NCBI GenBank assembly: GCA_040752355.1 | Contig: JBFMHE010000002.1 | Coordinates: 62,001-126,000 of the forward strand | Source: Nitrospirota bacterium | GTDB lineage: Bacteria > Nitrospirota > Thermodesulfovibrionia > Thermodesulfovibrionales > Dissulfurispiraceae | DNA length: 64,000 nucleotides | Reading direction: 5' to 3' | Shown here: positions 1 to 64,000 of the stretch, in pieces | How the letters are laid out: each line of letters opens with the position of its first letter | How positions within the stretch are numbered: position 1 is the stretch's first letter | The notes under the pieces: model-generated | The model's database searches: none | Seen by the model: the letters and a program-made list of their open reading frames with translations, nothing else | Told to the model about the DNA's origin: nothing | Made by a program: the position numbers and the translations under genes

Positions 1-1777
1 TCCTTGGGGCTGTCTGTGCCGCCCGGTCGGGCTCGACAAGGTCGGCGGCAGCTTCTCTCCCATCGTGGTCCAGCGCCGCCAGCTTCGAGAGTATCCCCTC
101 GGTGAGAGCGAGACCGTTCAGCTCGGCGTACTTCACCAGCTTCTCTTCGATGGTGCGCGCCTGCGATATGCCCGCGGCGCGGACGCGCTGCTGGGGGATG
201 ACGGTCCTCTCGAACTTCACCTCGGCGGCTCCTCTTCTCTTGAGCGCCTGCTCGATCGCCTGCTCGTCGACAGAAGCGAGCTCCTCCTGCCGCACCCGGT
301 ACGTGATGCGCACGAGGCCGCCCGGCGGAATATCGGGAATCCCCTGGAGGAGCGAGAGATCGGGACTCTCATCGAAGGAGAAGGTCAGACGGGGTCTCGT
401 CGGGATCACGACGAACCGCGAGACGAGGCCGTCGGGAGAGAACTCGTGCATCCAGAAGCCCTTCTCCTCCTCCTCGCCGTAGTCGAGCCGGGATATCGAT
501 CCCGAATAGAAGAGGTTGTCCCGGAACTGCATCTTATGAACGTGGCCGAGGAGCATGAGATCTGCGCCGGTGCGCTGGAGGTCCTCGATGCCGAGCTCGA
601 TGGTCCTGCCGGTCAGCTGCTGTCCCGAGCTCAGCACCGAGCCCCTCACCATCAGGTGCCCTGCAAGCAGAACCGGTATCCCTGCGGTCCGCGCCGCTGA
701 CGAGAGGTCGCCCCACAGGGCGAAGATGTCCTTCAGGAGATCGACGGTATTCGCTCTGCCCTGCTTTCCGCTCTCTGCTCCGCTTCCGGATCGGGCGCCG
801 GAGAAGAGGTCGGCCTTGCCGACCGGGGGAATGGCGTAAATGAGCGCATCGAGCGTCTCGATCTCTTCTATGCCGGTGAAGCTCCCTGCGCGGAACCCGA
901 CATAACCGACGCGGTCCATAGCGCATATGGGATGGCGCGCCCCGATATGGGAGAGGACCTCGATCGTATACCCGTCGTGGGCGACGGTGCCCTGGAGGAC
1001 CAGGACCGGCGCTATATCGGCAAGGGCCTTCACGAAGGAGACCGCTTTGCGGAAGGCGCGGGTATCGTAGAACTGCCGTTCGTCGAGAAGATCGCCGGCA
1101 GAGATGATAAGGTGCGGTCTCAGGTGGCGGGACGTCTTGACGATGAAGGACGCGCTCTTTCTGATATCCTCGAGGTCTTTGTCCCGGAAGTGTTGGTCGG
1201 CTACATGGAGCACCCTGAGCTTTCGCGCGCCTCCCTTGTAGGCGAGGGAGGGGACCACGTGTCCCCTGGCGACCAACCCCCCGGCCTCGGGGGAAGGGCA
1301 GGCGTTGATGCTGTATCCCATCGAGATGATGAGCCCCTCTGCCTGCGGCTTTATCTCTTCGGGCAGGTCATGGTAATACTCGATCAGGGTGTCTACCTTG
1401 TCGTGGGTGTTCTCTATATCTTTCATGAACGCCGACCAGAAGGATACCGATTCCCTGGTATTCCCTGCCGGAGGCCGGGAGAATTCCTTGACGAGCCCGG
1501 ACCACGAGAGCCGCTGCCGGCGGGCCTTGAGCCGTTCGAACCCCGCCTCTCCTCCCACGGCCTCGTAGACCCTGTAGACCTGCGAGAGGAAGTCGGGGGG
1601 GACGGGACATCCCTTCTTGGCGAGTGCTATGGCGATACCGGGGAGCTTCTCCTCTCCTCCGCCCTGGTAGCGCGCATGGAGAATCCTGCCCAGCCGGATA
1701 TTCAGCTGGGCCACTTCCGTAATGCCTTCGGACCGCTCCTTCAGGAGCTTTGCGAGGCTGTCGAGAAAGTCGGACAT
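1..1777 (-). CDS. SbcD-like metallophosphoesterase with an extra N-terminal helical domain (3' end cut by window)
   Basis: An uninterrupted minus-strand frame runs from ATG at 1777 past base 1, so at least 592 residues are present and the C-terminus is missing. The start has a GAGGAG ribosome site. Residues about 1-155 are helical and unlike SbcD; their pattern loosely recalls the N-terminal domain of DUF1016 nucleases, which is a guess. From about residue 185 calcineurin-like phosphoesterase motifs appear in order: VADQHF (D-x-H), SAGDLLDE (GD), GTVAHD in place of the usual GNHD, AGHLMV, and GHVHKM (GHxH). This is the pattern of Mre11/SbcD nucleases, which process DNA ends with the SbcC ATPase. 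The gene lies 110 bp behind an annealing-like protein, so a recombination module is likely. A partner sbcC would lie beyond base 1 and cannot be seen. The metal-binding order is clear; the in vivo substrate is not. Confidence 0.8.
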   Translation of the reverse strand, partial: MSDFLDSLAKLLKERSEGITEVAQLNIRLGRILHARYQGGGEEKLPGIAIALAKKGCPVPPDFLSQVYRVYEAVGGEAGFERLKARRQRLSWSGLVKEFSRPPAGNTRESVSFWSAFMKDIENTHDKVDTLIEYYHDLPEEIKPQAEGLIISMGYSINACPSPEAGGLVARGHVVPSLAYKGGARKLRVLHVADQHFRDKDLEDIRKSASFIVKTSRHLRPHLIISAGDLLDERQFYDTRAFRKAVSFVKALADIAPVLVLQGTVAHDGYTIEVLSHIGARHPICAMDRVGYVGFRAGSFTGIEEIETLDALIYAIPPVGKADLFSGARSGSGAESGKQGRANTVDLLKDIFALWGDLSSAARTAGIPVLLAGHLMVRGSVLSSGQQLTGRTIELGIEDLQRTGADLMLLGHVHKMQFRDNLFYSGSISRLDYGEEEEKGFWMHEFSPDGLVSRFVVIPTRPRLTFSFDESPDLSLLQGIPDIPPGGLVRITYRVRQEELASVDEQAIEQALKRRGAAEVKFERTVIPQQRVRAAGISQARTIEEKLVKYAELNGLALTEGILSKLAALDHDGREAAADLVEPDRAAQTAPR

Positions 1778-1887
1778 ACTGTCTCCTCTCTGCGTTCGGC
1801 ATGGTTATCGCATCGGGCGGACGGCATTACACCGTCCGCCCGATGCGCAACGTCCACTCGGGATCTATGCAGCGCTCCGCCGACCGC

Positions 1888-2742
1888 TTACCGCTGATGC
1901 TGCTTCTGGAGGTGGTCGATGAAGGCGCTCGCCTGTCCCTTGGTCATATCCCTGACTGCTTCGAGGGGAACGAAGGTGAGGTCGAGGTCGGCGTTGAGAA
2001 ACTTGTTGATCTCGAGCATCATGTCGTCCTCGTCGCCGAAGCCCCTGCTCCTGAGGATCGCGAAGATCGCCTTGATCTGCGCCTCGGTAGCCGGGACATT
2101 GGGGTTTCGTATAACGCCCGCGCCGGTCCTCGCCTGCGGCTGCCTGGCCGCCGGCTTCTGGCTGCCGTGGCTACCGCGGTCGAAGAGCTCTTCGGGCATA
2201 TCCTCGATGTCCTGGGTGAAAATGTCCGACGCTGCCGTGGAGGTGAGCACCGCATCGACGAGAGCCCGCTTCTTCGCCATCTTCAGAATGGTGTTGGCCA
2301 GGTCGAAGGGGTTGGTCCGGACCTGCCTGATCTGGCGGTCGCGGAAATACTTTACGCGCCGGTGGGTTTCGGGCGTCGCCTCCCATTCATCGTCGCTCGC
2401 CGCCGTCCTCCACTTGTACTTGTCTTCCTCGCTCGAGCACTCCCCCACGCCCGCGCCGAAAAAGATGCCGCTCTTGGTCGAGAGCCGGCACTTCACCCGG
2501 TAGCGGATCACGTCATCGTGCGAGAGATCGGTCACTTCCGGATCGGCGGCGAGCCTGAAGGTCGCCATGATCTTTTCAGCGCCCGGTTTGAAGAGGGTGG
2601 GCTTGTCTCCTGCTCCGGGGATCTTCCCGAAGTGCTGGCCGTCCTGCATGACGGTGCGCATCACTTCCTGGATGAGGTTGATCTGCTCCCGTATGTCCTG
2701 TACGGTCAAGGGTTTCTCCTCGTATACCGCTAACTCTGTCAT
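1888..2742 (-). CDS. Phage-type recombination (single-strand-annealing-like) protein
   Basis: A 284-residue protein. ATG 2742 is chosen because AAGGAGGAG sits just upstream; an in-frame ATG at 2781 has no such site. Near residues 35-60 it carries KIPGAGDKPTLFKPGAEKI, a segment I associate with phage and conjugative-element recombination proteins related to single-strand annealing factors. The middle is rich in charged and aromatic residues (KYKWR, RQIRQVRTNPFDLANT). A low-complexity linker (GSHGSQKPAARQPQART) leads to a C-terminal helical domain from about residue 215 that resembles the small tail domain of such proteins. It is followed after 110 bp by an SbcD-like nuclease on the same strand; annealing protein plus nuclease is the usual recombineering pair. 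No capsid, integrase or other phage gene is seen nearby, so it may be a domesticated module. The family assignment is from memory of the motif. Confidence 0.6.
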   Translation of the reverse strand: MTELAVYEEKPLTVQDIREQINLIQEVMRTVMQDGQHFGKIPGAGDKPTLFKPGAEKIMATFRLAADPEVTDLSHDDVIRYRVKCRLSTKSGIFFGAGVGECSSEEDKYKWRTAASDDEWEATPETHRRVKYFRDRQIRQVRTNPFDLANTILKMAKKRALVDAVLTSTAASDIFTQDIEDMPEELFDRGSHGSQKPAARQPQARTGAGVIRNPNVPATEAQIKAIFAILRSRGFGDEDDMMLEINKFLNADLDLTFVPLEAVRDMTKGQASAFIDHLQKQHQR

Positions 2743-3128
2743 CTCGTCTCCTCCTTGGATGATTCGAGGTTGTCTCTTCATACAGCGCTCCTGTACGCGC
2801 GCGCAGGGCGGCAGCCTGATTGCCGGCGATCGCGATGCGCGACGCGGTCGGGGCGTGCTTTGCGCCGAGATCGATCAGCGCCTTTTTCGCTCATGGGTAC
2901 GTAGTGCTTTTTCTGCAACTGCGGCTGCGGGGAAGACCGTGGACTTACAGCTGGAGGTAGAGTATATCTATCAGAAAATACCGGAAAATGCGCAGAAAAC
3001 TACATCTTCTAGTATACCTTTTCAGAGGCGGAAAAGACAAGGAGAAAATGGGCGGCAATGCTACTTACAGTTGTATGAAGAACGAGCGCCGCGTGCCTTT
3101 CGTACAAGGAATTTCCGTATAATAAACC
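2743..3128. other. Intergenic region between divergent genes at 2742 and 3129
   Basis: No convincing gene is seen in these 386 bases. The half next to 2742 is GC-rich. The half near 2940-3010 is AT-rich and holds a plausible minus-strand promoter around 2960-2990 (TTTTCC, 16 bp, TATACT read on the minus strand) for the recombination operon. A 38-codon minus-strand ORF overlaps the upstream alternative start at 2781, but it is Arg-rich with no ribosome site and is not called. The last bases hold the TATAAT box of the gene at 3129. Confidence 0.4.
3118..3123 (+). promoter_or_regulatory. -10 box 5 nt before the ATG (leaderless candidate)
   Basis: A perfect TATAAT ends five bases before the ATG at 3129, and there is no Shine-Dalgarno sequence between them. 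Transcription from this box would begin at or within a base or two of the start codon. No good -35 box is seen. Confidence 0.5.
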
Positions 3129-3737
3129 ATGGCCAGCGGAGAGGATAAAGTGTGGGAGACCCTTGCCGGGCTTATACCGGAAGAGGTCTGCAGGAGGACC
3201 GGCGCAACCTTTTATGCAGCGTCCGGCATGTACCAGCTCCACTGCTTCGGCAGGGAGGTCCTCGTCTCGCCGGGGCAGAGAACGATTGCGAGCCGTTCCG
3301 CAGAAGGCGAGGGGCTTATCGGGAAGCTCGGATTCTTCCTCAGGTTCTCGGCCCTCGGGTACCTTGCCGGCGCCAGAGAGGTTGCCCCGAGCGGGCGCTT
3401 GATCAAACCCGAAGGCATGAAGAGCGGCCAGCTCTTTTTTCGCGGGGCACATGCCCTGCCGCTTGATGATGTAGCGGAACGGTTCGGCAGCGATCGGGAA
3501 GGCTTTCTGCGGAAAGGGGCCCGGCTCAACGGCGAGGTCGCGAGCTACGGCGATGCAGCGGTGACCCTCTTTCCCCTGCCGAGGACGCCGGTGACCATCA
3601 TACTCTGGCTGCGAGATGAGGAGTTTCCTGCCAGGGCCGACCTGCTGTTCGACGCAGCGAGCGAGCTGCAGCTGCCCATCGACACGGTCTGGGCGGTCGC
3701 CATGCTGACCGTGACGGCGCTCCTTACTCCTGAGTAA
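3129..3737 (+). CDS. DUF3786 domain protein
   Basis: A 202-residue soluble protein with no signal peptide or membrane span. The length and C-terminal signature (LPIDTVWAVAMLTVTALL) fit the DUF3786 family, found in anaerobes and often beside cobalamin- or metal-dependent proteins; its biochemical role is not established. There is no Shine-Dalgarno sequence. A TATAAT box lies 5 nt before ATG 3129, so the message is probably leaderless. It is convergent with the RRM gene, the two stops being only 7 bases apart, so no separate terminator fits between them. Confidence 0.75.
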   Translation: MASGEDKVWETLAGLIPEEVCRRTGATFYAASGMYQLHCFGREVLVSPGQRTIASRSAEGEGLIGKLGFFLRFSALGYLAGAREVAPSGRLIKPEGMKSGQLFFRGAHALPLDDVAERFGSDREGFLRKGARLNGEVASYGDAAVTLFPLPRTPVTIILWLRDEEFPARADLLFDAASELQLPIDTVWAVAMLTVTALLTPE

Positions 3738-3744
3738 GGGGTGC

Positions 3745-4173
3745 TTACCTGTTTCGATCTCTGCTGTTACACCGAGGGTTCGGGGGTCGGTTTGTGTGAG
3801 AACTGCTGCTTTTTCCTCTGAGCGCACCTTTTATTGCACCGCTTCCGGAACGTTCCGGCCGGGCCCTCTCCGGTCTGCTCTGATTCTCTGTTCTGCTCCG
3901 GCTCTCCGGTCTGCTCTGAAGAGGGGGCCTGCTCGGCCTTTGGGTCTTCTTTACCCGAACCTTTTGACCGCGGATAGGTTTGCCGTCGAGGGCCTTTATA
4001 GCCGCCGCGGCTTCCGCAGCGTCCGGCATCTCGACAAACCCGAACCCCTTCGACCTGCCGGTTAGGTCATCCATCACTATGTTGTGGGATACCACCCTTC
4101 CGAAGGGCAGGAACATCTGCAGCAGCTCTTTCTCCGTTATCGTCCTGGACAGATTGCGCACCAATATGTTCAC
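3745..4173 (-). CDS. RRM-type RNA-binding protein
   Basis: A 142-residue protein with one RNA recognition motif over residues 1-78: RNP2 as ILVRNL (3-8) and RNP1 as KGFGFVEM (about 43-50), ending in the basic stretch GQKVRVKK. The tail from about residue 80 is disordered, rich in Arg, Pro and Ser (RSRTENQSRPERARPERS), more RS-like than the Gly-rich tail usual in bacterial RRM proteins. Such proteins are small RNA chaperones, often cold-induced in cyanobacteria and other bacteria. The start is GTG at 4173 with AAGGAG 7 nt upstream, and the GTG overlaps the TGA of a 33-codon ORF, so translation is probably coupled. Further upstream is a leader sequence repeated near 10.9 kb, a possible site of post-transcriptional control. 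Confidence 0.85.
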   Translation of the reverse strand: MNILVRNLSRTITEKELLQMFLPFGRVVSHNIVMDDLTGRSKGFGFVEMPDAAEAAAAIKALDGKPIRGQKVRVKKTQRPSRPPLQSRPESRSRTENQSRPERARPERSGSGAIKGALRGKSSSSHTNRPPNPRCNSRDRNR

Positions 4174-4271
4174 TCTTCAGCTCCTTCGCGGCAAACACAT
4201 CTTGCAGCGAGTGTCATGATTTCCTGCACCGCCTCATCCCTTCTGACCTGCCTGGACTTGAAATCGGACAT
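4170..4271 (-). CDS. 33-residue leader ORF coupled to the RRM gene
   Basis: ATG 4271 has a very good AAAGGAG site 8 nt upstream and opens a 33-codon frame (begins MSDFKSRQVRRDEAVQEI, contains ARCVC near the end). Its TGA overlaps the GTG start of the RRM gene. This layout is typical of a translated leader that opens or times translation of the next gene. It is hydrophilic, has no signal peptide, and was not recognised as a known peptide. Whether the peptide or only the act of translation matters cannot be told from sequence. Confidence 0.5.
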   Translation of the reverse strand: MSDFKSRQVRRDEAVQEIMTLAARCVCREGAEE

Positions 4272-4277
4272 ATAATA

Positions 4278-4324
4278 CACTCCTTTGACTGACGCCCTCT
4301 GAATAAGGTTATTGTTATGTTGTC
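4278..4324 (-). repeat. Leader repeat, copy 1 (5' leader of the RRM operon)
   Basis: On the minus strand this reads AATAACCTTATTC, then AGGGCGTCAG, then AAAGGAGTG directly in front of an ATG. A near-identical block lies at 10880-10923. The core AGGGCGTCAG and the Shine-Dalgarno AAAGGAGTG are conserved, and AATA/TATT can pair around a four-base loop in both copies. Its place just ahead of an RNA-binding-protein gene suggests a regulatory leader. Confidence 0.55.
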
Positions 4325-4456
4325 CTGAACGGTATCATCTTATTATCCATATTTCCGGTACGCCTCGCTATGTTCTTTCTCCCCGCCTGTAGCCTGTAGA
4401 TAGATTCAAGCCGTAATCAAGCTGGAGCAGGTCCGCGTCTGCACAGCGTCTGCACA

Positions 4457-4520
4457 GGGTCAGGTCTTGAATCTTGAATTATTCTCTTTTTAACTCTTTT
4501 CAAGATTCAAGACCTGACCC
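4457..4520 (+). repeat. 64-bp palindromic repeat, copy 1
   Basis: Two perfect 22-base arms (4457-4478 beginning GGGTCAGGTCTTGAAT; 4499-4520 ending GACCTGACCC) surround a 20-base T-rich loop. The same element, reverse-complemented and differing only by a couple of loop bases, lies at 12832-12895. Both have GCACAG-type sequence on one side. Size and structure fit a non-autonomous REP/MITE-like element moved by a Y1-type transposase elsewhere; that origin is inferred. In the RNA it would be a stable hairpin below the vapBC operon. Confidence 0.8.
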
Positions 4521-4580
4521 CTTCGCCTGTGGGGTATAAAAGCGTCCAGATTCCTGCTTCCGCGGGAATCGCATCGTGCC

Positions 4581-4997
4581 TTATGCGCTCAATACTACGA
4601 CCTCCACAATACCCTTCACGTATTCGAAGTCGGGGGCGCCGGTTATAACGGGCGCAGACAGGTCGCGGGCGAGTTCTATGCAAAAGGCGTCCGCATAGGA
4701 TACCGGATACCGCGCTTTTATTTCCGAAGCCTCTTCCGCTCTTTTGTCGTTTACCGGAACGAGGGTTACGGGAAAGAGCCCACGCTTCAGGTCTTCTCTA
4801 AAGCCCCGGGCGATCTCCTCTCCCAGGAATTTATAAAGCCGGTAGAACACTTCGCCCTCATTAATCTTGCTAAGGCAGAGCTTTATCCTGCCGCTCTCAG
4901 CGGCTTCGAGGTAGTTTTTGACGGTTCTGCCCTCCTGCTTCCTCTTATGGTCGAAAAGGCATAGGAGGGCGTAGCTGTCAAGGATAAAGGTCTTCAC
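4581..4997 (-). CDS. vapC: PIN-domain ribonuclease toxin, VapC-like
   Basis: A 138-residue protein of PIN-domain length. Acidic residues expected to bind Mg/Mn are visible: D7 (FILDSYALL), E47/E49 (NEGEVFYR), D103 (SYADAFCIELA) and D123 (TGAPDFEY). VapC toxins cleave tRNA or rRNA and are held inactive by the antitoxin encoded just upstream. Its start overlaps the end of that antitoxin gene by 20 bases, the usual coupling in TA operons. PIN proteins with an AbrB-type partner are common chromosomal TA loci. The RNA target cannot be predicted. Confidence 0.85.
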   Translation of the reverse strand: MKTFILDSYALLCLFDHKRKQEGRTVKNYLEAAESGRIKLCLSKINEGEVFYRLYKFLGEEIARGFREDLKRGLFPVTLVPVNDKRAEEASEIKARYPVSYADAFCIELARDLSAPVITGAPDFEYVKGIVEVVVLSA

Positions 4998-5220
4998 GCT
5001 TCTTTTCCTTCTTCTTCTCTTTAAGGTGGAACTCCGCTATTCCCTCCGCCACGCCGATATAGTCCTGCCACTTCTGAGCCTTGAACCTTTTGCGCGGCTT
5101 GAGCAGAATCGCCTCGCCGACCACCTCGACGTCAAGCTCGTCGCCCTTGTCGATACGGAGGGCGTCACGTATTTTTTTCGGGATGACCACCTGCCCTCTC
5201 TCGCTTACATGGGTTTTCAT
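4978..5220 (-). CDS. vapB: AbrB/SpoVT-type antitoxin, VapB-like
   Basis: An 80-residue protein whose first 45 residues form a swapped-hairpin AbrB/MazE DNA-binding domain (VSERGQVVIPKKIRDALRI, then DELDVEVVGEAILLKPRK). The rest is a charged tail with a Lys/Glu run (KEKKKEKKRED) that probably wraps the toxin. ATG 5220 is chosen for the GAGGTGG just upstream; an in-frame TTG at 5238 is possible but lies within that site. It would neutralise the PIN toxin and repress its own promoter (5251-5279). Confidence 0.85.
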   Translation of the reverse strand: MKTHVSERGQVVIPKKIRDALRIDKGDELDVEVVGEAILLKPRKRFKAQKWQDYIGVAEGIAEFHLKEKKKEKKREDLYP

Positions 5221-5250
5221 TATCTTACCACCTCTCAATAAATATGATTA

Positions 5251-5279
5251 ATTCTACAAATCTTACTTGATCCTGCCAA
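5251..5279 (-). promoter_or_regulatory. Promoter of the vapBC-like operon
   Basis: Read on the minus strand: TTGGCA, 17 bp, TAGAAT. The predicted start is near 5244, about 24 nt before ATG 5220. AT-rich palindromic sequence around the -10 box could be the VapB operator. Confidence 0.7.
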
Positions 5280-5349
5280 ATATGAGCTGTCTCTCCGACA
5301 GGAGCGGGATTTTGCAGGACGGCAGCAGAGCAGTTGCCGCATGGCGCCC

Positions 5350-5452
5350 TTGAGTATTGAGGCATGATCCTTATACAATAAAACTACAGAGGCGACCCCT
5401 CTGTAGTTGCACGGAGACGGCGCAGGCTCCCGGAGGCTTTCGGGACTCCTGC
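5350..5452 (+). promoter_or_regulatory. Promoter and structured 5' leader of the tetrahaem cytochrome
   Basis: TTGAGT (5350-5355), 18 bp, TACAAT (5374-5379). Transcription would start near 5386, inside or just before a perfect 11-bp stem (5382-5392 with 5398-5408, loop CGACC). A second imperfect hairpin follows at 5422-5452 (GCAGG...CCTGC with an inner CCCG/CGGG). The remaining leader runs to the ATG at 5487. A 5'-terminal hairpin may stabilise the mRNA; no known riboswitch was recognised. Confidence 0.5.
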
Positions 5453-5486
5453 AATAAACCTTTCCACTGGCAGTGCCGGGGGCGAT

Positions 5487-5978
5487 ATGGTCGGGGGAGC
5501 GTTTTTCAGGGCTGGATGGATACCGCTCGTTATGCTCGTTGTCATTCTCTGGGCCGCGGCAGCAGCGCCCCCCTGTTACGGAAAGGACACGGCGTCGCCG
5601 TACACCGGACCGGCAGCCTGTAAACGGTGTCATGAAAAAGAATATGCAAGCTTCATGGCCTATTCGAAGAAGAGCCGGTCGTTCGAGAGCATCGAAAAGC
5701 TCAGGAAGGGCCTGACCGCCGAAGAGATCACGAAGTGCTACCGTTGCCACACAACGGGCTACGGCAAGCCGGGCGGCTTTGTAAGTCCTCAAAAAACTCC
5801 CCACCTGAAGAATGCAGGCTGCGAAGTCTGCCACGGTCCCGGGGCACTCCATGTCCGGACACAAAACCCGCGGGATTTGAAAGCGCATCCGACCATGCAG
5901 GACTGCGAGGTCTGCCATACTTCCGAGCGGGTCAGGGCGTTCAGGTATAAACCCCTTATCCATGGCGGAGCGCACTGA
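5487..5978 (+). CDS. Exported tetrahaem cytochrome c
   Basis: A 163-residue protein. Residues about 8-32 form a signal peptide (hydrophobic core VMLVVILWAAAAAPP). The mature part has four haem-binding sites: CKRCH near 45, CYRCH near 84, CEVCH near 112 and CEVCH near 141. The spacing and sequences such as GPAACKRCHEKEY and GCEVCHGPGALHV resemble c554-type cytochromes, periplasmic electron carriers. It is followed after one base, or overlapped if an earlier start is used, by a haem-containing sensor kinase, so the two are surely co-expressed. It may pass electrons or a redox signal to that kinase; this is inferred from position only. Confidence 0.88.
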   Translation: MVGGAFFRAGWIPLVMLVVILWAAAAAPPCYGKDTASPYTGPAACKRCHEKEYASFMAYSKKSRSFESIEKLRKGLTAEEITKCYRCHTTGYGKPGGFVSPQKTPHLKNAGCEVCHGPGALHVRTQNPRDLKAHPTMQDCEVCHTSERVRAFRYKPLIHGGAH

Positions 5979-5979
5979 C

Positions 5980-8900
5980 ATGGGCACTCCCCTCGATTTC
6001 ATGCGAAAGCGTTTGAGCGCCAAGATACTCCTCACCCTGACGGTCGGCGTGGCCATTGTCATGGGGGCGGTGATCTACCTCAACGTCAACAGCCAGCGCG
6101 CGCAGCTCAAGGAGCGGATGATGACCTCCGGGAGAGAGTTGAGGTTCCTGGCGTACGCAGGCATAAAACACCCTATGTCCGTCGGCGACAGCGCGTCGGT
6201 CGAAAGACAGCTCATGGATGTCAAGGAGACGCTGAAGAGCGCCGAGATCGTCATCTGCGATTTCAACCGCACGATTGTCTTTGCCACGCACGAAGAGAGG
6301 ATCGGCGCGGATGTCTCGCAGTTTGTCCATAACAGGGAGGCCCTGAATGCGCTGCGCAATCTCCTGGAGACCGGGATGCCGTACTACGACCGGTACTTTG
6401 AAGAAGAATTCGAGGGGAAAAAATACCTGATTACGCTTCACAGGATAGCGAATGAGGCAGAGTGCTATCACTGCCATGGCGACTCGCGGAAGGTCCTGGG
6501 CAGCCTGATTGTACGGCAGTCCACCGATGAGACGTATGCCGCCATCGCCTCACTGAGAAATTATACGCTTCTTATCAGCGCACTCGGCATCGGGGGCGTC
6601 GTCGCCCTGATCTATTTCATGCTCGCCCGGCTGGTCACCTGGCCCGTCACCGATATGGCGGAGAAGGCCTCACGGTTCGCCCGCGGCGATATGTCCGTTT
6701 CGGTCGACGTGAAGAGTGGTGATGCGATCGGGGCGCTCGGCGCCTCCTTCAACAACATGGTCAAGAACATAAAGGACCAGATCGAGTATGCCGACAGCCT
6801 CAAGGTCGCCATCTCCGACCCCTTCTTCATCGTCAACCCCGACATGGTCATCACCTATATGAACAGGGCATGCGAGGAGATTACCGGATTCCGCAGAGAG
6901 GAGGCGGAAGGAAAGATGACCTGCCGCGAGGTCTTCAAGAGCGACATATGCGACACGACCTGTCCCCTCAAGCAGAGCTTCACCGCTGGCAAGGCGGTCG
7001 AAGGAGTCAGGGTGACCATGACCAACAGGGAGGGGGGCGCCATTCCCATGATGGCGAGCGCCAGCCCCCTGCGCGATTCGAGCGGGAAGCTCCTCGGCGG
7101 CTTCGAGATCTGCCGCGATATCAGCGCGGTCCTGGATGCCGAGCGGCTGAAATATGCCGCGGAAACTGCCGCGAGGGAAGAGGCCCAGCGGAGATACCTC
7201 GAAGAACGCGGAGAGCGCCTGCTCGCCACCCTGACCCTCGCGGCGGAAAGCAGGCTCGATGCCAGGGCCGAGATACGGGGCACGAATGATGTGATGGACA
7301 AGCTCGCGGGACATGTCAACAGCATGCTCGACAATATCGCCAGGCTTTACGAAAAGGTGTCGCTTTTCAACAAAGAGCTGAAACGGGAGGTTGCGCGGAG
7401 GACGATACAACTGAAAGAAAAGACCATAGAGCTGGAGCGTGCCAACAGAGACCTCAAGGAGCTCGACCGCCTCAAGACGGCTTTCCTGGCGAACATGTCC
7501 CATGAGCTCCGCACCCCGATGAACTCGATCATCGGCTATACCGAGTTGCTGCTCGACGGCGTGGACGGTCCCGTGAACCCGGAGCAGGCGAAAAGCCTGG
7601 AGAAGGTCGGGAGCAACGCCCGGCATCTTCTCGAGCTCATCAACGATGTCCTCGACATGTCGAAGATCGAGGCGGGGAAAGTAGACCTCGTCCTGCGGGA
7701 GATCGACCTCAAAAAATCCATAGCCTCGGTTGCCGCCACGTTCGAGCCCCTGGTGGAGAGTAAGCATCTCACCCTGACACTCGACATCGAAAACTCCCTC
7801 CCTCCGGTTTATGCCGATGAGGACAAGGTGCGCCAGATACTCGTCAACCTCCTGAACAACGCGATCAAGTTCACCGATCAGGGCGGGATAACCATATCCG
7901 CTGCGCCGTACAAATGGGGCACACGTCAGGCGGGAGGGCCGGATTTCATCAGGGTCTGTGTCGAGGATACCGGCATCGGCATCAAGGACGAAGACATAGG
8001 CCGCCTGTTCGAGAAATTCAGCCAGCTCGACTCCGCTATCAGCAGGCAGTATGAAGGCACCGGTCTCGGATTGAGCATTACGCGGGCGCTGGTTGTCCTT
8101 CACAAAGGCGATATATGGGTGGAGAGCGCCTATGGAAAGGGCAGCAGGTTCTTTTTCACCCTTCCGGTCAAAAAGCATCTCATTGAAGAGAGCAAACAGG
8201 TGGTGCTCGATCCCGAAATGGCCTCAGCCCTTGCAGAGCATACGGGGAAGCCGGTGGAGACGTTCCTGAAGGAACCGTCCTCCGCAGGCAGACCGGTGCG
8301 CTGCTGGGAGTATTTTCATTGCGGGCAGACCACCTGCCCTGCCTTCGGGAGCACGGAACCCCGGTGCTGGCTGATGCGCGGCACCCACTGCAAAGGGGCG
8401 AAGCGCGCCTCGTACCCGGAGAAGGTCGATTTCTGCAAGGATTGTGACGTCATCAGGATGATGGTCTCCGAAGCCGAGTCGCCCGAAGACGCGGAGCAGG
8501 CGAAGACGCCCGCTGCCGAAAAAAAGACGGTCATCGCCATAGACGACAATCCCGATGTTATCGAGCTCATCAAGAAGTATATCGGCGCCGATTACAACGT
8601 CGTCGGCCTCTCGAGCGGAGAGCATGCCGTCGAGAAAGCGCGGGAGCTGAGGCCGGTGGCGATCACCCTCGACATCATGATGCCGGTACGGGACGGCTGG
8701 CAGGTGCTGCAGGACCTGAAGAAGACGCCCGACATCCAGGACATCCCGGTCATCATCCTTTCGATCGTGGACAACAAGAAGCTGGGGTTCAGCATGGGCG
8801 CGGCAGAATATATCGTGAAGCCCGTCGACAAGCATCTCCTCCTCAGGAGGCTGAAACACCTCGAAAAGATAGCCGCCATAACAAGAGTGCTCGTGGTGGA

Positions 8901-9282
8901 CAGCGATACGCATGCCGCCGAGGTCGTCAGCCGCATGCTTGCCGAGGCGGGGTACCAGGCATTCACCGCCGGCGACAACAAGAGCGCGATAGAGGCCATG
9001 AAGCATGCACGTCCGGACCTGATCGTGCTGAACCTTATCATGCCTGCGTCCGGCGAGCCGGACGGCAACGGACCTGATATAATCGAATATATAAAGTCGG
9101 CAGAGGGCGCCAAAGACATCCCTCTCATCGTCATCACCCGGAAAGATCCGACAGAGGACGAGCTGAAGAACCTGAATGGAAGGATACAGGCGATATTGAA
9201 CAAGGGGATGCTCGCCGAGGAGGACCTGCTCACCGAGCTGAAGAGCACCATATGCAAGTGGCGGCGGACTTCCGAGGGGTAA
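5980..9282 (+). CDS. Membrane hybrid histidine kinase with a periplasmic c-type haem site
   Basis: An 1100-residue protein from ATG 5980, with GGAG 9 nt upstream; ATG 5962 is an alternative overlapping the cytochrome gene. Order: membrane span about 15-35; periplasmic sensor domain with one haem motif CYHCH (162-166) followed by GDSRKVLGSL; second span about 195-217; HAMP; PAS about 270-390 with clustered cysteines (CREVF, CDTTCPL); coiled coil; HisKA with MSHELRTP (His about 508); HATPase; a seven-cysteine segment (about 775-822); then two receiver domains. The first receiver keeps its Asp (ITLDIMMP, about 898). The second has Asn there (IVLNLIMP, about 1018) and should not be phosphorylated. 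A redox or gas sensor is likely. The Cys-rich segment may bind metal or an Fe-S cluster. Two response regulators follow. Confidence 0.9.
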   Translation: MGTPLDFMRKRLSAKILLTLTVGVAIVMGAVIYLNVNSQRAQLKERMMTSGRELRFLAYAGIKHPMSVGDSASVERQLMDVKETLKSAEIVICDFNRTIVFATHEERIGADVSQFVHNREALNALRNLLETGMPYYDRYFEEEFEGKKYLITLHRIANEAECYHCHGDSRKVLGSLIVRQSTDETYAAIASLRNYTLLISALGIGGVVALIYFMLARLVTWPVTDMAEKASRFARGDMSVSVDVKSGDAIGALGASFNNMVKNIKDQIEYADSLKVAISDPFFIVNPDMVITYMNRACEEITGFRREEAEGKMTCREVFKSDICDTTCPLKQSFTAGKAVEGVRVTMTNREGGAIPMMASASPLRDSSGKLLGGFEICRDISAVLDAERLKYAAETAAREEAQRRYLEERGERLLATLTLAAESRLDARAEIRGTNDVMDKLAGHVNSMLDNIARLYEKVSLFNKELKREVARRTIQLKEKTIELERANRDLKELDRLKTAFLANMSHELRTPMNSIIGYTELLLDGVDGPVNPEQAKSLEKVGSNARHLLELINDVLDMSKIEAGKVDLVLREIDLKKSIASVAATFEPLVESKHLTLTLDIENSLPPVYADEDKVRQILVNLLNNAIKFTDQGGITISAAPYKWGTRQAGGPDFIRVCVEDTGIGIKDEDIGRLFEKFSQLDSAISRQYEGTGLGLSITRALVVLHKGDIWVESAYGKGSRFFFTLPVKKHLIEESKQVVLDPEMASALAEHTGKPVETFLKEPSSAGRPVRCWEYFHCGQTTCPAFGSTEPRCWLMRGTHCKGAKRASYPEKVDFCKDCDVIRMMVSEAESPEDAEQAKTPAAEKKTVIAIDDNPDVIELIKKYIGADYNVVGLSSGEHAVEKARELRPVAITLDIMMPVRDGWQVLQDLKKTPDIQDIPVIILSIVDNKKLGFSMGAAEYIVKPVDKHLLLRRLKHLEKIAAITRVLVVDSDTHAAEVVSRMLAEAGYQAFTAGDNKSAIEAMKHARPDLIVLNLIMPASGEPDGNGPDIIEYIKSAEGAKDIPLIVITRKDPTEDELKNLNGRIQAILNKGMLAEEDLLTELKSTICKWRRTSEG

Positions 9283-9330
9283 CCGCAGCTCGGCATGATG
9301 ACACCATCTACTGTTGTACCGGGGGAGACT

Positions 9331-9720
9331 ATGGAACTGACCGGAGGCAGTACAGCGAAAACGATACTGGTAGTGGACGACAACCGCGACAACCGCGAGC
9401 TGGTGGCAAAGGTCCTGGGCATCAGGGGATATCGCATCGTCGAGGCGGTTGACGGCGAGGAGGCGTTGAGCAAGGTCTCCTCGGAGAGGCCTGATCTCAT
9501 ACTCATGGATATCTCCCTTCCCAAGGTCGACGGCTACGAGGTCACGCGGCGCTTGAAGAGCCGGGAAGAGTACCGGGATATCCCGGTTATCGCCCTTACG
9601 GCCCATGCCATGAGGGGCGACTGCGAGAAAGCGCTGCAGGCCGGGTGCGAGGGCTATCTCCCGAAGCCGGTCGATGTGCGCGCACTGCCCGACCAGATCA
9701 GGCGCTTCTTGAAGGGGTGA
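9331..9720 (+). CDS. Single-domain response regulator (CheY/DivK-like)
   Basis: A 129-residue receiver domain with no output domain. The acidic pair VVDD (15-18), phosphoacceptor D60 (ILMDISLP), Thr in LTAHAM and Lys in LPKPVD are all present. The pattern MRGDCEKALQAGCEGYLPKP is typical of DivK-type receivers paired with hybrid kinases. ATG 9331 is chosen for the GGGGGAG site before it; ATG 9295 is in frame but has no site. It lies 48 bp after the haem kinase and 22 bp before a receiver-kinase protein, so it probably relays phosphate between them. Confidence 0.9.
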   Translation: MELTGGSTAKTILVVDDNRDNRELVAKVLGIRGYRIVEAVDGEEALSKVSSERPDLILMDISLPKVDGYEVTRRLKSREEYRDIPVIALTAHAMRGDCEKALQAGCEGYLPKPVDVRALPDQIRRFLKG

Positions 9721-9742
9721 GGAGGGGCTGCAAACCGGCGTC

Positions 9743-10843
9743 ATGGACAAAAAGAAGATCCTCATCGTCGACGATACTGCCGATACGGTGGACCTCCTGA
9801 GAAAGCGGTTCCGGGCCGAAGGGTACGACACTGCCGAGGCCTCCGACGGCGAGGAGGGGCTCAGAAAGGCCCGGGAGTACCTCCCCGACCTCATCGTCCT
9901 CGATGTCATGATGCCGCGCATGAACGGCCTCGAGACATGCGAAAGGCTCAAGGCCGGGGAGCATACCCGGTACATCCCCGTGCTCATGCTCACGGCAAAG
10001 GGCGAGGTGGCCGATAAGGTAAGAGGGCTCGATACCGGCGCCGACGACTATATAACCAAGCCGTTCGATTACAAAGAGCTTTCGGCGCGGGTGCGGTCGC
10101 TCCTCGCCAAGAGAGAGGCGAGCGAGCGGCTGGCCGAAGAGGAGAGGTCCGAAGCGATCGAGCAGATCATGGACGAGCTCGCCCACGAGATTCGCAATCC
10201 GCTCGTCTCGATCGGCGGGTTCGCCCGGCGTGTGTACGAGAGCCTGCCCGAAGGGGACCCGAACAAAGCGTACATGGAGATCGTTGTGCAGGACGTGGGC
10301 AGGCTGGAGCAGATGGTGAAGCAGCTCGTCGGTTTAAAAAGCGCAGCCGTCTCGTATATAGAAGAATCCGACATAAACGGGGTCATCAGCGACTCGCTGA
10401 AGTCCTTTGCCAAAGCACTAGAGGACCGCGGCGTGGCTGTCGAGCTCTCCCTGACGCCGGACCCGCCCCTGGTCCCTGTAGACAGGGCGAACCTCGAAAG
10501 AGCGATATCGAACATCATCGAGAATGCCATAGAAGCGATGAATGGCGCTGTGCGCGTGCTGAGGATATCGTCGCAGGTGAATGGGGAATGCTTCGAAATG
10601 CGGATTGCCGATACCGGGAAGGGAATTCCCCGCGACAAGATAAAGAGCGTTTATGACCCTTTTGTCACCTCCAAACTTTACGGGCCGGGGCTCGGCCTCA
10701 CTATGGCGCTCTCGATCATCCAGAGCCATAAAGGCTCGATCGTCGTCGAAAGCGAGGAGGGCGCAGGCACTGCGTTTACCATACGAATCCCCCTGAGAGG
10801 CCCGCTGAACAGGGGCGCTGTCAAACCTCCCCCCCAGGCTTAG
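9743..10843 (+). CDS. Receiver-histidine kinase protein
   Basis: A 366-residue soluble protein. Residues 1-120 form a receiver with phosphoacceptor D54 (VLDVMMP) and switch Lys in ITKPFD. HisKA begins about 135 with H148 (DELAHEIRNPLVS), followed by an HATPase domain (N box IIENAIEA, G1 ADTGKGIP, G2 GPGLGLTMAL). No membrane span or DNA-binding domain is present. Receiver-first kinases usually act as intermediate relays controlled by an upstream kinase. It is the last gene of this signalling run; the next operon starts about 250 bp later. Confidence 0.9.
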   Translation: MDKKKILIVDDTADTVDLLRKRFRAEGYDTAEASDGEEGLRKAREYLPDLIVLDVMMPRMNGLETCERLKAGEHTRYIPVLMLTAKGEVADKVRGLDTGADDYITKPFDYKELSARVRSLLAKREASERLAEEERSEAIEQIMDELAHEIRNPLVSIGGFARRVYESLPEGDPNKAYMEIVVQDVGRLEQMVKQLVGLKSAAVSYIEESDINGVISDSLKSFAKALEDRGVAVELSLTPDPPLVPVDRANLERAISNIIENAIEAMNGAVRVLRISSQVNGECFEMRIADTGKGIPRDKIKSVYDPFVTSKLYGPGLGLTMALSIIQSHKGSIVVESEEGAGTAFTIRIPLRGPLNRGAVKPPPQA

Positions 10844-10879
10844 CGCTTTCATTCGACACCGTTTGGGACCGGTCATACG

Positions 10880-10923
10880 CACTCCTTTCGCTGACGCCCT
10901 GCGAATACGGTTATTATGCTGTC
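10880..10923 (-). repeat. Leader repeat, copy 2
   Basis: Matches copy 1 at 4278-4324: AATAACCGTATTC, AGGGCGTCAG, AAAGGAGTG, then an ATG on the minus strand (about 10877). Here the frame that follows runs antisense into the kinase gene and does not look like a real protein. This copy may be the remnant of a lost gene or a mobile leader element. The surrounding 10844-11098 holds no other gene. Confidence 0.5.
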
Positions 10924-11098
10924 TGCGGTTAAACTGCTGCATCATCCCCTCCTATCCCAAAAATGAGACCGCCGTCACAAAAATTAAATTTTCTGTCTTT
11001 TGGCGGGTGTATGCCGTAGCGTTTCGATTTTCGTTCTTGCTATAATCTCTGCGCGTAGCGGCCTTTTTCGCGGCCGTCATCCTGCAAGGAGGTTTGCA

Positions 11099-12199
11099 AT
11101 GGCGCGAGCTCTCATATTCACGGTTCTTTTATTCATCGCGGCGCTGCCGTATACCATGGACGCGGCTGGTGCCAAAGGCCCCTCGGATGCCTGCAACGCG
11201 TGCCATGTCTTCTCTTACCGGTACATTCACGGCGCGATCCGCGACTGCTCCCTCTGCCACCCGGAGACTCCCTCGAAGAGGGAGGCAGCGAGGATCATCG
11301 ATCCGGAAAGCAGCGCCGCAGCGCAGTCACACAGCTTTCAAAAAAACGCCATTGCCTATCTCTGCCCGTCACTCGAAGACCGTGAGTACCAGATGGAGAT
11401 CGTCCTGACCGACAGAGAGGGGAGGGCCTCGTCTCCCCAGGCGATCCCGCTTATCCCCGCGTATATCGGTGAACACCGCGCGCCGACCCTCACGGAGATT
11501 TCAGGCGTGACCGTGGAAGAGATCAAGAAGGGCATCCTCGTGGAAGCGACCATCTCCTGGACGACCGACGCTCCTGCAACCACGGAAATCGAATACGGGC
11601 TGAGCAATGACCGGATGAGCGTCCAGACGCTGGACGCGCTCTTCACCAGGGAGCACCGGGCCGTCTTGAGCGGGCTGAAACATAAGAAACAGTACCGCTA
11701 TCGCGTGGTGTCGAGGGATATCTACGGGAATAGCATCACGTCACCCGAGTACACGTTCGACACGGCGGAGGGCCTCTCGCCCCGGAAGGAGCCCAGGGCC
11801 GGAAAGGAAGGGGCTCCCGCGCTGGAAAGCGCGAAGGTAGTCAGCATAAGCGGGCAGAAGGGTCTTTACCTGATGCTCTCCGCAAACAAGCCCGCGGCCT
11901 TCAGGGCGGAGATAAGGGGATTCAGGCAGAAAGCGCTGAAGCATGGGGTCTCTGCAGCGCCCGAGCGGTATGCCACCATAGACGTGTGCATCGGATGCCA
12001 CAAGCAGGACGAGTCGCACCCGGTAGGAGTGCGGGCCGATAGCAGAAAGACCAGAATTCCCCAGCATCTTCCGACGATTGAGGGCGGCGTCATTACCTGC
12101 GTGAGCTGCCATGATCCCCACGGGGGAGAGCGGAAGTTCTTTGCCCGGCTGGAGTTCAACAAAAAGCTGTGCGACGAGTGCCACATCTATGGCTTATAA
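11099..12199 (+). CDS. Exported pentahaem cytochrome c with a fibronectin-III-like domain
   Basis: A 366-residue protein. ATG 11099 follows AAGGAGG; residues 1-25 are a signal peptide. Five CxxCH sites: CNACH (32-36), CSLCH (50-54), CIGCH (297-301), CVSCH (334-338), CDECH (358-362). Between the two haem groups, residues about 145-235 look like an FN3 domain (ATISWTTDAPATTEIEYGL ... YRVVSRDIYGNS), as in purple-acid-phosphatase-type and surface proteins. Two haems, a beta-sandwich spacer and three haems suggest a periplasmic or surface electron-transfer scaffold. A TATAAT lies at 11041-11046 with no clear -35. It is followed after 48 bp by a HAMP membrane protein. Confidence 0.88.
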   Translation: MARALIFTVLLFIAALPYTMDAAGAKGPSDACNACHVFSYRYIHGAIRDCSLCHPETPSKREAARIIDPESSAAAQSHSFQKNAIAYLCPSLEDREYQMEIVLTDREGRASSPQAIPLIPAYIGEHRAPTLTEISGVTVEEIKKGILVEATISWTTDAPATTEIEYGLSNDRMSVQTLDALFTREHRAVLSGLKHKKQYRYRVVSRDIYGNSITSPEYTFDTAEGLSPRKEPRAGKEGAPALESAKVVSISGQKGLYLMLSANKPAAFRAEIRGFRQKALKHGVSAAPERYATIDVCIGCHKQDESHPVGVRADSRKTRIPQHLPTIEGGVITCVSCHDPHGGERKFFARLEFNKKLCDECHIYGL

Positions 12200-12247
12200 T
12201 CCATATACGCTCTCTTTGAAGAGGGCGCACCGATACGGGAGGGGAGA

Positions 12248-12796
12248 ATGGAAACCGCCTACAAGAGAAAACGCCTAAACTATTCCATAAAGAAAGAGAT
12301 GCAGGTGAGATTGCTGCTCAAGGTCCTCTCGGTCTCTCTGGCCAGCACCGGGCTCATGGCAGCGACATTCTATCTCTACAGCAACAGGAAGATCGGCGGA
12401 AGTTACCGGATGTTCCATATCCATGCGCAGAATTTTCTCGACTATCTCCTGCCGGCTATTGCGGTGTCCGTGCTCCTGACCGTCCTGCTCGCCGTTGCGA
12501 TCGCGCTCTTCTTTCCCCACAGGATCGCAGGCCCTCTCTTCAGGATTGAAAGAGATCTTAAGGAAAGGGTCGGCGAGGGAGATCTCTCGGTGCGGTTTTC
12601 GCTGCGCAAAGGAGACGAGCTTACCGATCTGGCGGATGCGATCAACATAAGCCTCGAGAAGCTGAAGCAGCGCATCGAGGATATCAAACAGCCGGCCGAG
12701 AGGCTGGAGGCGCTCGTTGCCCAGGGGAGGGGAGATGAGGGGATCGCAGCGCTCGCAAAAGAAATAAACGCAGCGCTCGGAAAGTTCAAGCTCTAA
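12248..12796 (+). CDS. HAMP-domain inner-membrane protein
   Basis: A 182-residue protein with two membrane spans (about 24-45 and 67-89) enclosing a short periplasmic loop, then a HAMP domain (HRIAGPLFRIERDLKERVGEGDLS, residues about 91-150) and a short helical tail. There is no kinase, cyclase or chemoreceptor output domain. GGGAGGGGAG before the ATG is a strong ribosome site. Placed directly after a multihaem cytochrome, it may anchor that cytochrome or signal for it. I have seen this HAMP-only arrangement beside multihaem genes in related anaerobes, but its role is unknown. Confidence 0.75.
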   Translation: METAYKRKRLNYSIKKEMQVRLLLKVLSVSLASTGLMAATFYLYSNRKIGGSYRMFHIHAQNFLDYLLPAIAVSVLLTVLLAVAIALFFPHRIAGPLFRIERDLKERVGEGDLSVRFSLRKGDELTDLADAINISLEKLKQRIEDIKQPAERLEALVAQGRGDEGIAALAKEINAALGKFKL

Positions 12797-12831
12797 TTGA
12801 TCGAGTCTTGGGCTGCACAGTGCACAGCACA

Positions 12832-12895
12832 GGGTCAGGTCTTGAATCTTGAAAAGAGTTAAAAAGAAGATAATTCAAGATTCAAGACCTGACCC
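12832..12895 (-). repeat. 64-bp palindromic repeat, copy 2 (inverted relative to copy 1)
   Basis: Arms 12832-12853 and 12874-12895 are identical to those of copy 1 (4457-4520). The 20-base loop is the reverse complement of the copy 1 loop with a two-base difference. It sits between the convergent stops at 12796 and 12919, where the hairpin could act as a two-way terminator. TGCACAG repeats lie just to its left. Confidence 0.8.
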
Positions 12896-12918
12896 TTTCT
12901 CTGCTCTCTCTGCCCTCC

Positions 12919-14469
12919 TTACTTCTCCGCCCGAGCGCCCGCGACCCACGAAACGATTTCATCCACCATGGCTTTGATCGTCGCCTCTTTGGGCATGATC
13001 GTAACTTTCAAACCCGCTCTCTCGATGGCCTTTGCCGTTACCGGACCTATGGCGGCAATAGCGGCGGGTTTCAGGAGGTCCATGGCGTCTTCGCCCATGA
13101 TCTCGACGAAGTTCTTGAAGGTGGCGGCGCTGGTGAAGGTCGCGACCGAGATGCGGCCTTCTTTGAGGAAGCGTTTTAATCTCTTGCCGTGTTTCTCGGG
13201 CTTGATGGTGCGGTAGGCGGCAGGGGTGTCGATCTCTCCGCCGAGCTCGCGGACTTTGTCCGGAAATACCTCTCTCGCCTTTTCCGCTCTCGGCAGCAGT
13301 ATTTTTATTCCCTTTAAGCTCCTGGCTCCTGACTCCTGGCTCCCGGATTCTTTTATGAATGCTTCCACCAGTCCCTCTGCATTGAACTCATCGGGGACGA
13401 GATCGACCTTCATGCCGTATTGGGTGATCGTCTTTGCAGTCTTCGTGCCGATGGCGCAGAGCTTGAGGCCCTTGAGGTCGCGGATGTCGCGGCCCCTCTC
13501 GAGGAAACGCTCCATGAAGAATTTGAAGCCGTTGCCGCTGGTGAAGATGAGCCAGGTGTAGGTCTCTATCTTATCTATCGTCTTGTCGAGCTCTGCATAG
13601 CTCTCGGGCGCTACGGTCTTGATGGTGGGGAAGCCGAAGATATCGGCGCCCAGGTCTGCGAGCGGTTCGTAATCCGGCGTGTATTCTCTCGTGACGAGCA
13701 CGCGATGGCCGAAGAGCGGTTTATTCTCGTACCACTTGAGCGTATCTCTCAGTTTGACCACATCGCCCACCACCATGACGGCAGGGGGTTTGATGTGCTC
13801 TTCCTTAACGAGCGCCGCGATGCCTTTCAAGGTGCTGACGACGGTCTTCTGGTCGGGCCGCGTTCCCCAGCGCACTACGGCAACAGGCGTCTCCGGAGAC
13901 TTGCCGTGCTCGATGAGCTTCGACGTAATGCCGCCTATGTTCTTTATGCCCATGAGGAAGACGAGGGTGTCGAAGGTCGAGGCGATGCGCGACCAGTTGA
14001 GCGTGCTCTCGGACTTATCGATGTCCTCGTTGCCGGTGATCACCGAGAACGAGGACGAATATTTTCGGTGGGTGATCGGGATGCCGGCATAGGCGGGCGC
14101 TGCTATGGAGGAGCTGATGCCGGGCACGATCTCGAACTCGATGCCGTGCTCGTGCAGCAGTTCCGCCTCCTCGCCGCCGCGGCCGAAGACGAAGGGGTCG
14201 CCGCCCTTGAGCCTGCAGACGATCTTTCCTTCTTTTGCCTTGTCGACCAGGGCCTGGTTGATCTCGTCCTGGGTCATGGCGTGGTGGCCGCCGCGCTTGC
14301 CGGCGTAGATGAATTCGGCCTCGTGGTTGATGTAGTTCAGTATCTGCGCGTTGATGTGGAAGTCATAGACGACCGCCTCCGCCTTCCGGAGGCAGCGGAG
14401 CCCCTTGACCGTCAAAAGCCCGATATCGCCCGGGCCTGCGCCGATGAGATAGACCTTGCCTTTTTTCAT
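12919..14469 (-). CDS. cobA-hemD: Uroporphyrinogen-III C-methyltransferase / uroporphyrinogen-III synthase fusion
   Basis: A 516-residue bifunctional enzyme. Residues 1-245 are SUMT/CobA, with LIGAGPGD at the SAM site, the RLKGGDPFVFGRGGEE loop and the VPGISSS motif; they methylate uroporphyrinogen III to precorrin-2, the entry to sirohaem and cobalamin. Residues about 255-510 are HemD, closing hydroxymethylbilane to uroporphyrinogen III (LIFTSGNGFKFF, ATFTSAATFKNF). The fusion is common in Nitrospirota, Deltaproteobacteria and clostridia. The HemD part has a short insertion (SGSQESGARS) coded by a CAGGAG-type repeat at 13317-13346. It is the last gene of the run, 10 bp after hemC. An alternative name for the first domain is cysG-like. 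Confidence 0.95.
   Translation of the reverse strand: MKKGKVYLIGAGPGDIGLLTVKGLRCLRKAEAVVYDFHINAQILNYINHEAEFIYAGKRGGHHAMTQDEINQALVDKAKEGKIVCRLKGGDPFVFGRGGEEAELLHEHGIEFEIVPGISSSIAAPAYAGIPITHRKYSSSFSVITGNEDIDKSESTLNWSRIASTFDTLVFLMGIKNIGGITSKLIEHGKSPETPVAVVRWGTRPDQKTVVSTLKGIAALVKEEHIKPPAVMVVGDVVKLRDTLKWYENKPLFGHRVLVTREYTPDYEPLADLGADIFGFPTIKTVAPESYAELDKTIDKIETYTWLIFTSGNGFKFFMERFLERGRDIRDLKGLKLCAIGTKTAKTITQYGMKVDLVPDEFNAEGLVEAFIKESGSQESGARSLKGIKILLPRAEKAREVFPDKVRELGGEIDTPAAYRTIKPEKHGKRLKRFLKEGRISVATFTSAATFKNFVEIMGEDAMDLLKPAAIAAIGPVTAKAIERAGLKVTIMPKEATIKAMVDEIVSWVAGARAEK
13317..13346 (-). repeat. In-frame CAGGAG-type repeat inside cobA-hemD
   Basis: On the plus strand the unit CTCCTGGCTC/CTGACTCCTGGCTC repeats about two and a half times, reading as SGSQESGARS in the HemD domain. 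The stretch keeps the frame and looks like a loop insertion. Confidence 0.55.
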
Positions 14470-14479
14470 AATCTGATTG

Positions 14480-15457
14480 TTAACTGGCGATGTTCCCGTT
14501 GATGGGAGGTGCGTTCCTGCCGTAGACTTCGTCGAGGATCTCTTTCGCGCCTTTGGCGAGGAGGACCTCCGCGAGCTTCACGCCGAGCGCTTCGGCTCCG
14601 GCAGGATCGCCCTCGACACGGTCCTTGATGATCCTGTGGCCGGTGACGCTCCCGACGAGACCGTCGATCACGATCTTCCCGTCCACCAGACGGGCGTGCG
14701 CGGCAATCGGGACCTGGCAGCCGCCTTCGAGCTTCTTCAGCAGCGCCCTCTCTGCCCTTACGCAGGTCGAGGTTGCGGAATGGTTGAGCGGCGCAATAAG
14801 TCTGTTGATGAACTCGTCGTCGATCCTGCACTCGATGCCGACAGCGCCCTGGCCGATGGCGGGGAGGCTCACTTTCGTGTCGATCGCCTCGGTGATGCGC
14901 CCGGACCACCCCAGCCTCTTGACGCCGGCGAAGGCGAGGATCATGGCATCGAACTGTCCCTCGTCGAGTTTCCTGAAGCGGGTCTCGAGATTGCCCCGCA
15001 GCTGCGTGATCTTCAGGTCGGGCCTGATGCTGAGCAGCTGGCAGGAGCGCCTGAGGCTGCTCGTGCCGAGGGTGGCGCCCTGCGGCAGGCTGCTGAAATT
15101 CTGAAACCTGAACGTGCCGTCCTTCATCGGCGCGATAAAGGCGTCCCGCGGGTCTTCGCGCTCGCAGATCACGGCGAGATGGAGCCCTGCAGGGAACTCC
15201 GTCGGCACGTCTTTCATGCTGTGCACCGCGATGTCCGCCTCGCCGCGGAGGAGCGCCTCTTCGATCTCTTTCACGAAGAGCCCTTTGCCGCCGACCTTGG
15301 CGAGGGGGACGTCGAGGATCTTGTCGCCGGTCGTCTTGATCTTGTTGAGCTCTACGGCGAGGCCGGGATTCCGCTTCTGCAGCTCCGCCTTCACCCACTC
15401 GGCCTGCCACAGGGCGAGCCTGCTGCCCCGCGTGCCGATTACGATTTTATTCTTCAT
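14480..15457 (-). CDS. hemC: Porphobilinogen deaminase (hydroxymethylbilane synthase)
   Basis: A 325-residue enzyme joining four porphobilinogens into hydroxymethylbilane. Conserved features: IGTRGSRLALWQ at the N-terminus, HSMKDVPT with the catalytic Asp (about 83), TSSLRRSCQL, QLRGNLETR and the dipyrromethane-cofactor cysteine C247 (LEGGCQVP). ATG 15457 (MKNKI) lies 9 nt after GGAG and overlaps the end of hemA by 11 bases. A METS start 12 bases upstream is possible. Its product feeds the downstream HemD domain. Confidence 0.97.
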   Translation of the reverse strand: MKNKIVIGTRGSRLALWQAEWVKAELQKRNPGLAVELNKIKTTGDKILDVPLAKVGGKGLFVKEIEEALLRGEADIAVHSMKDVPTEFPAGLHLAVICEREDPRDAFIAPMKDGTFRFQNFSSLPQGATLGTSSLRRSCQLLSIRPDLKITQLRGNLETRFRKLDEGQFDAMILAFAGVKRLGWSGRITEAIDTKVSLPAIGQGAVGIECRIDDEFINRLIAPLNHSATSTCVRAERALLKKLEGGCQVPIAAHARLVDGKIVIDGLVGSVTGHRIIKDRVEGDPAGAEALGVKLAEVLLAKGAKEILDEVYGRNAPPINGNIAS

Positions 15458-16721
15458 GCTCGTCTCCATTCAGCCCGTATAGTTTTTTGATCATCGCGAT
15501 GAGCTCGTCTCTATCTTCGGAATCGTCTTTCAGCGCCGCGGTCGGCGGGTGAATGAGCTTGTTCATGAGCGAGGTGGCGAGGTACTCTATCGCCTTCATC
15601 TTCTTCTCGTCGAGGTCGGGGAATTTGGTCCTGAACTTCTCGAGCTCTTCGCCCTTTATCTCTTCGGCCTTCTGCCGCAGCGCCACGATGGTCGGGACCG
15701 AATCGAGCGAGGCTACCCACCTGATGAACTTCTCGACCTCTTCGGTGATGATCATCTCGGCCTTGTCCGCCTCTTTCTGCCGCTCCATCACGTTGGTGTC
15801 CACCACTTCCTGGAGATCGTCCACATCGTAGAGGTAGACGTTCTCGATCTTGTTGATCCCGGGGTCGATGTTCCGCGGCACCGAGATGTCGATGATGAAG
15901 ACGGGGCGGTGCTTCCGCTCTTTCATCACCTTCTGCATCTGGTCCTTCCGGAGGACATAGGAGGGCGCGCCGGTGGAGCAGATGATGATGTCGGTGTGGA
16001 CCAGCTCCTGGAGGAAATTCTCGAAGCGCACCGCCTTGCCGTTGAATTCGCTCGCGAGCTCGCAGCCGCGCTCATACGTCCTGTTGACCACCATCACCTC
16101 GGTCACGCCGTTGTTGACGAGGTGGCGCGCCGCCAGCTCGGCCATCTCGCCGGCGCCCATGAGCATGAAGGATTTGCCCGCGAGCTCGGTGAATATCTTC
16201 CGGGCGAGCTCTACGGCGGCAAAGCTGATCGATACGGCATTCTCGGCGATCCTGGTCTCGGTCCTGACCCGTTTGGCTGTCGAGATCGCCTTTTTCATCA
16301 GCTGGTTGAGGAGAATGCCGGTGGTCTTCCTGGCGAGGGCGAAGTCGAAGGCGTCCTTGAGCTGGCCGAGTATCTGGGGCTCGCCCACGACCATCGAATC
16401 GAGGCTCGCGGCGACCCTGAAGACATGGCGGATCGCCTGGGCGCCGGTATGCACATAGAGCGCCTTCTCGAAGTCGCACCGCCCGATGCCGTGGAAGGTG
16501 GAGAGGAACTGCTTGACGTTCTCCGCGCCGGAATTGCAGTTGCCGACGCAGGTGTATATCTCGACCCGGTTGCAGGTCGAGAGGAGCGCCACCTCCTTGA
16601 TCTCCTGTACTTTCTTCAGGCCGAAGACTCCTTCTTCGAGCTTCGGTCCGTTGAAGGCGAGGCGCTCGCGTACATCGACGCCTGCGGTCTTGTGATTTAA
16701 GCCTACTACTAGAATCTTCAT
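15447..16721 (-). CDS. hemA: Glutamyl-tRNA reductase
   Basis: A 424-residue enzyme reducing glutamyl-tRNA to glutamate-1-semialdehyde, the first step of C5-type haem synthesis. Visible: GLNHKTAGVDVRERLAF, active-site C50 in STCNRVEIY, the GEPQILGQ loop, an NADPH-binding segment (LMGAGEMAELAARHL) and a C-terminal dimerisation helix. ATG 16721 overlaps the ccsA stop (ATGA), so translation is coupled. Longer frames upstream run into ccsA and are not used. hemL and hemB are not in this window. Confidence 0.97.
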   Translation of the reverse strand: MKILVVGLNHKTAGVDVRERLAFNGPKLEEGVFGLKKVQEIKEVALLSTCNRVEIYTCVGNCNSGAENVKQFLSTFHGIGRCDFEKALYVHTGAQAIRHVFRVAASLDSMVVGEPQILGQLKDAFDFALARKTTGILLNQLMKKAISTAKRVRTETRIAENAVSISFAAVELARKIFTELAGKSFMLMGAGEMAELAARHLVNNGVTEVMVVNRTYERGCELASEFNGKAVRFENFLQELVHTDIIICSTGAPSYVLRKDQMQKVMKERKHRPVFIIDISVPRNIDPGINKIENVYLYDVDDLQEVVDTNVMERQKEADKAEMIITEEVEKFIRWVASLDSVPTIVALRQKAEEIKGEELEKFRTKFPDLDEKKMKAIEYLATSLMNKLIHPPTAALKDDSEDRDELIAMIKKLYGLNGDEHEE

Positions 16722-17533
16722 GAGAACGTATGCAGACTCTTCAGTGTGAGATTGACCCCGAAAAAGGTGAACAACACGACCACGAATCCTATTATCGACA
16801 GGATGGCGGCTTTCTTTCCTCGCCAGCCGGCGGTCAGCCGGATATGGAGCACGAGGGCATAGATGAACCACGTGATCAGCGACCAGGTCTCCTTCGGGTC
16901 CCAGCGCCAGTAGCTTCCCCAGGCATTCTCTGCCCAGAGGGCGCCGGTGATGATGGCGAGTGTCAGGAGGGGAAAGCCCAGGGTGATCAACTTATAATTT
17001 ATTTCATCCAGCACCTGGAGACTCGGCAGCCGCTTGAACAGGCCGTGCGTGCGCTTCGCCTTCAGGTAGTGCTCCTGGAGGAGATACATGATACCGACGC
17101 CGAAGGCTACGGCAAAGGCGGCGTTGCCGAGAAAGGCGAGGAACGTATGGATGCCGAGCCAGTAGCTCTGGAGCACGGGGCTGAGCGGCCGTATCTCGCG
17201 GGGCAGTACCGATGACGAGAGCATGAGGAGGAAGACGATCGGCATGATAAAGGAGCCCATGATGCCGATCTTGTAGCGGAGCTCGAGAAAGAAAAAGATG
17301 AGGACGACGCACCAGGCGAAGAAGGACGACGCTTCGTGCATGCTGGTGATGGGGAGATGCCCCGCTTCGAGATAGCGCGAGACGATGCTCGCCGAATGGA
17401 TCGCGAACCCGACGCCGGCGGTGATGAGCATCAGCCGCGACGCCTCTTTCATGCCCCTGAAGATTTCGTAGATGCTGATGATCGTTGCGGTAAAGTAGGA
17501 CGTCAGCGCCAGCTCGAAGAGTATGGTGCCCAT
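16718..17533 (-). CDS. ccsA: Cytochrome c assembly protein, CcsA/ResC/HemX type
   Basis: A 271-residue membrane protein with about eight spans and the haem-handling tryptophan-rich motif WGSYWRWDPKETWSLITW at about 203-220. CcsA with a ResB/CcsB partner forms the system II cytochrome c synthase that passes haem across the membrane. Its place directly before hemA is common in anaerobes. ATG 17533 overlaps the previous stop as TGATG; a TTG at 17554 is possible but less likely. The many CxxCH proteins in the window need such a system. The ResB partner is not seen here. Confidence 0.92.
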   Translation of the reverse strand: MGTILFELALTSYFTATIISIYEIFRGMKEASRLMLITAGVGFAIHSASIVSRYLEAGHLPITSMHEASSFFAWCVVLIFFFLELRYKIGIMGSFIMPIVFLLMLSSSVLPREIRPLSPVLQSYWLGIHTFLAFLGNAAFAVAFGVGIMYLLQEHYLKAKRTHGLFKRLPSLQVLDEINYKLITLGFPLLTLAIITGALWAENAWGSYWRWDPKETWSLITWFIYALVLHIRLTAGWRGKKAAILSIIGFVVVLFTFFGVNLTLKSLHTFS

Positions 17534-18393
17534 CAGAAACAGCCGAGCTCGCAATTTTTGATCTTGATCTTCAGCTCGTCCGCGGTCTCCCCCACGTCCC
17601 GGGGCGATACGCCCAGCTCTTCCGCGATGGCCCGGGCGAGGGTGCAGGAGATCCTGCCGTCCGCCGACTTTTCATGCAGCAGCTCCGTAATGCTCTTTTT
17701 TTTCATTATCTTTTCCATGCAGTCTGCCAGCTCTCGCAGCGTCTTTTCATCCAGGGGGAGACCATACAGGCGGCATGCAGCGCGCTCGTGCTCCGGACTT
17801 CTTTCATATCGTACCTCGGGCCCCTCGTCATGTGCGCCGGGAATGATGACCACATCGGCCAGGTGCAGCAGTCTCTGTGCAGAGGCTTTTATCCTGTTTT
17901 TTGAGACACTTGATATAAATATTACAATATCGGGCTTTAAAAACTCAATTGCGCTGTTCCCTTCGACGAGGATGCCGTCGCAACCGGACGACGAAAGCCG
18001 GTCGAGGGCGAGCGGGAGCACCTCGCCGAGCCTCTCTGACGGCGATTGGACCCAGAGGACCGCTCCGGCTCCGGCGGCGAGCAGCCTGCCGGTGTCCTTA
18101 TCCCCGCGGCCGACTACCGCGGGATCATCGGTGAGGGATGTGTAGAGGGAGGTCTTGGTGAACTTGACGGCACCCCAACGCCTGAGTGTAATCAGTGACG
18201 CGTGATGCGTAACGGGTGCCGTCTCTTTCTCCTTCAACTCGTTACGCGTTACGGATAACGCATTACGGTTCAGATAGCGGAGCAGTGCTGCGGCGAGGGT
18301 CGTTTTGCCGATATTGCTGTGGGCGCCGGCTATGCCGATAGTGAAGGACCTCTTCATCTGCCGTACGGACGAAGAGGGCGAGGCCTCTGCCAT
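17533..18393 (-). CDS. MobB-like P-loop GTPase
   Basis: A 286-residue protein. The Walker A motif GAHSNIGKTTL lies at about 23-33, followed further on by WGAVKFTKTSLYTSLTDDP, which matches the MobB family (molybdopterin-guanine-dinucleotide adapter). Walker-B-like and guanine-binding regions follow (GILVEGNSAIEFLKPDIVIF). Residues about 41-72 (NRNALSVTRNE ... THHASLITLRR) interrupt the usual strand and are coded by a palindromic repeat (18188-18268). The C-terminal about 60 residues are extra and end in two cysteines (NCELGCF). The start overlaps the topA stop (TGATG). In this operon its role may be in cofactor handling; a molybdenum link is only by family. Confidence 0.7.
   Translation of the reverse strand: MAEASPSSSVRQMKRSFTIGIAGAHSNIGKTTLAAALLRYLNRNALSVTRNELKEKETAPVTHHASLITLRRWGAVKFTKTSLYTSLTDDPAVVGRGDKDTGRLLAAGAGAVLWVQSPSERLGEVLPLALDRLSSSGCDGILVEGNSAIEFLKPDIVIFISSVSKNRIKASAQRLLHLADVVIIPGAHDEGPEVRYERSPEHERAACRLYGLPLDEKTLRELADCMEKIMKKKSITELLHEKSADGRISCTLARAIAEELGVSPRDVGETADELKIKIKNCELGCF
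18188..18268 (-). repeat. In-frame palindromic repeat insertion in the mobB-like gene
   Basis: Two related stretches, 18188-18219 and 18240-18268 (GTTACGCGTTACGGATAACG), form an imperfect inverted pair. They code about 30 residues absent from typical MobB sequences. The frame is kept. Confidence 0.55.
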
Positions 18394-20753
18394 CAGGCCT
18401 CGTCCGCCACGGTCGTCTCCTGGGCTGCTGCATCGGGCTGCTTCTCTTCAGCGAGATAGGTGCACTCCTTGTTGACGCAGGAGAGGAAGACCTCTCCGGT
18501 CTTGCTGCGCTTCCGCACGAGGAAAGGCGCCTTGCACTGCGGGCACTCCTGCGGCACCGGCTTGTACCAGAGGGCAAAGGTGCAGTTCGGATAGTTGCTG
18601 CAGCTCCAGAAAGGCTTGCCCCGCTTCGACTTCCTCTCGACGAGGTCTCCTGCATCGAGCGGGCACTTCACCCCTGTGGAGACCGGTTTCGTGGTTTTGC
18701 ATTCGGGGTATTGCGAACAGGCGAGGAACTTGCCGAACCTGCCGCTCTTGATGACCATGGGAGCGCCGCACTTTTCGCATACTTCGTCCGTAACCACCGG
18801 CTCCGGCTTCTGCGCCCCGGGCTCTCCCTCGAGCGGCCTCGTCGTTTTGCACTTGGGGTAGCCGGAGCAGGCGAGGAAGCGGCCGTGCCGTCCCCACTTG
18901 ATGACCATGGGAGCGCCGCACTTCTCGCAGACCTCTTCGGTCGGGATATCCTGGGGCTTCACCTTGGCCATATCCTTCGACGCTTCCCTGAGGTCCTTGT
19001 TGAAGGGCTTGTAGAAGTCCTTGATCACCTCGACCCACTTCATCTTGGCCTGTTCGATATCATCGAGCTCGTCTTCCATCTTCGCCGTGAAGCTGAAGTC
19101 GATCAGCTCGGGAAACTTATCGACCAGGAGGTCGTTCACCACCACGCCGAGCTCGGTCGGCTTGAAGCGCCGGTCCTCGTTCTTTTCGACGTACTTCCGG
19201 TCCTGGATGGTCGAGAGGATGGCGGCATAGGTGCTCGGCCTGCCGATCCCTTTCTCCTCGAGCGCCTTGACGAGGGTCGCTTCTGAATAGCGCGGCGGCG
19301 GCTGGGTGAAGTGCTGCACCGGCTTCATCTCGACCTGGTCGAGAGCCGCCCCTTCCCGGAGCGCCGGGAGCAGGCCGCCTTCCTCCTCTTCGATATCGTC
19401 CCTGCTCTCGGTATAGAGCGCCATGAACCCCGGGAACTTTATCACCGTTCCCGACGCCCGCAGCTCGGTCCCTTCGATCTCCTTCTCCCGCTCCTTCACC
19501 CCGATGACGAAAGTCGTCTGCTCGAGCTGGGCAGGGGGCATCTGGCTCGCGATGAAGCGGTTCCAAATCAGGGTGTAGAGCTGGTGCTGGTCTCTCGAGA
19601 GAAAGCGTTTTACCTTCTCGGGCGTCTTGTCGTCGTAGGTCGGCCGTATCGCTTCGTGCGCCTCCTGCGCGCTCTCCTTGCTCTTGTACTGCGGCGGCTT
19701 CTCTGGCACGTAATCGTTGCCGAACTTCCTCCGGATAAGGTCCTGGGCCCACTGCTGCGCCTCGGGAGCGACCCTGAACGAATCGGTCCTCATATAGGTG
19801 ATCAATCCCACCGACCCCTCATCCCCCAGCTCGATGCCCTCATAGAGCTGCTGGGCGAGCATCATGGTCTTCTTGGCAGGGAAGCGCAGCCTCCGGGCCG
19901 CCTCCTGCTGCAGGGTGCTCGTGATGAAGGGCGGCGAGGGCGACCGTTTCCTCAGCCTGGTCTCTATCGTGGCGAGAAAGAGCTCTTTGCTCTTGATATC
20001 GGCGGCAACACGCTGCGCCTCTTCTTCGGTAGTTATCAGGAAGCGCTCTCCCTCTTTAGCGTCCCGGTCGATGACCAGCCGGTTATGGTAGCGGTAGAGC
20101 TTCGCCGGGAAGGGGGAAACCGGCGCCGCAGTGTCGGACCGGCGGGGCTGGAGCAGGGCGTCGATGGTCCAGTACTCTTCCTTGTTGAATGCCTCGATCT
20201 CGCGCTCGCGGTCCACGACGAGCCGCACGGCGACCGACTGGACCCTTCCTGCGCTCAACCCCCTCCTCACTTTTTTCCAGAGGAAGGGGCTGAGGTTGTA
20301 GCCGACGAGCCGGTCGAGAATCCGCCGGGCCTGCTGCGCCTCGACCTTGTTGATATCGATCTCCCCTGGGTTCTTCATCGCCTCCCTCACCGCCCGCTCG
20401 GTGATCTCGTGGAACGTGACGCGGAAGATCTTCTTGGCGTTCTTGGAGCTCTTACCGGGCTTTATATCCTCGGCGATGTGGTAGGCGATCGCCTCTCCTT
20501 CGCGGTCGGGGTCGGTGGCGAGGTACACGGCATCGACACCCTTTGCCGCGCTCTTCAGCTCCTTGAGGACCTTCTCCTTGCCCGGTATCGTGATGTAGTG
20601 CGGGGTGAAGTTGTTGTCCACATCGACGCCCAGCTCCTTCTGGGGCAGGTCCTTGACATGGCCGACGGATGCCTTCACGCCGAACTCCTTGCCCAGTATC
20701 TTGTTTATTGTCTTTGCCTTCGCCGGCGATTCTACGATGACGAGCGACTTCAA
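18393..20753 (-). CDS. topA: DNA topoisomerase I
   Basis: A 786-residue type IA topoisomerase that relaxes negative supercoils. TOPRIM domain at the N-terminus (VIVESPAKAKTI; DPDREGEAIAYHIAED), active-site Y320 in LITYMRTDS, RRGLSAGRVQSVAV, and PPRYSEATLVKALEEKGIGRPSTYA in the cleavage domain. The C-terminus has four zinc-ribbon repeats (CEKCGAPMVIK twice, CPLDAGDL, CPQCKAPFL). Length and domain order are normal. It follows dprA and an smg-like gene, an old conserved order (dprA-smg-topA). Confidence 0.98.
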   Translation of the reverse strand: MKSLVIVESPAKAKTINKILGKEFGVKASVGHVKDLPQKELGVDVDNNFTPHYITIPGKEKVLKELKSAAKGVDAVYLATDPDREGEAIAYHIAEDIKPGKSSKNAKKIFRVTFHEITERAVREAMKNPGEIDINKVEAQQARRILDRLVGYNLSPFLWKKVRRGLSAGRVQSVAVRLVVDREREIEAFNKEEYWTIDALLQPRRSDTAAPVSPFPAKLYRYHNRLVIDRDAKEGERFLITTEEEAQRVAADIKSKELFLATIETRLRKRSPSPPFITSTLQQEAARRLRFPAKKTMMLAQQLYEGIELGDEGSVGLITYMRTDSFRVAPEAQQWAQDLIRRKFGNDYVPEKPPQYKSKESAQEAHEAIRPTYDDKTPEKVKRFLSRDQHQLYTLIWNRFIASQMPPAQLEQTTFVIGVKEREKEIEGTELRASGTVIKFPGFMALYTESRDDIEEEEGGLLPALREGAALDQVEMKPVQHFTQPPPRYSEATLVKALEEKGIGRPSTYAAILSTIQDRKYVEKNEDRRFKPTELGVVVNDLLVDKFPELIDFSFTAKMEDELDDIEQAKMKWVEVIKDFYKPFNKDLREASKDMAKVKPQDIPTEEVCEKCGAPMVIKWGRHGRFLACSGYPKCKTTRPLEGEPGAQKPEPVVTDEVCEKCGAPMVIKSGRFGKFLACSQYPECKTTKPVSTGVKCPLDAGDLVERKSKRGKPFWSCSNYPNCTFALWYKPVPQECPQCKAPFLVRKRSKTGEVFLSCVNKECTYLAEEKQPDAAAQETTVADEA

Positions 20754-20804
20754 CGGTGTGTTCCTCCTTGGTTCCCGGCGTTCATTCCCGGATCTGCGGT
20801 GTTT

Positions 20805-21089
20805 TCAGTTCCATGTTATCTGGCGTCCCCTGCCGAAGATGAAGGCGTAGATCTCCTCGGTCTCGAGGTCCGTATCTTTCATGAGTATGTAGGCGAGGAG
20901 CGCCCTGATGGTGTCGAGCTCGGAGTCATCGATGAACTTCGTCAGCTCCATCATCGTGAGCTCTTCCTTCACGGTGAGGAAATCTATATCGAACGCGCTG
21001 ACCTTCTTCATCATATCGTCTGCGTCGTAGCCTTTTTCGATGAGCTCTTTGGCAAGGACGCGGAGTATATCGATCAACCGTTTGGCCAA
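20805..21089 (-). CDS. Small acidic helical protein, Smg/DUF494-like by position
   Basis: A 94-residue helical protein (MAKRLIDILRVLAKELIEKGYDADDM ... RALLAYILMKDTDL). It sits 10 bp after dprA and 51 bp before topA, the position held by smg (DUF494) in enterobacteria. The short N-terminal pattern of Smg is recalled, but similarity is weak and the protein is shorter than Smg. No catalytic motif is visible. Function unknown. Confidence 0.65.
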   Translation of the reverse strand: MAKRLIDILRVLAKELIEKGYDADDMMKKVSAFDIDFLTVKEELTMMELTKFIDDSELDTIRALLAYILMKDTDLETEEIYAFIFGRGRQITWN

Positions 21090-21099
21090 AACTCCTCCT

Positions 21100-22275
21100 C
21101 TAAAGTATATAAAAATTTTTCCCTTCTGTCTGCCTGACGATCCCTTTGATTTCGAGGCGGAGGAGTAGGCCCAGCAGCTTCGGGGGGGCGATCTTCAGTT
21201 CCCGTGCAATCGTATCGACGTGCTTCGGCTGATCCCCGAGAACAGTACATATTGCCTTTTCTTCATCGCTAATTTCAAGTCCGGCGGCAGCGTCGAAGCG
21301 TCGCGGCGCCGTCTTCTTCTCTGACCGGCCCGACGATCCCGACCGGAGCAGCCCGCGGAGGACCGGGGCGAGCTCCTCGATGATGTCGTCCGCCCTCTGG
21401 ACCAGCCGGGCGCCTTTCCTGATGAGGCTGTTCGTGCCCTCCGCGTTCGGGATCGAGATGTTGCCCGGCACCGCGAAGATATCCTTGCCCTGATCGAGGG
21501 CGTACTGCGCAGTGATCAGCGAGCCGCTGTCCATCGTCGCCTCGACGACAACGACGCCGAGCGCGAGCCCGCTGATGAGGCGGTTCCGGCGCGGAAAGTT
21601 CTCCCGGAGCGGCGGCGCCCCCAACGGGAATTCGCTGATGACGGCGCCCGCATCGCATAATTCCGTGAACAGGCGCTTGTTCTCGGACGGATAGGGCCGG
21701 TCGAGGCCGCAGCCGAGCACGGCTATGCTCCTTCCTCCTGCCCTGAGCGCTCCGCGATGGGAGACGGTATCGATGCCGCGGGCCATGCCGCTGACGACGG
21801 TCAGCCCCCGTGCAGCGAGGTCGAAGGCAAGGTTCTCGGCGGTCTTTCTGCCGTAGTCGGTCATATCTCGCGAGCCCACGATCGCAATGGCGTACCGGTC
21901 CTCTTCACGCAGCGTTCCTTTTATATAGAGGATTATCGGAGCGTCATCGAGCTGCTTGAGCGGACCGGGATAGGCCGCATCGGTGAAGGGGACGACCGCT
22001 ATTCCCCTCTCGCGCGCAGCAGCGATTTCACGGGTGACCTTGTCCCAGCCGTCGAATTCCTTTATGCCGTGGGCGCGCGAGGCGCTTATCTGCCCGACGC
22101 TCTCCAGCTCGGGAAGCGACGCTTCGAATATCGTGCGGGGAGAGCCGAAGGCAGCGAGGAGCCGCCGCGCCGTCATCGGGCCGACATCGTTTGCGAAGGC
22201 GAGGGCGAGAAGATGGACGAGGTCGTCGCCGGATGAGCCGGCCTGGCCGGCTGGTGATGAGGGGTCTTTCTTCAT
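21100..22275 (-). CDS. dprA: DNA processing protein DprA (Smf)
   Basis: A 391-residue protein that loads RecA on incoming single-stranded DNA. An N-terminal HhH-like region (VGPMTARRLLAAFG) is followed by the Rossmann-like DprA core: AIVGSRDMTDYG, VVSGMARGIDTVSHRGAL, VLGCGLDRPYPSEN, FPRRNRLISGLALGVVVVEA, SGSLITAQYALDQGKDIFAVPGN (shown in parts), and NSLIRKGARLV. A C-terminal winged-helix DprA domain starts about 325. It lies 21 bp after argG. Its presence fits natural transformation but does not prove it. Confidence 0.96.
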   Translation of the reverse strand: MKKDPSSPAGQAGSSGDDLVHLLALAFANDVGPMTARRLLAAFGSPRTIFEASLPELESVGQISASRAHGIKEFDGWDKVTREIAAARERGIAVVPFTDAAYPGPLKQLDDAPIILYIKGTLREEDRYAIAIVGSRDMTDYGRKTAENLAFDLAARGLTVVSGMARGIDTVSHRGALRAGGRSIAVLGCGLDRPYPSENKRLFTELCDAGAVISEFPLGAPPLRENFPRRNRLISGLALGVVVVEATMDSGSLITAQYALDQGKDIFAVPGNISIPNAEGTNSLIRKGARLVQRADDIIEELAPVLRGLLRSGSSGRSEKKTAPRRFDAAAGLEISDEEKAICTVLGDQPKHVDTIARELKIAPPKLLGLLLRLEIKGIVRQTEGKNFYIL

Positions 22276-22296
22276 TGCGCTGCGGGTCCGGCCCCT

Positions 22297-23493
22297 CTAC
22301 GATCTCCGTAACCGACGGGACGCCTTCAGGCGGAGGGCGTTGAGCTTTATGAAGCCCTCGGCGTCCTTCTGGTTGTAGACCGTCTCGGTCTCGAAGGTCG
22401 CGAGCTCGGGATTGTAGAGCGAATAGGGCGACTTCCTTCCCACGACGAGGCAGGACCCTTTGTATAATTTCAGCCGCACCGTACCGGTGACGTTCTTCTG
22501 CATCGCATCCACCGTGGTCTGGAGGAGCTCCCGCTCGGGCGCGAACCAGTAGCCGTAATAGACGAGCTCGGCGTACCGGGGGATGAGGGAGTCCCTGAGA
22601 TGGAACACCTCCCGGTCGAGAGTGATCGACTCGAGCGCCCGGTGGGCGAGGTGGAGCACCGTGCCTGCGGGGGTCTCGTAGACGCCTCTCGATTTTATCC
22701 CGACGTAGCGGTTCTCGACGATATCGACCCTGCCGATGCCGTTATCTCCCGCGAGCCTGTTCAGCTGCTCGAAGAGGGCGACGGGAGAGAGCGCGGTCCC
22801 GTTCAGGCCTACGGGGTTGCCTTCCTCATACTCTATTTCGATATAGGTCGGTTTGTCCGGCGCCTTCTCGGGCGCTGTCATCATGGTGTACATGTCCTGA
22901 GGCGGCTCTGCCCAGGGATCTTCGAGCACGCCGCCCTCATAGCTTATGTGAAGGATGTTCCGGTCGGTGCTGTAAGGCTTCGCCTTGGTCACGGGGACGG
23001 GGATGCCCTGCTTTTCCGCGTACTCGATGAGTGACTGCCGGGAGGTGAAGGACCATTCCCTCCAGGGGGCGATCACCTGTATATCGGGCTTGAGGGCGTA
23101 ATAGGTGAGCTCGAACCGCACCTGGTCGTTGCCTTTGCCTGTTGCGCCGTGGGAGACCGCATCGGCGCCCTCCTTGAGCGCGATATCGATCTGCTTCTTC
23201 GCTATGAGGGGACGCGCGATCGAGGTGCCGAGGAGATAGCTCCCCTCGTAAACGGCGTTGGCGCGCAGCATGGGGAAGATGTAGTCCCTGACGAACTCTT
23301 CACGCAGGTCCTCGACATAGGCGGTGGCCGCCCCGGTCTTGAGCGCCTTTTCCCTGACGGCAGGGAGATCCTCTCCCTGACCGAGGTCCGCGCAGAAGGC
23401 GATCACCTCGGCGTTGTAGCGCTCGATGAGCCACTTTATGACGATCGAGGTGTCGAGCCCGCCCGAGTATGCCAGTACGATCTTCTTTCCCAT
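22297..23493 (-). CDS. argG: Argininosuccinate synthase
   Basis: A 398-residue enzyme making argininosuccinate from citrulline and aspartate with ATP. The PP-loop [11 protein letters not shown] is at the N-terminus; [30 protein letters not shown] and the [11 protein letters not shown] segment are typical. GGAGGACTAC before ATG is a strong ribosome site. Its upstream region holds structured repeat A (23532-23704). It is the first gene of the run down to cobA-hemD. Confidence 0.97.
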
Positions 23494-23802
23494 GTAGTCC
23501 TCCGCACCGCGTGATTAAGTGATTAAGAGAGTCTAACAGAATGAGCGAAGAGAGTCAGACAAGGCACAGTACATTCGCTCATTCTCGGTCGATGCGACCT
23601 CCGAGGCTAGGACAGTCCGCTCCGCCGTCCTGGCTTCGCCTGGGCTGCCCAAGCCGCTCATATACTATGCCTTGTCTGACTCTAAGTTCTTTCATTTTGT
23701 TAGAAGCTCTAAGTAAATATACACCTTAGCACAAATAGGGACTTTTGTGAAGGGGTTGAGACGGGGGGCGCTCGTGCGCATCACTGTCCGGGAGCCGTGT
23801 GC
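23494..23802. other. Intergenic region upstream of argG holding structured repeat A
   Basis: No gene is seen. Most of the space is repeat A. To its right, 23705-23760 is AT-rich (TATATT read on the minus strand near 23715-23725) and may hold the argG promoter, in which case the repeat would be part of the argG leader. CACAAA/TTTGTG (about 23730-23750) can form a small hairpin below the hydrogenase operon. Confidence 0.45.
23532..23704. repeat. Structured intergenic repeat, copy A
   Basis: A 173-bp element with imperfect inverted ends: TCTAACAGAATGAGCGAAG then AGAGTCAGACAAGGCA on the left, and TGCCTTGTCTGACTCT ... TTTTGTTAGA on the right. The centre holds CTCGGTCGATGCGACC and CTGGCTTCGCCTGGGCTGCC, shared with copy B at 59443-59596. 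A fragment like the left end (GTCTAACGGAATGAGC) also lies at 32864-32879. Confidence 0.7.
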
Positions 23803-25071
23803 TCAATGCACGGAGCACGAGATGCACGGATCGTAGGCGCGCACGAGCATTTCGGCGAGCTTTGTTATCTCCGCGTCGCTTTTTCCCTCTGCAGCGTACC
23901 GGGTGACGAGCGCTTCCAGGTCGTGCTGTATATTGGCGTGGTTCTGCCCCGTGGGGATGACGCAGTCGGCCTTGACGATCTTTCCCCCGCTGTCGAACTC
24001 ATAACAGTGGTAGAGGATGCCGCGGGGGACTTCAACGGCGCCGATGCCCCGTGCCTCGCGCGGCTCGACCGCCTGGCGCGGCGCCTCCCACCGGCTGTCG
24101 AGGAGCTCCTCGATCAGGGTGATGGACTCGAGGACCACGTGGACGCACTCGACGAGCTGGGCGATAGTGTTCATGAAAGGATTGCAGACGACCGGCGCGA
24201 GCCCGAAGCCGGTCGCGACATCCCTCGCAGCCGGATGGAGGAATGCGGCATTGTTGTTGATGCGCGCGAGCGCTCCTACGGCAAACGACCCCCTCGAAAG
24301 CCGGCACCACTTCGAGGTAGACTGCTCCACTCCGTACTCATTGGTCATCTGTACATATTCGTCTTCCCTTCTCCGGACTCCGTCGGTCGATACCAAATCC
24401 CCGCCGATGAACGGATAGCAGTCTTCGCCTCTCAGGGAAACGTACTCGGTCTCCCGTTCAAAGGAGGGGAGGGTAAAGGTCCCGAACAGCTCGACCGTCT
24501 TCACGAGATCGGCAGTCACGTCGTTCAGGCGACCCCTGAATCGGGAGAGCTCCTTTTTGTCGGGAAGCATGGTGAACCCGCCCACGACCGTGCGGGTGGG
24601 ATGCAGCCGCCGCCCTCCGATGCAATCGCACAGGTCGTTGGCCAGGAGCTTCATCCCGGCCGCCATCGTTACGATATCCGGATGTGACTCAACCAGGGGC
24701 ACAATGCTCCCTTTGTTGAAGAAATCGGGGGCGACGAGAAAGTAGAGATGGAGCAGGTGGCTCTGCAGGGTCTCCATATGCTTCAGCAACAGGCGCAGCT
24801 TCGAGGTCTGCACCGTGGGACTGATGCCGAAGGCGTTTTCTACTGCCCGTATGCTGGCAAGCGTGTGGCCGATCGAGCAGATCCCGCAGATCCTGCTCGT
24901 GATATACGGCGCATTCTCCCAGCGCTTGCCGACGAGCAGGGCCTCGAAGAAGCGCGGGGTCTCGACGACCTCCCATCGGGCATCGAGGAGCTCGCCGTCC
25001 TGAATGGCGATTTTTATAGTGCCGTGTCCTTCGACGCGGGCGACATGGTGGATAGCGATCGTGATGGTCAT
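23803..25071 (-). CDS. hydA: [NiFe] hydrogenase large (alpha) subunit, group 3b-like
   Basis: A 422-residue catalytic subunit. The Ni-binding cysteine pairs are RICGICSIGH near residue 60 and DPCISCSVH at the extreme C-terminus. Sequence features (HVARVEGHGTIKIAI, ASIRAVENAFG) and gene order match cytoplasmic NAD(P)-linked sulfhydrogenases. ATG 25071 overlaps the small-subunit stop. The reading frame ends right after the last His, so the C-terminal peptide that a maturation protease normally removes is absent. The protein is expected in the cytoplasm with the beta, gamma and delta subunits. Confidence 0.93.
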   Translation of the reverse strand: MTITIAIHHVARVEGHGTIKIAIQDGELLDARWEVVETPRFFEALLVGKRWENAPYITSRICGICSIGHTLASIRAVENAFGISPTVQTSKLRLLLKHMETLQSHLLHLYFLVAPDFFNKGSIVPLVESHPDIVTMAAGMKLLANDLCDCIGGRRLHPTRTVVGGFTMLPDKKELSRFRGRLNDVTADLVKTVELFGTFTLPSFERETEYVSLRGEDCYPFIGGDLVSTDGVRRREDEYVQMTNEYGVEQSTSKWCRLSRGSFAVGALARINNNAAFLHPAARDVATGFGLAPVVCNPFMNTIAQLVECVHVVLESITLIEELLDSRWEAPRQAVEPREARGIGAVEVPRGILYHCYEFDSGGKIVKADCVIPTGQNHANIQHDLEALVTRYAAEGKSDAEITKLAEMLVRAYDPCISCSVH

Positions 25072-25877
25072 TTCCTTCGCACGCCCTTTCCGAGCGACCC
25101 GGTATACGCGGAAAACCCGCCGAAGCATTCGAGCCGGTCGAGCATCTCTTCATGCGAGAAACCGTAGTCCGTCATGATCGCTTCCATCTGGCTGATATTG
25201 ACGTCGCCTGCCGGTCCTCTGCAGCCCCAGCACCCTGCCCGGCCGGTGGGGCACCACGCATCGCAGCCGGCGCGCGTGATAGGGCCGAGGCAGGGCTCTC
25301 CGAGATCGAACAGGCAGATATTTTCCCTGGCTTTGCATTCGGTGCAGACCGGGTATTCGGGGTGGACAACCGATTTGCCGAGCGCCAGGTTGGTAACGAT
25401 CTTCTCGACCTCCTCCTTCTTGACAGGACAGCCATAGATGCGGAGATCGACGGGCACGACCCTGTCCACCGGCTGGACGGCCGACGTTTCGACGGGGTGT
25501 TCGCCGTACACCGTTCTCGTTACCCAGCCCTGGTCCGCGAAGCGGTTCTTGAGCTGGTTGACCCCTCCGAAGCAGGCGCAGGAGCCAAACGCCACCAGTA
25601 TATCGGCCTTTTCCCGTATCGCCCTCAGACGATGGACCTCATCGCCGCGGGTAATACTGCCTTCGATGAAGGCGATCTCGTACTCGTCGGAGCGCTCCGA
25701 CATGGCTTCGCGGAAGCTTACCACCTCCACGAGCGAGAGGAAGTCGAGCAGCGTGGCCTCGTTGTTCACGATCTGGAGCTGGCAGCCCTCGCACGAAGAG
25801 AAGTCGAAAAAGGCGACCTTCGGCCGGCGCACCGGCACGCCGAGATATGTTTTTGTCTTTGCCTGCGCGGCGCCCAT
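25068..25877 (-). CDS. hydD: [NiFe] hydrogenase small (delta) subunit
   Basis: A 269-residue Fe-S subunit without a Tat signal, so cytoplasmic. Proximal cluster ligands: SSCEGCQL, GSCACFGG and YGCP. Further cysteines for medial and distal clusters occur at CTECKARENICLFDLGEPC and CDAWCPTGRAGCWGC. It carries electrons between the NiFe site and the diaphorase part. It lies one base after the gamma gene and overlaps alpha by four bases. Confidence 0.93.
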   Translation of the reverse strand: MGAAQAKTKTYLGVPVRRPKVAFFDFSSCEGCQLQIVNNEATLLDFLSLVEVVSFREAMSERSDEYEIAFIEGSITRGDEVHRLRAIREKADILVAFGSCACFGGVNQLKNRFADQGWVTRTVYGEHPVETSAVQPVDRVVPVDLRIYGCPVKKEEVEKIVTNLALGKSVVHPEYPVCTECKARENICLFDLGEPCLGPITRAGCDAWCPTGRAGCWGCRGPAGDVNISQMEAIMTDYGFSHEEMLDRLECFGGFSAYTGSLGKGVRRK

Positions 25878-26777
25878 CTATATTGCCTCCTTCAGGTTCA
25901 TCACCGTCCAGTAATCGAAGACCGGGCCCTCGAGGCAGGTGTAGGTAGAGCCTATGTTGCACCGGCAGCATTTGCCCATGCCGCAGTGCATCCTTCGCTC
26001 GAGGGAGACGAACATCTTCTGCATCGGGATATCCGCCTTGGTAAGCGCGCTGCAGACGGACGTGAACATCGCCGGGGGGCCGCAGACAATCGCACAGGTG
26101 TCCTTGAGGGTCCCCCCCCGCCGGGCAATGATCTCGGCGAGCACATCGGTCGTCCTCCCCACCGGACCCTGCCATGAGGGGTCCGCGTGCTCCACGACGA
26201 CATGCAGACTCACCTCGTCGTTGCGCCACCGGTCGTACTCGTAGGTGAAGATAAGCTGCTCGGCGGTCTTTGTGCCGTAGATGATATCGACCTTGCCGAA
26301 GCAGCACCGGTTCTCCAGGACGTATGAGATCGGCGCCCTGAGCGGGGCGAGCCCGATTCCGCCTGCGATGAGCAGGATATTCTGGCCGTGCATGTGCTCC
26401 ACCGGGAAGCTCGTGCCGAAGGGCCCGCGCAGCCCCACTGTCGCACCCCTGCCGACCTTATCGAGGAAGTTCGTCAGGTTGCCGCATCTTCGTATGCAGA
26501 GCTCTACCGCGCCGCCGTGCGCGGAAGAGATCGAGAACGGCGCTTCGCCGATGCCGGGCAGCTCGAGCATGATGAACTGACCGGGCCTGAAGCCGAAGCG
26601 GTCTCTCTCATCGGGATCCGAAATCCGTATCTTGTAGAGCTTTTCGGTTGCCGACAGGGGAAAGATGCTCGTGATCTCCGCTTTATAGGTACATTCGAAG
26701 GCGCCGAGGTCGCCCCTGCGCCGGTTATCTCCTCCATGCATTGAGAGGACGTTCACCAGTTTCAGCTCATGCGCCAT
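25878..26777 (-). CDS. hydG: Hydrogenase gamma subunit, FAD/NAD(P)-binding
   Basis: A 299-residue ferredoxin-reductase-type protein. The FAD domain comes first (FRPGQFIMLELPG, APFSISS), then the NAD(P) domain (LLIAGGIGLAPLRAPI, VCGPPAMFTSV), then a C-terminal 2Fe-2S site (RRMHCGMGKCCRCNIG ... YTCLEGPVF), as in dihydroorotate dehydrogenase electron-transfer subunits. It passes electrons between NAD(P)H and the Fe-S chain. NAD or NADP preference cannot be decided. Its start overlaps the end of beta by 11 bases. Confidence 0.92.
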   Translation of the reverse strand: MAHELKLVNVLSMHGGDNRRRGDLGAFECTYKAEITSIFPLSATEKLYKIRISDPDERDRFGFRPGQFIMLELPGIGEAPFSISSAHGGAVELCIRRCGNLTNFLDKVGRGATVGLRGPFGTSFPVEHMHGQNILLIAGGIGLAPLRAPISYVLENRCCFGKVDIIYGTKTAEQLIFTYEYDRWRNDEVSLHVVVEHADPSWQGPVGRTTDVLAEIIARRGGTLKDTCAIVCGPPAMFTSVCSALTKADIPMQKMFVSLERRMHCGMGKCCRCNIGSTYTCLEGPVFDYWTVMNLKEAI

Positions 26778-27822
26778 TGAGAGCCTCCTCTCCCCGTATG
26801 CTCGCGATCACCTCGGGAACGGTGATACCCGAGAGGCACGCTTCGCCGCATCTGCCGCAGCCGACGCAGAGCGACTCCTCAAAGGCCTCCACGAAGCCGC
26901 GATGTTTATGATAGTAGCGATATTTGAGCCGGATGTGGCGTTCGGGGCGGAAGTTGTGGCCGCCCGCGACCTGCGCGAAATCGACGATGGTGCATGAATA
27001 TAGATACTTTGTCTTCCTCGCCTCCTTGAGGTCGAGGGTTACCGTTTCCTCTACGCCGTAGCAGTAACAGGTAGGGCAGACCTTCGAGCAGGTCCCGCAC
27101 GAAAGGCATCTGTCTCCCCACTGCTTCCAGTGCTCGGACTGGAACTCCATGTCCAGTATCTTCATGAGATCGGTGGTATCGATAGAGGTAATGAACTTTC
27201 TGTTCTTGGCCGCAATCGTTTTCATGTACCGGATATGGTCGTCCTCATGCGGTGCTGCGGACGTTATACTATTGATGAAGCGGAAGGCAGCCTCGGTGCG
27301 TATCTCGATGAAGTATCTCTCTCCGATATCGGTGATGAACATGTCGAACCCGTGCAGGGCCGTATCCGCGCCGACCGAGCGGCAGAAGCAGTAGGGCTGC
27401 GGCGTGCATTCGATCCCGACGATGAAGAGGTTTTTTCTCTTGACTGCATAGTACGGCATCGGAAACACGCTGCCCATAAGGACTTTGTCCAGTCTGTTCA
27501 GCGCGTTGATATCGCAGGCGTGAAGGCCGAACACGATGCTCGGACGGTCGACGTTGTAGCTCACCGACTTCGTCCAGTCGCCGTCTCCTACCTCGAATAC
27601 GGCGAGGTCTTCCCTGTACGGAAGAAACAGGCGTTTGGGAGAGAGCTTTGTCGTGGTGTAATCGATGCGCACTTCAGCGAAGTCCGCTACCTCTTCGAAG
27701 GCATACACCGGCGACCCGCTCCTGTCACGCGCCTTTTCGACCGGCCCCACAACCCTGTTTCCCTCGGCGAGGACGTCGAACAGCCGCGCCAACTCCCCTT
27801 TTGCAATGACCCTGAAGATCAT
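26767..27822 (-). CDS. hydB: Hydrogenase beta subunit, 4Fe-4S protein
   Basis: A 351-residue protein related to anaerobic sulfite reductase subunit A and hydrogenase beta subunits. Two cluster motifs: CLSCGTCSKVCPTC near 240 and CVGCGRCGEACLSG near 320. Upstream cysteines (CTPQPYCFC, HACDINA) are also family features. It is the first gene of the hydBGDA set, with the order beta-gamma-delta-alpha as in Pyrococcus sulfhydrogenase I. GGGGTAAGA precedes ATG 27822. The complex may reduce NADP with H2, evolve H2, or reduce sulfur. Confidence 0.92.
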   Translation of the reverse strand: MIFRVIAKGELARLFDVLAEGNRVVGPVEKARDRSGSPVYAFEEVADFAEVRIDYTTTKLSPKRLFLPYREDLAVFEVGDGDWTKSVSYNVDRPSIVFGLHACDINALNRLDKVLMGSVFPMPYYAVKRKNLFIVGIECTPQPYCFCRSVGADTALHGFDMFITDIGERYFIEIRTEAAFRFINSITSAAPHEDDHIRYMKTIAAKNRKFITSIDTTDLMKILDMEFQSEHWKQWGDRCLSCGTCSKVCPTCYCYGVEETVTLDLKEARKTKYLYSCTIVDFAQVAGGHNFRPERHIRLKYRYYHKHRGFVEAFEESLCVGCGRCGEACLSGITVPEVIASIRGEEALNGA

Positions 27823-27914
27823 TCTTACCCCCTATGAGTGTGGCAGTTCTGTTCCCGGATAGCATGTTATCGTTGTTTTTTCGGAAGAGTTGAGTCTTTC
27901 GGGGGGATGGCTCA

Positions 27915-27946
27915 CCCGTTGAGCGAATGGGGGCTCGCTCAACGGG
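27915..27946. terminator. Strong hairpin between the GYD gene and hydB
   Basis: A perfect 12-bp stem (27915-27926 with 27935-27946; CCCGTTGAGCGA) with an 8-base loop. There is no U-tract on either strand, so a Rho-independent role is uncertain. It would separate the GYD message from the hydrogenase operon or block exonucleases. Confidence 0.4.
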
Positions 27947-27978
27947 CGGGGAGGGAGGGGACCTCGGGGGCCCCGCTG

Positions 27979-28293
27979 TTATTTCCTTCCTGCAGCCGCC
28001 ATTTGACCGGAGGTTATGTTCTTGATCAGCGTATCCACCGGTATGGCGGGAAGCGTGAGGAGCTCGACCGATCCGCGGGCGCCCAGCTCGGTCGACATCC
28101 TCATGATCGTCTCGTTGTCGGGGGCCTCGATGATATTGACGAAGTCGTAGGGGCCGAGCACCGCGAACTGCTCGGTGACCCTGACGCCCATCGACTCGAG
28201 CTCCTTGTTTACTTCGAATATCCTGTTCGGGTTTTCCTTGAGCGTCTTTCTGCCCTCGTCGGTCAGCTTGCTGAGAATTACGTACTGTGCCAT
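27979..28293 (-). CDS. GYD-domain protein
   Basis: A 104-residue protein of the GYD family (YVILSKLTDEGRKTLKENP; VLGPYDFVNIIEAPD; LGARGSVELLTLPAIPVD). ATG 28293 is chosen for AAGGAGGGGGA upstream; the longer frame to 28407 has no start support and overlaps the promoter. GYD proteins are small ferredoxin-fold, dimeric proteins of unknown function, often near metabolic operons. A near-consensus promoter lies at 28334-28362. It precedes the hydrogenase genes on the same strand, 156 bp away. Confidence 0.88.
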   Translation of the reverse strand: MAQYVILSKLTDEGRKTLKENPNRIFEVNKELESMGVRVTEQFAVLGPYDFVNIIEAPDNETIMRMSTELGARGSVELLTLPAIPVDTLIKNITSGQMAAAGRK

Positions 28294-28333
28294 AATGATT
28301 CCCCCTCCTTTGGGTAATGTTATTTCTATTACC

Positions 28334-28362
28334 CTTATACACCGGAAACCGGGGGTTGTCAA
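28334..28362 (-). promoter_or_regulatory. Near-consensus sigma-70 promoter of the GYD gene
   Basis: Read on the minus strand: TTGACA, 17 bp, TATAAG. Start expected near 28327, 34 nt before ATG 28293. A second TTGACA-like copy overlaps just upstream. Confidence 0.8.
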
Positions 28363-28386
28363 TTTGTCAATAAAGGGGATGAAAAA

Positions 28387-28414
28387 GAGGCAGGCGCTTT
28401 CTCGCACCTGCCTC
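28387..28414 (-). terminator. Rho-independent terminator of the small exported-protein gene
   Basis: On the minus strand, GAGGCAGGTGCG pairs with CGCCTGCCTC around a short loop, followed at once by TTTTTC. It begins 24 bases after the stop of the gene at 28438-28755. Confidence 0.85.
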
Positions 28415-28437
28415 TCAAGGACCGAACAGGGGACGCG

Positions 28438-28755
28438 CTAGCAGCCCGCCTTGGTTCCCCTCAGGTCGTTGGAGCCCTTGATGACGTTCCTGCCGCCCTC
28501 GCTGACGTACTTTACCTTGACCTCGTCGCCCTTCAGTATCCGGTCGTCGAGCTTCTTCATGGCGCTCTCGTTCTCGACTGCAAAGGTCATGTCCTTGCCG
28601 TCATCGGTGGTGATGGTTACGGTCTTGCCCGCCAGGTCGTAGTCCTTCACTTTGCCCTTGACCGTGACTTTCTCGGCAGCGAGAACGACGCCCGAGAGGA
28701 GTGCGATGCTGAAGAGAGCCATTACGGCCAGTGCGATTACCCTTGATGCCTTCAT
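28438..28755 (-). CDS. Small exported protein of unknown function
   Basis: A 105-residue protein with a clear signal peptide (VIALAVMALFSIALLSGVVLAAE, residues about 4-26, given in part). The mature part is a short beta-rich domain (VTVKGKVKDYDLAGKTVTI, then DEVKVKYV) that looks like an OB-fold or DUF5666-type domain; this is a shape guess. It ends with a single cysteine. It follows the octahaem gene by 50 bp, with an 8-bp hairpin (28772-28791) between, and has its own terminator. It may be a periplasmic accessory of that cytochrome. Confidence 0.7.
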   Translation of the reverse strand: MKASRVIALAVMALFSIALLSGVVLAAEKVTVKGKVKDYDLAGKTVTITTDDGKDMTFAVENESAMKKLDDRILKGDEVKVKYVSEGGRNVIKGSNDLRGTKAGC

Positions 28756-28805
28756 AGTGCCTCCTTTTGCAGAGAGCGCCTCTGCGCTCTCATGTGGTGA
28801 ATTGA

Positions 28806-30290
28806 TTACGCTTTCCTGCCTGCCTTCTTCTTCGCGGGCTTGGCCGGCCTCTCGTCGGCTTTGGTTCCCTCACCCTCGTCCGACGCAGCTTCGAACCTCC
28901 CGCCGACCCTCATGGGATCTCCGGCATAGCCCAGGGCCTTCCAGTCGAGGCGATGGCCGCTGAAATGGCAGTCGGCGCACTTCAGGGCCCTCCCCTTCGG
29001 CGCCACTTCGTGGTTTATGCTGCCGTAAAAGGCGGTAGAGACGAACTCGTGCTTGCCGCTATAGGGCAGCCCCGATGCCTTCGCGCCGTCGGCAAGGGCC
29101 TTTTCCCAGTTGTAGTGGCTCCAGAGGCCGCCGAAGTTCTGGAAGATCGAGAGATGCTTGTGCTGCGAATCCATCGGCTGCTTGCCGGTATGCACCTTGA
29201 AGGGATATATCTTGGAGCTCCTGTCCCTGATGTCGCCGACCGGCTTGGAGATGTAGACGACTTTTTTCGGATCGGCGATCTTCTGTCCCTTCAGGTACCG
29301 CTCTATGGTGCCGTTGTACCAGGCGTAGGTCGGGACTACGTTCTTGCCGTAGGTGAAGGTACCCTTGTGCTTTGCGTAGGTCTCCTTGCCGAACTCTTCC
29401 TGGATATCTTCGATATCCCGGCCTGCCGTAGACCAGTCCCAGCTCATCTTGGTCGCGTGCTCCTTTGCAAAGACAGGGATATGGCAGGTCTGGCAGGCGA
29501 CGGTCCTCTCGTGTCTCGCCAGCGTCTTGTGGGCGCCGGAGGATTTATGCGGATCGCGGTGGCAATCGCCGCAGCCTACCCTGCCGTCGTGCGTTGCGAG
29601 AAAGGTCGAGGCGCCGGCGATCTTATGGTCCTTTGTAACGTGGCAGGCCTGGCAGGTCATATCGGCGGGACCGCCCATATGCACGTCGTGATCTCTCGTC
29701 GGCTTGCTGAGCGCGGAGTCCATATCGCCGTGCTTTACGGCATCGCCGCCGCCGCCGTGGAAGTGGCAGACGCCGCAGTTATCCCTGTTCGGCATGCCGA
29801 CGCTCTGGGCAGCCTTCACGAGATTGATCTTGCCCGCTTCCATGAGCCTCTTATCGACTTCGCCGCCGAGGCCTTTTTTGTAGTTACCCTCTTTGGCGTG
29901 GCAGACGAGGCAGTCTACTTTCGACTTGTCCTGTGGAAGCTTGTCGTTATCGACCCAGCCGTATCCCGCATGGCACTTGACGCAGAAGGACCTGCTGCCG
30001 CCCTCGACATCGGTGCAGAAATTGTTGAGCAGGTTGGCCTTTCCGTACTCTTCTGTGCTGCTCTCCATGCCCTTGACGGTCCGGGGAGCGCCTTTCCATT
30101 TGTAGTGGGGAGTATTCATGACATCCCCCGCCTGCTGGTCATGGCACTGGATGCAGACCTTGCTCACCTCCTCGCCGGAAGTGAACGGTCCCTGAATCAA
30201 CGGGGAATGGTCCATCGATGCCGCAAGCCCGTAAGCAGGGGCCACGAGCATCACAGCGAGCGCGACGATTACCCTGCAATGTGCTCTCAC
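28806..30290 (-). CDS. Octahaem cytochrome c, tetrathionate-reductase-like family
   Basis: A 494-residue exported protein. GTG 30290 follows GGAGG; residues 1-24 are a signal peptide. Eight CxxCH motifs: CIQCH, CVKCH, CLVCH, CGVCH, CQACH, CGDCH, CQTCH, CADCH. Length and pattern (FCVKCHAGYGW, THDGRVGCGDCHRDPH, ACQTCHIPVFA) match the Shewanella octahaem tetrathionate reductase (OTR) family, periplasmic enzymes reducing tetrathionate, nitrite or hydroxylamine in vitro. The C-terminus is a Lys/Ala-rich tail (PAKPAKKKAGRKA), which is unusual. Its true substrate here is open. A distant promoter at 30502-30531 implies a leader of about 200 nt. Confidence 0.88.
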   Translation of the reverse strand: MRAHCRVIVALAVMLVAPAYGLAASMDHSPLIQGPFTSGEEVSKVCIQCHDQQAGDVMNTPHYKWKGAPRTVKGMESSTEEYGKANLLNNFCTDVEGGSRSFCVKCHAGYGWVDNDKLPQDKSKVDCLVCHAKEGNYKKGLGGEVDKRLMEAGKINLVKAAQSVGMPNRDNCGVCHFHGGGGDAVKHGDMDSALSKPTRDHDVHMGGPADMTCQACHVTKDHKIAGASTFLATHDGRVGCGDCHRDPHKSSGAHKTLARHERTVACQTCHIPVFAKEHATKMSWDWSTAGRDIEDIQEEFGKETYAKHKGTFTYGKNVVPTYAWYNGTIERYLKGQKIADPKKVVYISKPVGDIRDRSSKIYPFKVHTGKQPMDSQHKHLSIFQNFGGLWSHYNWEKALADGAKASGLPYSGKHEFVSTAFYGSINHEVAPKGRALKCADCHFSGHRLDWKALGYAGDPMRVGGRFEAASDEGEGTKADERPAKPAKKKAGRKA

Positions 30291-30501
30291 AACGACCTCC
30301 TCTGAACTGTTTTTCTGGGGGCTGCTGCAAAAGAACAGCCCTGTAAGGTTTTCGTACGAGGACAGCGGCAGGCGCTTCCGGGGGAGGAGCGGGGATGAAT
30401 GATGAATGAGGCCTCGGCGCCGTCGTCCGCTCTATTCATGGAAAAGCCGTAGTGCATGGAGTATTCCGGTAGAGAAGGGCCATCCTTCTCGGTTTTTTAC
30501 A

Positions 30502-30531
30502 TTATGAGCCAAAGCCGGGAATATTGTCAAG
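30502..30531 (-). promoter_or_regulatory. Promoter of the octahaem cytochrome gene
   Basis: Read on the minus strand: TTGACA, 18 bp, CATAAT. The expected start is near 30495, leaving a leader of about 205 nt. Confidence 0.65.
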
Positions 30532-30603
30532 AGATTTCGAAACTATTTGATCTGGCCGCTCTCCTGTCCGCTCCTTGACCGATGCGGCGCTTTTCAACTA
30601 CTG

Positions 30604-30609
30604 TATAAG
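30604..30609 (+). promoter_or_regulatory. -10 box 5 nt before panC ATG (leaderless candidate)
   Basis: TATAAG ends five bases before ATG 30615 with no Shine-Dalgarno sequence between. A TTGACC lies at 30575-30580 but is too far for this box; it could instead serve TACTGT at 30599-30604. Confidence 0.4.
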
Positions 30610-30614
30610 ATACT

Positions 30615-31460
30615 ATGGAAACCATACGCATTCCCCGTATAATGCAGGAGACCTCGAAGGTCCATCGTATCAAGGGCAGGACCATCGGCCTCGTCCCCAC
30701 GATGGGAGCGCTTCACGAAGGGCATCTCAGTCTCGTCAAACGGGCGAAGAACGAAAATGACGTCGTTGTCGTCAGCATCTTCGTCAACCCCCTCCAGTTC
30801 GGGCGGAACGAGGACTTCGACCGCTACCCCAGAGATATCGAGCGGGACAGGGAGCTGCTGAAAAGGCTCGACATCGACGTGCTCTTCGCTCCTGACCCGA
30901 AGCTGATGTATCCCGACGCGTTCGCTACGTCCGTAACCGTCGGTCGATGCTCGGACACGCTCTGCGGCGCCTTCAGGCCCGGCCATTTTACCGGCGTGGC
31001 GACCGTCGTCGCCAAGCTCTTCAACCAGGTGAAGCCGACGAGGGCGTACTTCGGCCAGAAGGATTTCCAGCAGACGGTGGTGATCAGGAGAATGGTCGAG
31101 GACCTGAACATGGATATCGAGATCGTCATCGGGCAGACGATACGGGAAGCCGACGGCCTTGCCCTGAGCTCGAGAAACGCCTATCTTTCCGGCGCCGAGC
31201 GGCAGGCAGCTGCCCTCCTTTACCAGGTGCTGCTGGCGTCGTCGGGGGCGGTTACGCCGGGGGAAAGGACCGACGAAGTACGGGAAGCGATGCATAAGGC
31301 CCTCCGCGCCGCGCCGCTTATCGCCGAGGTGCAGTATGCCGGTGTCTACGACCCGGCGACCCTGGAAGAGCTCGCGGAATTCGGGAAGAGAAATCTCCTC
31401 GCCGTAGCCGTGAAGATCGGCGGCACCAGGCTGATCGACAACATGCTCGTCGAGAAATAA
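30615..31460 (+). CDS. panC: Pantothenate synthetase
   Basis: A 281-residue enzyme joining pantoate and beta-alanine with ATP in coenzyme A synthesis. Signatures: LVPTMGALHEGHLSLV (HIGH-like ATP site), SIFVNPLQFGRNEDF, RPGHFTGVATVV, YFGQKDFQQ, LSSRNAYLS (KMSKS-like). Normal length. There is no Shine-Dalgarno sequence. It is a single gene, convergent with glgC. Confidence 0.97.
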   Translation: METIRIPRIMQETSKVHRIKGRTIGLVPTMGALHEGHLSLVKRAKNENDVVVVSIFVNPLQFGRNEDFDRYPRDIERDRELLKRLDIDVLFAPDPKLMYPDAFATSVTVGRCSDTLCGAFRPGHFTGVATVVAKLFNQVKPTRAYFGQKDFQQTVVIRRMVEDLNMDIEIVIGQTIREADGLALSSRNAYLSGAERQAAALLYQVLLASSGAVTPGERTDEVREAMHKALRAAPLIAEVQYAGVYDPATLEELAEFGKRNLLAVAVKIGGTRLIDNMLVEK

Positions 31461-31485
31461 TCTCCCGCACTGTTCCTCTTTCCAA

Positions 31486-32802
31486 TTACGGGAAGCTCTG
31501 CGGACGCGCCGGCAGGGCGCCGGCACAGACTTCCTGCGCCGCCGTCTTCCCCATCCCGCTGAAGTCCGCGCCCTTGGGAATGACGACGATCCCCTTCGGA
31601 CTGACGTGGAAGCGCCGGCGGTCCTGCTCGAGATCGTAGCCGATGACGAAGTCCGGCGGGACCTTCACGTCCTTATCGATGATCGCCCTCCGTATCCTCG
31701 CCCGCCTCCCGATCTCGACATTCTCCATGAGGATCGACTCCTCCACCGAGGCCCAGCTGTTGATTCTGACCGCGGGAGAGAGCACCGAGCTCTGGACGCT
31801 CCCGCCGCTGACGATGCAGCCGTCGCAGACGATCGAGTCGAGCGCCGAGCCGATCCTCCCGCCCGGATACTTCTGCGCGAAGACGAATTTTGCAGGAGGG
31901 CCCTGCTGCTGGTAGGTCCTGATCGGCCAGTCGTTGTCGTAGAGATTGAGCAGCGGGTCGACCGAGACGAGGTCCATGTTCGCCTCCCAGTAGGCGTCGA
32001 TGGTGCCCACGTCTCTCCAGTATTCGGCCGACTTCCTGTTTTCATCCCTGAAATTGTAGGCGTAGAGCCCGCCCGATGCGATCATGCGGGGAATGATGTC
32101 CTTGCCGAAGTCGTGATCCGACGGTGTCCCGGCATCGCTCTTCAGCGCCTCGATCAGATTGCTGGTAGTGAAGAGGTAGACGCCCATCGAGGCGAGGCAG
32201 TGGTCCGGACGGCCCGGGAGCGTCTTCGGCTCTTTGGGCTTTTCCTCGAAGCCGATGATGCGGTGCTCCTCGTCGGTCTCCATGATGCCGAAGGAGGAGG
32301 CGCTCCGGCGGTCCACCTCGATCGACGCTATGGTGCCGACGGCGTCGTGCTCGAGGTGGAAGGCGAGCATCTTCGCGTAGTCCATCTTGTAAATGTGGTC
32401 GCCCGAGAGGATGAGAAGATAGGAGGGCGCCTCCTTCTCTATGAAATAGAGGTTCTGGTAGACGGCGTCGGCGGTCCCCTCGTACCACCGCTCGTCGATG
32501 CGCTGCTGCGGCGGGATCGAGATGATGAACTCATCGAGCGAGGGGTTCAGGAGGTGCTCCCATCCCATGGCGAGGTGGCGGTCGAGGGAGAGCGACTTGT
32601 ACTGGGTCATGATCGCCATCTTCCGGATCTGCGAATTGATGCAGTTGCTGAGGGTGAAGTCGATGATGCGGTACTTCCCGCCGAAGGGCACCGCCGGCTT
32701 GGCCCGGTGTATGGTCAGCGGGTGCAGGCGTTCACCCTTGCCGCCGGCGAGGATAAGGGCGAGCACCTCTTTGAGGGCAGCGGTTTTAGAGTCTTTTCTC
32801 AT
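31486..32802 (-). CDS. glgC: Glucose-1-phosphate adenylyltransferase (ADP-glucose pyrophosphorylase)
   Basis: A 438-residue enzyme making ADP-glucose for glycogen. [15 protein letters not shown] is the nucleotide site; [42 protein letters not shown] and [14 protein letters not shown] are family signatures. The C-terminal left-handed beta-helix is present (ISNCIV-type repeats). It is preceded by a promoter whose predicted start is at the ATG. Confidence 0.96.
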
Positions 32803-32809
32803 ACTTTAA

Positions 32810-32838
32810 ACTCTAGCAGCAACAAAGGTCGCCGTCAA
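32810..32838 (-). promoter_or_regulatory. glgC promoter placing +1 at the ATG
   Basis: Read on the minus strand: TTGACG, 17 bp, TAGAGT, then seven bases to ATG 32802, with no Shine-Dalgarno sequence. A leaderless glgC mRNA is predicted. Confidence 0.65.
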
Positions 32839-32897
32839 CGAAAATAGTATTCGGACTAAGAGCGTCTAACGGAATGAGCAGGGGGAGGGGGGTGTGG

Positions 32898-32903
32898 TAT
32901 AAT
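32898..32903 (+). promoter_or_regulatory. -10 box 6 nt before the NfeD-like gene (leaderless candidate)
   Basis: A perfect TATAAT is followed by TTCCTC-type spacing of six bases and then ATG 32910. No ribosome site lies between. Confidence 0.5.
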
Positions 32904-32909
32904 TCCTCT

Positions 32910-34295
32910 ATGCAAGGGCGTTCGCATCTCTTTCAGAGGACCATCGCACCGGCACTCCGTCGTATCGCCGGCCTCCTCTGTCTCGCCGCACTCGCCGGCC
33001 CTGCCTCTGGCAAGCCCGTCCCCGATAAGCTTGATGAGCCTGCTGCGACCGGCGCGCCGCGGCCGCGGGTAGTCGTGCTCACCATCGACGGCGTGATCAA
33101 CCCCGTTGCTGCGGAGTATCTCGAGTCCGCTCTTAAAAAAGCTGCGGCGCGCAAGGGCGGACCGGATGCGGTCGATGCGCTGGTCGTCATGCTCGATACC
33201 CCCGGCGGCCTCGACAGCTCGATGAGGAGCATGGTACGCGCTATCGTGAGCTCGCCGGTGCCGGTGGTGGTGTATGTGGCGCCGAGCGGCGCCCGTGCGG
33301 CGTCGGCCGGGGTGTTCATCACTATGGCCGCCCATGTGGCGGCAATGGCGCCGGGAACGAATATCGGCGCTGCCCATCCTGTTGCGGTGGGGGAGAAGAT
33401 GGATAAGGTGATGTCCGATAAGGCGACGAACGATGCGGCCGCCTATATCCGGTCCATCGCCGCAGAGCGGGGGAGAAACGCCGAGTGGGCGGAAGAGGCG
33501 GTGCGCAAGAGCGTCTCGATCACCGCAGCGGAAGCGGTGGAGAAGAACGTGGTCGATCTCGTCGCGAAGGATATGCCCGAGCTCCTCTCGGCGATCGACG
33601 GCAGGCGGGTCACGACAGCGAAGGGGCAACAGGTGCTTCGTACTGCGCAGGCGGTCACAGAGCCTTACGAAATGGGCCTGCGGCATAAAATCCTCGATCT
33701 GATCAGCAACCCCAATGTGGCGTATATCCTTATGCTCCTCGGGTTTTACGGTCTCTTCTTCGAGCTCACCAACCCGGGCGCCATCTTCCCGGGCGTGATC
33801 GGTGCGATCTCGCTCATCCTCGGCTTTTACGCGTTCCAGACCCTTCCGGTGAACTATGCAGGGCTCCTGCTGATCCTCGCCGGCATCGTTCTCTTCATCC
33901 TCGAAGCAGCGGTCACCTCCTACGGCATGCTGACCCTCGGCGGCGTCGCCTCGCTGGTGCTCGGGTCGCTGATGCTCTTCGATTCTCCGTTCCCCTTCTT
34001 CAAGCTCTCCCTCTGGGTCGTTATCCCCGCAGCACTGGCTACGGCCTTGTTCTTCTTCGCCACCTTCAGGCTCGCCTACCGGGCGTTCAGGAACAGGCCC
34101 GTCACCGGCGCCGAGGGGCTCGTCGGCGCGGAAGGGTCGGCGCGCTCGGATATCACTGCCGAGGGCGGCATGGCCTTTATCCACGGCGAGCTGTGGTCCG
34201 CTTTCTCCGATGAGACGGTCCGGAAGGGCGAGCCTGTCCGCGTGGAAGCGGTGAAGGGGCTGAAGCTGAAGGTGCGGCGGGTCCGGCTTCCTTGA
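32910..34295 (+). CDS. Long-form NfeD membrane protein with serine-protease domain
   Basis: A 461-residue protein from ATG 32910. A signal/anchor lies near residues 12-30. A ClpP-like protease domain follows (VVMLDTPGGLDSSMRSMV; PSGARAASAGVFI with the nucleophile Ser; GTNIGAAHPV). Four to five membrane spans lie at about 245-400, and a C-terminal OB-fold NfeD domain at about 395-460 (GAEGLVGAEG, GELWSA, GEPVRVEAVKGLKLKV). Such 1b-type NfeD proteins cleave stomatin-like partners; no stomatin (slipin) gene lies next to it here, which is unusual. An in-frame ATG at 32874 lies upstream of the -10 box and is unlikely. Confidence 0.9.
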   Translation: MQGRSHLFQRTIAPALRRIAGLLCLAALAGPASGKPVPDKLDEPAATGAPRPRVVVLTIDGVINPVAAEYLESALKKAAARKGGPDAVDALVVMLDTPGGLDSSMRSMVRAIVSSPVPVVVYVAPSGARAASAGVFITMAAHVAAMAPGTNIGAAHPVAVGEKMDKVMSDKATNDAAAYIRSIAAERGRNAEWAEEAVRKSVSITAAEAVEKNVVDLVAKDMPELLSAIDGRRVTTAKGQQVLRTAQAVTEPYEMGLRHKILDLISNPNVAYILMLLGFYGLFFELTNPGAIFPGVIGAISLILGFYAFQTLPVNYAGLLLILAGIVLFILEAAVTSYGMLTLGGVASLVLGSLMLFDSPFPFFKLSLWVVIPAALATALFFFATFRLAYRAFRNRPVTGAEGLVGAEGSARSDITAEGGMAFIHGELWSAFSDETVRKGEPVRVEAVKGLKLKVRRVRLP

Positions 34296-34321
34296 AAAAA
34301 CTGCCGGGCCTTCCTTACAAT
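34292..34321 (+). promoter_or_regulatory. Promoter of the epimerase-SPT-like operon
   Basis: TTGAAA (34292-34297), 18 bp, TACAAT (34316-34321), then ten bases to ATG 34332. Only about four nucleotides of leader are expected. Confidence 0.6.
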
Positions 34322-34331
34322 ACATCCGACT

Positions 34332-35294
34332 ATGAAAGCGCTTGTAACCGGAGCAACGGGGTTCATCGGCAGTCATCTCGTTGACTCTCTGATTCGTGAG
34401 GGGCTCGAGGTATCCTGTCTGGTGCGGGACACCTCGAACATGAAGTACCTCGAGGACCTCTACTGCAGGACCGTACGGGGCGACTGTACCGAGAGCGCCT
34501 CGCTCGCCGCCGCTGTCCGGGGCGTGGATTATGTCTTCCATCTCGCGGGCCTCACCAAGGCCTGCACCGAAGAGGATTTTTACCGGATCAATGCCAAGGG
34601 TACGGAGAATCTCATCGAGGCGGTGCGTCTGCATAACCCGACGATCAAGCGGTTCGTCCACCTGAGCAGCCTCGCTGCAGTCGGTCCGAGCGCCGACAGC
34701 ACGCCCCTCACCGAGACCTGCACCGCGGCGCCGGTGTCGCTCTACGGCAAGAGCAAGCTCGAAGGCGAGCGTGCGGTGCTGCGGCGGCGCGACGACCTGC
34801 CGGTTACCGTCATACGGCCCCCCGCAGTCTACGGCCCCCGCGACCGGGACCTCCTGGTCTTCTTCAAAATGACGAAGTCCGGCATAGTCCCCTACTGGGG
34901 GAAGTGTTCCTATTCATTCATATATATTGACGATCTGATACGTGGTATAATACGTTCCGCGCTGAGCGAACAGGCGCGGGGGGAGATATTCTTCCTGTCC
35001 GATGGAAATATTTATTCCACGGATGATATCATTGATGCTATCGCCGAAGCGGTGCAGCGCCGGCCGATGCGCGTATCGGTCCCCCGGTTCGTGATGCCTC
35101 TCCTGGGTCTCATTTCTGAAAAAGTTAAGGGAGCTGCTATTATCAACAGCGATAAGATAAGGGAAATGCAACACTCCTACTGGATTTGTGATACATCGAA
35201 GGCGAGAGAGCGGCTGCAGTTCGAGCCGAAAGTAAACATCAGGGAAGGAGCACGATGGACAGCAGACTGGTACACCATCCACCAATGGCTATGA
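34332..35294 (+). CDS. NAD-dependent epimerase/reductase, CerR-like candidate
   Basis: A 320-residue extended short-chain dehydrogenase. Rossmann motif [12 protein letters not shown] (5-16), the active-site YGKSK with Tyr and Lys (about 138-142), and a Ser in HLSSLAAVG. The substrate is not fixed by sequence. It overlaps by 40 bases the start of a serine-palmitoyltransferase-like gene, which is followed by a GNAT-like gene. From memory, the Caulobacter ceramide reductase CerR is an enzyme of this family beside spt, so reduction of a 3-keto-ceramide is the leading inference. Sugar or sterol epimerases of HpnA type are alternatives. Confidence 0.8.
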
Positions 35295-36481
35295 CCGCAC
35301 GGACGGATATCTTCGAGAAGTGCTTCAGGTTCACCGCCGCCCGCGATCTCCAGAAGATCGGCGTCTATCCCTTCTTCAGGGTTATAGAGAGTGCGCAGGA
35401 TCCCGAAGTCGTCATGAACGGGAAACGGATGATCATGGTCGGCTCGAACAACTACCTGGGGCTCACCAACCACCCGAAGGTAAAAGAGGCGGCGGTCGAG
35501 GCGGTCAGGAAATACGGCACGGGGTGTGCGGGCTCGCGCTTCCTCAACGGCACACTCGATATCCATGTGGCGCTCGAAGAGAAACTGGCGCGTTTCATGC
35601 GCAAGGAGGCGGCGCTCGTCTTCTCGACGGGGTTCCAGGTGAACCTCGGCGTGATCTCGGCGCTCGTCGGCAAGGATGACGTGGTCGTCATCGACAAGAT
35701 GGACCACGCGAGCATCGTCGACGGCTGCCGCCTGTCGTACGGCGAGGTGAAGCGCTACAAGCATAATGATATGGCCGATCTCGAGCGGGTCCTTTCGGAT
35801 AACAACGGCAGGGGCAAGCTCGTCGTGGTCGACGGCGTCTTCAGCATGGAGGGCGACATCGTCGAGCTTCCCGACGTGGTGGCGATTTCGAGAAAGTACG
35901 GCGCCCGCGTCATGGTGGACGATGCCCACGGCATCGGCGTGCTCGGCAGGACGGGCCGCGGTACGGCCGAGCACTTCGGCATGGAAAAGGATGTCGATCT
36001 CATTATGGGCACCTACAGCAAGTCCCTCGCGTCTATCGGCGGGTTCATCGCCGGCGATGAGGACGTCATCCATTATATAAAGCATTTCGGCAGGGCGCTC
36101 ATTTTCAGCGCGAGCCCGCCGCCCGCCTCGGTAGCGTCGGTGAGCGCGGCCCTCGACATCATCGAGAGCGAGTCGGAGCGGATCGAGCGGCTCTGGGCGA
36201 ATACGAACAAGATGCTCGCCGCCTTCAGGGAGCTCGGCTTCGAGATAGGACCGAGCCAGACACCCATCATCCCGGTCATCGTCGGCGAGGACGAGACCGC
36301 CTTCAGGATGGTGATGGCGCTGCAGCAGGAGGGGGTCTTCGCCAATGTCGCCGTCTCTCCTGCCGTGCCCCCGGGCAAGGCGCTGATCCGGACGAGCTAT
36401 ATGGCGACGCATACGGAAGAGCAGCTCGACCGGGTGATCGAGGCGTTCAAGAAGGTCGGCAAGGCCTTCGGCCTGATCTGA
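35255..36481 (+). CDS. Alpha-oxoamine synthase, serine palmitoyltransferase-like
   Basis: A 408-residue PLP enzyme condensing an amino acid with an acyl thioester. The PLP lysine is K256 in [13 protein letters not shown]. The SKS form is typical of serine palmitoyltransferases, whereas KBL, BioF and ALAS usually have GKA. Other conserved parts: [51 protein letters not shown] precedes ATG 35255. Neighbours (epimerase-like reductase and GNAT-like protein) support ceramide synthesis: serine plus acyl thioester to 3-ketosphinganine. KBL (threonine breakdown) is the main alternative, but no tdh gene is adjacent. Confidence 0.85.
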
Positions 36482-36529
36482 CCGCAGGTACTGGCTCTCG
36501 AGGATTCCATAGCTCCGGCACCCGTTACC

Positions 36530-37657
36530 ATGAACACAGAGGCGCAGGTAGAAGTACGGGAAGTAACCACGAAACGCGATCTCGAGCGCTTCATACGATT
36601 TCCGCTCTCCCTCTACGCGCACAATCCCCTGTATTCGCCCCAACTGAACAGGGACATGCGCGTCCACTTCTCCTCACGCAATCCCTTCGTCAGGGATAAT
36701 GAGGTCACCTATTTTCTCGCGGTCAGGGAGGGTGCGGTCGTCGGCCGCGTCGCTTCCATTCTCAATCCCGACCACCTGCGGCTCCACAACGAGAAGACGG
36801 GCTTTTTCGGGTTCTTCGAGTCGATAAACGATCCTGCTGTTGCCGCCGCCCTCTTGCAGCGGGCCGCCGGCGAGCTGCGCGGGAAGGGAATGGAGACGCT
36901 GCGCGGTCCCATGAGCTTTTCGACGAACGAGGAGTGCGGCTTTCTCCTGGAAGGGTTTTCCGACCCGCCGATGCTCATGACTCCGTATAATTATCCCTAT
37001 TACAACGATCTCGCGACCGGCTTCGGTATGGAAAAATCCAAGGACCTTTACGCGTTCATCTATGACTTCAAGACAGAGCTCCCCGATAAGGTGACGCGTG
37101 TCGCTGCGCTGGCGGAACAGCGGGGCGTCACCGTGCGGCCCGTCGAGAAGAGACGCTTTATGGCTGACATGGGAGTGTTCAGGGAGATTTACAATGCAGC
37201 CTGGGAGAAGAACTGGGGGTTCCTGCCGCTCTCCGAAGACGAGCTGGAGTACTCGGCAGGACGGCTCAAGCCGCTCGCGGTCCCCGAGCTCACGCTCATC
37301 GCCGAAAGAGAGGGCGAGCCGATCGGATTCCTCGGGCTCATTCCCGATTTCAACAGCGTCCTGCGGCATATGCACGGCGCCCTCACCCCGGTCACCCTGC
37401 TGAAAGCGCTCTACTACTCCCGGAAGATCACTGCGCTCAGGCTGCTGCTCTACGGCATCAAGGCCGAATACCGCAACAGGGGCGTCGACGCGCTGCTCTT
37501 CAAGAAGGGATTCGACGCTATCCTGAAAAGCGGTTATCGAACTATAGAGTTCTCCTGGATCCTCGAGGACAACATGCCGGTCATACGGATCGCCGAGCTC
37601 TTCGGCGCACGACTGTACAAGAAATACAGGATCTACGAAAAGAAAATCGCGTTATAG
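36530..37657 (+). CDS. GNAT-like acyltransferase, bacterial ceramide synthase candidate
   Basis: A 375-residue soluble protein, about twice a normal GNAT domain. The N-terminal half has EVREVTTKRDLERFIRFP, YAHNPLYSPQLNRD and FFGFFES; the C-terminal half ends with FLGLIPDFN, YRNRGVDALLF and ILEDNMPVIRIAELFGA, a GNAT-like acyl-CoA site and tail. The family is usually annotated as hypothetical N-acetyltransferase. From memory, bCerS of Caulobacter is of a similar long GNAT type, so N-acylation of 3-ketosphinganine is the inferred role. It lies 48 bp after the SPT-like gene. No Shine-Dalgarno sequence is seen. Confidence 0.72.
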   Translation: MNTEAQVEVREVTTKRDLERFIRFPLSLYAHNPLYSPQLNRDMRVHFSSRNPFVRDNEVTYFLAVREGAVVGRVASILNPDHLRLHNEKTGFFGFFESINDPAVAAALLQRAAGELRGKGMETLRGPMSFSTNEECGFLLEGFSDPPMLMTPYNYPYYNDLATGFGMEKSKDLYAFIYDFKTELPDKVTRVAALAEQRGVTVRPVEKRRFMADMGVFREIYNAAWEKNWGFLPLSEDELEYSAGRLKPLAVPELTLIAEREGEPIGFLGLIPDFNSVLRHMHGALTPVTLLKALYYSRKITALRLLLYGIKAEYRNRGVDALLFKKGFDAILKSGYRTIEFSWILEDNMPVIRIAELFGARLYKKYRIYEKKIAL

Positions 37658-37738
37658 CGTACAGCGTTTGTCGCGTTTATAGCGTTGAGAAAATCGTCTT
37701 TTACGCTATGAACGCGATAAACGCTGTACGCTATAACG
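37650..37738. repeat. Long hairpin of AACGCTATA-type repeats between convergent genes
   Basis: Arms 37650-37684 and 37704-37738 (35 bases each, about two mismatches) around a 19-base loop. The arms are built from GTTATAGCG and AACGCTATA units, which continue to about 37755. It covers the stop of the GNAT-like gene and ends before the fabF-like stop, so it may terminate both messages. It may also be a repeat expansion. Confidence 0.7.
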
Positions 37739-37755
37739 CTATAAACGCTATAACG

Positions 37756-38997
37756 TTATTTTTTAAGCGCCAGCACCGCGTTGATCCCGCCGAAGCCGAA
37801 CGAGCTCGATAATGCCACGGTCATAGGCAGGCAGCTCGGTTCGGTTATGACATTGAGATCGCACGACGGGTCTTTTTCGGAAAGATTGATGGTCGGAGGT
37901 ATGATCTCTTCCTTCAGGCTCATGGCGGTGCAGGCTATCTCGAACGCTCCTGAGGCGGCGAGCATATGGCCTGTCATCGATTTGAGGGCGCTGACCGGCA
38001 GGCGTGCCGCACGCCTGCCGAAGACCTGGTGGAGCGCCTCTGCTTCGGTACGGTCGCCCAGCGGCGTAGAGGTGGCGTGGGCGTTTATATAATCGACCGC
38101 TTCAGGCCCGACCCCCGCATCGTCGAGGGCTGCGCTTATCGCCCGCGCCTCTCCCTCTCTCTGCGGCCGGGTGAGATGATGGCCGTCGGAGAGCGTGCTG
38201 TAGCCGATGATCTCGGCATAGACCGGTGCGTTCCTCAGCCGGGCCGCGTGATACTCCTCGAGGACCAGCACTGCCGCGCCTTCGGCGAGGACAAAGCCGT
38301 CCCTCTGCCGGTCGAAGGGCCTGCTTGCAGAAGCATCGGACAGGCGCGAGAGCGCTCCCGAGCTGCCGTAACCGCTCACCCCGATCCTGCAGAGCGGCGC
38401 TTCCGTGCCGCCGGCGAAGACCCGTGATGCCTGGCCGGAGCGTATCATGCGGAAGGCCTCGCCCACGGCATTGGCTCCCGAGGCGCAGGCAGTAGAGATC
38501 CCGAGGCAGACACCGGAGGTCCGGAGCTTCTGCGCGATGATCGAGGCTGCCATACTGATCGTGGTGGCCGGCATCAGGAAGGGAGAGGGGCGTCTGCCAG
38601 CGGCAGATGCATGAAGTGCCCGTTCCAGGGTGCCGATGCCGCCCCTGCTCGAACCGATAATAACGCCGGAACTTTCCCCTGAACGGGCTATACGCGGGGA
38701 GCGTGCCCGCTCTTCCGGGATATGCGGCAAGAGCCCGGCATCCTCTGCAGCCATGACCGCCGCGGCAAGGGCGTAATGGATGAAGGGGTCGAGCTGCCGG
38801 CGCTCCTTTTCCGAGAGATACGGCGAGGGATCGAAGCCCTTGACCTCACCGACGACGCTCCAGGGGAGGCTGGAGAGATCGCGTCCCGCAGCCCTGGCCA
38901 GGCCCGAAGCTCCTTCGAGCATCCTGTTCCATGAGCCGCGGAAGTCAGGAGCGAGAGGGGTCACCGCGCCGATTCCTGTAATGACCACCCGTTGCAT
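37756..38997 (-). CDS. Beta-ketoacyl-ACP synthase, FabF-like
   Basis: A 413-residue condensing enzyme. Catalytic triad: C171 (STACASGANA), H307 (NAHATSTPLGD) and H344 (KSMTGHMLAASG), with K339. Normal FabF length and C-terminal FGFGGINAVL. It extends acyl-ACP by two carbons. No acpP, fabG or fabD gene is next to it, so this may be a specialised second copy; a link with the convergent lipid cluster is possible but unproven. Its start sits 8 bases after a -10 box. Confidence 0.9.
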   Translation of the reverse strand: MQRVVITGIGAVTPLAPDFRGSWNRMLEGASGLARAAGRDLSSLPWSVVGEVKGFDPSPYLSEKERRQLDPFIHYALAAAVMAAEDAGLLPHIPEERARSPRIARSGESSGVIIGSSRGGIGTLERALHASAAGRRPSPFLMPATTISMAASIIAQKLRTSGVCLGISTACASGANAVGEAFRMIRSGQASRVFAGGTEAPLCRIGVSGYGSSGALSRLSDASASRPFDRQRDGFVLAEGAAVLVLEEYHAARLRNAPVYAEIIGYSTLSDGHHLTRPQREGEARAISAALDDAGVGPEAVDYINAHATSTPLGDRTEAEALHQVFGRRAARLPVSALKSMTGHMLAASGAFEIACTAMSLKEEIIPPTINLSEKDPSCDLNVITEPSCLPMTVALSSSFGFGGINAVLALKK

Positions 38998-39005
38998 GGT
39001 AAACT

Positions 39006-39035
39006 ATGATAACACAGCCGGTTTACCATGGTCAT
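39006..39035 (-). promoter_or_regulatory. Promoter of the fabF-like gene placing +1 at the ATG
   Basis: Read on the minus strand: ATGACC, 18 bp, TATCAT, then eight bases to ATG 38997; no Shine-Dalgarno sequence. The divergent RodZ-like gene starts 85 bases away with TATAGC five bases before its ATG at 39082, so the two promoters are interleaved. Confidence 0.5.
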
Positions 39036-39081
39036 GTTTCGTTTATTTTTGCCGATAATGTATGGTAAGGTATAGCTGATT

Positions 39082-40287
39082 ATGTCCAAACTGTTAAAAG
39101 AACGGAGAAAAGAGCTCGGCAAAGAGGTCAACGACATCGCCGGTGTCACGCGGATCAAGAGTGCCTATTTGCGGGCGATCGAGGAAGAAGAGTACGAAAA
39201 GCTCCCCGTCGAGGTCTATACGAGGGGGTATATACGTGAATACGCAGAGTTTCTCGGAGTTCCCTCTGACCAGGCCCTCGGACCGTATGAGGCGTACCTG
39301 AAAGAGAAAGGGGTCAGGAAAGATAAAGATCTCTTTGTCGACAAGAGCTTAGCCTCGAGATTGGCAAAGGAGCATGGCGACCAGGAGACCTCCCTGGAGC
39401 GGCAGCATATCCTGGAAGAGGTGCTCGGCGACCGCGAGTCCCCCCCGCCTGTCCCAGGAGAACAGCCCGGCCGGAAGAGAGGCATTCCCAGGCTGGTATG
39501 GGTCATGCTGCCGGTCATTATCGCTGTTGCGCTCTATACCTATGTCTCGCAGCAAGGGAGCACTCCTCCCGTCCAGCAAACAGTGCCGCAAGCTCCTCCG
39601 CCTCCGGCGGCTGAGCCGGCCGCTCCCGCTCCGGACGAAGCTGCTCCGCCGGGCTCTGCCGTTGCACCCGGCCCCGCCAGCCCCGCCAGCCCCGAAGGTT
39701 CACCGGGAGCTCTTCAGCAGCCCGCACCGCAGGGGACCGCTCCCGGCGGAGGACAGCAGCCGGCTGCTCCCGCAGTCAAGAGTCCTGCAGGAGGCGGCAG
39801 CGAGGCGCCTCCCGAAAAAGCTGCCTCCCCGAAAGAGAAACCGAAAGAGAAGAGCGAGCTGCAGAAGAAGAAGCAGACACTCGATATCGTCGCCACCGAC
39901 AGGACATGGATCGAGATCGGCATAGACGGAACAGAAAAGAGGGAGGTGCTGCTCAATCCCGGCGATAAGGTGAGCTACGGAGCAAACGAAAGCATCGCCC
40001 TGGTCATCGGCAATGCTGCCGGCGTCAGGCTGAACTTCAACGGGAAGGCTCTCGAAAACCTCGGAGCCCCGGGAGAAGTGGTACGGCTGACGCTCCCGCG
40101 GACTGCTGCGCCGGGAGCCCCGAGCGGGGCATCAGGAAGCGCCGGGGGAAGCGCGGGAGCCGGCCCGCCTCCCGTAAAGAAGCCTGCCGAGGCCAGCGTG
40201 CCGGGCGTTCAGAAGCCCAAGCCCTCGCCGTCTGCTTCGGCCTCTGGTAGTCCTTCCGCCGCACCCTCTGAACCTGCCAACCAGTAA
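39082..40287 (+). CDS. RodZ-like helix-turn-helix membrane protein
   Basis: A 401-residue protein. Residues 1-90 form a RodZ-type HTH domain (LLKERRKELGKEVNDIA, TRIKSAYLRAIEEEEY, VYTRGYIREYAEFLGV). One membrane span lies at about 136-153. A long Pro/Ala linker (about 155-265) follows, then a DUF4115-type periplasmic domain (DRTWIEIGIDG, NPGDKVSYGAN, GNAAGVRLNFNGK), and a second low-complexity Pro/Ala/Ser/Gly tail. RodZ links MreB to the cell-wall machinery. The second tail after DUF4115 is unusual. No mreB is nearby. Confidence 0.88.
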   Translation: MSKLLKERRKELGKEVNDIAGVTRIKSAYLRAIEEEEYEKLPVEVYTRGYIREYAEFLGVPSDQALGPYEAYLKEKGVRKDKDLFVDKSLASRLAKEHGDQETSLERQHILEEVLGDRESPPPVPGEQPGRKRGIPRLVWVMLPVIIAVALYTYVSQQGSTPPVQQTVPQAPPPPAAEPAAPAPDEAAPPGSAVAPGPASPASPEGSPGALQQPAPQGTAPGGGQQPAAPAVKSPAGGGSEAPPEKAASPKEKPKEKSELQKKKQTLDIVATDRTWIEIGIDGTEKREVLLNPGDKVSYGANESIALVIGNAAGVRLNFNGKALENLGAPGEVVRLTLPRTAAPGAPSGASGSAGGSAGAGPPPVKKPAEASVPGVQKPKPSPSASASGSPSAAPSEPANQ

Positions 40288-40411
40288 ATCCCGTCGGTCG
40301 TCCATATCTCTTTTTGCCCGTTAGCCGCCGGACGTGGCGGGCCGAAGTCTGTGCTACAATATCAATAAGCAGGGTTCTGCTTGTCTTCAGGCGGATTATT
40401 CGGGAGTTCTC

Positions 40412-42526
40412 ATGGTTACCAGGGAGTCGCTGCTCGCCTTTTTCAGAGAGAAAGTCACACGTCCCATCAGATTCATCGACATTGTCTACCTTTTGAATCT
40501 CTCTCCTGCGGAGAAACGCAGGATGAAGCGCTTCCTGCGGGAGCTGGTCGACGAGGGCGAGGTGGTGCGGACGAGAAAGGGGCTGTACGGCCCTGCGGAA
40601 GAGATGAGCCTCGTCTCCGGCCACTTCGAGGCCCATCGCGAGGGCTACGGGTTCGTCATACCCGAGAAGCCGGGAGAGCGCGATGTCTTCATTCCCGCCC
40701 GGGCTGCGCTCGGCGCCATGGACAACGACCGCGTGGTGGCCCGCATCGAGCACCAGCACCGGCGCGAAGGGACCATCGTCCGCATACTGGAGCGCGCCCA
40801 TACGCGCATCGCGGGGACCTTCGAGAGGAGCAAGGGCGCAGCGTATGTCACGCCCAAAGACCGCTCGGTCCCCTTCGATCTCTACATCGCTCCCCGCGAC
40901 ACCGGCAAGGCCCGGGACGGCGACCGGGTCGTTGCCGAAGTCATAAGCTATCCCACCGATAAGCGGCCGCCTTCCGGCCGCATCATCAAGGTGCTCAAGA
41001 AGCCGGAGACCCCCGCCGACGAGGTCGAGCTCGTCATCGATGAGCTGAGCCTTCCGCGGAAGTTCCCCTCCGAAGTCGTCGACGAGGCCCGGGAGCTTTA
41101 CGAGCAGGCAAAGGAGGGCCACCGGGGGCATAAGCGGAAAGACCTGCGCGAGCTTCCCACCGTCACCATAGACGGTGAACGGGCGCGGGATTTCGATGAC
41201 GCCATCTCCATAGAGTACAGGGGCGAGCGGAGGGATGAGGGCTACCGCCTCTGGGTGCATATCGCCGATGTGGGCTACTACGTGCGCTGGGACTCGCCGA
41301 TCGATCTCGAGGCACGGAAGCGGGGCACGAGCGTCTATTTTCCCGACCGGGTCATCCCCATGCTCCCCAAGGAGCTTTCGGAGGACCTCTGCAGCCTGAA
41401 GCCGAAGGTCGACCGCCTCGCCTTCACCGTCGAGATGGAGTTCGACAAGCACGGGACGAGGACCGGAGCCCGCTTCTATCCCAGCCTCATCAGGAGCGAT
41501 GAGCGCATGACCTATACGGCGGTGCGGAAGATCCTGGTCGATAAGGATGACGAAGAGCGGATACGGTACGATTACCTCCTCGACCGGTTCGCGCTCATGG
41601 GAGAGCTCTGCGATATTCTCAAGGCGCGGCGGACGAGACGGGGCAGCCTCGACTTCGACCTCCCCGAGCCCGAGGTCCTCCTCGATATCCAGGGCAACCC
41701 CGAAGCGATCGTGAGGGCCGAGCGCAATTTCGCCCATATGATCATCGAGGAGTTCATGATCGCTGCCAACGAGGCGGTCGCGGGGTTCCTCGAAGAGCTC
41801 GAGGTCCCCTCGCTCTACCGTGTGCACGAAGAGCCCGATCCGCTCAAGCTCGAGAACATTCTCAAGGTCATAACGACGCTCGGCATCATCCCCCGGGGCA
41901 GCAAGGGGCTCAAGCCGAAGGACTTCCCGGGCCTCATACGCCAGATCAGGGGCAAACCGGAGGAGGATATCCTCAACCACATGATCCTGAGGAGCCTGAA
42001 GCAGGCGCGCTACTCGCCCGTCAATGCCGGCCACTTCGGGCTCGCCTCCGCATCGTACACGCATTTCACCTCGCCGATCCGGCGGTATCCCGATCTCGTC
42101 GTCCACCGCATCCTGCGCGCGGTGCTGTCGGGAAAGGGGCTGAGCGAGCGCCGTACGAAGGAGCTCGAAGAGATACTCCCCGACATCGCGTTCACCTCGT
42201 CGAGGACGGAGCGGCAGGCCGATGATGCGGAGCGCGCGGTACTGAAGGCCATGAGGGTCTGGTTCATGCGCGACAAGGTGGGAGAGGAGTTCGAGGGCAC
42301 GGTGGTCTCGGTGATGCCCTACGGCCTGCGCGTGCGCCTGAAGGAGTATTATGTGGAGGGGCTGCTCCATGTCTCGTTCATGACCGACGACTTCTATCAC
42401 TACAGCGAAAAAGAGTTGGCGCTCTGCGGCGCCAACAGAAAGAAGAAGTTCACGATCGGCAAGGCGGTGAAGGTGAGGATCGACCGGGTGGACATGGACG
42501 AGCGCGAGGTGATACTGGGACTATGA
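40412..42526 (+). CDS. rnr: Ribonuclease R
   Basis: A 704-residue 3'-5' exoribonuclease. Order: N-terminal winged helix (1-60), cold-shock-like domain (about 68-190), RNB catalytic domain (about 250-580) with ARDFDDAIS carrying the metal-binding Asp residues D260, D262 and D263, and a C-terminal S1 domain (about 625-704). ATG 40412 is chosen for GGAG six bases upstream; a longer frame begins before the TACAAT box at 40355-40360. It degrades structured RNA and takes part in tmRNA quality control. The next gene starts 4 bp later. Confidence 0.96.
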   Translation: MVTRESLLAFFREKVTRPIRFIDIVYLLNLSPAEKRRMKRFLRELVDEGEVVRTRKGLYGPAEEMSLVSGHFEAHREGYGFVIPEKPGERDVFIPARAALGAMDNDRVVARIEHQHRREGTIVRILERAHTRIAGTFERSKGAAYVTPKDRSVPFDLYIAPRDTGKARDGDRVVAEVISYPTDKRPPSGRIIKVLKKPETPADEVELVIDELSLPRKFPSEVVDEARELYEQAKEGHRGHKRKDLRELPTVTIDGERARDFDDAISIEYRGERRDEGYRLWVHIADVGYYVRWDSPIDLEARKRGTSVYFPDRVIPMLPKELSEDLCSLKPKVDRLAFTVEMEFDKHGTRTGARFYPSLIRSDERMTYTAVRKILVDKDDEERIRYDYLLDRFALMGELCDILKARRTRRGSLDFDLPEPEVLLDIQGNPEAIVRAERNFAHMIIEEFMIAANEAVAGFLEELEVPSLYRVHEEPDPLKLENILKVITTLGIIPRGSKGLKPKDFPGLIRQIRGKPEEDILNHMILRSLKQARYSPVNAGHFGLASASYTHFTSPIRRYPDLVVHRILRAVLSGKGLSERRTKELEEILPDIAFTSSRTERQADDAERAVLKAMRVWFMRDKVGEEFEGTVVSVMPYGLRVRLKEYYVEGLLHVSFMTDDFYHYSEKELALCGANRKKKFTIGKAVKVRIDRVDMDEREVILGL

Positions 42527-42530
42527 GCGC

Positions 42531-43379
42531 ATGGCCTCCTTGAAACGGACGCTCGACAGGCTCTATGCCGCCTATAATTTCGAGGAGCGGATCTGCTTCG
42601 ACCCCATCGAGATCCCCCACCGCTACACCCGGCCCGAGGATATCGAGGCGGCCGGCTTCATCTGCAGCTGTTTTGCCTACGGCCGAGTCGATCTTTTCAA
42701 AGCGCTCCTGAACGCCCTGTTCGAGAGGATGGGCGGGAGCCCGTACGACTTCCTCCTCGGTTTCAACGTTCGGCGGCATCGGAAGCGCTTCGCCGGGTTG
42801 TATTACCGTTTCAACAGGAACGACGATATCCTCTGCCTTCTTCACGTGCTCGGCCGCGTGCTGAGAGACTGCGGCGCTATCGAAGCGGTTTTCAAGCGGC
42901 ACTACACCGACAGCGATGCGACTGTCGTAAACGGTCTGACGGGCATCGTCGATACCCTCCTCGGCATCGATACCGCCGCCGTGTACGGCAAGGCTATAAG
43001 GCCTGACGGGTTCCTCCAGTTCTTTCCCTCGCCGGCGCAGGGCAGCGCCTGCAAGCGGATGAACATGTTCTTGCGGTGGATGGTACGGGACAGGGATATC
43101 GATTTCGGCCTGTGGAAGGGAATTCCGAAAAACAGGCTCGTCATCCCCCTCGATGTCCATATCGCGCGCATCGCCCGATGCCTCGGCCTCACGAAGAGGA
43201 GCTCGCAGGACTGGAAGACGGCGGTCGAGATCACCGAATCCCTTAAGAAGCTCGATCCCGAAGACCCCCTCAAGTACGACTTCGCCCTCTGCCACCAGGG
43301 CATCGCAAAGGTCTGTCACACGGGGCGCTGCAGAGAGTGCGCCCTCGTTTCTTCTCCGCGCACGAATAAGGCTTTATAA
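42531..43379 (+). CDS. TIGR02757 (DUF2400) family protein
   Basis: A 282-residue soluble protein with YAAYNFEERICFDPIEIPHRY at the start (shown in part), FICSCFAYGRVDLF, RRHRKRFAGLYYRF, KRMNMFLRWMVRD and VIPLDVHIARIARCLGLT, all features I associate with TIGR02757. The family is distantly related to HhH-GPD DNA glycosylases, but no glycosylase activity is established. Cysteines near the C-terminus (CHTGRCREC) may bind metal. It is translated just behind RNase R (4-bp gap). Confidence 0.85.
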   Translation: MASLKRTLDRLYAAYNFEERICFDPIEIPHRYTRPEDIEAAGFICSCFAYGRVDLFKALLNALFERMGGSPYDFLLGFNVRRHRKRFAGLYYRFNRNDDILCLLHVLGRVLRDCGAIEAVFKRHYTDSDATVVNGLTGIVDTLLGIDTAAVYGKAIRPDGFLQFFPSPAQGSACKRMNMFLRWMVRDRDIDFGLWKGIPKNRLVIPLDVHIARIARCLGLTKRSSQDWKTAVEITESLKKLDPEDPLKYDFALCHQGIAKVCHTGRCRECALVSSPRTNKAL

Positions 43380-43441
43380 TGTAATCAGTACCCTGCTGTT
43401 CCCGGCAGCGGCTCCGCGCTCCGGCGGATGCGAGGACCGTT

Positions 43442-43495
43442 ATGGATCCCCGGTATGAACCCCCAGGCATGTACCCCCGGGACCACAAGCAATGA
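43442..43495 (+). CDS. 17-residue proline-rich leader ORF before a diguanylate cyclase
   Basis: ATG 43442 (GAGG upstream) opens MDPRYEPPGMYPRDHKQ; its TGA overlaps the next ATG as ATGA. The cyclase gene itself has only a weak ribosome site, so coupling through this leader is plausible. It could equally be chance in a 112-base gap. Confidence 0.3.
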   Translation: MDPRYEPPGMYPRDHKQ

Positions 43496-45870
43496 GAAGA
43501 AAGATCGTCATAGGTCTCACCGTAGCCCTCTGGATCTTTGTTCTGTTCTCTTTTCTCTTTTCGATCGAAGCGGGAGGCCCGTCCGGCAGCGGGAGCCGGC
43601 TCGTCTCCATCGGCACCCTTCTGAGCTTCGTGCTCTTCTTCTGGGTCTTCTCCCTCTTCAACCGCGAGGTCCTCGAGCGCAGACGTGCCGAGGAGGCGCT
43701 GAGGAAGAGCGAGCGGCGGTTGTGGCAGATGGTCGAGAACCTCCCCGTCGGCGCCTTCTACCGGGAGGACGATTCGGTCTTCTTCAACAGGGCGGTGGAG
43801 GAGCTTACCGGCTACAAACGCGCCGAGATGACGACGCTCGACCAGTGGTTCGCCACGATGTACGGCGCCGACGCTCCCGTTGTCCGCAGCTATTACGAGG
43901 AGGACAGGCGAAAGGGCTTTCCCGCCACACGGACCGTGCCCCTTACCAGGAAGGACGGCAGCATCCGCTACATCGAGTTCGCCGGGTATGCCTTCGATAA
44001 GGGTGAGGTCTGGGTGCTCCACGATATCACCGAGCGCAAGCGTGTAGAGGAGGAGCTCGCCCGGCTGAGCCGGAAGTACGAGCTGATCCTCGAGTCGGCA
44101 GGCGAGGGCATCTACGGGCTGGACAGAAGCGGCAGACACACCATCGTCAACCGCGCTGCCGTCGCCATGCTCGGCTACCCGGCCGAAGAGGTCATCGGCA
44201 GGAAGAGCCATCCTCTCTGGCATCATACCAGGGCCGACGGCACGCCCTACCCGGAAGAGGAGTGCAGGATCTATGCAACGATACGCGACGGCGTCATGAA
44301 GACGGTGGATGACGAGGTGTTCTGGCGAAAGGACGGAACGAGTTTCCCGGTCGAGTACACCGCGACGCCGATCGTCAGGGATGGCGTCATCGACGGAGTG
44401 GTGGTCACCTTCAGGGATATTACCGAGCGGAAGCAGATCGAAGGCGAGCTGATAGAGTCGGAGGCGAATCTCCGCACCATTCTCGACAGCGTCTATGATG
44501 CGATCTTCATCCATGATATGGACGGGAATATCATCGATGTGAACAGGAAAATGCTCGAGCTGTACGGGGTGGAGAGGGACGAGGCGACCCGGCTCTCGAT
44601 ACGGGAGGACTATTCCGCTCCCGACAACCCCCTCGACGAGCTCCCCGGGATATGGCGCCGGGTCAAAGGAGGGGAGACGCAGCTTTTCGAATGGAGGGCC
44701 CGGAGGCCCCATGACGGGTCGGTCTTCACCGTCGAGGTCTTCCTCCGCACGATAACGCTCAGGGCGAGGGAGGTCATCCTCGCCAGTGTGCGCGACATCA
44801 GCGAGCGCAAACGCGCGGAGGAGCGGCTCGCCAAGTACGTCAACGAGCTCGAGCAGCGCAACAGGGAGATCGAGCTCCTCGCGGAAATGAACAGCCTGCT
44901 CCAGGCGAGTCTCACTGCCGGCGAGATCTCGCTTATCATTGCCCGGTCGATACGGCAGCTCTTTTCCGGGGAGTCGGGGATCATCTACCTGCTCGATCGG
45001 GCGAGGAGTACGCTCGAGTCCATCGCCGTATGGGGCGATATCAAGGCCGACGGGTATTTCCTCTCTCCCCGGGAGTGCTGGGCCCTGCGGCTCGGGAGGA
45101 CCTATCTCTCGGGCAGCGGCAGGTCCGAGATGCTCTGTCCCCATACCGCATCCCTCCCGGACACCGCGTACCTGTGCGTGCCGATGATCGCCCAGGGTGA
45201 GATACTCGGCATGCTCTTCCTTCAATTCAACGCCGCTGCCCTCGGCCCCGGGACAGCCAATCCCGAGGAGGAGAGAGGGCCGAGGCTGAGAAGCAAGCAG
45301 CGGCTGGCAGAGGCGGCGGCCGAGAGCATCGCGCTCTCGCTGGCGAACTTCAGGCTCCGCGAGACGCTCTACGCCCAATCCATACGCGACCCGCTCACCG
45401 GGCTCTTCAACCGCCGCTACCTGGATGAGCTGCTCGAGAAGGAGCTCCACCGGGTGCTCCGCCGGGAGCTTCCGCTCAGTGTGATCCTGCTCGATATCGA
45501 TCATTTCAAGCTCTTCAACGATACCTTCGGCCACGAGGCGGGAGATCTGCTGCTGCGCGAGCTCGGCGCGTTCCTGGCGCGCCACATCCGTGCGGAAGAC
45601 TTCGCCTGCCGCTACGGCGGCGAGGAGTTCGTGCTCGTCCTGCCCGAAACCGCACTCGAGGACGCCCGCCAGCGTGCTGAAGAGCTGCGGAGAGCGATCA
45701 AGGAGCTGACGGTCCGGTACCGGGAGAGGATACTCGGACCGGTAACCGTTTCGATGGGAGTGGCGGTCTTTCCGAAGCACGGCGAACGGAGCGACGAGCT
45801 GCTGCGGGCGTCGGATGCCGCCCTCTACCGCGCGAAAGCGGAGGGGCGGGACAGGGTGATCGTCTACTGA
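43492..45870 (+). CDS. PAS-GAF-GGDEF diguanylate cyclase
   Basis: A 792-residue protein. Two membrane spans at about 5-25 and 38-58; three PAS domains (about 72-190, 195-320, 325-445); a coiled coil; a GAF-like domain about 470-600 containing CPHTASLPD; and a C-terminal GGDEF domain with active GGEEF and an RAED inhibitory site five residues before it, so product feedback is expected. It makes c-di-GMP. A 108-base stretch (45316-45423) is identical to part of the cyclase at 48912-50582. Confidence 0.93.
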   Translation: MRRKIVIGLTVALWIFVLFSFLFSIEAGGPSGSGSRLVSIGTLLSFVLFFWVFSLFNREVLERRRAEEALRKSERRLWQMVENLPVGAFYREDDSVFFNRAVEELTGYKRAEMTTLDQWFATMYGADAPVVRSYYEEDRRKGFPATRTVPLTRKDGSIRYIEFAGYAFDKGEVWVLHDITERKRVEEELARLSRKYELILESAGEGIYGLDRSGRHTIVNRAAVAMLGYPAEEVIGRKSHPLWHHTRADGTPYPEEECRIYATIRDGVMKTVDDEVFWRKDGTSFPVEYTATPIVRDGVIDGVVVTFRDITERKQIEGELIESEANLRTILDSVYDAIFIHDMDGNIIDVNRKMLELYGVERDEATRLSIREDYSAPDNPLDELPGIWRRVKGGETQLFEWRARRPHDGSVFTVEVFLRTITLRAREVILASVRDISERKRAEERLAKYVNELEQRNREIELLAEMNSLLQASLTAGEISLIIARSIRQLFSGESGIIYLLDRARSTLESIAVWGDIKADGYFLSPRECWALRLGRTYLSGSGRSEMLCPHTASLPDTAYLCVPMIAQGEILGMLFLQFNAAALGPGTANPEEERGPRLRSKQRLAEAAAESIALSLANFRLRETLYAQSIRDPLTGLFNRRYLDELLEKELHRVLRRELPLSVILLDIDHFKLFNDTFGHEAGDLLLRELGAFLARHIRAEDFACRYGGEEFVLVLPETALEDARQRAEELRRAIKELTVRYRERILGPVTVSMGVAVFPKHGERSDELLRASDAALYRAKAEGRDRVIVY

Positions 45871-45880
45871 CGCCGCCCGC

Positions 45881-46366
45881 CTATCCGATCACCCATACGG
45901 CACAGCTGCGCTTCGCATGGAGGATGCTGCTCGAGGTGCTGCCGAAGACGAGCTCCTCCTTCTTCGATATCCCGCGCCGTCCTATGATCACGGTGCAGCA
46001 GTCGAGCTCCTGCTGCGCCTCGAGGATGCAGCGGGCCACAACCGGGCAGTGCCTGATATCGACCCTGGTCGCGATCTTTCTCTCGTCGAAGCCGGCCTGC
46101 ACCAGGAGTTCCTTATAGCGACCGAGGACCCCCGCCATCGCAGCACGCCTCTGCTCGATCCAGGTGCGGTGCTCTTCTGCCCCGGCAAAGTAGTCGCCGG
46201 GAGGTTCGGGGACCACCGTGAGCAGGGTGATCGTGAACCCCGGAAGTCCTCCCAGGAAGTCCGCAATGTAGAGGACCGCCCGTTCGGCGTTTTCCGAGGC
46301 ATCGACAGCCAGGAGGAGATGCCTGTCCTTGAGGCGGCACGCTGCCGCAGGGTCTGGGGCGCTCAT
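45881..46366 (-). CDS. Universal stress protein (UspA family)
   Basis: A 161-residue single Usp domain: LLLAVDASENAERAVLYIADF at the start (shown in part), then IIGRRGISKKEELVFGSTSSSILH, matching the ATP-binding G-x2-G-x9-G-S/T pattern with changes. It overlaps the end of the kinase-like gene by four bases (ATGA), so the two are coupled. Confidence 0.9.
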   Translation of the reverse strand: MSAPDPAAACRLKDRHLLLAVDASENAERAVLYIADFLGGLPGFTITLLTVVPEPPGDYFAGAEEHRTWIEQRRAAMAGVLGRYKELLVQAGFDERKIATRVDIRHCPVVARCILEAQQELDCCTVIIGRRGISKKEELVFGSTSSSILHAKRSCAVWVIG

Positions 46367-47388
46367 GGAAAGGGCTCCTTTCGTGATGGAGGAGCGGTAA
46401 GGGTATCGCGCACCTCCTGCAGATCGGCAAGCAGCTGCGCCGTATCATCATAGAAGACGCTCGCACCCGTCGAGAAGTGGCGCAGCACGAGGTCCAGGGC
46501 ATCGGGGATATAGGGGTATACTTTTTTCAGGGTGGCGATGCGGTTATTGAAGACGATATTCAGGTCGTCCGCGGTCAGGCGGGCGAAGGCGGCCGGCTGC
46601 TCCCTTCTGAGCTGCTGCGTCGTGATATCGCCGCGGCCGGCTATGAAGGCGAGGACATTGCCGAGGCTGAAGAGGTCGTAGCCGTACATGTTTTCCTTGT
46701 GCCAGTAGTTGTAGTCGAAGTCGATCCAGATACAGCGGCCCGTCGTTCTCTCGGCAATGACATGATCGCGCCGGATATCGGCGTGCTTCTGGCCGCGGTC
46801 ATGGAGAAACCGTATGGCCTGCACCAGTTCGATGAACTCGTCGAGGAGGCCGGGGAAATGGAGGTGAAAATACTCCTCATGGCTGCTGCCGAGATGGGGG
46901 ACGTGATCGGCCAGGCTGGCTCCTTTAATATAGTCGATGACGCGCACGGTATTCCCTGCGGCATCCTTGACGCCGAATCCCTGCATGAAGCGCGGATGCC
47001 CCCGGACCATGGCGAGGATGCGGGCCTCTTTTACGGGGCTCCGGATGAACTCGAACGTGAGTGACCCCACCCGCGCCGTGAAGCGTTCGCGGAAGGTCAT
47101 CTTCAGAATCTTCATGCTGCCGTCGGCGAGATCGACGATCTTCCGCACCCAGAACTTGGGCTGTTCATCGATGCCGAAGCGGCCCTCGCGCAGGTAGTTC
47201 CTGACGAGATAGGGGCGCCCGCCGAGCAGGACGAAGTCGTCGTATTCCACCCTGAAGAAGTCGGAGGTGTCGGTGACGATCCTGCAGCGCTTCGGTACAG
47301 CGCCCGGCTCGAGCCACCGGGCCGCCATATCCCGGAGCTCGTCACCGGTAACGGAGGGCGGATCCGCATGCTCCTGCGAGGTGCTCAT
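46363..47388 (-). CDS. Protein-kinase-like protein coupled to UspA
   Basis: A 341-residue soluble protein. The C-terminal two thirds have a kinase-like fold: MKILKMTF (possible ATP-binding Lys), GQKHADIRRDHVI (HxD catalytic loop in HAD form), WIDFDYN (DFD in place of DFG) and GYDLFSLGNVLAFI. A glycine-rich loop is not obvious. Bacterial RIO/HipA-like or choline-kinase-like phosphotransferases are alternatives. ATG 47388 is chosen because a promoter ends 5 nt before it; ATG 47403 lies within that promoter. Its target may be stress-related, judging from the UspA partner. Confidence 0.72.
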   Translation of the reverse strand: MSTSQEHADPPSVTGDELRDMAARWLEPGAVPKRCRIVTDTSDFFRVEYDDFVLLGGRPYLVRNYLREGRFGIDEQPKFWVRKIVDLADGSMKILKMTFRERFTARVGSLTFEFIRSPVKEARILAMVRGHPRFMQGFGVKDAAGNTVRVIDYIKGASLADHVPHLGSSHEEYFHLHFPGLLDEFIELVQAIRFLHDRGQKHADIRRDHVIAERTTGRCIWIDFDYNYWHKENMYGYDLFSLGNVLAFIAGRGDITTQQLRREQPAAFARLTADDLNIVFNNRIATLKKVYPYIPDALDLVLRHFSTGASVFYDDTAQLLADLQEVRDTLTAPPSRKEPFP

Positions 47389-47393
47389 AAAAG

Positions 47394-47422
47394 TATTTAC
47401 CATACATTTTCGGCTTGATCAA
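47394..47422 (-). promoter_or_regulatory. Promoter of the kinase-UspA operon placing +1 at the ATG
   Basis: Read on the minus strand: TTGATC, 17 bp, TAAATA, five bases, ATG 47388. No Shine-Dalgarno sequence is present. Confidence 0.6.
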
Positions 47423-47552
47423 CACATCCTTAACGGCGCTATCGAGCGCCGTGCTTCATCAACGCCCGCGGGGCATCGATCTGTTGACAGTACGTACCTT
47501 TCGTGTTAAGGGATAGTATGAAGGTAACCGCATTCTGTAAGGAGGTGTCGTC

Positions 47553-48146
47553 ATGACCGACCTGCGATGGATACGCGACTTCGAGGCCGCGCTGAGAAAG
47601 GCGCGGGATACGGGCAGGCCCGTATACCACGATTTCTGGTTTGAGGGTTGAACGGGCTGCGATGCGATGAATACGGGTCCGTATTCGAGCGAAGCGGTGC
47701 AGCAGCACCTGGAGGAGCGTTTCGTCACGCTCAAGACGCAGGTCTCCTGGGATAAGCCCTCGGCCCTTATGAAGCACTTCGTCATCACCTGGACCCCGAC
47801 CCTGCTGATTCACGACAAGGCAGGCCGGGTGCACCACGGTATGGTGGGATTCGTCCCCGAGGATGATCTCCTGGCCCATCTCGCCTTCGGCCACGCGAAG
47901 GTCGTGTTCGATGCCGGGCATCTGGACCGCGCTATCGAGGAGCTTAGAGCCGTGATCGACCTCCATCCCTCTTCCGCTGTAACGCCGGAAGCGGTCTTTT
48001 ATCTCGGCATTGCCGAGTACAAGCGCTTCAACGATGCCACGGCGCTGCGGAGGGCTTATGATATGCTCACCGCGCGGTATCCGGAGAGCGAATGGGCGCG
48101 GCGCGCGCGACCGTACGAACATATCCCGTCCTACGCCGAAATCTAA
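47553..48146 (+). CDS. Thioredoxin-fold/TPR protein with an in-frame UGA (probable selenocysteine)
   Basis: Read through one TGA (47649-47651), this is a 197-residue protein. ATG 47553 has AAGGAGGTG 7 nt upstream; the later in-frame ATG 47667 has no ribosome site and would drop the active site. Residues 1-115 are thioredoxin-like: RPVYHDFWFEG, then U33-T34-G35-C36, then DAM; later TWTPTLLIHDKAG with the cis-Pro and VGFVPEDDLL. In the family as I remember it the site is Cys-x-Gly-Cys, so UGA replaces the first Cys. Residues 116-197 are TPR-like (FDAGHLDRAIEELRAVI, EAVFYLGIAEYKRF). A hairpin follows the UGA. A nonsense mutation is the alternative, but the frame after UGA is intact. TTGACA lies at 47484-47489 with a weak -10 box. 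Confidence 0.82.
47669..47686 (+). promoter_or_regulatory. Candidate bacterial SECIS hairpin
   Basis: GAATAC (47669-47674) pairs with GTATTC (47681-47686) around GGGTCC; the inner GG/CC could also pair. It begins 17 nt after the UGA and its loop starts with G, as expected for SelB-binding bSECIS elements. Outer GCTGC/GCAGC may extend the stem. Confidence 0.65.
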
Positions 48147-48170
48147 GGGCATCCTTATTTTATCATCAGC

Positions 48171-48208
48171 GCCCGCAGCAGGGTGCGTCATTGAGGCCTG
48201 CTGCGGGC
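48171..48208 (+). terminator. Hairpin terminator after the thioredoxin-fold gene
   Basis: GCCCGCAGCAGG pairs with CCTGCTGCGGGC around a 14-base loop, followed by TTCTGTTCTG, a weak U-rich run. It lies 25 bases past the stop. Confidence 0.65.
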
Positions 48209-48240
48209 TTCTGTTCTGCCTTTCCCTCCGCGCTCGTTTG

Positions 48241-48270
48241 TTGACAAAAGAAAACGCTCTTCATTATTGT
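48241..48270 (+). promoter_or_regulatory. Promoter of the XRE regulator gene
   Basis: TTGACA (48241-48246), 18 bp, TATTGT (48265-48270). A leader of about 56 nt with AAAAGG before ATG 48333. Confidence 0.6.
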
Positions 48271-48332
48271 AAGTTCAAGGGAAACGCGCTCTGCGGAGTA
48301 TCTCCTGATTCTTTTGTAGAGAAAAGGTTGCC

Positions 48333-48725
48333 ATGAAGACAGACCGGATTCTCAAACACCTGAGAGAGATTCGGAAGGCGAAGGGGATCAGGCAGGAGTT
48401 TATTGCCGGTGAGCTCGGGATCGACCGGACGAGCTACTCCAAGAAGGAGCTCGGCAGAGTTCCCCTGACCCTCGACGAGCTCGTCACGATCGTACGGCTG
48501 CTCGACGTCCGGTGGGAGGATATCTTTTCCGGAGATAACCCGAAGATCCCGGCCATACGGCAGCGCCTCGAAACCATAAAGACGTTTCCCCGTTCCGCGC
48601 AGATCGATTTTACGGACTACGAAGAGCTGCTGAAGGGAGCTGCGCGGGATATCGACTATCTCCTCTCCCTCGTCGACCTCCTCTCCTCCCGGGGGGCCGT
48701 CCGGCCGGACGGTTCAGGAAACTGA
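48333..48725 (+). CDS. XRE-family HTH regulator
   Basis: A 130-residue protein. Residues 6-65 form a Cro/C1-type HTH (LREIRKAKGIRQEFIAGELG, DRTSYSKKELGRVPLTLDELVTI shown in parts, VRWEDIF). The rest is a helical tail without a known domain. It may be a phage-type or autonomous repressor; no divergent target gene is next to it. It precedes a diguanylate cyclase but is separated from it by a hairpin and a promoter. Confidence 0.88.
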   Translation: MKTDRILKHLREIRKAKGIRQEFIAGELGIDRTSYSKKELGRVPLTLDELVTIVRLLDVRWEDIFSGDNPKIPAIRQRLETIKTFPRSAQIDFTDYEELLKGAARDIDYLLSLVDLLSSRGAVRPDGSGN

Positions 48726-48769
48726 CCGAAGAGCTCCCCGGCGATCAGCGGCCCGTGGGGAGCGCTCTC

Positions 48770-48798
48770 TTACTATCCGTACTGTTTGGAACTATAAT
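48770..48798 (+). promoter_or_regulatory. Promoter of the second diguanylate cyclase gene
   Basis: TTACTA (48770-48775), 17 bp, TATAAT (48793-48798). The leader of about 107 nt contains GCACGGAA and TTCCTGTGC, which can pair. No c-di-GMP riboswitch core was found. The hairpin GCTCCCC/GGGGAGC just upstream (about 48732-48764) may end the XRE message. Confidence 0.55.
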
Positions 48799-48911
48799 TT
48801 AGTTAGCACGGAATTACTATCCCGCCATAACGGAACAGCGTTGTTTCCTGTGCGCTTGGGGGAGGGCGCGCTCACGAGTGTCCCCAAAAGTACGCATACA
48901 TAGAGGGTGCC

Positions 48912-50582
48912 ATGAAGAGGGTTATCTCGATAGGGATCGGCATGGCCGCGCTCATCATCGTCCTGTCGACGGTCTTTTCCTATATCAACACACTGCACCT
49001 CATCGACAATACAAAGCTCCGGACACTGGCGTTCACCGTTGTCGACAGGCTTGAGCTGCTCCTCACCAATATCATGAATGCCGAAGCGGCACGGCAGGAG
49101 TACATCATCACCAAAGATCCCCGCCACCTGGCGCTCTTCCAGAACGCCACGTCGGCTGCGGCGCGGAACATGGAGGAGCTGAAGAGGCTCGAACGGTCGG
49201 CGCCGGCCCTGCGCGCGCATCGCACGGAGCTCGAAGCGCTCCTGGTGAAGCGGCTCGCCAATCTGAGCGAATCCATCGAGCACCAGAGGAAGGAGGGGTT
49301 CGATATCGCGAAGCAGCGTGCGCTGACGATGGAAGGAGACACGATCTATGACCGCATCGTTGCGGTCGTCAACGAGATAAAGCAGGAAGAGAAGCGGGTG
49401 ATCACGATGCTCGGAGGAGAGCAGCGGAGCATCGCGAAACGGCTCGTTGCCACGCTGCTTTCGGGAACGTTCCTGAGCATACTGATCTTCTCCTGGATCG
49501 TCTCCCTGCTGAGCCGCGAGATAAGCGAGCGCCGGAAGGCCGAGGACCGCCTCTCCCGGTCGGTGGATGAGCTCGAGGGGAGGGGGAGGGAGATCAGCTT
49601 CCTGAGCGAGATGGGAAGACTGCTGCAGGCATGCACGTCCGTCGCGGAGGTGAAAGAGGTGATCGCCCGCTCCATGAGCGAGCTCTTCTACCGGGAATCG
49701 GGAACCGTCTACTTCATGAATGCCGAGGGCGAGCTCCTGGAATCGGTCTTCTCGTGGGGCGGCGAAACCGGGAGCGAGCCGGCCTTCAGCCCGGACCAGT
49801 GCTGGGCGCTCAGGCTCGGAAGAGTGTACACGGTAGGCGCGGACCGGGCGATGATGCTCTGTCCTCACATTACGCAGGTCCGGAAAGGCGTCTACCTCTG
49901 CGTGCCGATGATCGCCCAGGGAGAGGCGCTCGGACTGCTCTTCCTCTTCATCAAAGAGGAGCTGTTCGCACGCCAGGAGGCGGACCGCAAACGGCTGCTG
50001 GAGTACAAGCAGCGTCTCGCCGAGACAGCGGCCGAGAGCATCGCGCTCTCGCTGGCGAACTTCAGGCTCCGCGAGACGCTCTACGCCCAATCCATACGCG
50101 ACCCGCTCACCGGGCTCTTCAACCGCCGCTACCTGAAGGAGATGCTCGACCGGGAAGTCTACCGGACCGCGCGCAGGGAGCAGGAGCTCTGCGTCGTCAT
50201 GATCGACATCGATCATTTCAAACTCTTCAACGACCGGTTCGGCCACGATGCCGGCGACCTGCTGCTCCGGGAGCTCGGCGCGTTCCTCCAGGGCCGCATC
50301 AGGGAGAGCGATTTCGCCTGCCGCTACGGGGGAGAAGAGTTCGTCGTCGTGCTGCCCGAGACCCCGCTCGAGCGGGCCGGCGAGCGGGCGGAGGAGCTGC
50401 GGAGAGAGGTGAAGCAGCTCACCGTACGCTATCACGGGGAGCTGCTGGGGCCTGTCACGCTCTCGATGGGCGTGGCGAGCTTTCCGCAGCACGGACCCGC
50501 TGCAGATGACCTCCTGAAGGCGGCTGACGCAGCCCTCTACCGCGCCAAAGAGGAGGGGAGGGACCGGGTAGTGACAGCGTGA
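48912..50582 (+). CDS. CHASE3-GAF-GGDEF diguanylate cyclase
   Basis: A 556-residue protein. First span about 5-25, a helical periplasmic CHASE3-like domain (EYIITKDPRHLALFQNA), second span about 183-203, coiled coil, GAF-like domain with CPHITQVRKGVYLCVPMIAQG (in parts) and a GGDEF domain with active GGEEF and RESD I-site. It makes c-di-GMP with product inhibition. It closely matches the C-terminal half of the cyclase at 43492-45870, including 108 identical bases (50028-50135). Confidence 0.92.
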   Translation: MKRVISIGIGMAALIIVLSTVFSYINTLHLIDNTKLRTLAFTVVDRLELLLTNIMNAEAARQEYIITKDPRHLALFQNATSAAARNMEELKRLERSAPALRAHRTELEALLVKRLANLSESIEHQRKEGFDIAKQRALTMEGDTIYDRIVAVVNEIKQEEKRVITMLGGEQRSIAKRLVATLLSGTFLSILIFSWIVSLLSREISERRKAEDRLSRSVDELEGRGREISFLSEMGRLLQACTSVAEVKEVIARSMSELFYRESGTVYFMNAEGELLESVFSWGGETGSEPAFSPDQCWALRLGRVYTVGADRAMMLCPHITQVRKGVYLCVPMIAQGEALGLLFLFIKEELFARQEADRKRLLEYKQRLAETAAESIALSLANFRLRETLYAQSIRDPLTGLFNRRYLKEMLDREVYRTARREQELCVVMIDIDHFKLFNDRFGHDAGDLLLRELGAFLQGRIRESDFACRYGGEEFVVVLPETPLERAGERAEELRREVKQLTVRYHGELLGPVTLSMGVASFPQHGPAADDLLKAADAALYRAKEEGRDRVVTA

Positions 50583-50732
50583 GCTGCCGGATGCGTCCTG
50601 GACTCATCAAGACTAAATCACTCCTCTCTCCACTGCAGATCCGCTCAAGAAGTTTTCCGGCTGTCCGATAGTAATCATATATAGCATTGCTCGGCATGAA
50701 GAGACCCGGGAAGGTGACCGGGAGGACGGTGT

Positions 50733-51125
50733 ATGGCCCATACCTATGAATGGAAGCGGACGCGTCTGCAGAGCGCCTATCGAACCGAAGGGAAGAGCTG
50801 CAAGGATCTCATCGGCGACCGCGAGCGGCTCGACCGTATCGAGCATGAGATCCGCCGGGCCGAGGAGATGCTCCAGGAGGCCGAACGGCTCAGGAAGGAG
50901 GGTCTCGGGGTGAAGAAGAAGGCCGAGGCCGAAAAGCGGAGGGAGCTGGCCGTGCAGGAGGCGACCCGGCGGTTTGCGGCGACGAACGAGGAGTTCATCG
51001 AAGAGAATGGACGGAATGCCGCGGTCGTGCGGGTGCGCGAGGGCAGTATCGCGGGAATGGCCTTTATCGTCATTACCGGAGAGGCTTCGTCCAAGCAGTT
51101 CCAGGTCTTTTACCGCGTCGACTGA
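50733..51125 (+). CDS. Coiled-coil protein of unknown function
   Basis: A 130-residue soluble protein: a Lys/Glu/Ala-rich coiled coil from about 28 to 90 (IEHEIRRAEEMLQEAERL), then a short beta-like region (NAAVVRVREGSIAGMAF, QFQVFYRVD). GGGAGG precedes the ATG. No family was recognised. Confidence 0.6.
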   Translation: MAHTYEWKRTRLQSAYRTEGKSCKDLIGDRERLDRIEHEIRRAEEMLQEAERLRKEGLGVKKKAEAEKRRELAVQEATRRFAATNEEFIEENGRNAAVVRVREGSIAGMAFIVITGEASSKQFQVFYRVD

Positions 51126-51146
51126 CGTCCCGCTCCTCCTGCCCTT

Positions 51147-51205
51147 CACCTCTCCCTCTCCCCCTTCCCCTTCCCCTTCCGATGACATCGTGCGCAGGTG
51201 CACGA
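51147..51205 (+). promoter_or_regulatory. Polypyrimidine tract and palindrome before the AsmA-like gene
   Basis: 51147-51180 is almost pure C/T on the plus strand (CCTTCCCCTTCCCCTTCC). It is followed by the palindrome TCGTGC-GCAGGT-GCACGA (51188-51205), lying where the -35 box of the TACAAT promoter (51222-51227) would be. The palindrome may be an operator; the tract may be simple sequence. Confidence 0.3.
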
Positions 51206-51235
51206 TCAAAGCATGCCATGGTACAATTAAACGTC

Positions 51236-52876
51236 ATGCATACAAAGCGTACTAGAGGCATTATCGCCCTCGCCTGCGCTGCCGCCGTCGTCATCCTCGC
51301 TGTCTTCCTCCTCATCAACGCGAACAGGCTGATCAAAGAGCGGCTCGAAGCAGCGCTCGGAGAGAACTTCTCTCTCGACCGCATTTCGGTCGGGCTGGGC
51401 GGCGTTGACGCATACGGCCTTCAGGTAAGAAAGGACGGGCAGACGGTCATCAGGGCCGACAAGCTCACGCTCCGGGCGAGCCTGCTCGGCTTGATAAGAA
51501 AACGGTATGTCATTTCGAGCATCGCCGTCGAAAATCCTGCAGTCACGCTCACGATCGACAAGCAGGGCCGTCTCGTCAATCCTTTTTTGTTCGGCCCCTC
51601 TTCTTCCGGAGCGGCGACGCGGAACACGGCCGCATCGCCGGCCGCTCTGCCGGGGATCGAGATCAGGCGCATCCGCATCACCGGCGGGCTGCTGCGCCTG
51701 ACGGATGAGCGCCTGCCCGCACCGTATGGTTTTCTCGAGCTCCATAACCGTCTCATCACCTTCGACTCTTTTTCCTATCCCTTCGCCGATAAAACGTCCG
51801 CTGTCTCTCTTGCCGCCTCGCTCAAGGGCGGACTGATAGCCGGAGAGCTGCAGTGCAAGGGGAGCGTGAACCTGAAGACCGCAGCGGTCGATCTCTCCAC
51901 AGCCGTGCACCGTCTGGAACTGTTCGCGGTCGAGGGAAAGGGGCCTGCAGTCACGGCCGAGGCCGTGCGCTTCACCATAGCCTCGGCAAGGGAAAAAACC
52001 ACGCGCTATGTCATTCCCGCGATCACGATAGCGAGGCCCTCCGCGCGTATCGAGACCGGCAGAAACGGCGAGCTGCTCAATCCGCTTGCGAAGCTCGCAC
52101 CCAACGGCAACGGTCGGAATACGAAGAAAGACAACGGCGCGGCAGGGAGGAGCAGTCTCCTCATAAAGAAGATAACGATGAGCGACGGCGAGCTGCTCTA
52201 TCTCGACAGCAAGGCGTCTCAGCCGCCCCATCGCATCCGGCTCACCGGGATAGCATGGCAGATCGATCATCTTGCGCTGCCCTTCGACAACACCTGGACG
52301 ACCTACTCCTTCTCTGCGCGCATCCCCGGGGCGGCGAATGCCGCGGCGCTTACCTGGGAGGGAAAGACGCTCTGCAGGACCCTCGATACCGACGCCAGGA
52401 TCGCTCTGCAGGGCCTCGATATCAGGGACTTCAAGCCCTATTACCATAAGAAGGGAGATGCCGAGGTGACCCGCGGCACGCTCGCGATGACGATCGACCT
52501 CGGCGTGCGCAACAAGATCATAGACGCCCCGGGCCGCGCAGTGATCAGGGATCTCGAGTTCGCTCCGGCCAGGGGGCTGGGGGGAAAGTTTCTCGGCGCG
52601 CCCCGTTCGCTGGTGATCAAGCTCCTCCAGTCGGGCAATAACGAGATCTCCCTCGACTTTGTGGTGGAGGGCGATCTCGGCGACCCGCAGTTCAACCTCA
52701 GCGAGAGCCTGGTGAAGCGCATGACCGTCGGCCTTGCGAAGGGGCTGGGGCTTACCGTTGTCGATGCAGGGAGGTCTGTGGTAGAGCTCGGCGCCAAGGG
52801 CGTGGGCCAGGTGGGCAAGGGGATCATCGGCATCGGCAAGGGAGTGCAGGGGCTCTTCAAGAGGGATAAGCGATAG
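51236..52876 (+). CDS. AsmA/DUF748-like envelope protein
   Basis: A 546-residue protein. One N-terminal membrane span (about 8-27), then a long beta-rich periplasmic body with AsmA-type features: FSLDRISVGLGGVDAYGLQV, ADKLTLRASLLGL, and repeated short beta segments, ending in RNKIIDAPGRAVIRDLEFAP and a Gly/Lys-rich tail. AsmA-like proteins bridge the envelope and are thought to carry phospholipids to the outer membrane. ATG 51236 lies 8 bases after TACAAT, so the mRNA is probably leaderless. Confidence 0.78.
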   Translation: MHTKRTRGIIALACAAAVVILAVFLLINANRLIKERLEAALGENFSLDRISVGLGGVDAYGLQVRKDGQTVIRADKLTLRASLLGLIRKRYVISSIAVENPAVTLTIDKQGRLVNPFLFGPSSSGAATRNTAASPAALPGIEIRRIRITGGLLRLTDERLPAPYGFLELHNRLITFDSFSYPFADKTSAVSLAASLKGGLIAGELQCKGSVNLKTAAVDLSTAVHRLELFAVEGKGPAVTAEAVRFTIASAREKTTRYVIPAITIARPSARIETGRNGELLNPLAKLAPNGNGRNTKKDNGAAGRSSLLIKKITMSDGELLYLDSKASQPPHRIRLTGIAWQIDHLALPFDNTWTTYSFSARIPGAANAAALTWEGKTLCRTLDTDARIALQGLDIRDFKPYYHKKGDAEVTRGTLAMTIDLGVRNKIIDAPGRAVIRDLEFAPARGLGGKFLGAPRSLVIKLLQSGNNEISLDFVVEGDLGDPQFNLSESLVKRMTVGLAKGLGLTVVDAGRSVVELGAKGVGQVGKGIIGIGKGVQGLFKRDKR

Positions 52877-52905
52877 CGCTCACCGCCCCTGCTCCCGCCG
52901 TCGGG

Positions 52906-55900
52906 CTACTGCGCCGGCTCCTCGCTCGTTGATTCGCCCGCCTGTTTTTTGAGCTCCCGCTGCTTCCAGATGAGGAAGATCGCCGGGTAGATGATGAGCT
53001 CGAGGATCGTCGAGGTGACGACGCCTCCCACCATCGGCGCGGCGATGCGCTTCATCACGTCGGCGCCGGTGCCGTGGCTGAACATGATCGGGATAAGGCC
53101 CGCGAGGATGACGCTCACCGTCATGATCTTGGGCCGTATCCGCTTCACGGCGCCGTGCATGATCGCCTCTTTCAGATCGGCGAGGCCCCTCAGCCGCCCC
53201 TCTTTCCTCCACTGCTCGTAGGCGAGGTCGAGGTAGAGGAGCATCACCACCCCTGTCTCGGCGTCGAGCCCGGCCAGGGCGATGATGCCGACCCAGACGG
53301 CGATGCTCATGTTGTAGCCGAGCAGGTAGAGGAGCCAGAACGAGCCGACGAGCGAGAAGGGCACCGCCAGGAGCACGATGAAGGTCTTGGTCACCGACTT
53401 GGTGTTCAAGAAGATGAGCACGAAGATGACGAGCAGCGTGAGGGGGATGACGATTTTCAGCCGCTCCTCGGTCTTCACCATGTACTCGTACTCGCCGCTC
53501 CATTCGAGGCGGTAGCCCTCGGGGATCTTGAGCGACGCGACCCGCTCTTTCGCCTCCCTGACATACCCGCCCACGTCCCTGCCCGAGAAGAAGACCGAGA
53601 CATACGCGGCGATGAGCCCTTCCTCGCTCTTGATGCTCGTCGGCCCCCGCACGATCCGTATGTCCGCCAGTGTCCCGAGCGGCACCTGGAGGGCCGCCGG
53701 CGCCGAGGAGAGCGAATAGGGCGCGGCGGGCGCAGCGAGCGGACGGGCGGTGATCGATCCCTGGCTGCCGGACATCCCCTGCGCTGCCTGCGATGAAGCC
53801 CCCCCGTCTCCCATCGAGACCGGCACGAGCACGCGCTTGAGGCTCTCGATGTCGCTCCTGAAGTCGCGGGAGTAGCGGACATTCACCGGGTACCGCTCCC
53901 TGCCTTCGATAGTGGTGGTGAGGTTCATCCCGCCCACCGCGGACTGGATGACCTCCTGGACCCTCTCGACGGTCAGGCCGTAGCGGGCCGCCTCTTCGCG
54001 CTTCACCGCGATGTCGAGGAAGTAGCCGGTCGTGAGCCGGTCGGCGATAGCGCTGGTGGTGCCCTTGATATCCTTTACCGCCCGTTCGACTTCGAGGGCG
54101 ATGCGTTCGACCTCTTCTATTTTCGGGCCGAGGACCTTTATGCCCACGGGCGAGCGTATGCCGGTGGCGAGCATGTCGATGCGCGCCTTGATGGGCATGG
54201 TGAAGCCTCCGGCGATGCCGGGGATATCGACCGCGTCCTCGAGCTCCGCCTTGATCGAGTCGTAGGTCATGCCCGGCCGCCACTCGGACTCGGGCTTGAG
54301 GTTCACGACGGTCTCGAACATTTCGAGCGGCGCGGGGTCGGTCGCGGTCTCGGCCCGGCCCGCCTTGCCGAAGACCTGGGCCACCTCGGGGACCGACTTG
54401 AGCGCCCGGTCCTGGAGCTGGAGCAGCTTCGAGACCTCGGTGATCGAGGCGGCAGGGGCCGAGACCGGCATGAAGAAGAGCGTGCCCTCGTGGAGCGGCG
54501 GCATGAACTCCGAGCCGAGCTTCTTGTAAGGGATGATGGTGAGGCCCATGATGACGAGCGCCCCTGCGATCACCCCCCATTTGAAGCGGAGGGCGAAGCG
54601 CGCCACCGGCTCGTACATCTTCCTGAGGACGATGCTCACGGGATGACGGTCTTCGGGGAAGACGGTGAAGAGATACTTGAGCACCGGCAGCCTGCCCAGG
54701 AGCGGCGTCTTCTCGTGGATGAAGAGGGTCATCAGCACCGGCGTCAGCGTGACCGCCAGGAACGAGGAGAAGAGCATGGCGAAGGTCTTGGTGTAGGCCA
54801 GGGGCTTGAAGAGCCTGCCCGCCTGTGCCTGGAGCGTGAAGACCGGCAGAAAGGCGACGGTGATGACGAGGAGCGAGAAGAAGAGCGAGGGCCCCACCTC
54901 CTTGGCCGCCTCGATGACCACATCGACTCTCCGGCCCGGTCTGCCGGCGTGCTCCCAGTCTTCGAGCTTTTTGTGGGCGTTCTCGACCATGATGATCGAG
55001 GCGTCGACCATCGCGCCGATGGCGATGGCGATGCCGCTCAGGCTCATGATGTTGGAGGTGACGCCGAGATAGTACATCAGGATAAAGGAGATGATGAGGG
55101 CGAAGGGCAGGGTGAGGATCACCACCAGGGCGCTCGGCAGGTGGAAGAGGAAGACGGCGCAGACGACGCTCACCGCGATCGAGAGCCGCAGGATTTCTTC
55201 TTTGAGCGTGTCGATGGAGCGGTGGATGAGGTCCGAGCGGTCGTAGGTCGTGACGATCTTCATGCCCTCGGGAAGGCTCGGCGCGATGTCGCGCTCGATC
55301 TTCTCCTTTACCCGCTCGATGACGTTCAGCACGTTTTCTCCGAAGCGCACCACCACGATGCCGCCCGCCACCTCGCCCTTGCCGTCGAGCTCGGCCAGGC
55401 CGCGCCTGATCTCGGGACCGAGCTGGATGCGCGCCACGTCCCGCAGAAAGACGGCGGTGCCTGTCCCGCTCGACGCGACCGGGATGGTCTCGAGGTCTTT
55501 GACGCTCCTGATGTAGCCCCGGCCGCGCACCATGTACTCGACGCCCGAGAGCTCGAGCACCCGGCCCTCGACATCCTTGTTGCTCTGCCGCACGGCGTTC
55601 ATGACCGTGTCGAGCGAGAGATTGAAGGCGGCCAGGCGGTTCGGGTCGAGCACGATCTGGTACTGCTTCACGAAGCCGCCGATGCTCGCCACCTGCGAGA
55701 CGCCCGGCACGCTTTCGAGGGCGAGCTTGATGTTCCAGTCCTGCACCGTCCGGAGGTCGGCGAGGGTATGGCGGCCGGTCTCGTCGACCACGGCGTAGGA
55801 GAAGCCCCAGCCCACGCTCGTGGCATCGGGGCCGAGCACCGGGTTCACGTCCGCGGGGAGCTTGTTCTTCACCGCCTGCAGGTATTCGAGCACCCGGCTC

Positions 55901-56220
55901 CGCGCCCAGTAGAGGTTCGTCCCCTCCTCGAAGATGACATAGATGAAGGAGCTGCCCAGGTACGAGAAGCCCCGCACCACCTGCACTTTGGGCGCGGCGA
56001 GGAGCGTGGAGGTGATGGGATAGGTGATCTGGTCCTCGATGAGGTCGGGGCTCCTGCCCTCCCATTCGGTGAAGATGATGACCTGGGTGTCGCTCAGGTC
56101 GGGGATCGCGTCGAGCGGCGTCCGCAGCATCGCCCAGTAGCCCCAGGCGGCGAGGGCGAGGACGAGGAGGCCGACGATGAACTTGTTCCGGGCGCTGAAT
56201 TCTATAATGCGCGCGATCAT
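52906..56220 (-). CDS. cusA: Heavy-metal RND efflux pump, CusA-type
   Basis: A 1104-residue inner-membrane pump with twelve spans in the RND order. CusA/CzcA-type signatures: TPLDAIPDLSDTQVIIFTEW at the start (in parts), SIIMVENAHKKLEDW, GSEFMPPLHEGTLFFMPVSAP, and MLATGIRSPVGIKVLG with a methionine in the expected metal path. This points to Cu(I)/Ag(I) export. A roughly 40-residue insertion rich in Gly, Ser, Ala and Pro (about 820-860) lies in a porter subdomain. It is 14 bp after cusB. CzcA-type zinc/cobalt export is the alternative. Confidence 0.93.
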   Translation of the reverse strand: MIARIIEFSARNKFIVGLLVLALAAWGYWAMLRTPLDAIPDLSDTQVIIFTEWEGRSPDLIEDQITYPITSTLLAAPKVQVVRGFSYLGSSFIYVIFEEGTNLYWARSRVLEYLQAVKNKLPADVNPVLGPDATSVGWGFSYAVVDETGRHTLADLRTVQDWNIKLALESVPGVSQVASIGGFVKQYQIVLDPNRLAAFNLSLDTVMNAVRQSNKDVEGRVLELSGVEYMVRGRGYIRSVKDLETIPVASSGTGTAVFLRDVARIQLGPEIRRGLAELDGKGEVAGGIVVVRFGENVLNVIERVKEKIERDIAPSLPEGMKIVTTYDRSDLIHRSIDTLKEEILRLSIAVSVVCAVFLFHLPSALVVILTLPFALIISFILMYYLGVTSNIMSLSGIAIAIGAMVDASIIMVENAHKKLEDWEHAGRPGRRVDVVIEAAKEVGPSLFFSLLVITVAFLPVFTLQAQAGRLFKPLAYTKTFAMLFSSFLAVTLTPVLMTLFIHEKTPLLGRLPVLKYLFTVFPEDRHPVSIVLRKMYEPVARFALRFKWGVIAGALVIMGLTIIPYKKLGSEFMPPLHEGTLFFMPVSAPAASITEVSKLLQLQDRALKSVPEVAQVFGKAGRAETATDPAPLEMFETVVNLKPESEWRPGMTYDSIKAELEDAVDIPGIAGGFTMPIKARIDMLATGIRSPVGIKVLGPKIEEVERIALEVERAVKDIKGTTSAIADRLTTGYFLDIAVKREEAARYGLTVERVQEVIQSAVGGMNLTTTIEGRERYPVNVRYSRDFRSDIESLKRVLVPVSMGDGGASSQAAQGMSGSQGSITARPLAAPAAPYSLSSAPAALQVPLGTLADIRIVRGPTSIKSEEGLIAAYVSVFFSGRDVGGYVREAKERVASLKIPEGYRLEWSGEYEYMVKTEERLKIVIPLTLLVIFVLIFLNTKSVTKTFIVLLAVPFSLVGSFWLLYLLGYNMSIAVWVGIIALAGLDAETGVVMLLYLDLAYEQWRKEGRLRGLADLKEAIMHGAVKRIRPKIMTVSVILAGLIPIMFSHGTGADVMKRIAAPMVGGVVTSTILELIIYPAIFLIWKQRELKKQAGESTSEEPAQ

Positions 56221-56234
56221 GGCTGCACCATGCC

Positions 56235-57497
56235 CTACTGCACGACGCCCTTGAGGCGCGCTTCGGAGTCGATGAGGAAGGCGGCTGAGCCGGCGACCTT
56301 TTCGCCCGCGGCGAGCCCCCGCACCACCTCGACCATCCCTTCGGCAGTGATGCCGGTCGCTATCTCGCGGGGTTCGAACGAGCCTTCGCCTTTATCCACA
56401 TAGACGATCTGCTTCGTTCCGGTATTGATGACCGCGTCCTCGGGGATGACGAGCTTGCGGCCGAGGTCGATGCCGATCTCGACATTGGTGAACATCTGCG
56501 GCCTCAGCCTGCCGCCCGGGTTGGGGATGACGAAGCGCGCCTTGGCGGTCCTCGTCTCGCCCGCCAGCACGGGATAGATGAAATCGATCTTCGAGGTGAA
56601 GACCTTGTCCGGGAGATAGCTCAGGCCGATGCTCGCGGTCTGGCCTGGCTGAATCAGCGGCAGATCGTATTCATAGATATCAGCAATGACCCACACGGTC
56701 GAGAGGTCGGCGATATCGAAGAGCCGTTCTCCGGGCATCACCCGCATGCCCTGGAGCGCCGCCTTCTGCACCACGTAGCCGCTGACGGGGCTGTGGATGG
56801 TGAGGGTGCGGATCGGCTGCCCCGACTCCTCGATCCTCTTTATTTCCGGATCCTTGATATCCCACAGCCTCAGCCGCTGCCGCGCCGCCTCGCGCATGGC
56901 TCCGGCGTCGCGGGAGAACATTTTATCCAGTGCGCCTCCGATACTGTCCGGCCCCCGCGCACCCTCCTGCGCTGCGCCGCCCTGTTTCGCCCACCTGAGG
57001 GCATTGAGGTACTCCTGCTGGGTGGCGACGAGCTCCGGGCTGTACACCGCGGCGAGGGGAGCGCCTTTGGCAACGTACTGGCCGGTGGTATTCACGTAGA
57101 GCCGTTCGAGCCAGCCCTCGATCTTGGTATTGACCGTAGCTATCTTCCGCTCATCGTATTCGATGCGCCCCACGGTCCGGACCACCTTCCGGAGCGGCTT
57201 GACCGAAGCGGCGACGGTCCTGACGCCGATCATCTGCTGCTTATCCTCGGGAATCTCGACGATCTGCGGCTCCTCCTCTGCGGCCTCGGGCACCGGCTGC
57301 TCCGGCTCTCCTGACGCTTGCGGCGGAGGAGGCGCGCCCCCGTGGCCTGCGTGGCCGCCGGGCGTTGCCTGCTGCACCGTCTTCTGCTGCGAGGACTTGC
57401 CCAGCAGATCGCCACCGAGCTTCGAATAGCCCAGGAAAAGGAGCCCTGCGATGAGCGCCGCGCAGGCGGCGAGGATAAGGACAGCTCTTTTATTCAT
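56235..57497 (-). CDS. cusB: Membrane-fusion protein, CusB-type
   Basis: A 420-residue periplasmic adaptor. An N-terminal membrane anchor (about 4-24) is followed by a disordered Gln/Pro/His-rich stretch (PGGHAGHGGAPPPPQ), then barrel-sandwich and beta-barrel domains (VRTVGRIEYDERKIATVNTK shown in part, LYVNTTGQYVAKG, GMRVMPGERLFDIADLSTVW). The His-rich linker may bind metal. ATG 57497 overlaps the cusC end by 8 bases, with GGGAGAGG upstream. Confidence 0.92.
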   Translation of the reverse strand: MNKRAVLILAACAALIAGLLFLGYSKLGGDLLGKSSQQKTVQQATPGGHAGHGGAPPPPQASGEPEQPVPEAAEEEPQIVEIPEDKQQMIGVRTVAASVKPLRKVVRTVGRIEYDERKIATVNTKIEGWLERLYVNTTGQYVAKGAPLAAVYSPELVATQQEYLNALRWAKQGGAAQEGARGPDSIGGALDKMFSRDAGAMREAARQRLRLWDIKDPEIKRIEESGQPIRTLTIHSPVSGYVVQKAALQGMRVMPGERLFDIADLSTVWVIADIYEYDLPLIQPGQTASIGLSYLPDKVFTSKIDFIYPVLAGETRTAKARFVIPNPGGRLRPQMFTNVEIGIDLGRKLVIPEDAVINTGTKQIVYVDKGEGSFEPREIATGITAEGMVEVVRGLAAGEKVAGSAAFLIDSEARLKGVVQ

Positions 57498-58815
57498 GGC
57501 GTGCCTCTCCCTTTCCGGAGTCCATGATCCCTGCCAGGGCCTCGAGGCGGGCGATCGCCTTCTCATGCTCGACGAGCTGCGCCCAGTAGGAGTTCTCGAA
57601 ATCGACGATCGCCTTGAGCCGGTTGATGACGGTGATCGCCTCGGTCCTTCCGGTGCCGTAGCCGGAGAGGGCGGACTCGAAGTCCTGGTAGGTCTTGGGG
57701 ATGAGGCCGCTCTTGTAGACATCCATTAAGCGCTCCGACGCCGTCAGCATCGCATAGGTATCGCGTATGCCCGACGCCAGCATCAGCTTCGTCGCTTCGA
57801 GCTCGTTCCGCGCCTCCGCCCTCTCGGCCTCCGCCTCATGGACCCCCTGCCTCTGTTTCGTTTTATAATAGAGGGGAATGTTGACGGTCGTCGTCAGGCT
57901 CCACATATCGTCGAACTCGCCGCCGCGCTGAAAGACGCTCGCCGCCACCGTGAAGTCGGGATAATACTCCTTCTTCGCCATCTTCACTTTTGCCTCGGCT
58001 GCAGCGATCATCTTTTCCCTCGCCCTTACTTCCGGGGAGTTCGCCTGGGCGACCGCGATCATCTCGTTCAGGCTGCGGACGAAGGAAGTGAACGACGGCT
58101 CCGCCGGCCTGCCGAGCGGGGAGGTCGCGGGCCTCCCTACCGTCGTATTCAGCATCGCCTCGAGGGATTGTATCTTCTGCTTCTGCATCTCCTCTTTTTC
58201 GAGGAGCATGTACTTCTCGGTCTGCGCCATGAGCACTTCCTGCTGGGGCGCCATCCCCGCCGAGTAACGGGCGAGCGCCGCGTCCTCTATCTTCGAGAAG
58301 AGCCCCTCTCGCTCCTTGAGGAGATCGAGATTCTTGTATGCCAGCGCAAGGTCATAGTAGAGCTCCTTCACCCGGGCGACGGTCTTCAGCCGTACGGCAT
58401 TGGCCGCTGCCGACCGGCTCTCCGCATCCCTGGCCGCCATGTCGCCCTTGAGCCCCCGCTTTCCGGGGAAGGGGAACATCTGGGAGACGGAGTACATCCA
58501 CTGCGCGTCCGCCATCTCGCCGTAGGTGTAGCGCTCCCAACCCTCGTTCTGGTACCCGAACATCAGCATGGGGTCGGGAAGACTCTTCGCCTGGGGTATC
58601 CGGTACTGCGCCGCCGACGTGCGCGCTTCCGCGGCCTGGATTTCGGGACTGTTCTTCAGCGCCTCTTCGATCAGCGGCTTCAGGGCGAGCTCTTCGGCTC
58701 CCTCCGCGCCGGCCGTGAACAGGAGCGCGACGACGGAGCACAGTGCAACACTGATAACGTGAACGTACAGCGGCTGCCTCCGTCGCACTAACCGTGGTGT
58801 CTTCTGCCGGGTCAT
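57490..58815 (-). CDS. cusC: TolC-like outer-membrane factor, CusC-type
   Basis: A 441-residue protein with a signal peptide (about 16-40) and two repeated coiled-coil/beta-barrel halves (ALKNSPEIQAAEARTSAAQ, then AQANSPEVRAREKMIAAAEA). It forms the outer-membrane duct of the pump. ATG 58815 follows GGAAGGAGGAG; a longer frame to 58923 overlaps the upstream gene and lacks a site. Confidence 0.92.
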   Translation of the reverse strand: MTRQKTPRLVRRRQPLYVHVISVALCSVVALLFTAGAEGAEELALKPLIEEALKNSPEIQAAEARTSAAQYRIPQAKSLPDPMLMFGYQNEGWERYTYGEMADAQWMYSVSQMFPFPGKRGLKGDMAARDAESRSAAANAVRLKTVARVKELYYDLALAYKNLDLLKEREGLFSKIEDAALARYSAGMAPQQEVLMAQTEKYMLLEKEEMQKQKIQSLEAMLNTTVGRPATSPLGRPAEPSFTSFVRSLNEMIAVAQANSPEVRAREKMIAAAEAKVKMAKKEYYPDFTVAASVFQRGGEFDDMWSLTTTVNIPLYYKTKQRQGVHEAEAERAEARNELEATKLMLASGIRDTYAMLTASERLMDVYKSGLIPKTYQDFESALSGYGTGRTEAITVINRLKAIVDFENSYWAQLVEHEKAIARLEALAGIMDSGKGEARHE

Positions 58816-58850
58816 ACGCCGCTCCTCCTTCCGCTTCACGTACCGGCCGC

Positions 58851-59243
58851 TTACCGGGCGTCCACGCTGAACTTCATCGATGACGTCTTCCCGCCGCGCG
58901 CGACCTTGACGATTATGTTCCACGGGCCTGCCATCGAGAGGTTCATTTTCGCCTTGTAGACGCTGCCGCTCAACGCGGCGTCGGTCTTGTAATTCATGGG
59001 CGGCATCCCGGGCATGGCGGGCATCGAGTATTCCACCTTCACTTTTGCGTCGGTGACCGCGTTCCCTGCGGCGTCCTTTACCGTGACGGTTACGTTGTTC
59101 TCGCCCGTCACGGGCGGGTTCCTGTCGATGGCCACCGTTACGGCATACTCCCCCGCCTTCTTTTTCACTTCGTAATCCTTCGCATACGCGACGCCTGCCG
59201 CCACGAGCAGCGCCACCACCATGACAGCGATTCTTTTCACCAT
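58851..59243 (-). CDS. Exported YtkA/FixH-like protein with a Met-rich loop
   Basis: A 130-residue periplasmic protein with a signal peptide (1-21). The rest is an Ig-like YtkA/FixH-type domain (GENNVTVTVKDAAGNAVTDA) with SMPAMPGMPPMNYKTDA, a methionine-rich loop suited to Cu(I). It heads the Cus operon, 35 bp before cusC, so a periplasmic metal carrier for the pump is likely. Confidence 0.8.
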   Translation of the reverse strand: MVKRIAVMVVALLVAAGVAYAKDYEVKKKAGEYAVTVAIDRNPPVTGENNVTVTVKDAAGNAVTDAKVKVEYSMPAMPGMPPMNYKTDAALSGSVYKAKMNLSMAGPWNIIVKVARGGKTSSMKFSVDAR

Positions 59244-59442
59244 GATCTCCTCCTCGTACTATGGAAATGGAATGCTCTCAAAGCAAAGCATCTCACACTG
59301 CCGGGGCGATGTCAAACCGCCGCGGGAGGGGGGGCTTTCCTGCCCGTCCATGCTCCATGATAACAGGCAATGGTGAAGAAAATATGAAGGAGCGGTCCGC
59401 AACCCGCCCATTCCCCCCTGCTCGTTTAGGAGCTGGGTCATC

Positions 59443-59596
59443 GTCAACGGGGAAGGCACGACAGGTTCGACTCATTCTCGGTCGATGCGACCTCCGAGGC
59501 GGGGCAGCTCGGAATCGAGTCGTACCGACCCGCTCCGCCATCCTGGCTTCGCCTGGGCTGCCCATGCCGCTCACCTGCCATGCCTCCCCCGTTGAC
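59443..59596. repeat. Structured intergenic repeat, copy B
   Basis: 154 bp. The outer arms GTCAACGGGGAAGGCACGA (left) and ATGCCTCCCCCGTTGAC (right) pair with few mismatches. The core (CTCGGTCGATGCGACCTCCG; CCTGGCTTCGCCTGGGCTGC) matches copy A at 23532-23704. Copy B has an extra hairpin-forming insertion of about 15 bases in the core (about 59508-59530). Confidence 0.7.
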
Positions 59597-59676
59597 TACT
59601 GATAGGGGTCTTATATCCATAGCACACTGAAGAGCACCGGAGAGGGGGCGGGGTATGGTATGCGAGCGGTTCTCAG

Positions 59677-59705
59677 TTGATTAAACACTAAACAAAGTGT
59701 ATATT
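59677..59705 (+). promoter_or_regulatory. Promoter of the sigma-54 activator gene
   Basis: TTGATT (59677-59682), 17 bp, TATATT (59700-59705). AGGAAGGG precedes ATG 59724. Confidence 0.75.
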
Positions 59706-59723
59706 ATTTAGACAGGAAGGGCC

Positions 59724-61094
59724 ATGAATACGGTACGTATCGTCACCAGAGACCGCGAGCTCCGGAAGGAGGCCGCTGCAGCGCTTCCGAAGGGCTATCG
59801 GCTGCTGCCCTGCGGCAGGACGCTGCCCGACGAAACGTGCTCGGGACAGACGGTCTTCTTCGATATCGACACCGTCCCCCCGGGGCAGATCAGGGAGCTG
59901 AGCGACAAGGCCTTCGTCGTCGCCGTCACCAGCCAGAAGCGGACCGAGCCCGCGATGGAGGCGACCGCTTTCGGCGCCTACGAGGTGGTCCACCGGCCGC
60001 TGCGGCGCGAGTCGGTCGGCGCGATCATTGCGGAGCTCGCCGACCTGAGCGCCGAGCTGTCCGATATAATTCCCATTTCGAAGGAGAATCTCCCGCTCAC
60101 CGCCACCTGCGCCATCGTCGGGAGCACGCCCGCGGTCATGGAGGTCTGCAAAAAGATCGCCCAGCTCGCCCAGGTCGAGGTCCCGGTGCTCGTCACCGGG
60201 GAGACCGGGACCGGCAAGGAGCTGATAGCCGAGTCGATCGCGCAGCTCTCTTCGCGCTTCGGCAAGCCCTTCGTCATGATCAATTGCGCCGCTGTTCCCG
60301 AGGCGCTGCTCGAATCCGAGCTCTTCGGCTATGAGAAAGGGGCCTTCACCGGCGCGGTCGCCTCCAAGGAGGGCATGCTCAAGATCGCGGACGGCGGGTG
60401 CGTCTTTTTCGACGAGGTGGGCGAGCTGCCGCTCGCGCTCCAGGGCAAGCTCCTCAGGTTCCTCCAGACGCAGACCTTCTTTCCTATCGGGAGCACCAGG
60501 GAGCTGCAGGTCGATGTGCGCGTGATCTCGGCGACCAACAGGGACCTGCCCCGGATGATCCGCGAGGGAAAGTTCAGGGAGGACCTCTATCACCGCCTCC
60601 GCGTCGCGACGATCCACGCCCCGTCGCTGAGAGAGCGGAAGAAAGATATCCCCTCCCTCGTCCACTTCTTCATCTACCGCCATCGCGATACTGCCCAGCG
60701 GTCCGTCAAGGGGTTCACCAGGGCCTTCGCCAAGCGGCTGACCGCCTATGACTGGCCCGGCAACATCAGGGAGCTGCAGAATGTCGTCCGCTCCGCCATC
60801 GCCCTCAGCAAGACCCCCTATCTCACGACGCGTGAGCTCAGGGAGCTGGGCAGCCATGCCGTCCTGTTCGAAGAGGAACAGCTCCCCCGGACCCTGGCGG
60901 CTGCGGTCGTCCCCTCGCTCAAGCAGGCGATCGAGCGGGGGGATAAAAACATTTACGATGCGCTGCACGACGAGCTCGACAAGGCTATCTTCGATTATGT
61001 CCTCTCCTCTACGAAAGAGAACCAGTCCGAGGCCGCCCGGATCCTCGGCATCAACCGCCTGACGCTCAGGAAGAAGATCGGCCTCTCGAAATAA
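59724..61094 (+). CDS. Sigma-54-dependent activator (NtrC family) with a degenerate receiver
   Basis: A 456-residue protein. Residues 1-115 look like a receiver fold (VFFDID; AFGAYEVVHRPL where an active receiver has a KP motif), but the Lys is Arg and the acidic pocket is poor, so phosphorylation is doubtful. AAA+ domain: Walker A GETGTGKE (159-166), GAFTGA loop (206-211), Walker B FFDEVGELP, sensor motifs. A C-terminal Fis-type HTH is present (NQSEAARILGINRLTLRKKI). It drives transcription from sigma-54 promoters; no clear -24/-12 site was found in the window. Confidence 0.94.
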   Translation: MNTVRIVTRDRELRKEAAAALPKGYRLLPCGRTLPDETCSGQTVFFDIDTVPPGQIRELSDKAFVVAVTSQKRTEPAMEATAFGAYEVVHRPLRRESVGAIIAELADLSAELSDIIPISKENLPLTATCAIVGSTPAVMEVCKKIAQLAQVEVPVLVTGETGTGKELIAESIAQLSSRFGKPFVMINCAAVPEALLESELFGYEKGAFTGAVASKEGMLKIADGGCVFFDEVGELPLALQGKLLRFLQTQTFFPIGSTRELQVDVRVISATNRDLPRMIREGKFREDLYHRLRVATIHAPSLRERKKDIPSLVHFFIYRHRDTAQRSVKGFTRAFAKRLTAYDWPGNIRELQNVVRSAIALSKTPYLTTRELRELGSHAVLFEEEQLPRTLAAAVVPSLKQAIERGDKNIYDALHDELDKAIFDYVLSSTKENQSEAARILGINRLTLRKKIGLSK

Positions 61095-61130
61095 GAGGAG
61101 GAAGCGCTCCGTGCCGGGCTGGCGGTGGCG

Positions 61131-63413
61131 CTATCGTGCGGCGGCTGCGGTGAGGTACCGCTCGAAGCTCGCGGAGGGGAGCGGTTCGCTCATGAAGAAG
61201 CCCTGCACCTCGTCGCAGCCGGCCATGCGGAGGAAGGCGACCTGCTCTTCGGTCTCGACCCCTTCGGCGACCACCTTCATCTTCAGGCTGTGCGCCATGA
61301 TGACCACGGCATTGACGATGGCCCGGTCTTCGTTGCCGACGATGAGCCCCCTGATAAAGGACCGGTCGATCTTGAGCCGCTTCACCGGCAGGTTCTTGAG
61401 GTGCCCCAGCGAGGTGTAGCCCGAGCCGAAATCGTCGATCGAGAAGCCGATCCCGAGGTCGGTCAATCGCTGCAGCTGCGGGATGGTGTGCTCGATGTCG
61501 CGCATGGCGATATTCTCGGTGATCTCGAGCTCGAGGAACCGGGGCCGCAGCCGGGTCTCGTACAGTATCTCCGAGACCATATCCGAGAAGTGCGGCTGCA
61601 CGAACTGCCGCGCCGAGACATTGACCGTGATGCGCATGGGGGGCAGGCCCGCTTCCTGCCACGCCCTGTTCTGGTTGCAGGCGGTCCTCAGGACCCATTC
61701 GTCGATCGGGAGGATGAGCCCGGTCTCTTCGGCCATGGGGATGAACTGCATCGGGTTGAGCAGCCCCAATTCGGGGTGCTGCCATCTCACGAGCGCCTCG
61801 GCGCTGACGACCATGCGGGTGGCGAGGTCGACCTGGGGCTGGTAGTAGACCAGCAGCTCGCCGCGGTCGAGGGTGCGGCGGAGATTGCTCTCGAGGATCA
61901 TCCGCTCGAGAGTCCTGATGTTCATGGCAGCGTTGTAGAACTGGTAGTTGTTCCTCCCCTGTCCCTTGGCGTGGTACATGGCGATATCGGCGTTCTTGAG
62001 GAGGGTTTCCGGGTGGTCCCCGTCTCCGGGATACATGCTGATGCCGATGCTGGTCGTCATATAAAGCTCCTGGCTGTCGAGGGCGAAGGGCTTCTGGACC
62101 GCGGCAATGATCTTTTCGGCGATCACGGCAGCGTCTTCCGCATGGGCGATATTCGGCAGGAGCACGGCGAACTCGTCGCCGCCGAGGCGCGCCACCGTGT
62201 CGGACTGCCTGACGCAGACCTTCAGCCGGAGCGCGACCTCGCCGAGCAGCTCGTCGCCGACCTGGTGGCCGAGGGTATCGTTGATCATCTTGAAGCGGTC
62301 GAGGTCGAGGAAGAGCACCGCGAGCCTCGTCGCATGCCGCCGCGCCTGCGTGAGCTCGAGGGTGAGATGGTCGTTGAAGAGCATCCTGTTCGGCAGGCCG
62401 GTCAGCGCGTCGTGGTAGGCCTGGTACCTGATCGTCTCTTCCATCCGCTTCCGTTCGGTTATATCGAAGAGCAGGCCCGCAAGAAAGGTGACCCGTCCTT
62501 CGCCGTCACGCTCGACACTCGTGCTGACGGCCCGCACCCAGCGCCACTGGTCGTGCCTGGTGAGGATGCGGTATTCCCTTTCGTAGGTGGCCGTGCGGCC
62601 CTCGATGAAATCCTTGTACGCCCTCATCACGCGGCCGAGGTCCTCTTCGCAGATACGGCTGCGGAGCCACCGGCCCAGCTCCGGGAAGGGGGGGACTTCC
62701 CCGGGCGTATAGCCGAATACCTCGGCGAACCGCGCATCGATGCGGCCGGACGACATATCGGGGGTGTGTTCGTAATAGCCCGCCCCGGTCGCGCGCACGA
62801 CATCATCGAGACGCTGCTTGCTCTGCCTGAGCGCCTCTTCCGCCTGTTTGCGCTCCGCGACTTTGGCCTCGACCTCCCCGTACGCCTTCCGCAACGCCTC
62901 CTCGGCCTGCTTCCGCTCGCTGATGTCGGTGACTACGGCACTCAGGCCGTATTCGCCGTTGATGGCGAGGCGGTGCAGGGAGAGGCTGACCGGCAGAAGA
63001 CCGCCGTCTCCGGTGACCAGGGAGAGCTCGCCCCGGGCATGTTCTTTCAGGCCCTGCTCGATGAGCCCCTTGAGCAGATCGTGCTCCTGCTCCCGGACGC
63101 TGTCGAACAGAGATGAGCCGATGATCCTCGGCAGGGGTATCCCGAGCATCCCCGAAAGGCGGGCGTTGGCATAGAGGACGATGCCGCTGTCGGCGAGCGT
63201 TGCAGCGCCCTCGTTGATGCTCTCGACGATCGTGCGGTAGGGGGCTTCGGCGCCTTTGAGCGTGAATATCCGATCGCCGCCCTCAGGGGTCGAGACGACG
63301 AGGGCGTCCAACTCGCCGCTCCTGATGGCGCTGATGGTCTCTTCGGCTTCCGCCGCCCTGGCGCGAAGCGACTCTATCTCTTCTAACAGCTCACGCTCTC
63401 TTTTTGCTGGCAT
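61131..63413 (-). CDS. PAS-GGDEF-EAL c-di-GMP protein
   Basis: A 760-residue soluble protein: N-terminal coiled coil, PAS domains about 55-170 and 195-325, a GGDEF domain with intact GGDEF ([13 protein letters not shown]), and an EAL domain with intact EALVRW plus the DDFGSGY and EGVE loop motifs. Both cyclase and phosphodiesterase sites look active, so the net direction is open. It overlaps the end of a kaiB gene by 23 bases. Confidence 0.93.
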
Positions 63414-63807
63414 CTTCTCTCTCGCCCTTTGCCGGGGTGCGCTTCGTCTTCACGGTCTCTTTCTGCTGCTTGAGGCCGAGCCCGATCAGGATGCGGTCCT
63501 CGTCCGACATATCGCCGATCAGCTTCCGGATCGGCAGCGGCAGCTTCTTCACGAGCGTGGGGGCCGCGATCACCTGCTCCTCTCCGGCAGCCTCGGGCTG
63601 CTGGTAGATATCGACGACCTCCAGCTCGTAACGGTCTTTCAAGTAGGTCTCGCAGATCCTCCTTATGTTCTCTATCGCCTTCGCCGACCTTTTCGTCGCG
63701 CCGGTTACATAGAGCCGCAGCACGAACTTGATGTCCTTCCTCGCGAGGGCCCTCTCGAACTCCTCGAGCGCTGTCCGCTCTTTCGTCTTTACCGTACGCT
63801 TTACCAT
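63391..63807 (-). CDS. KaiB-like protein
   Basis: A 138-residue protein. Residues about 26-115 match KaiB ([50 protein letters not shown]). A charged tail of about 25 residues ([18 protein letters not shown]) is extra. In cyanobacteria KaiB binds KaiC in the clock; elsewhere it acts with KaiC in stress or light signalling. A second kaiB lies directly upstream, so a longer kai operon is likely beyond the window. Confidence 0.9.
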
Positions 63808-63817
63808 TACGTTTCTT

Positions 63818-64000
63818 TTACCGCGGGCGTATATCGAGCCCGACGATGACCCTCTCGGTATTCGAGAGGTCGCCGATGATCTTTTTGATGGGCTCCGGCA
63901 GCTTTCTCACGAGCGTAGGGATCGCCAGTATCTGGTCGCCTTGGGCGAGCTGCGGGTTCTTGAGCAGGTCGACGACCTCGAGGCGGTACTTGCCCTTCAG
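63818..64000 (-). CDS. KaiB-like protein, first copy (5' end cut by window)
   Basis: The last 60 residues of a second Kai[21 protein letters not shown], then [19 protein letters not shown] and [10 protein letters not shown], ending with TAA at 63820-63818. The start lies beyond base 64000. It sits 10 bases before the second kaiB start. Confidence 0.88.

Follow-up and report, generated by a model that had tools for sequence, protein, structure and literature searches.

A probable UGA-encoded selenoprotein combining a DsbD-gamma-like thioredoxin domain with a TPR-like tail in a Nitrospirota bacterium

The window analysed here, a stretch of 64,000 nucleotides from a Nitrospirota bacterium, carries on its forward strand a reading frame crossed by a single in-frame TGA which, when translated through (47553-48146), specifies 197 residues with one U, at position 33, in the context FEGUTGCDAM. 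The initial annotation of this DNA had proposed that one TGA at codon 33 joins the two halves of a thioredoxin-like protein and that U-T-G-C occupies the thioredoxin active-site position, and both propositions hold in the sequence and its read-through translation. The features of the locus are the following:

47539..47547, plus strand: AAGGAGGTG, ribosome-binding site for the ATG at 47553, seen in the sequence; orthologs are arranged alike.
47553..48146, plus strand: candidate selenoprotein gene for a 197-residue thioredoxin + TPR protein with Sec33 (UGA) and stop codon TAA, based on read-through translation, a TGA kept in 75/80 loci and equal selection on both sides.
47553..47885, plus strand: thioredoxin-like domain, DsbD-gamma-like, residues 1-111, with the cis-Pro motif W80-T81-P82 (PF13098 and PF13899; AlphaFold2; VIA-align).
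47649..47651, plus strand: in-frame TGA, putative Sec33, the first residue of the UxGC motif (translation; TAA/TAG in 0/80 loci).
47667..47669, plus strand: downstream ATG, the wrong start that an annotator would take (159-residue ORF in the ORF list), lacking a ribosome-binding site.
47669..47686, plus strand: bacterial SECIS hairpin GAATACG-GGTC-CGTATTC, 18 nt (bSECIS rule, synonymous conservation, covariation).
47886..48143, plus strand: C-terminal TPR-like helical domain, residues about 112-197 (PF13432/PF13174 below cut-off, TPR models in homologs, predicted helices).

Mechanical ORF calling yields only the 159-residue part that begins at ATG 47667, in frame and six codons past the TGA, and so loses the first 38 residues together with the active site, as had been anticipated. 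The assignment of the ribosome-binding site to the upstream ATG is likewise upheld: AAGGAGGTG precedes 47553, with 7 nt from the end of AGGAGG to the ATG, and no such site precedes 47667. An open frame of 164 codons after the stop is expected by chance in about 2% of cases; the frame alone is therefore weak evidence, and it is the comparative evidence that lifts the case above chance. A consensus scan found neither a promoter-like site upstream nor a terminator-like site downstream of the gene, and a long inverted repeat located soon after the stop codon (CCCGCAGCAGG/CCTGCTGCGGG, 48171-48210) received no score in the terminator scan; the Rfam scan of the window gave no matches at gathering thresholds. 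On either side of the region lies a GGDEF diguanylate cyclase equipped with PAS or CHASE3/GAF sensors (43492-45870 and 48912-50582). A gene for a universal stress protein (45881-46366) and one for an HTH regulator (48333-48725) are also nearby; no gene neighbour recurs across lineages.

Homologs were gathered with an alignment that omits the active site. Among 80 homologous loci from named genomes of six or more phyla (Nitrospirota, Thermodesulfobacteriota, Myxococcota, Planctomycetota, Acidobacteriota and Armatimonadota were represented), codon 33 is TGA in 75, TGC in four and TGT in one, and never TAA or TAG, and the TGA persists in loci with as little as about 31% identity. All 80 have Cys at position 36. 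When the Cys homologues are aligned, their Cys falls at codon 33. L148, at 478 residues and 30% identity, counts among the five Cys loci but is no more than marginally related. A set of 60 relatives contains eight full-length orthologs beyond the one in the host genome, and each has exactly one TGA; a search of 230 genomes of the same class retrieved 31 full-length orthologs, the window counted, again with a single TGA apiece. Just one full-length match in that class is free of a stop: L032 (G000 C10 29113-29664), a distantly related paralog from the host genome itself, which is a Cys protein with CPVC, 26% identity and the same thioredoxin + TPR layout. A search of plasmids returned one distant thioredoxin and nothing else. 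For the 27 codons that precede the TGA the dN/dS-like ratio amounts to 0.277, and for codons 47-110 to 0.280, values that are rough since the synonymous sites of the nine close Nitrospirota-type sequences compared are near saturation; they indicate that the part upstream of the "stop" is constrained as much as the part after it.

The class search also brought up a second, shorter group of thioredoxin-only proteins (about 120-150 residues, e.g. G218:C61:87164-87496, G195:C85:871-1191 and G197:C1:327469-327789) with one in-frame TGA each, which may be a separate selenoprotein family, and in which some of the TGAs could be terminal stops. One copy of the long form (L077, JAJRAP010000048.1) lies on a 3.4-kb contig binned as the archaeon Candidatus Methanoperedens; it groups with the Nitrospirota copies and has a bacterial SECIS, and its assignment to an archaeon is probably a binning error.

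The stem of the hairpin starts exactly 17 nt after the TGA, and its GGTC loop 24 nt after it. According to the published bSECIS rule, the loop has 3-9 nt, lies 16-37 nt after the UGA and has a G in its first two positions, the stem has 4-16 bp, and the minimum free energy is at or below -7.5 kcal/mol (PMC13188914). The hairpin of the window agrees with this rule in all respects (GGTC loop, 7-8 bp, 24 nt, -12.9 kcal/mol for a 47-nt stretch), as do the hairpins of 72 of the 75 TGA loci, compared to 27% of the control positions taken from these genes. Across 70 sequences, pairing of the stem is intact in 91.6% of cells and two-sided changes number 40, against 13 expected by shuffling; when the partner is slid by one to three columns, pairing falls to 18-66%. 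In the 25 closest sequences the same codon is used at a frequency of 0.98 at codons 40-44, which lie under the hairpin, versus 0.49 at 40 other scored positions, and no scored position outside the hairpin codons reaches 90%. The 18-nt motif occurs once in the window (0.00 expected in shuffles), its minus-strand match being the same palindromic site, and it is absent from the viral contigs searched. The earlier suggestion that the hairpin 17 nt past the TGA is a bSECIS is thus corroborated by the fit to the published rule and by the covariation of the stem.

The hairpin is not uniform throughout the family. Five acidobacterial or related loci (L110, L121, L126, L136 and L142) have another one, of the CTCGGC-TGGAT-GCCGAG type, nearer the TGA and in another register, with the loop 16-17 nt after the TGA, which suggests that the SECIS changed register inside one orthologous family. 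In the Geobacter-related L137-L139 and L144-L146 the stem has moved by one base and the GGTC loop is retained.

Members of the family in which the codon is Cys provide a natural control. Among the 30 orthologs read from Geobacteraceae, 18 have TGA and 12 have Cys. All six canonical stem pairs are kept in 16 of the 18 TGA copies, the other two using a shifted GGTC hairpin, whereas the six-pair stem is kept in none of the 12 Cys copies (Fisher p = 1e-6, for copies that are not phylogenetically independent). In the tree, 14 Cys rows form a clade with support of 100/99 nested inside the Sec forms; the remaining Cys row, L109, has a long branch and is of unsure placement. The nested position of the clade points to a single replacement of Sec by Cys, followed by decay of the hairpin. 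Hence, the initial view that Sec here replaces a conserved Cys stands for the thioredoxin superfamily as a whole and is reversed inside this family, whose members usually have Sec and whose main Cys clade lies among Sec forms.

The search for selA, selB, selC and selD, which had been put forward as a check, found all of them in the host genome (3.57 Mb, 44 contigs, 100% complete): a tRNA-Sec with the anticodon TCA (UCA) at 68 bits, SelB at 356 bits, SelA at 614 bits, and two copies of selD with one in-frame TGA each (G000 C1 32143-33066, L039, and C7 140007-140921, L040). SelA was found in 201 of the 230 genomes of the class and is so common there that its co-occurrence with the TGA form adds little. 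No selA was found in six MAGs whose copy is of the TGA form, three of which do have a tRNA-Sec; in the other three (G112, G207 and G217, fragmented MAGs that are 96, 91 and 95% complete) neither was found, and these absences are probably due to missing contigs or assembly gaps. The genomes with Cys copies that were examined (L109, L116, L120 and L131) retain SelA. Taken together, the machinery, the Cys homologues and the bSECIS hairpin support the original reading of the locus as encoding a thioredoxin-fold selenoprotein.

The N-terminal half of the protein matches Thioredoxin_2 (PF13098) above the cut-off (32.6 bits versus 27), as well as Thioredoxin_7 (PF13899), and PF00085 weakly. PF13098 is found in all 60 homologs and TPR models in many of them, with PF13432 and PF13174 (TPR) falling just under the cut-off in the window protein itself. 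An AlphaFold2 model built with the 60 homologs (pLDDT 96.8) has a thioredoxin fold from residue 1 to about 111 and helices at 103-190. In both sequence and fold (VIA-align Z 13.3), DsbD-gamma is the nearest match of the thioredoxin half, and the helical half resembles, by model comparison, the TPR proteins BamD, YbgF and YfgM. No hydrophobic N-terminal segment, signal peptide or membrane segment is found in the 197 residues, from which we infer that the protein is cytosolic.

These data lead us to regard the product, with high confidence, as a cytosolic selenoprotein in which UGA-33 is decoded via SelB and the hairpin, and which would act as a UxGC thiol-disulfide (or peroxide or sulfenate) reductase with a client-binding TPR tail. 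Sequence evidence could hardly make the insertion of Sec at UGA-33 more certain. As for function, the 197-residue protein most likely serves in the cytosol as a thiol-disulfide reductase and would hold clients by its TPR part, the redox activity and the client-binding role both being read from fold and motif. In the mechanism we propose, SelB and Sec-tRNA(UCA) would decode UGA-33, steered by the hairpin just downstream, to give the full 197 residues. To judge by the fold and the motif, Sec33 of the DsbD-gamma-like domain may then attack a disulfide or an oxidised thiol, Cys36 may resolve the mixed selenosulfide, cis-Pro82 may bind the backbone of the substrate, and client proteins may dock on the short TPR tail, which would aim the reductase at particular partners.

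It could be argued that the TGA is a nonsense mutation or a sequencing error, i.e. that a Cys codon turned into TGA in a recent pseudogene or by a wrong base call, given that one base change converts TGC or TGT into TGA and that the host assembly is in 44 contigs. However, a mutation or error of this kind would not recur in 75 of 80 loci, some with as little as about 31% identity, without a single TAA or TAG, nor would it be accompanied by the same purifying selection on either side and by a hairpin that is conserved alongside the TGA and lost without it; conservation has already refuted this reading, and we assign it a negligible probability. An equally negligible one attaches to the decoding of UGA as a standard amino acid without SelB, for instance as Trp by a near-cognate tRNA, the support for which is purely formal: only Cys codons ever replace the TGA, codon 33 is the catalytic Cys position of the thioredoxin fold, the bSECIS geometry is in place, and the host encodes tRNA-Sec(UCA), SelA, SelB and SelD. 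The UGA might also be mainly a selenium-dependent switch, the functional output under selenium shortage being a shortened protein or one re-initiated at ATG 47667. This would be in line with the in-frame ATG six codons past the TGA and with the competition between termination and Sec insertion at the UGA of every selenoprotein gene. We nonetheless consider it very improbable, as the 159-residue form would be devoid of the first strand, of Sec33 and of Cys36, no ribosome site lies ahead of 47667, and selection is as strong before the TGA as after it.

A more serious alternative concerns function rather than decoding. The protein could be a chaperedoxin like CnoX/YbbN, mainly a holdase that passes oxidised clients to chaperonins and not a general reductase. 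The top two full-length matches in Foldseek are indeed YbbN/CnoX structures, from E. coli and Salmonella, and these proteins share with ours the order of an N-terminal thioredoxin and a C-terminal TPR part; CnoX of Caulobacter has a catalytic thioredoxin domain joined to a TPR domain and works both as a reductase and as a holdase (PMC6282202). On the other hand, the YbbN match has an rmsd of 11-12 A and a TM-score of 0.40, which means that the domains are arranged differently, the thioredoxin half is nearer to DsbD-gamma, and our protein has 197 residues as opposed to about 285. Moreover, CnoX/YbbN proteins have C/SxxC, a TPR part roughly twice as long and no selenocysteine, and a search with Pfam and NCBIfam models gave no match of the window protein to a YbbN-type model. 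We therefore view a predominantly chaperedoxin role as rather unlikely, and prefer the reductase with a client-binding tail.

With respect to known selenoprotein families, the 2026 catalogue of 119 prokaryotic families lists no thioredoxin-TPR family and has a "Thiol:disulfide interchange protein" with PF13098, UxxC and the representative WP_011366075.1 (PMC13188914). A thiol:disulfide interchange selenoprotein was reported in a 2006 survey from Syntrophus aciditrophicus, Geobacter metallireducens and G. uraniireducens (PMC1794560), and was filed in a 2008 survey as Trx-like 2, cd02953 (PMC2398784). Compared by description, these entries share with the window protein the domain PF13098, the UxxC motif (here UTGC) and the affinity to DsbD-gamma, but they have few members and make no mention of TPR. 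We take cd02953 to be the DsbD-gamma domain, and we presume that one genome with a TGA ortholog, G284, is that of G. uraniireducens Rf4. The matching labels and this ortholog make it likely that the window protein belongs to the catalogued family. If so, the family was described only sketchily about twenty years ago, and its TPR half, its broad distribution and the Sec-to-Cys replacement appear to be unreported. It is possible, although we doubt it, that the protein represents a separate, unlisted family: a compact, chaperedoxin-like Sec protein of anaerobic phyla, with Sec as the ancestral state, a frozen SECIS, and Cys in one Geomonas-type lineage.

Other relatives are more readily told apart. 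The gamma domain of DsbD, the best match of the thioredoxin half in sequence and fold, is a periplasmic Cys domain within a membrane protein, whereas the window protein lacks a signal or membrane segment and has a TPR part attached. The GSU3446-type selenoprotein likewise combines a UxxC thioredoxin fold with a bSECIS, but is a plain one-domain thioredoxin, while the window protein matches PF00085 only weakly. A periplasmic Cys thioredoxin in G242 was rejected as a member of the same family. None of the NCBIfam selenoprotein models reaches its cut-off (TsoB, NF045694, scores 31.4 versus 805 bits, and the others fall far below), and since no NCBIfam model covers the family, its orthologs would be annotated without the first 38 residues and the active site.

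The annotation of the more than 90 loci gathered in this work could be corrected accordingly. The family also constitutes a natural experiment, in which the Sec copies keep the hairpin down to synonymous sites, while it is gone from the Cys copies of organisms that still decode Sec. The pair of Sec and Cys orthologs in Geobacteraceae would offer a way to measure what selenium contributes to a thioredoxin predicted to bind client proteins.
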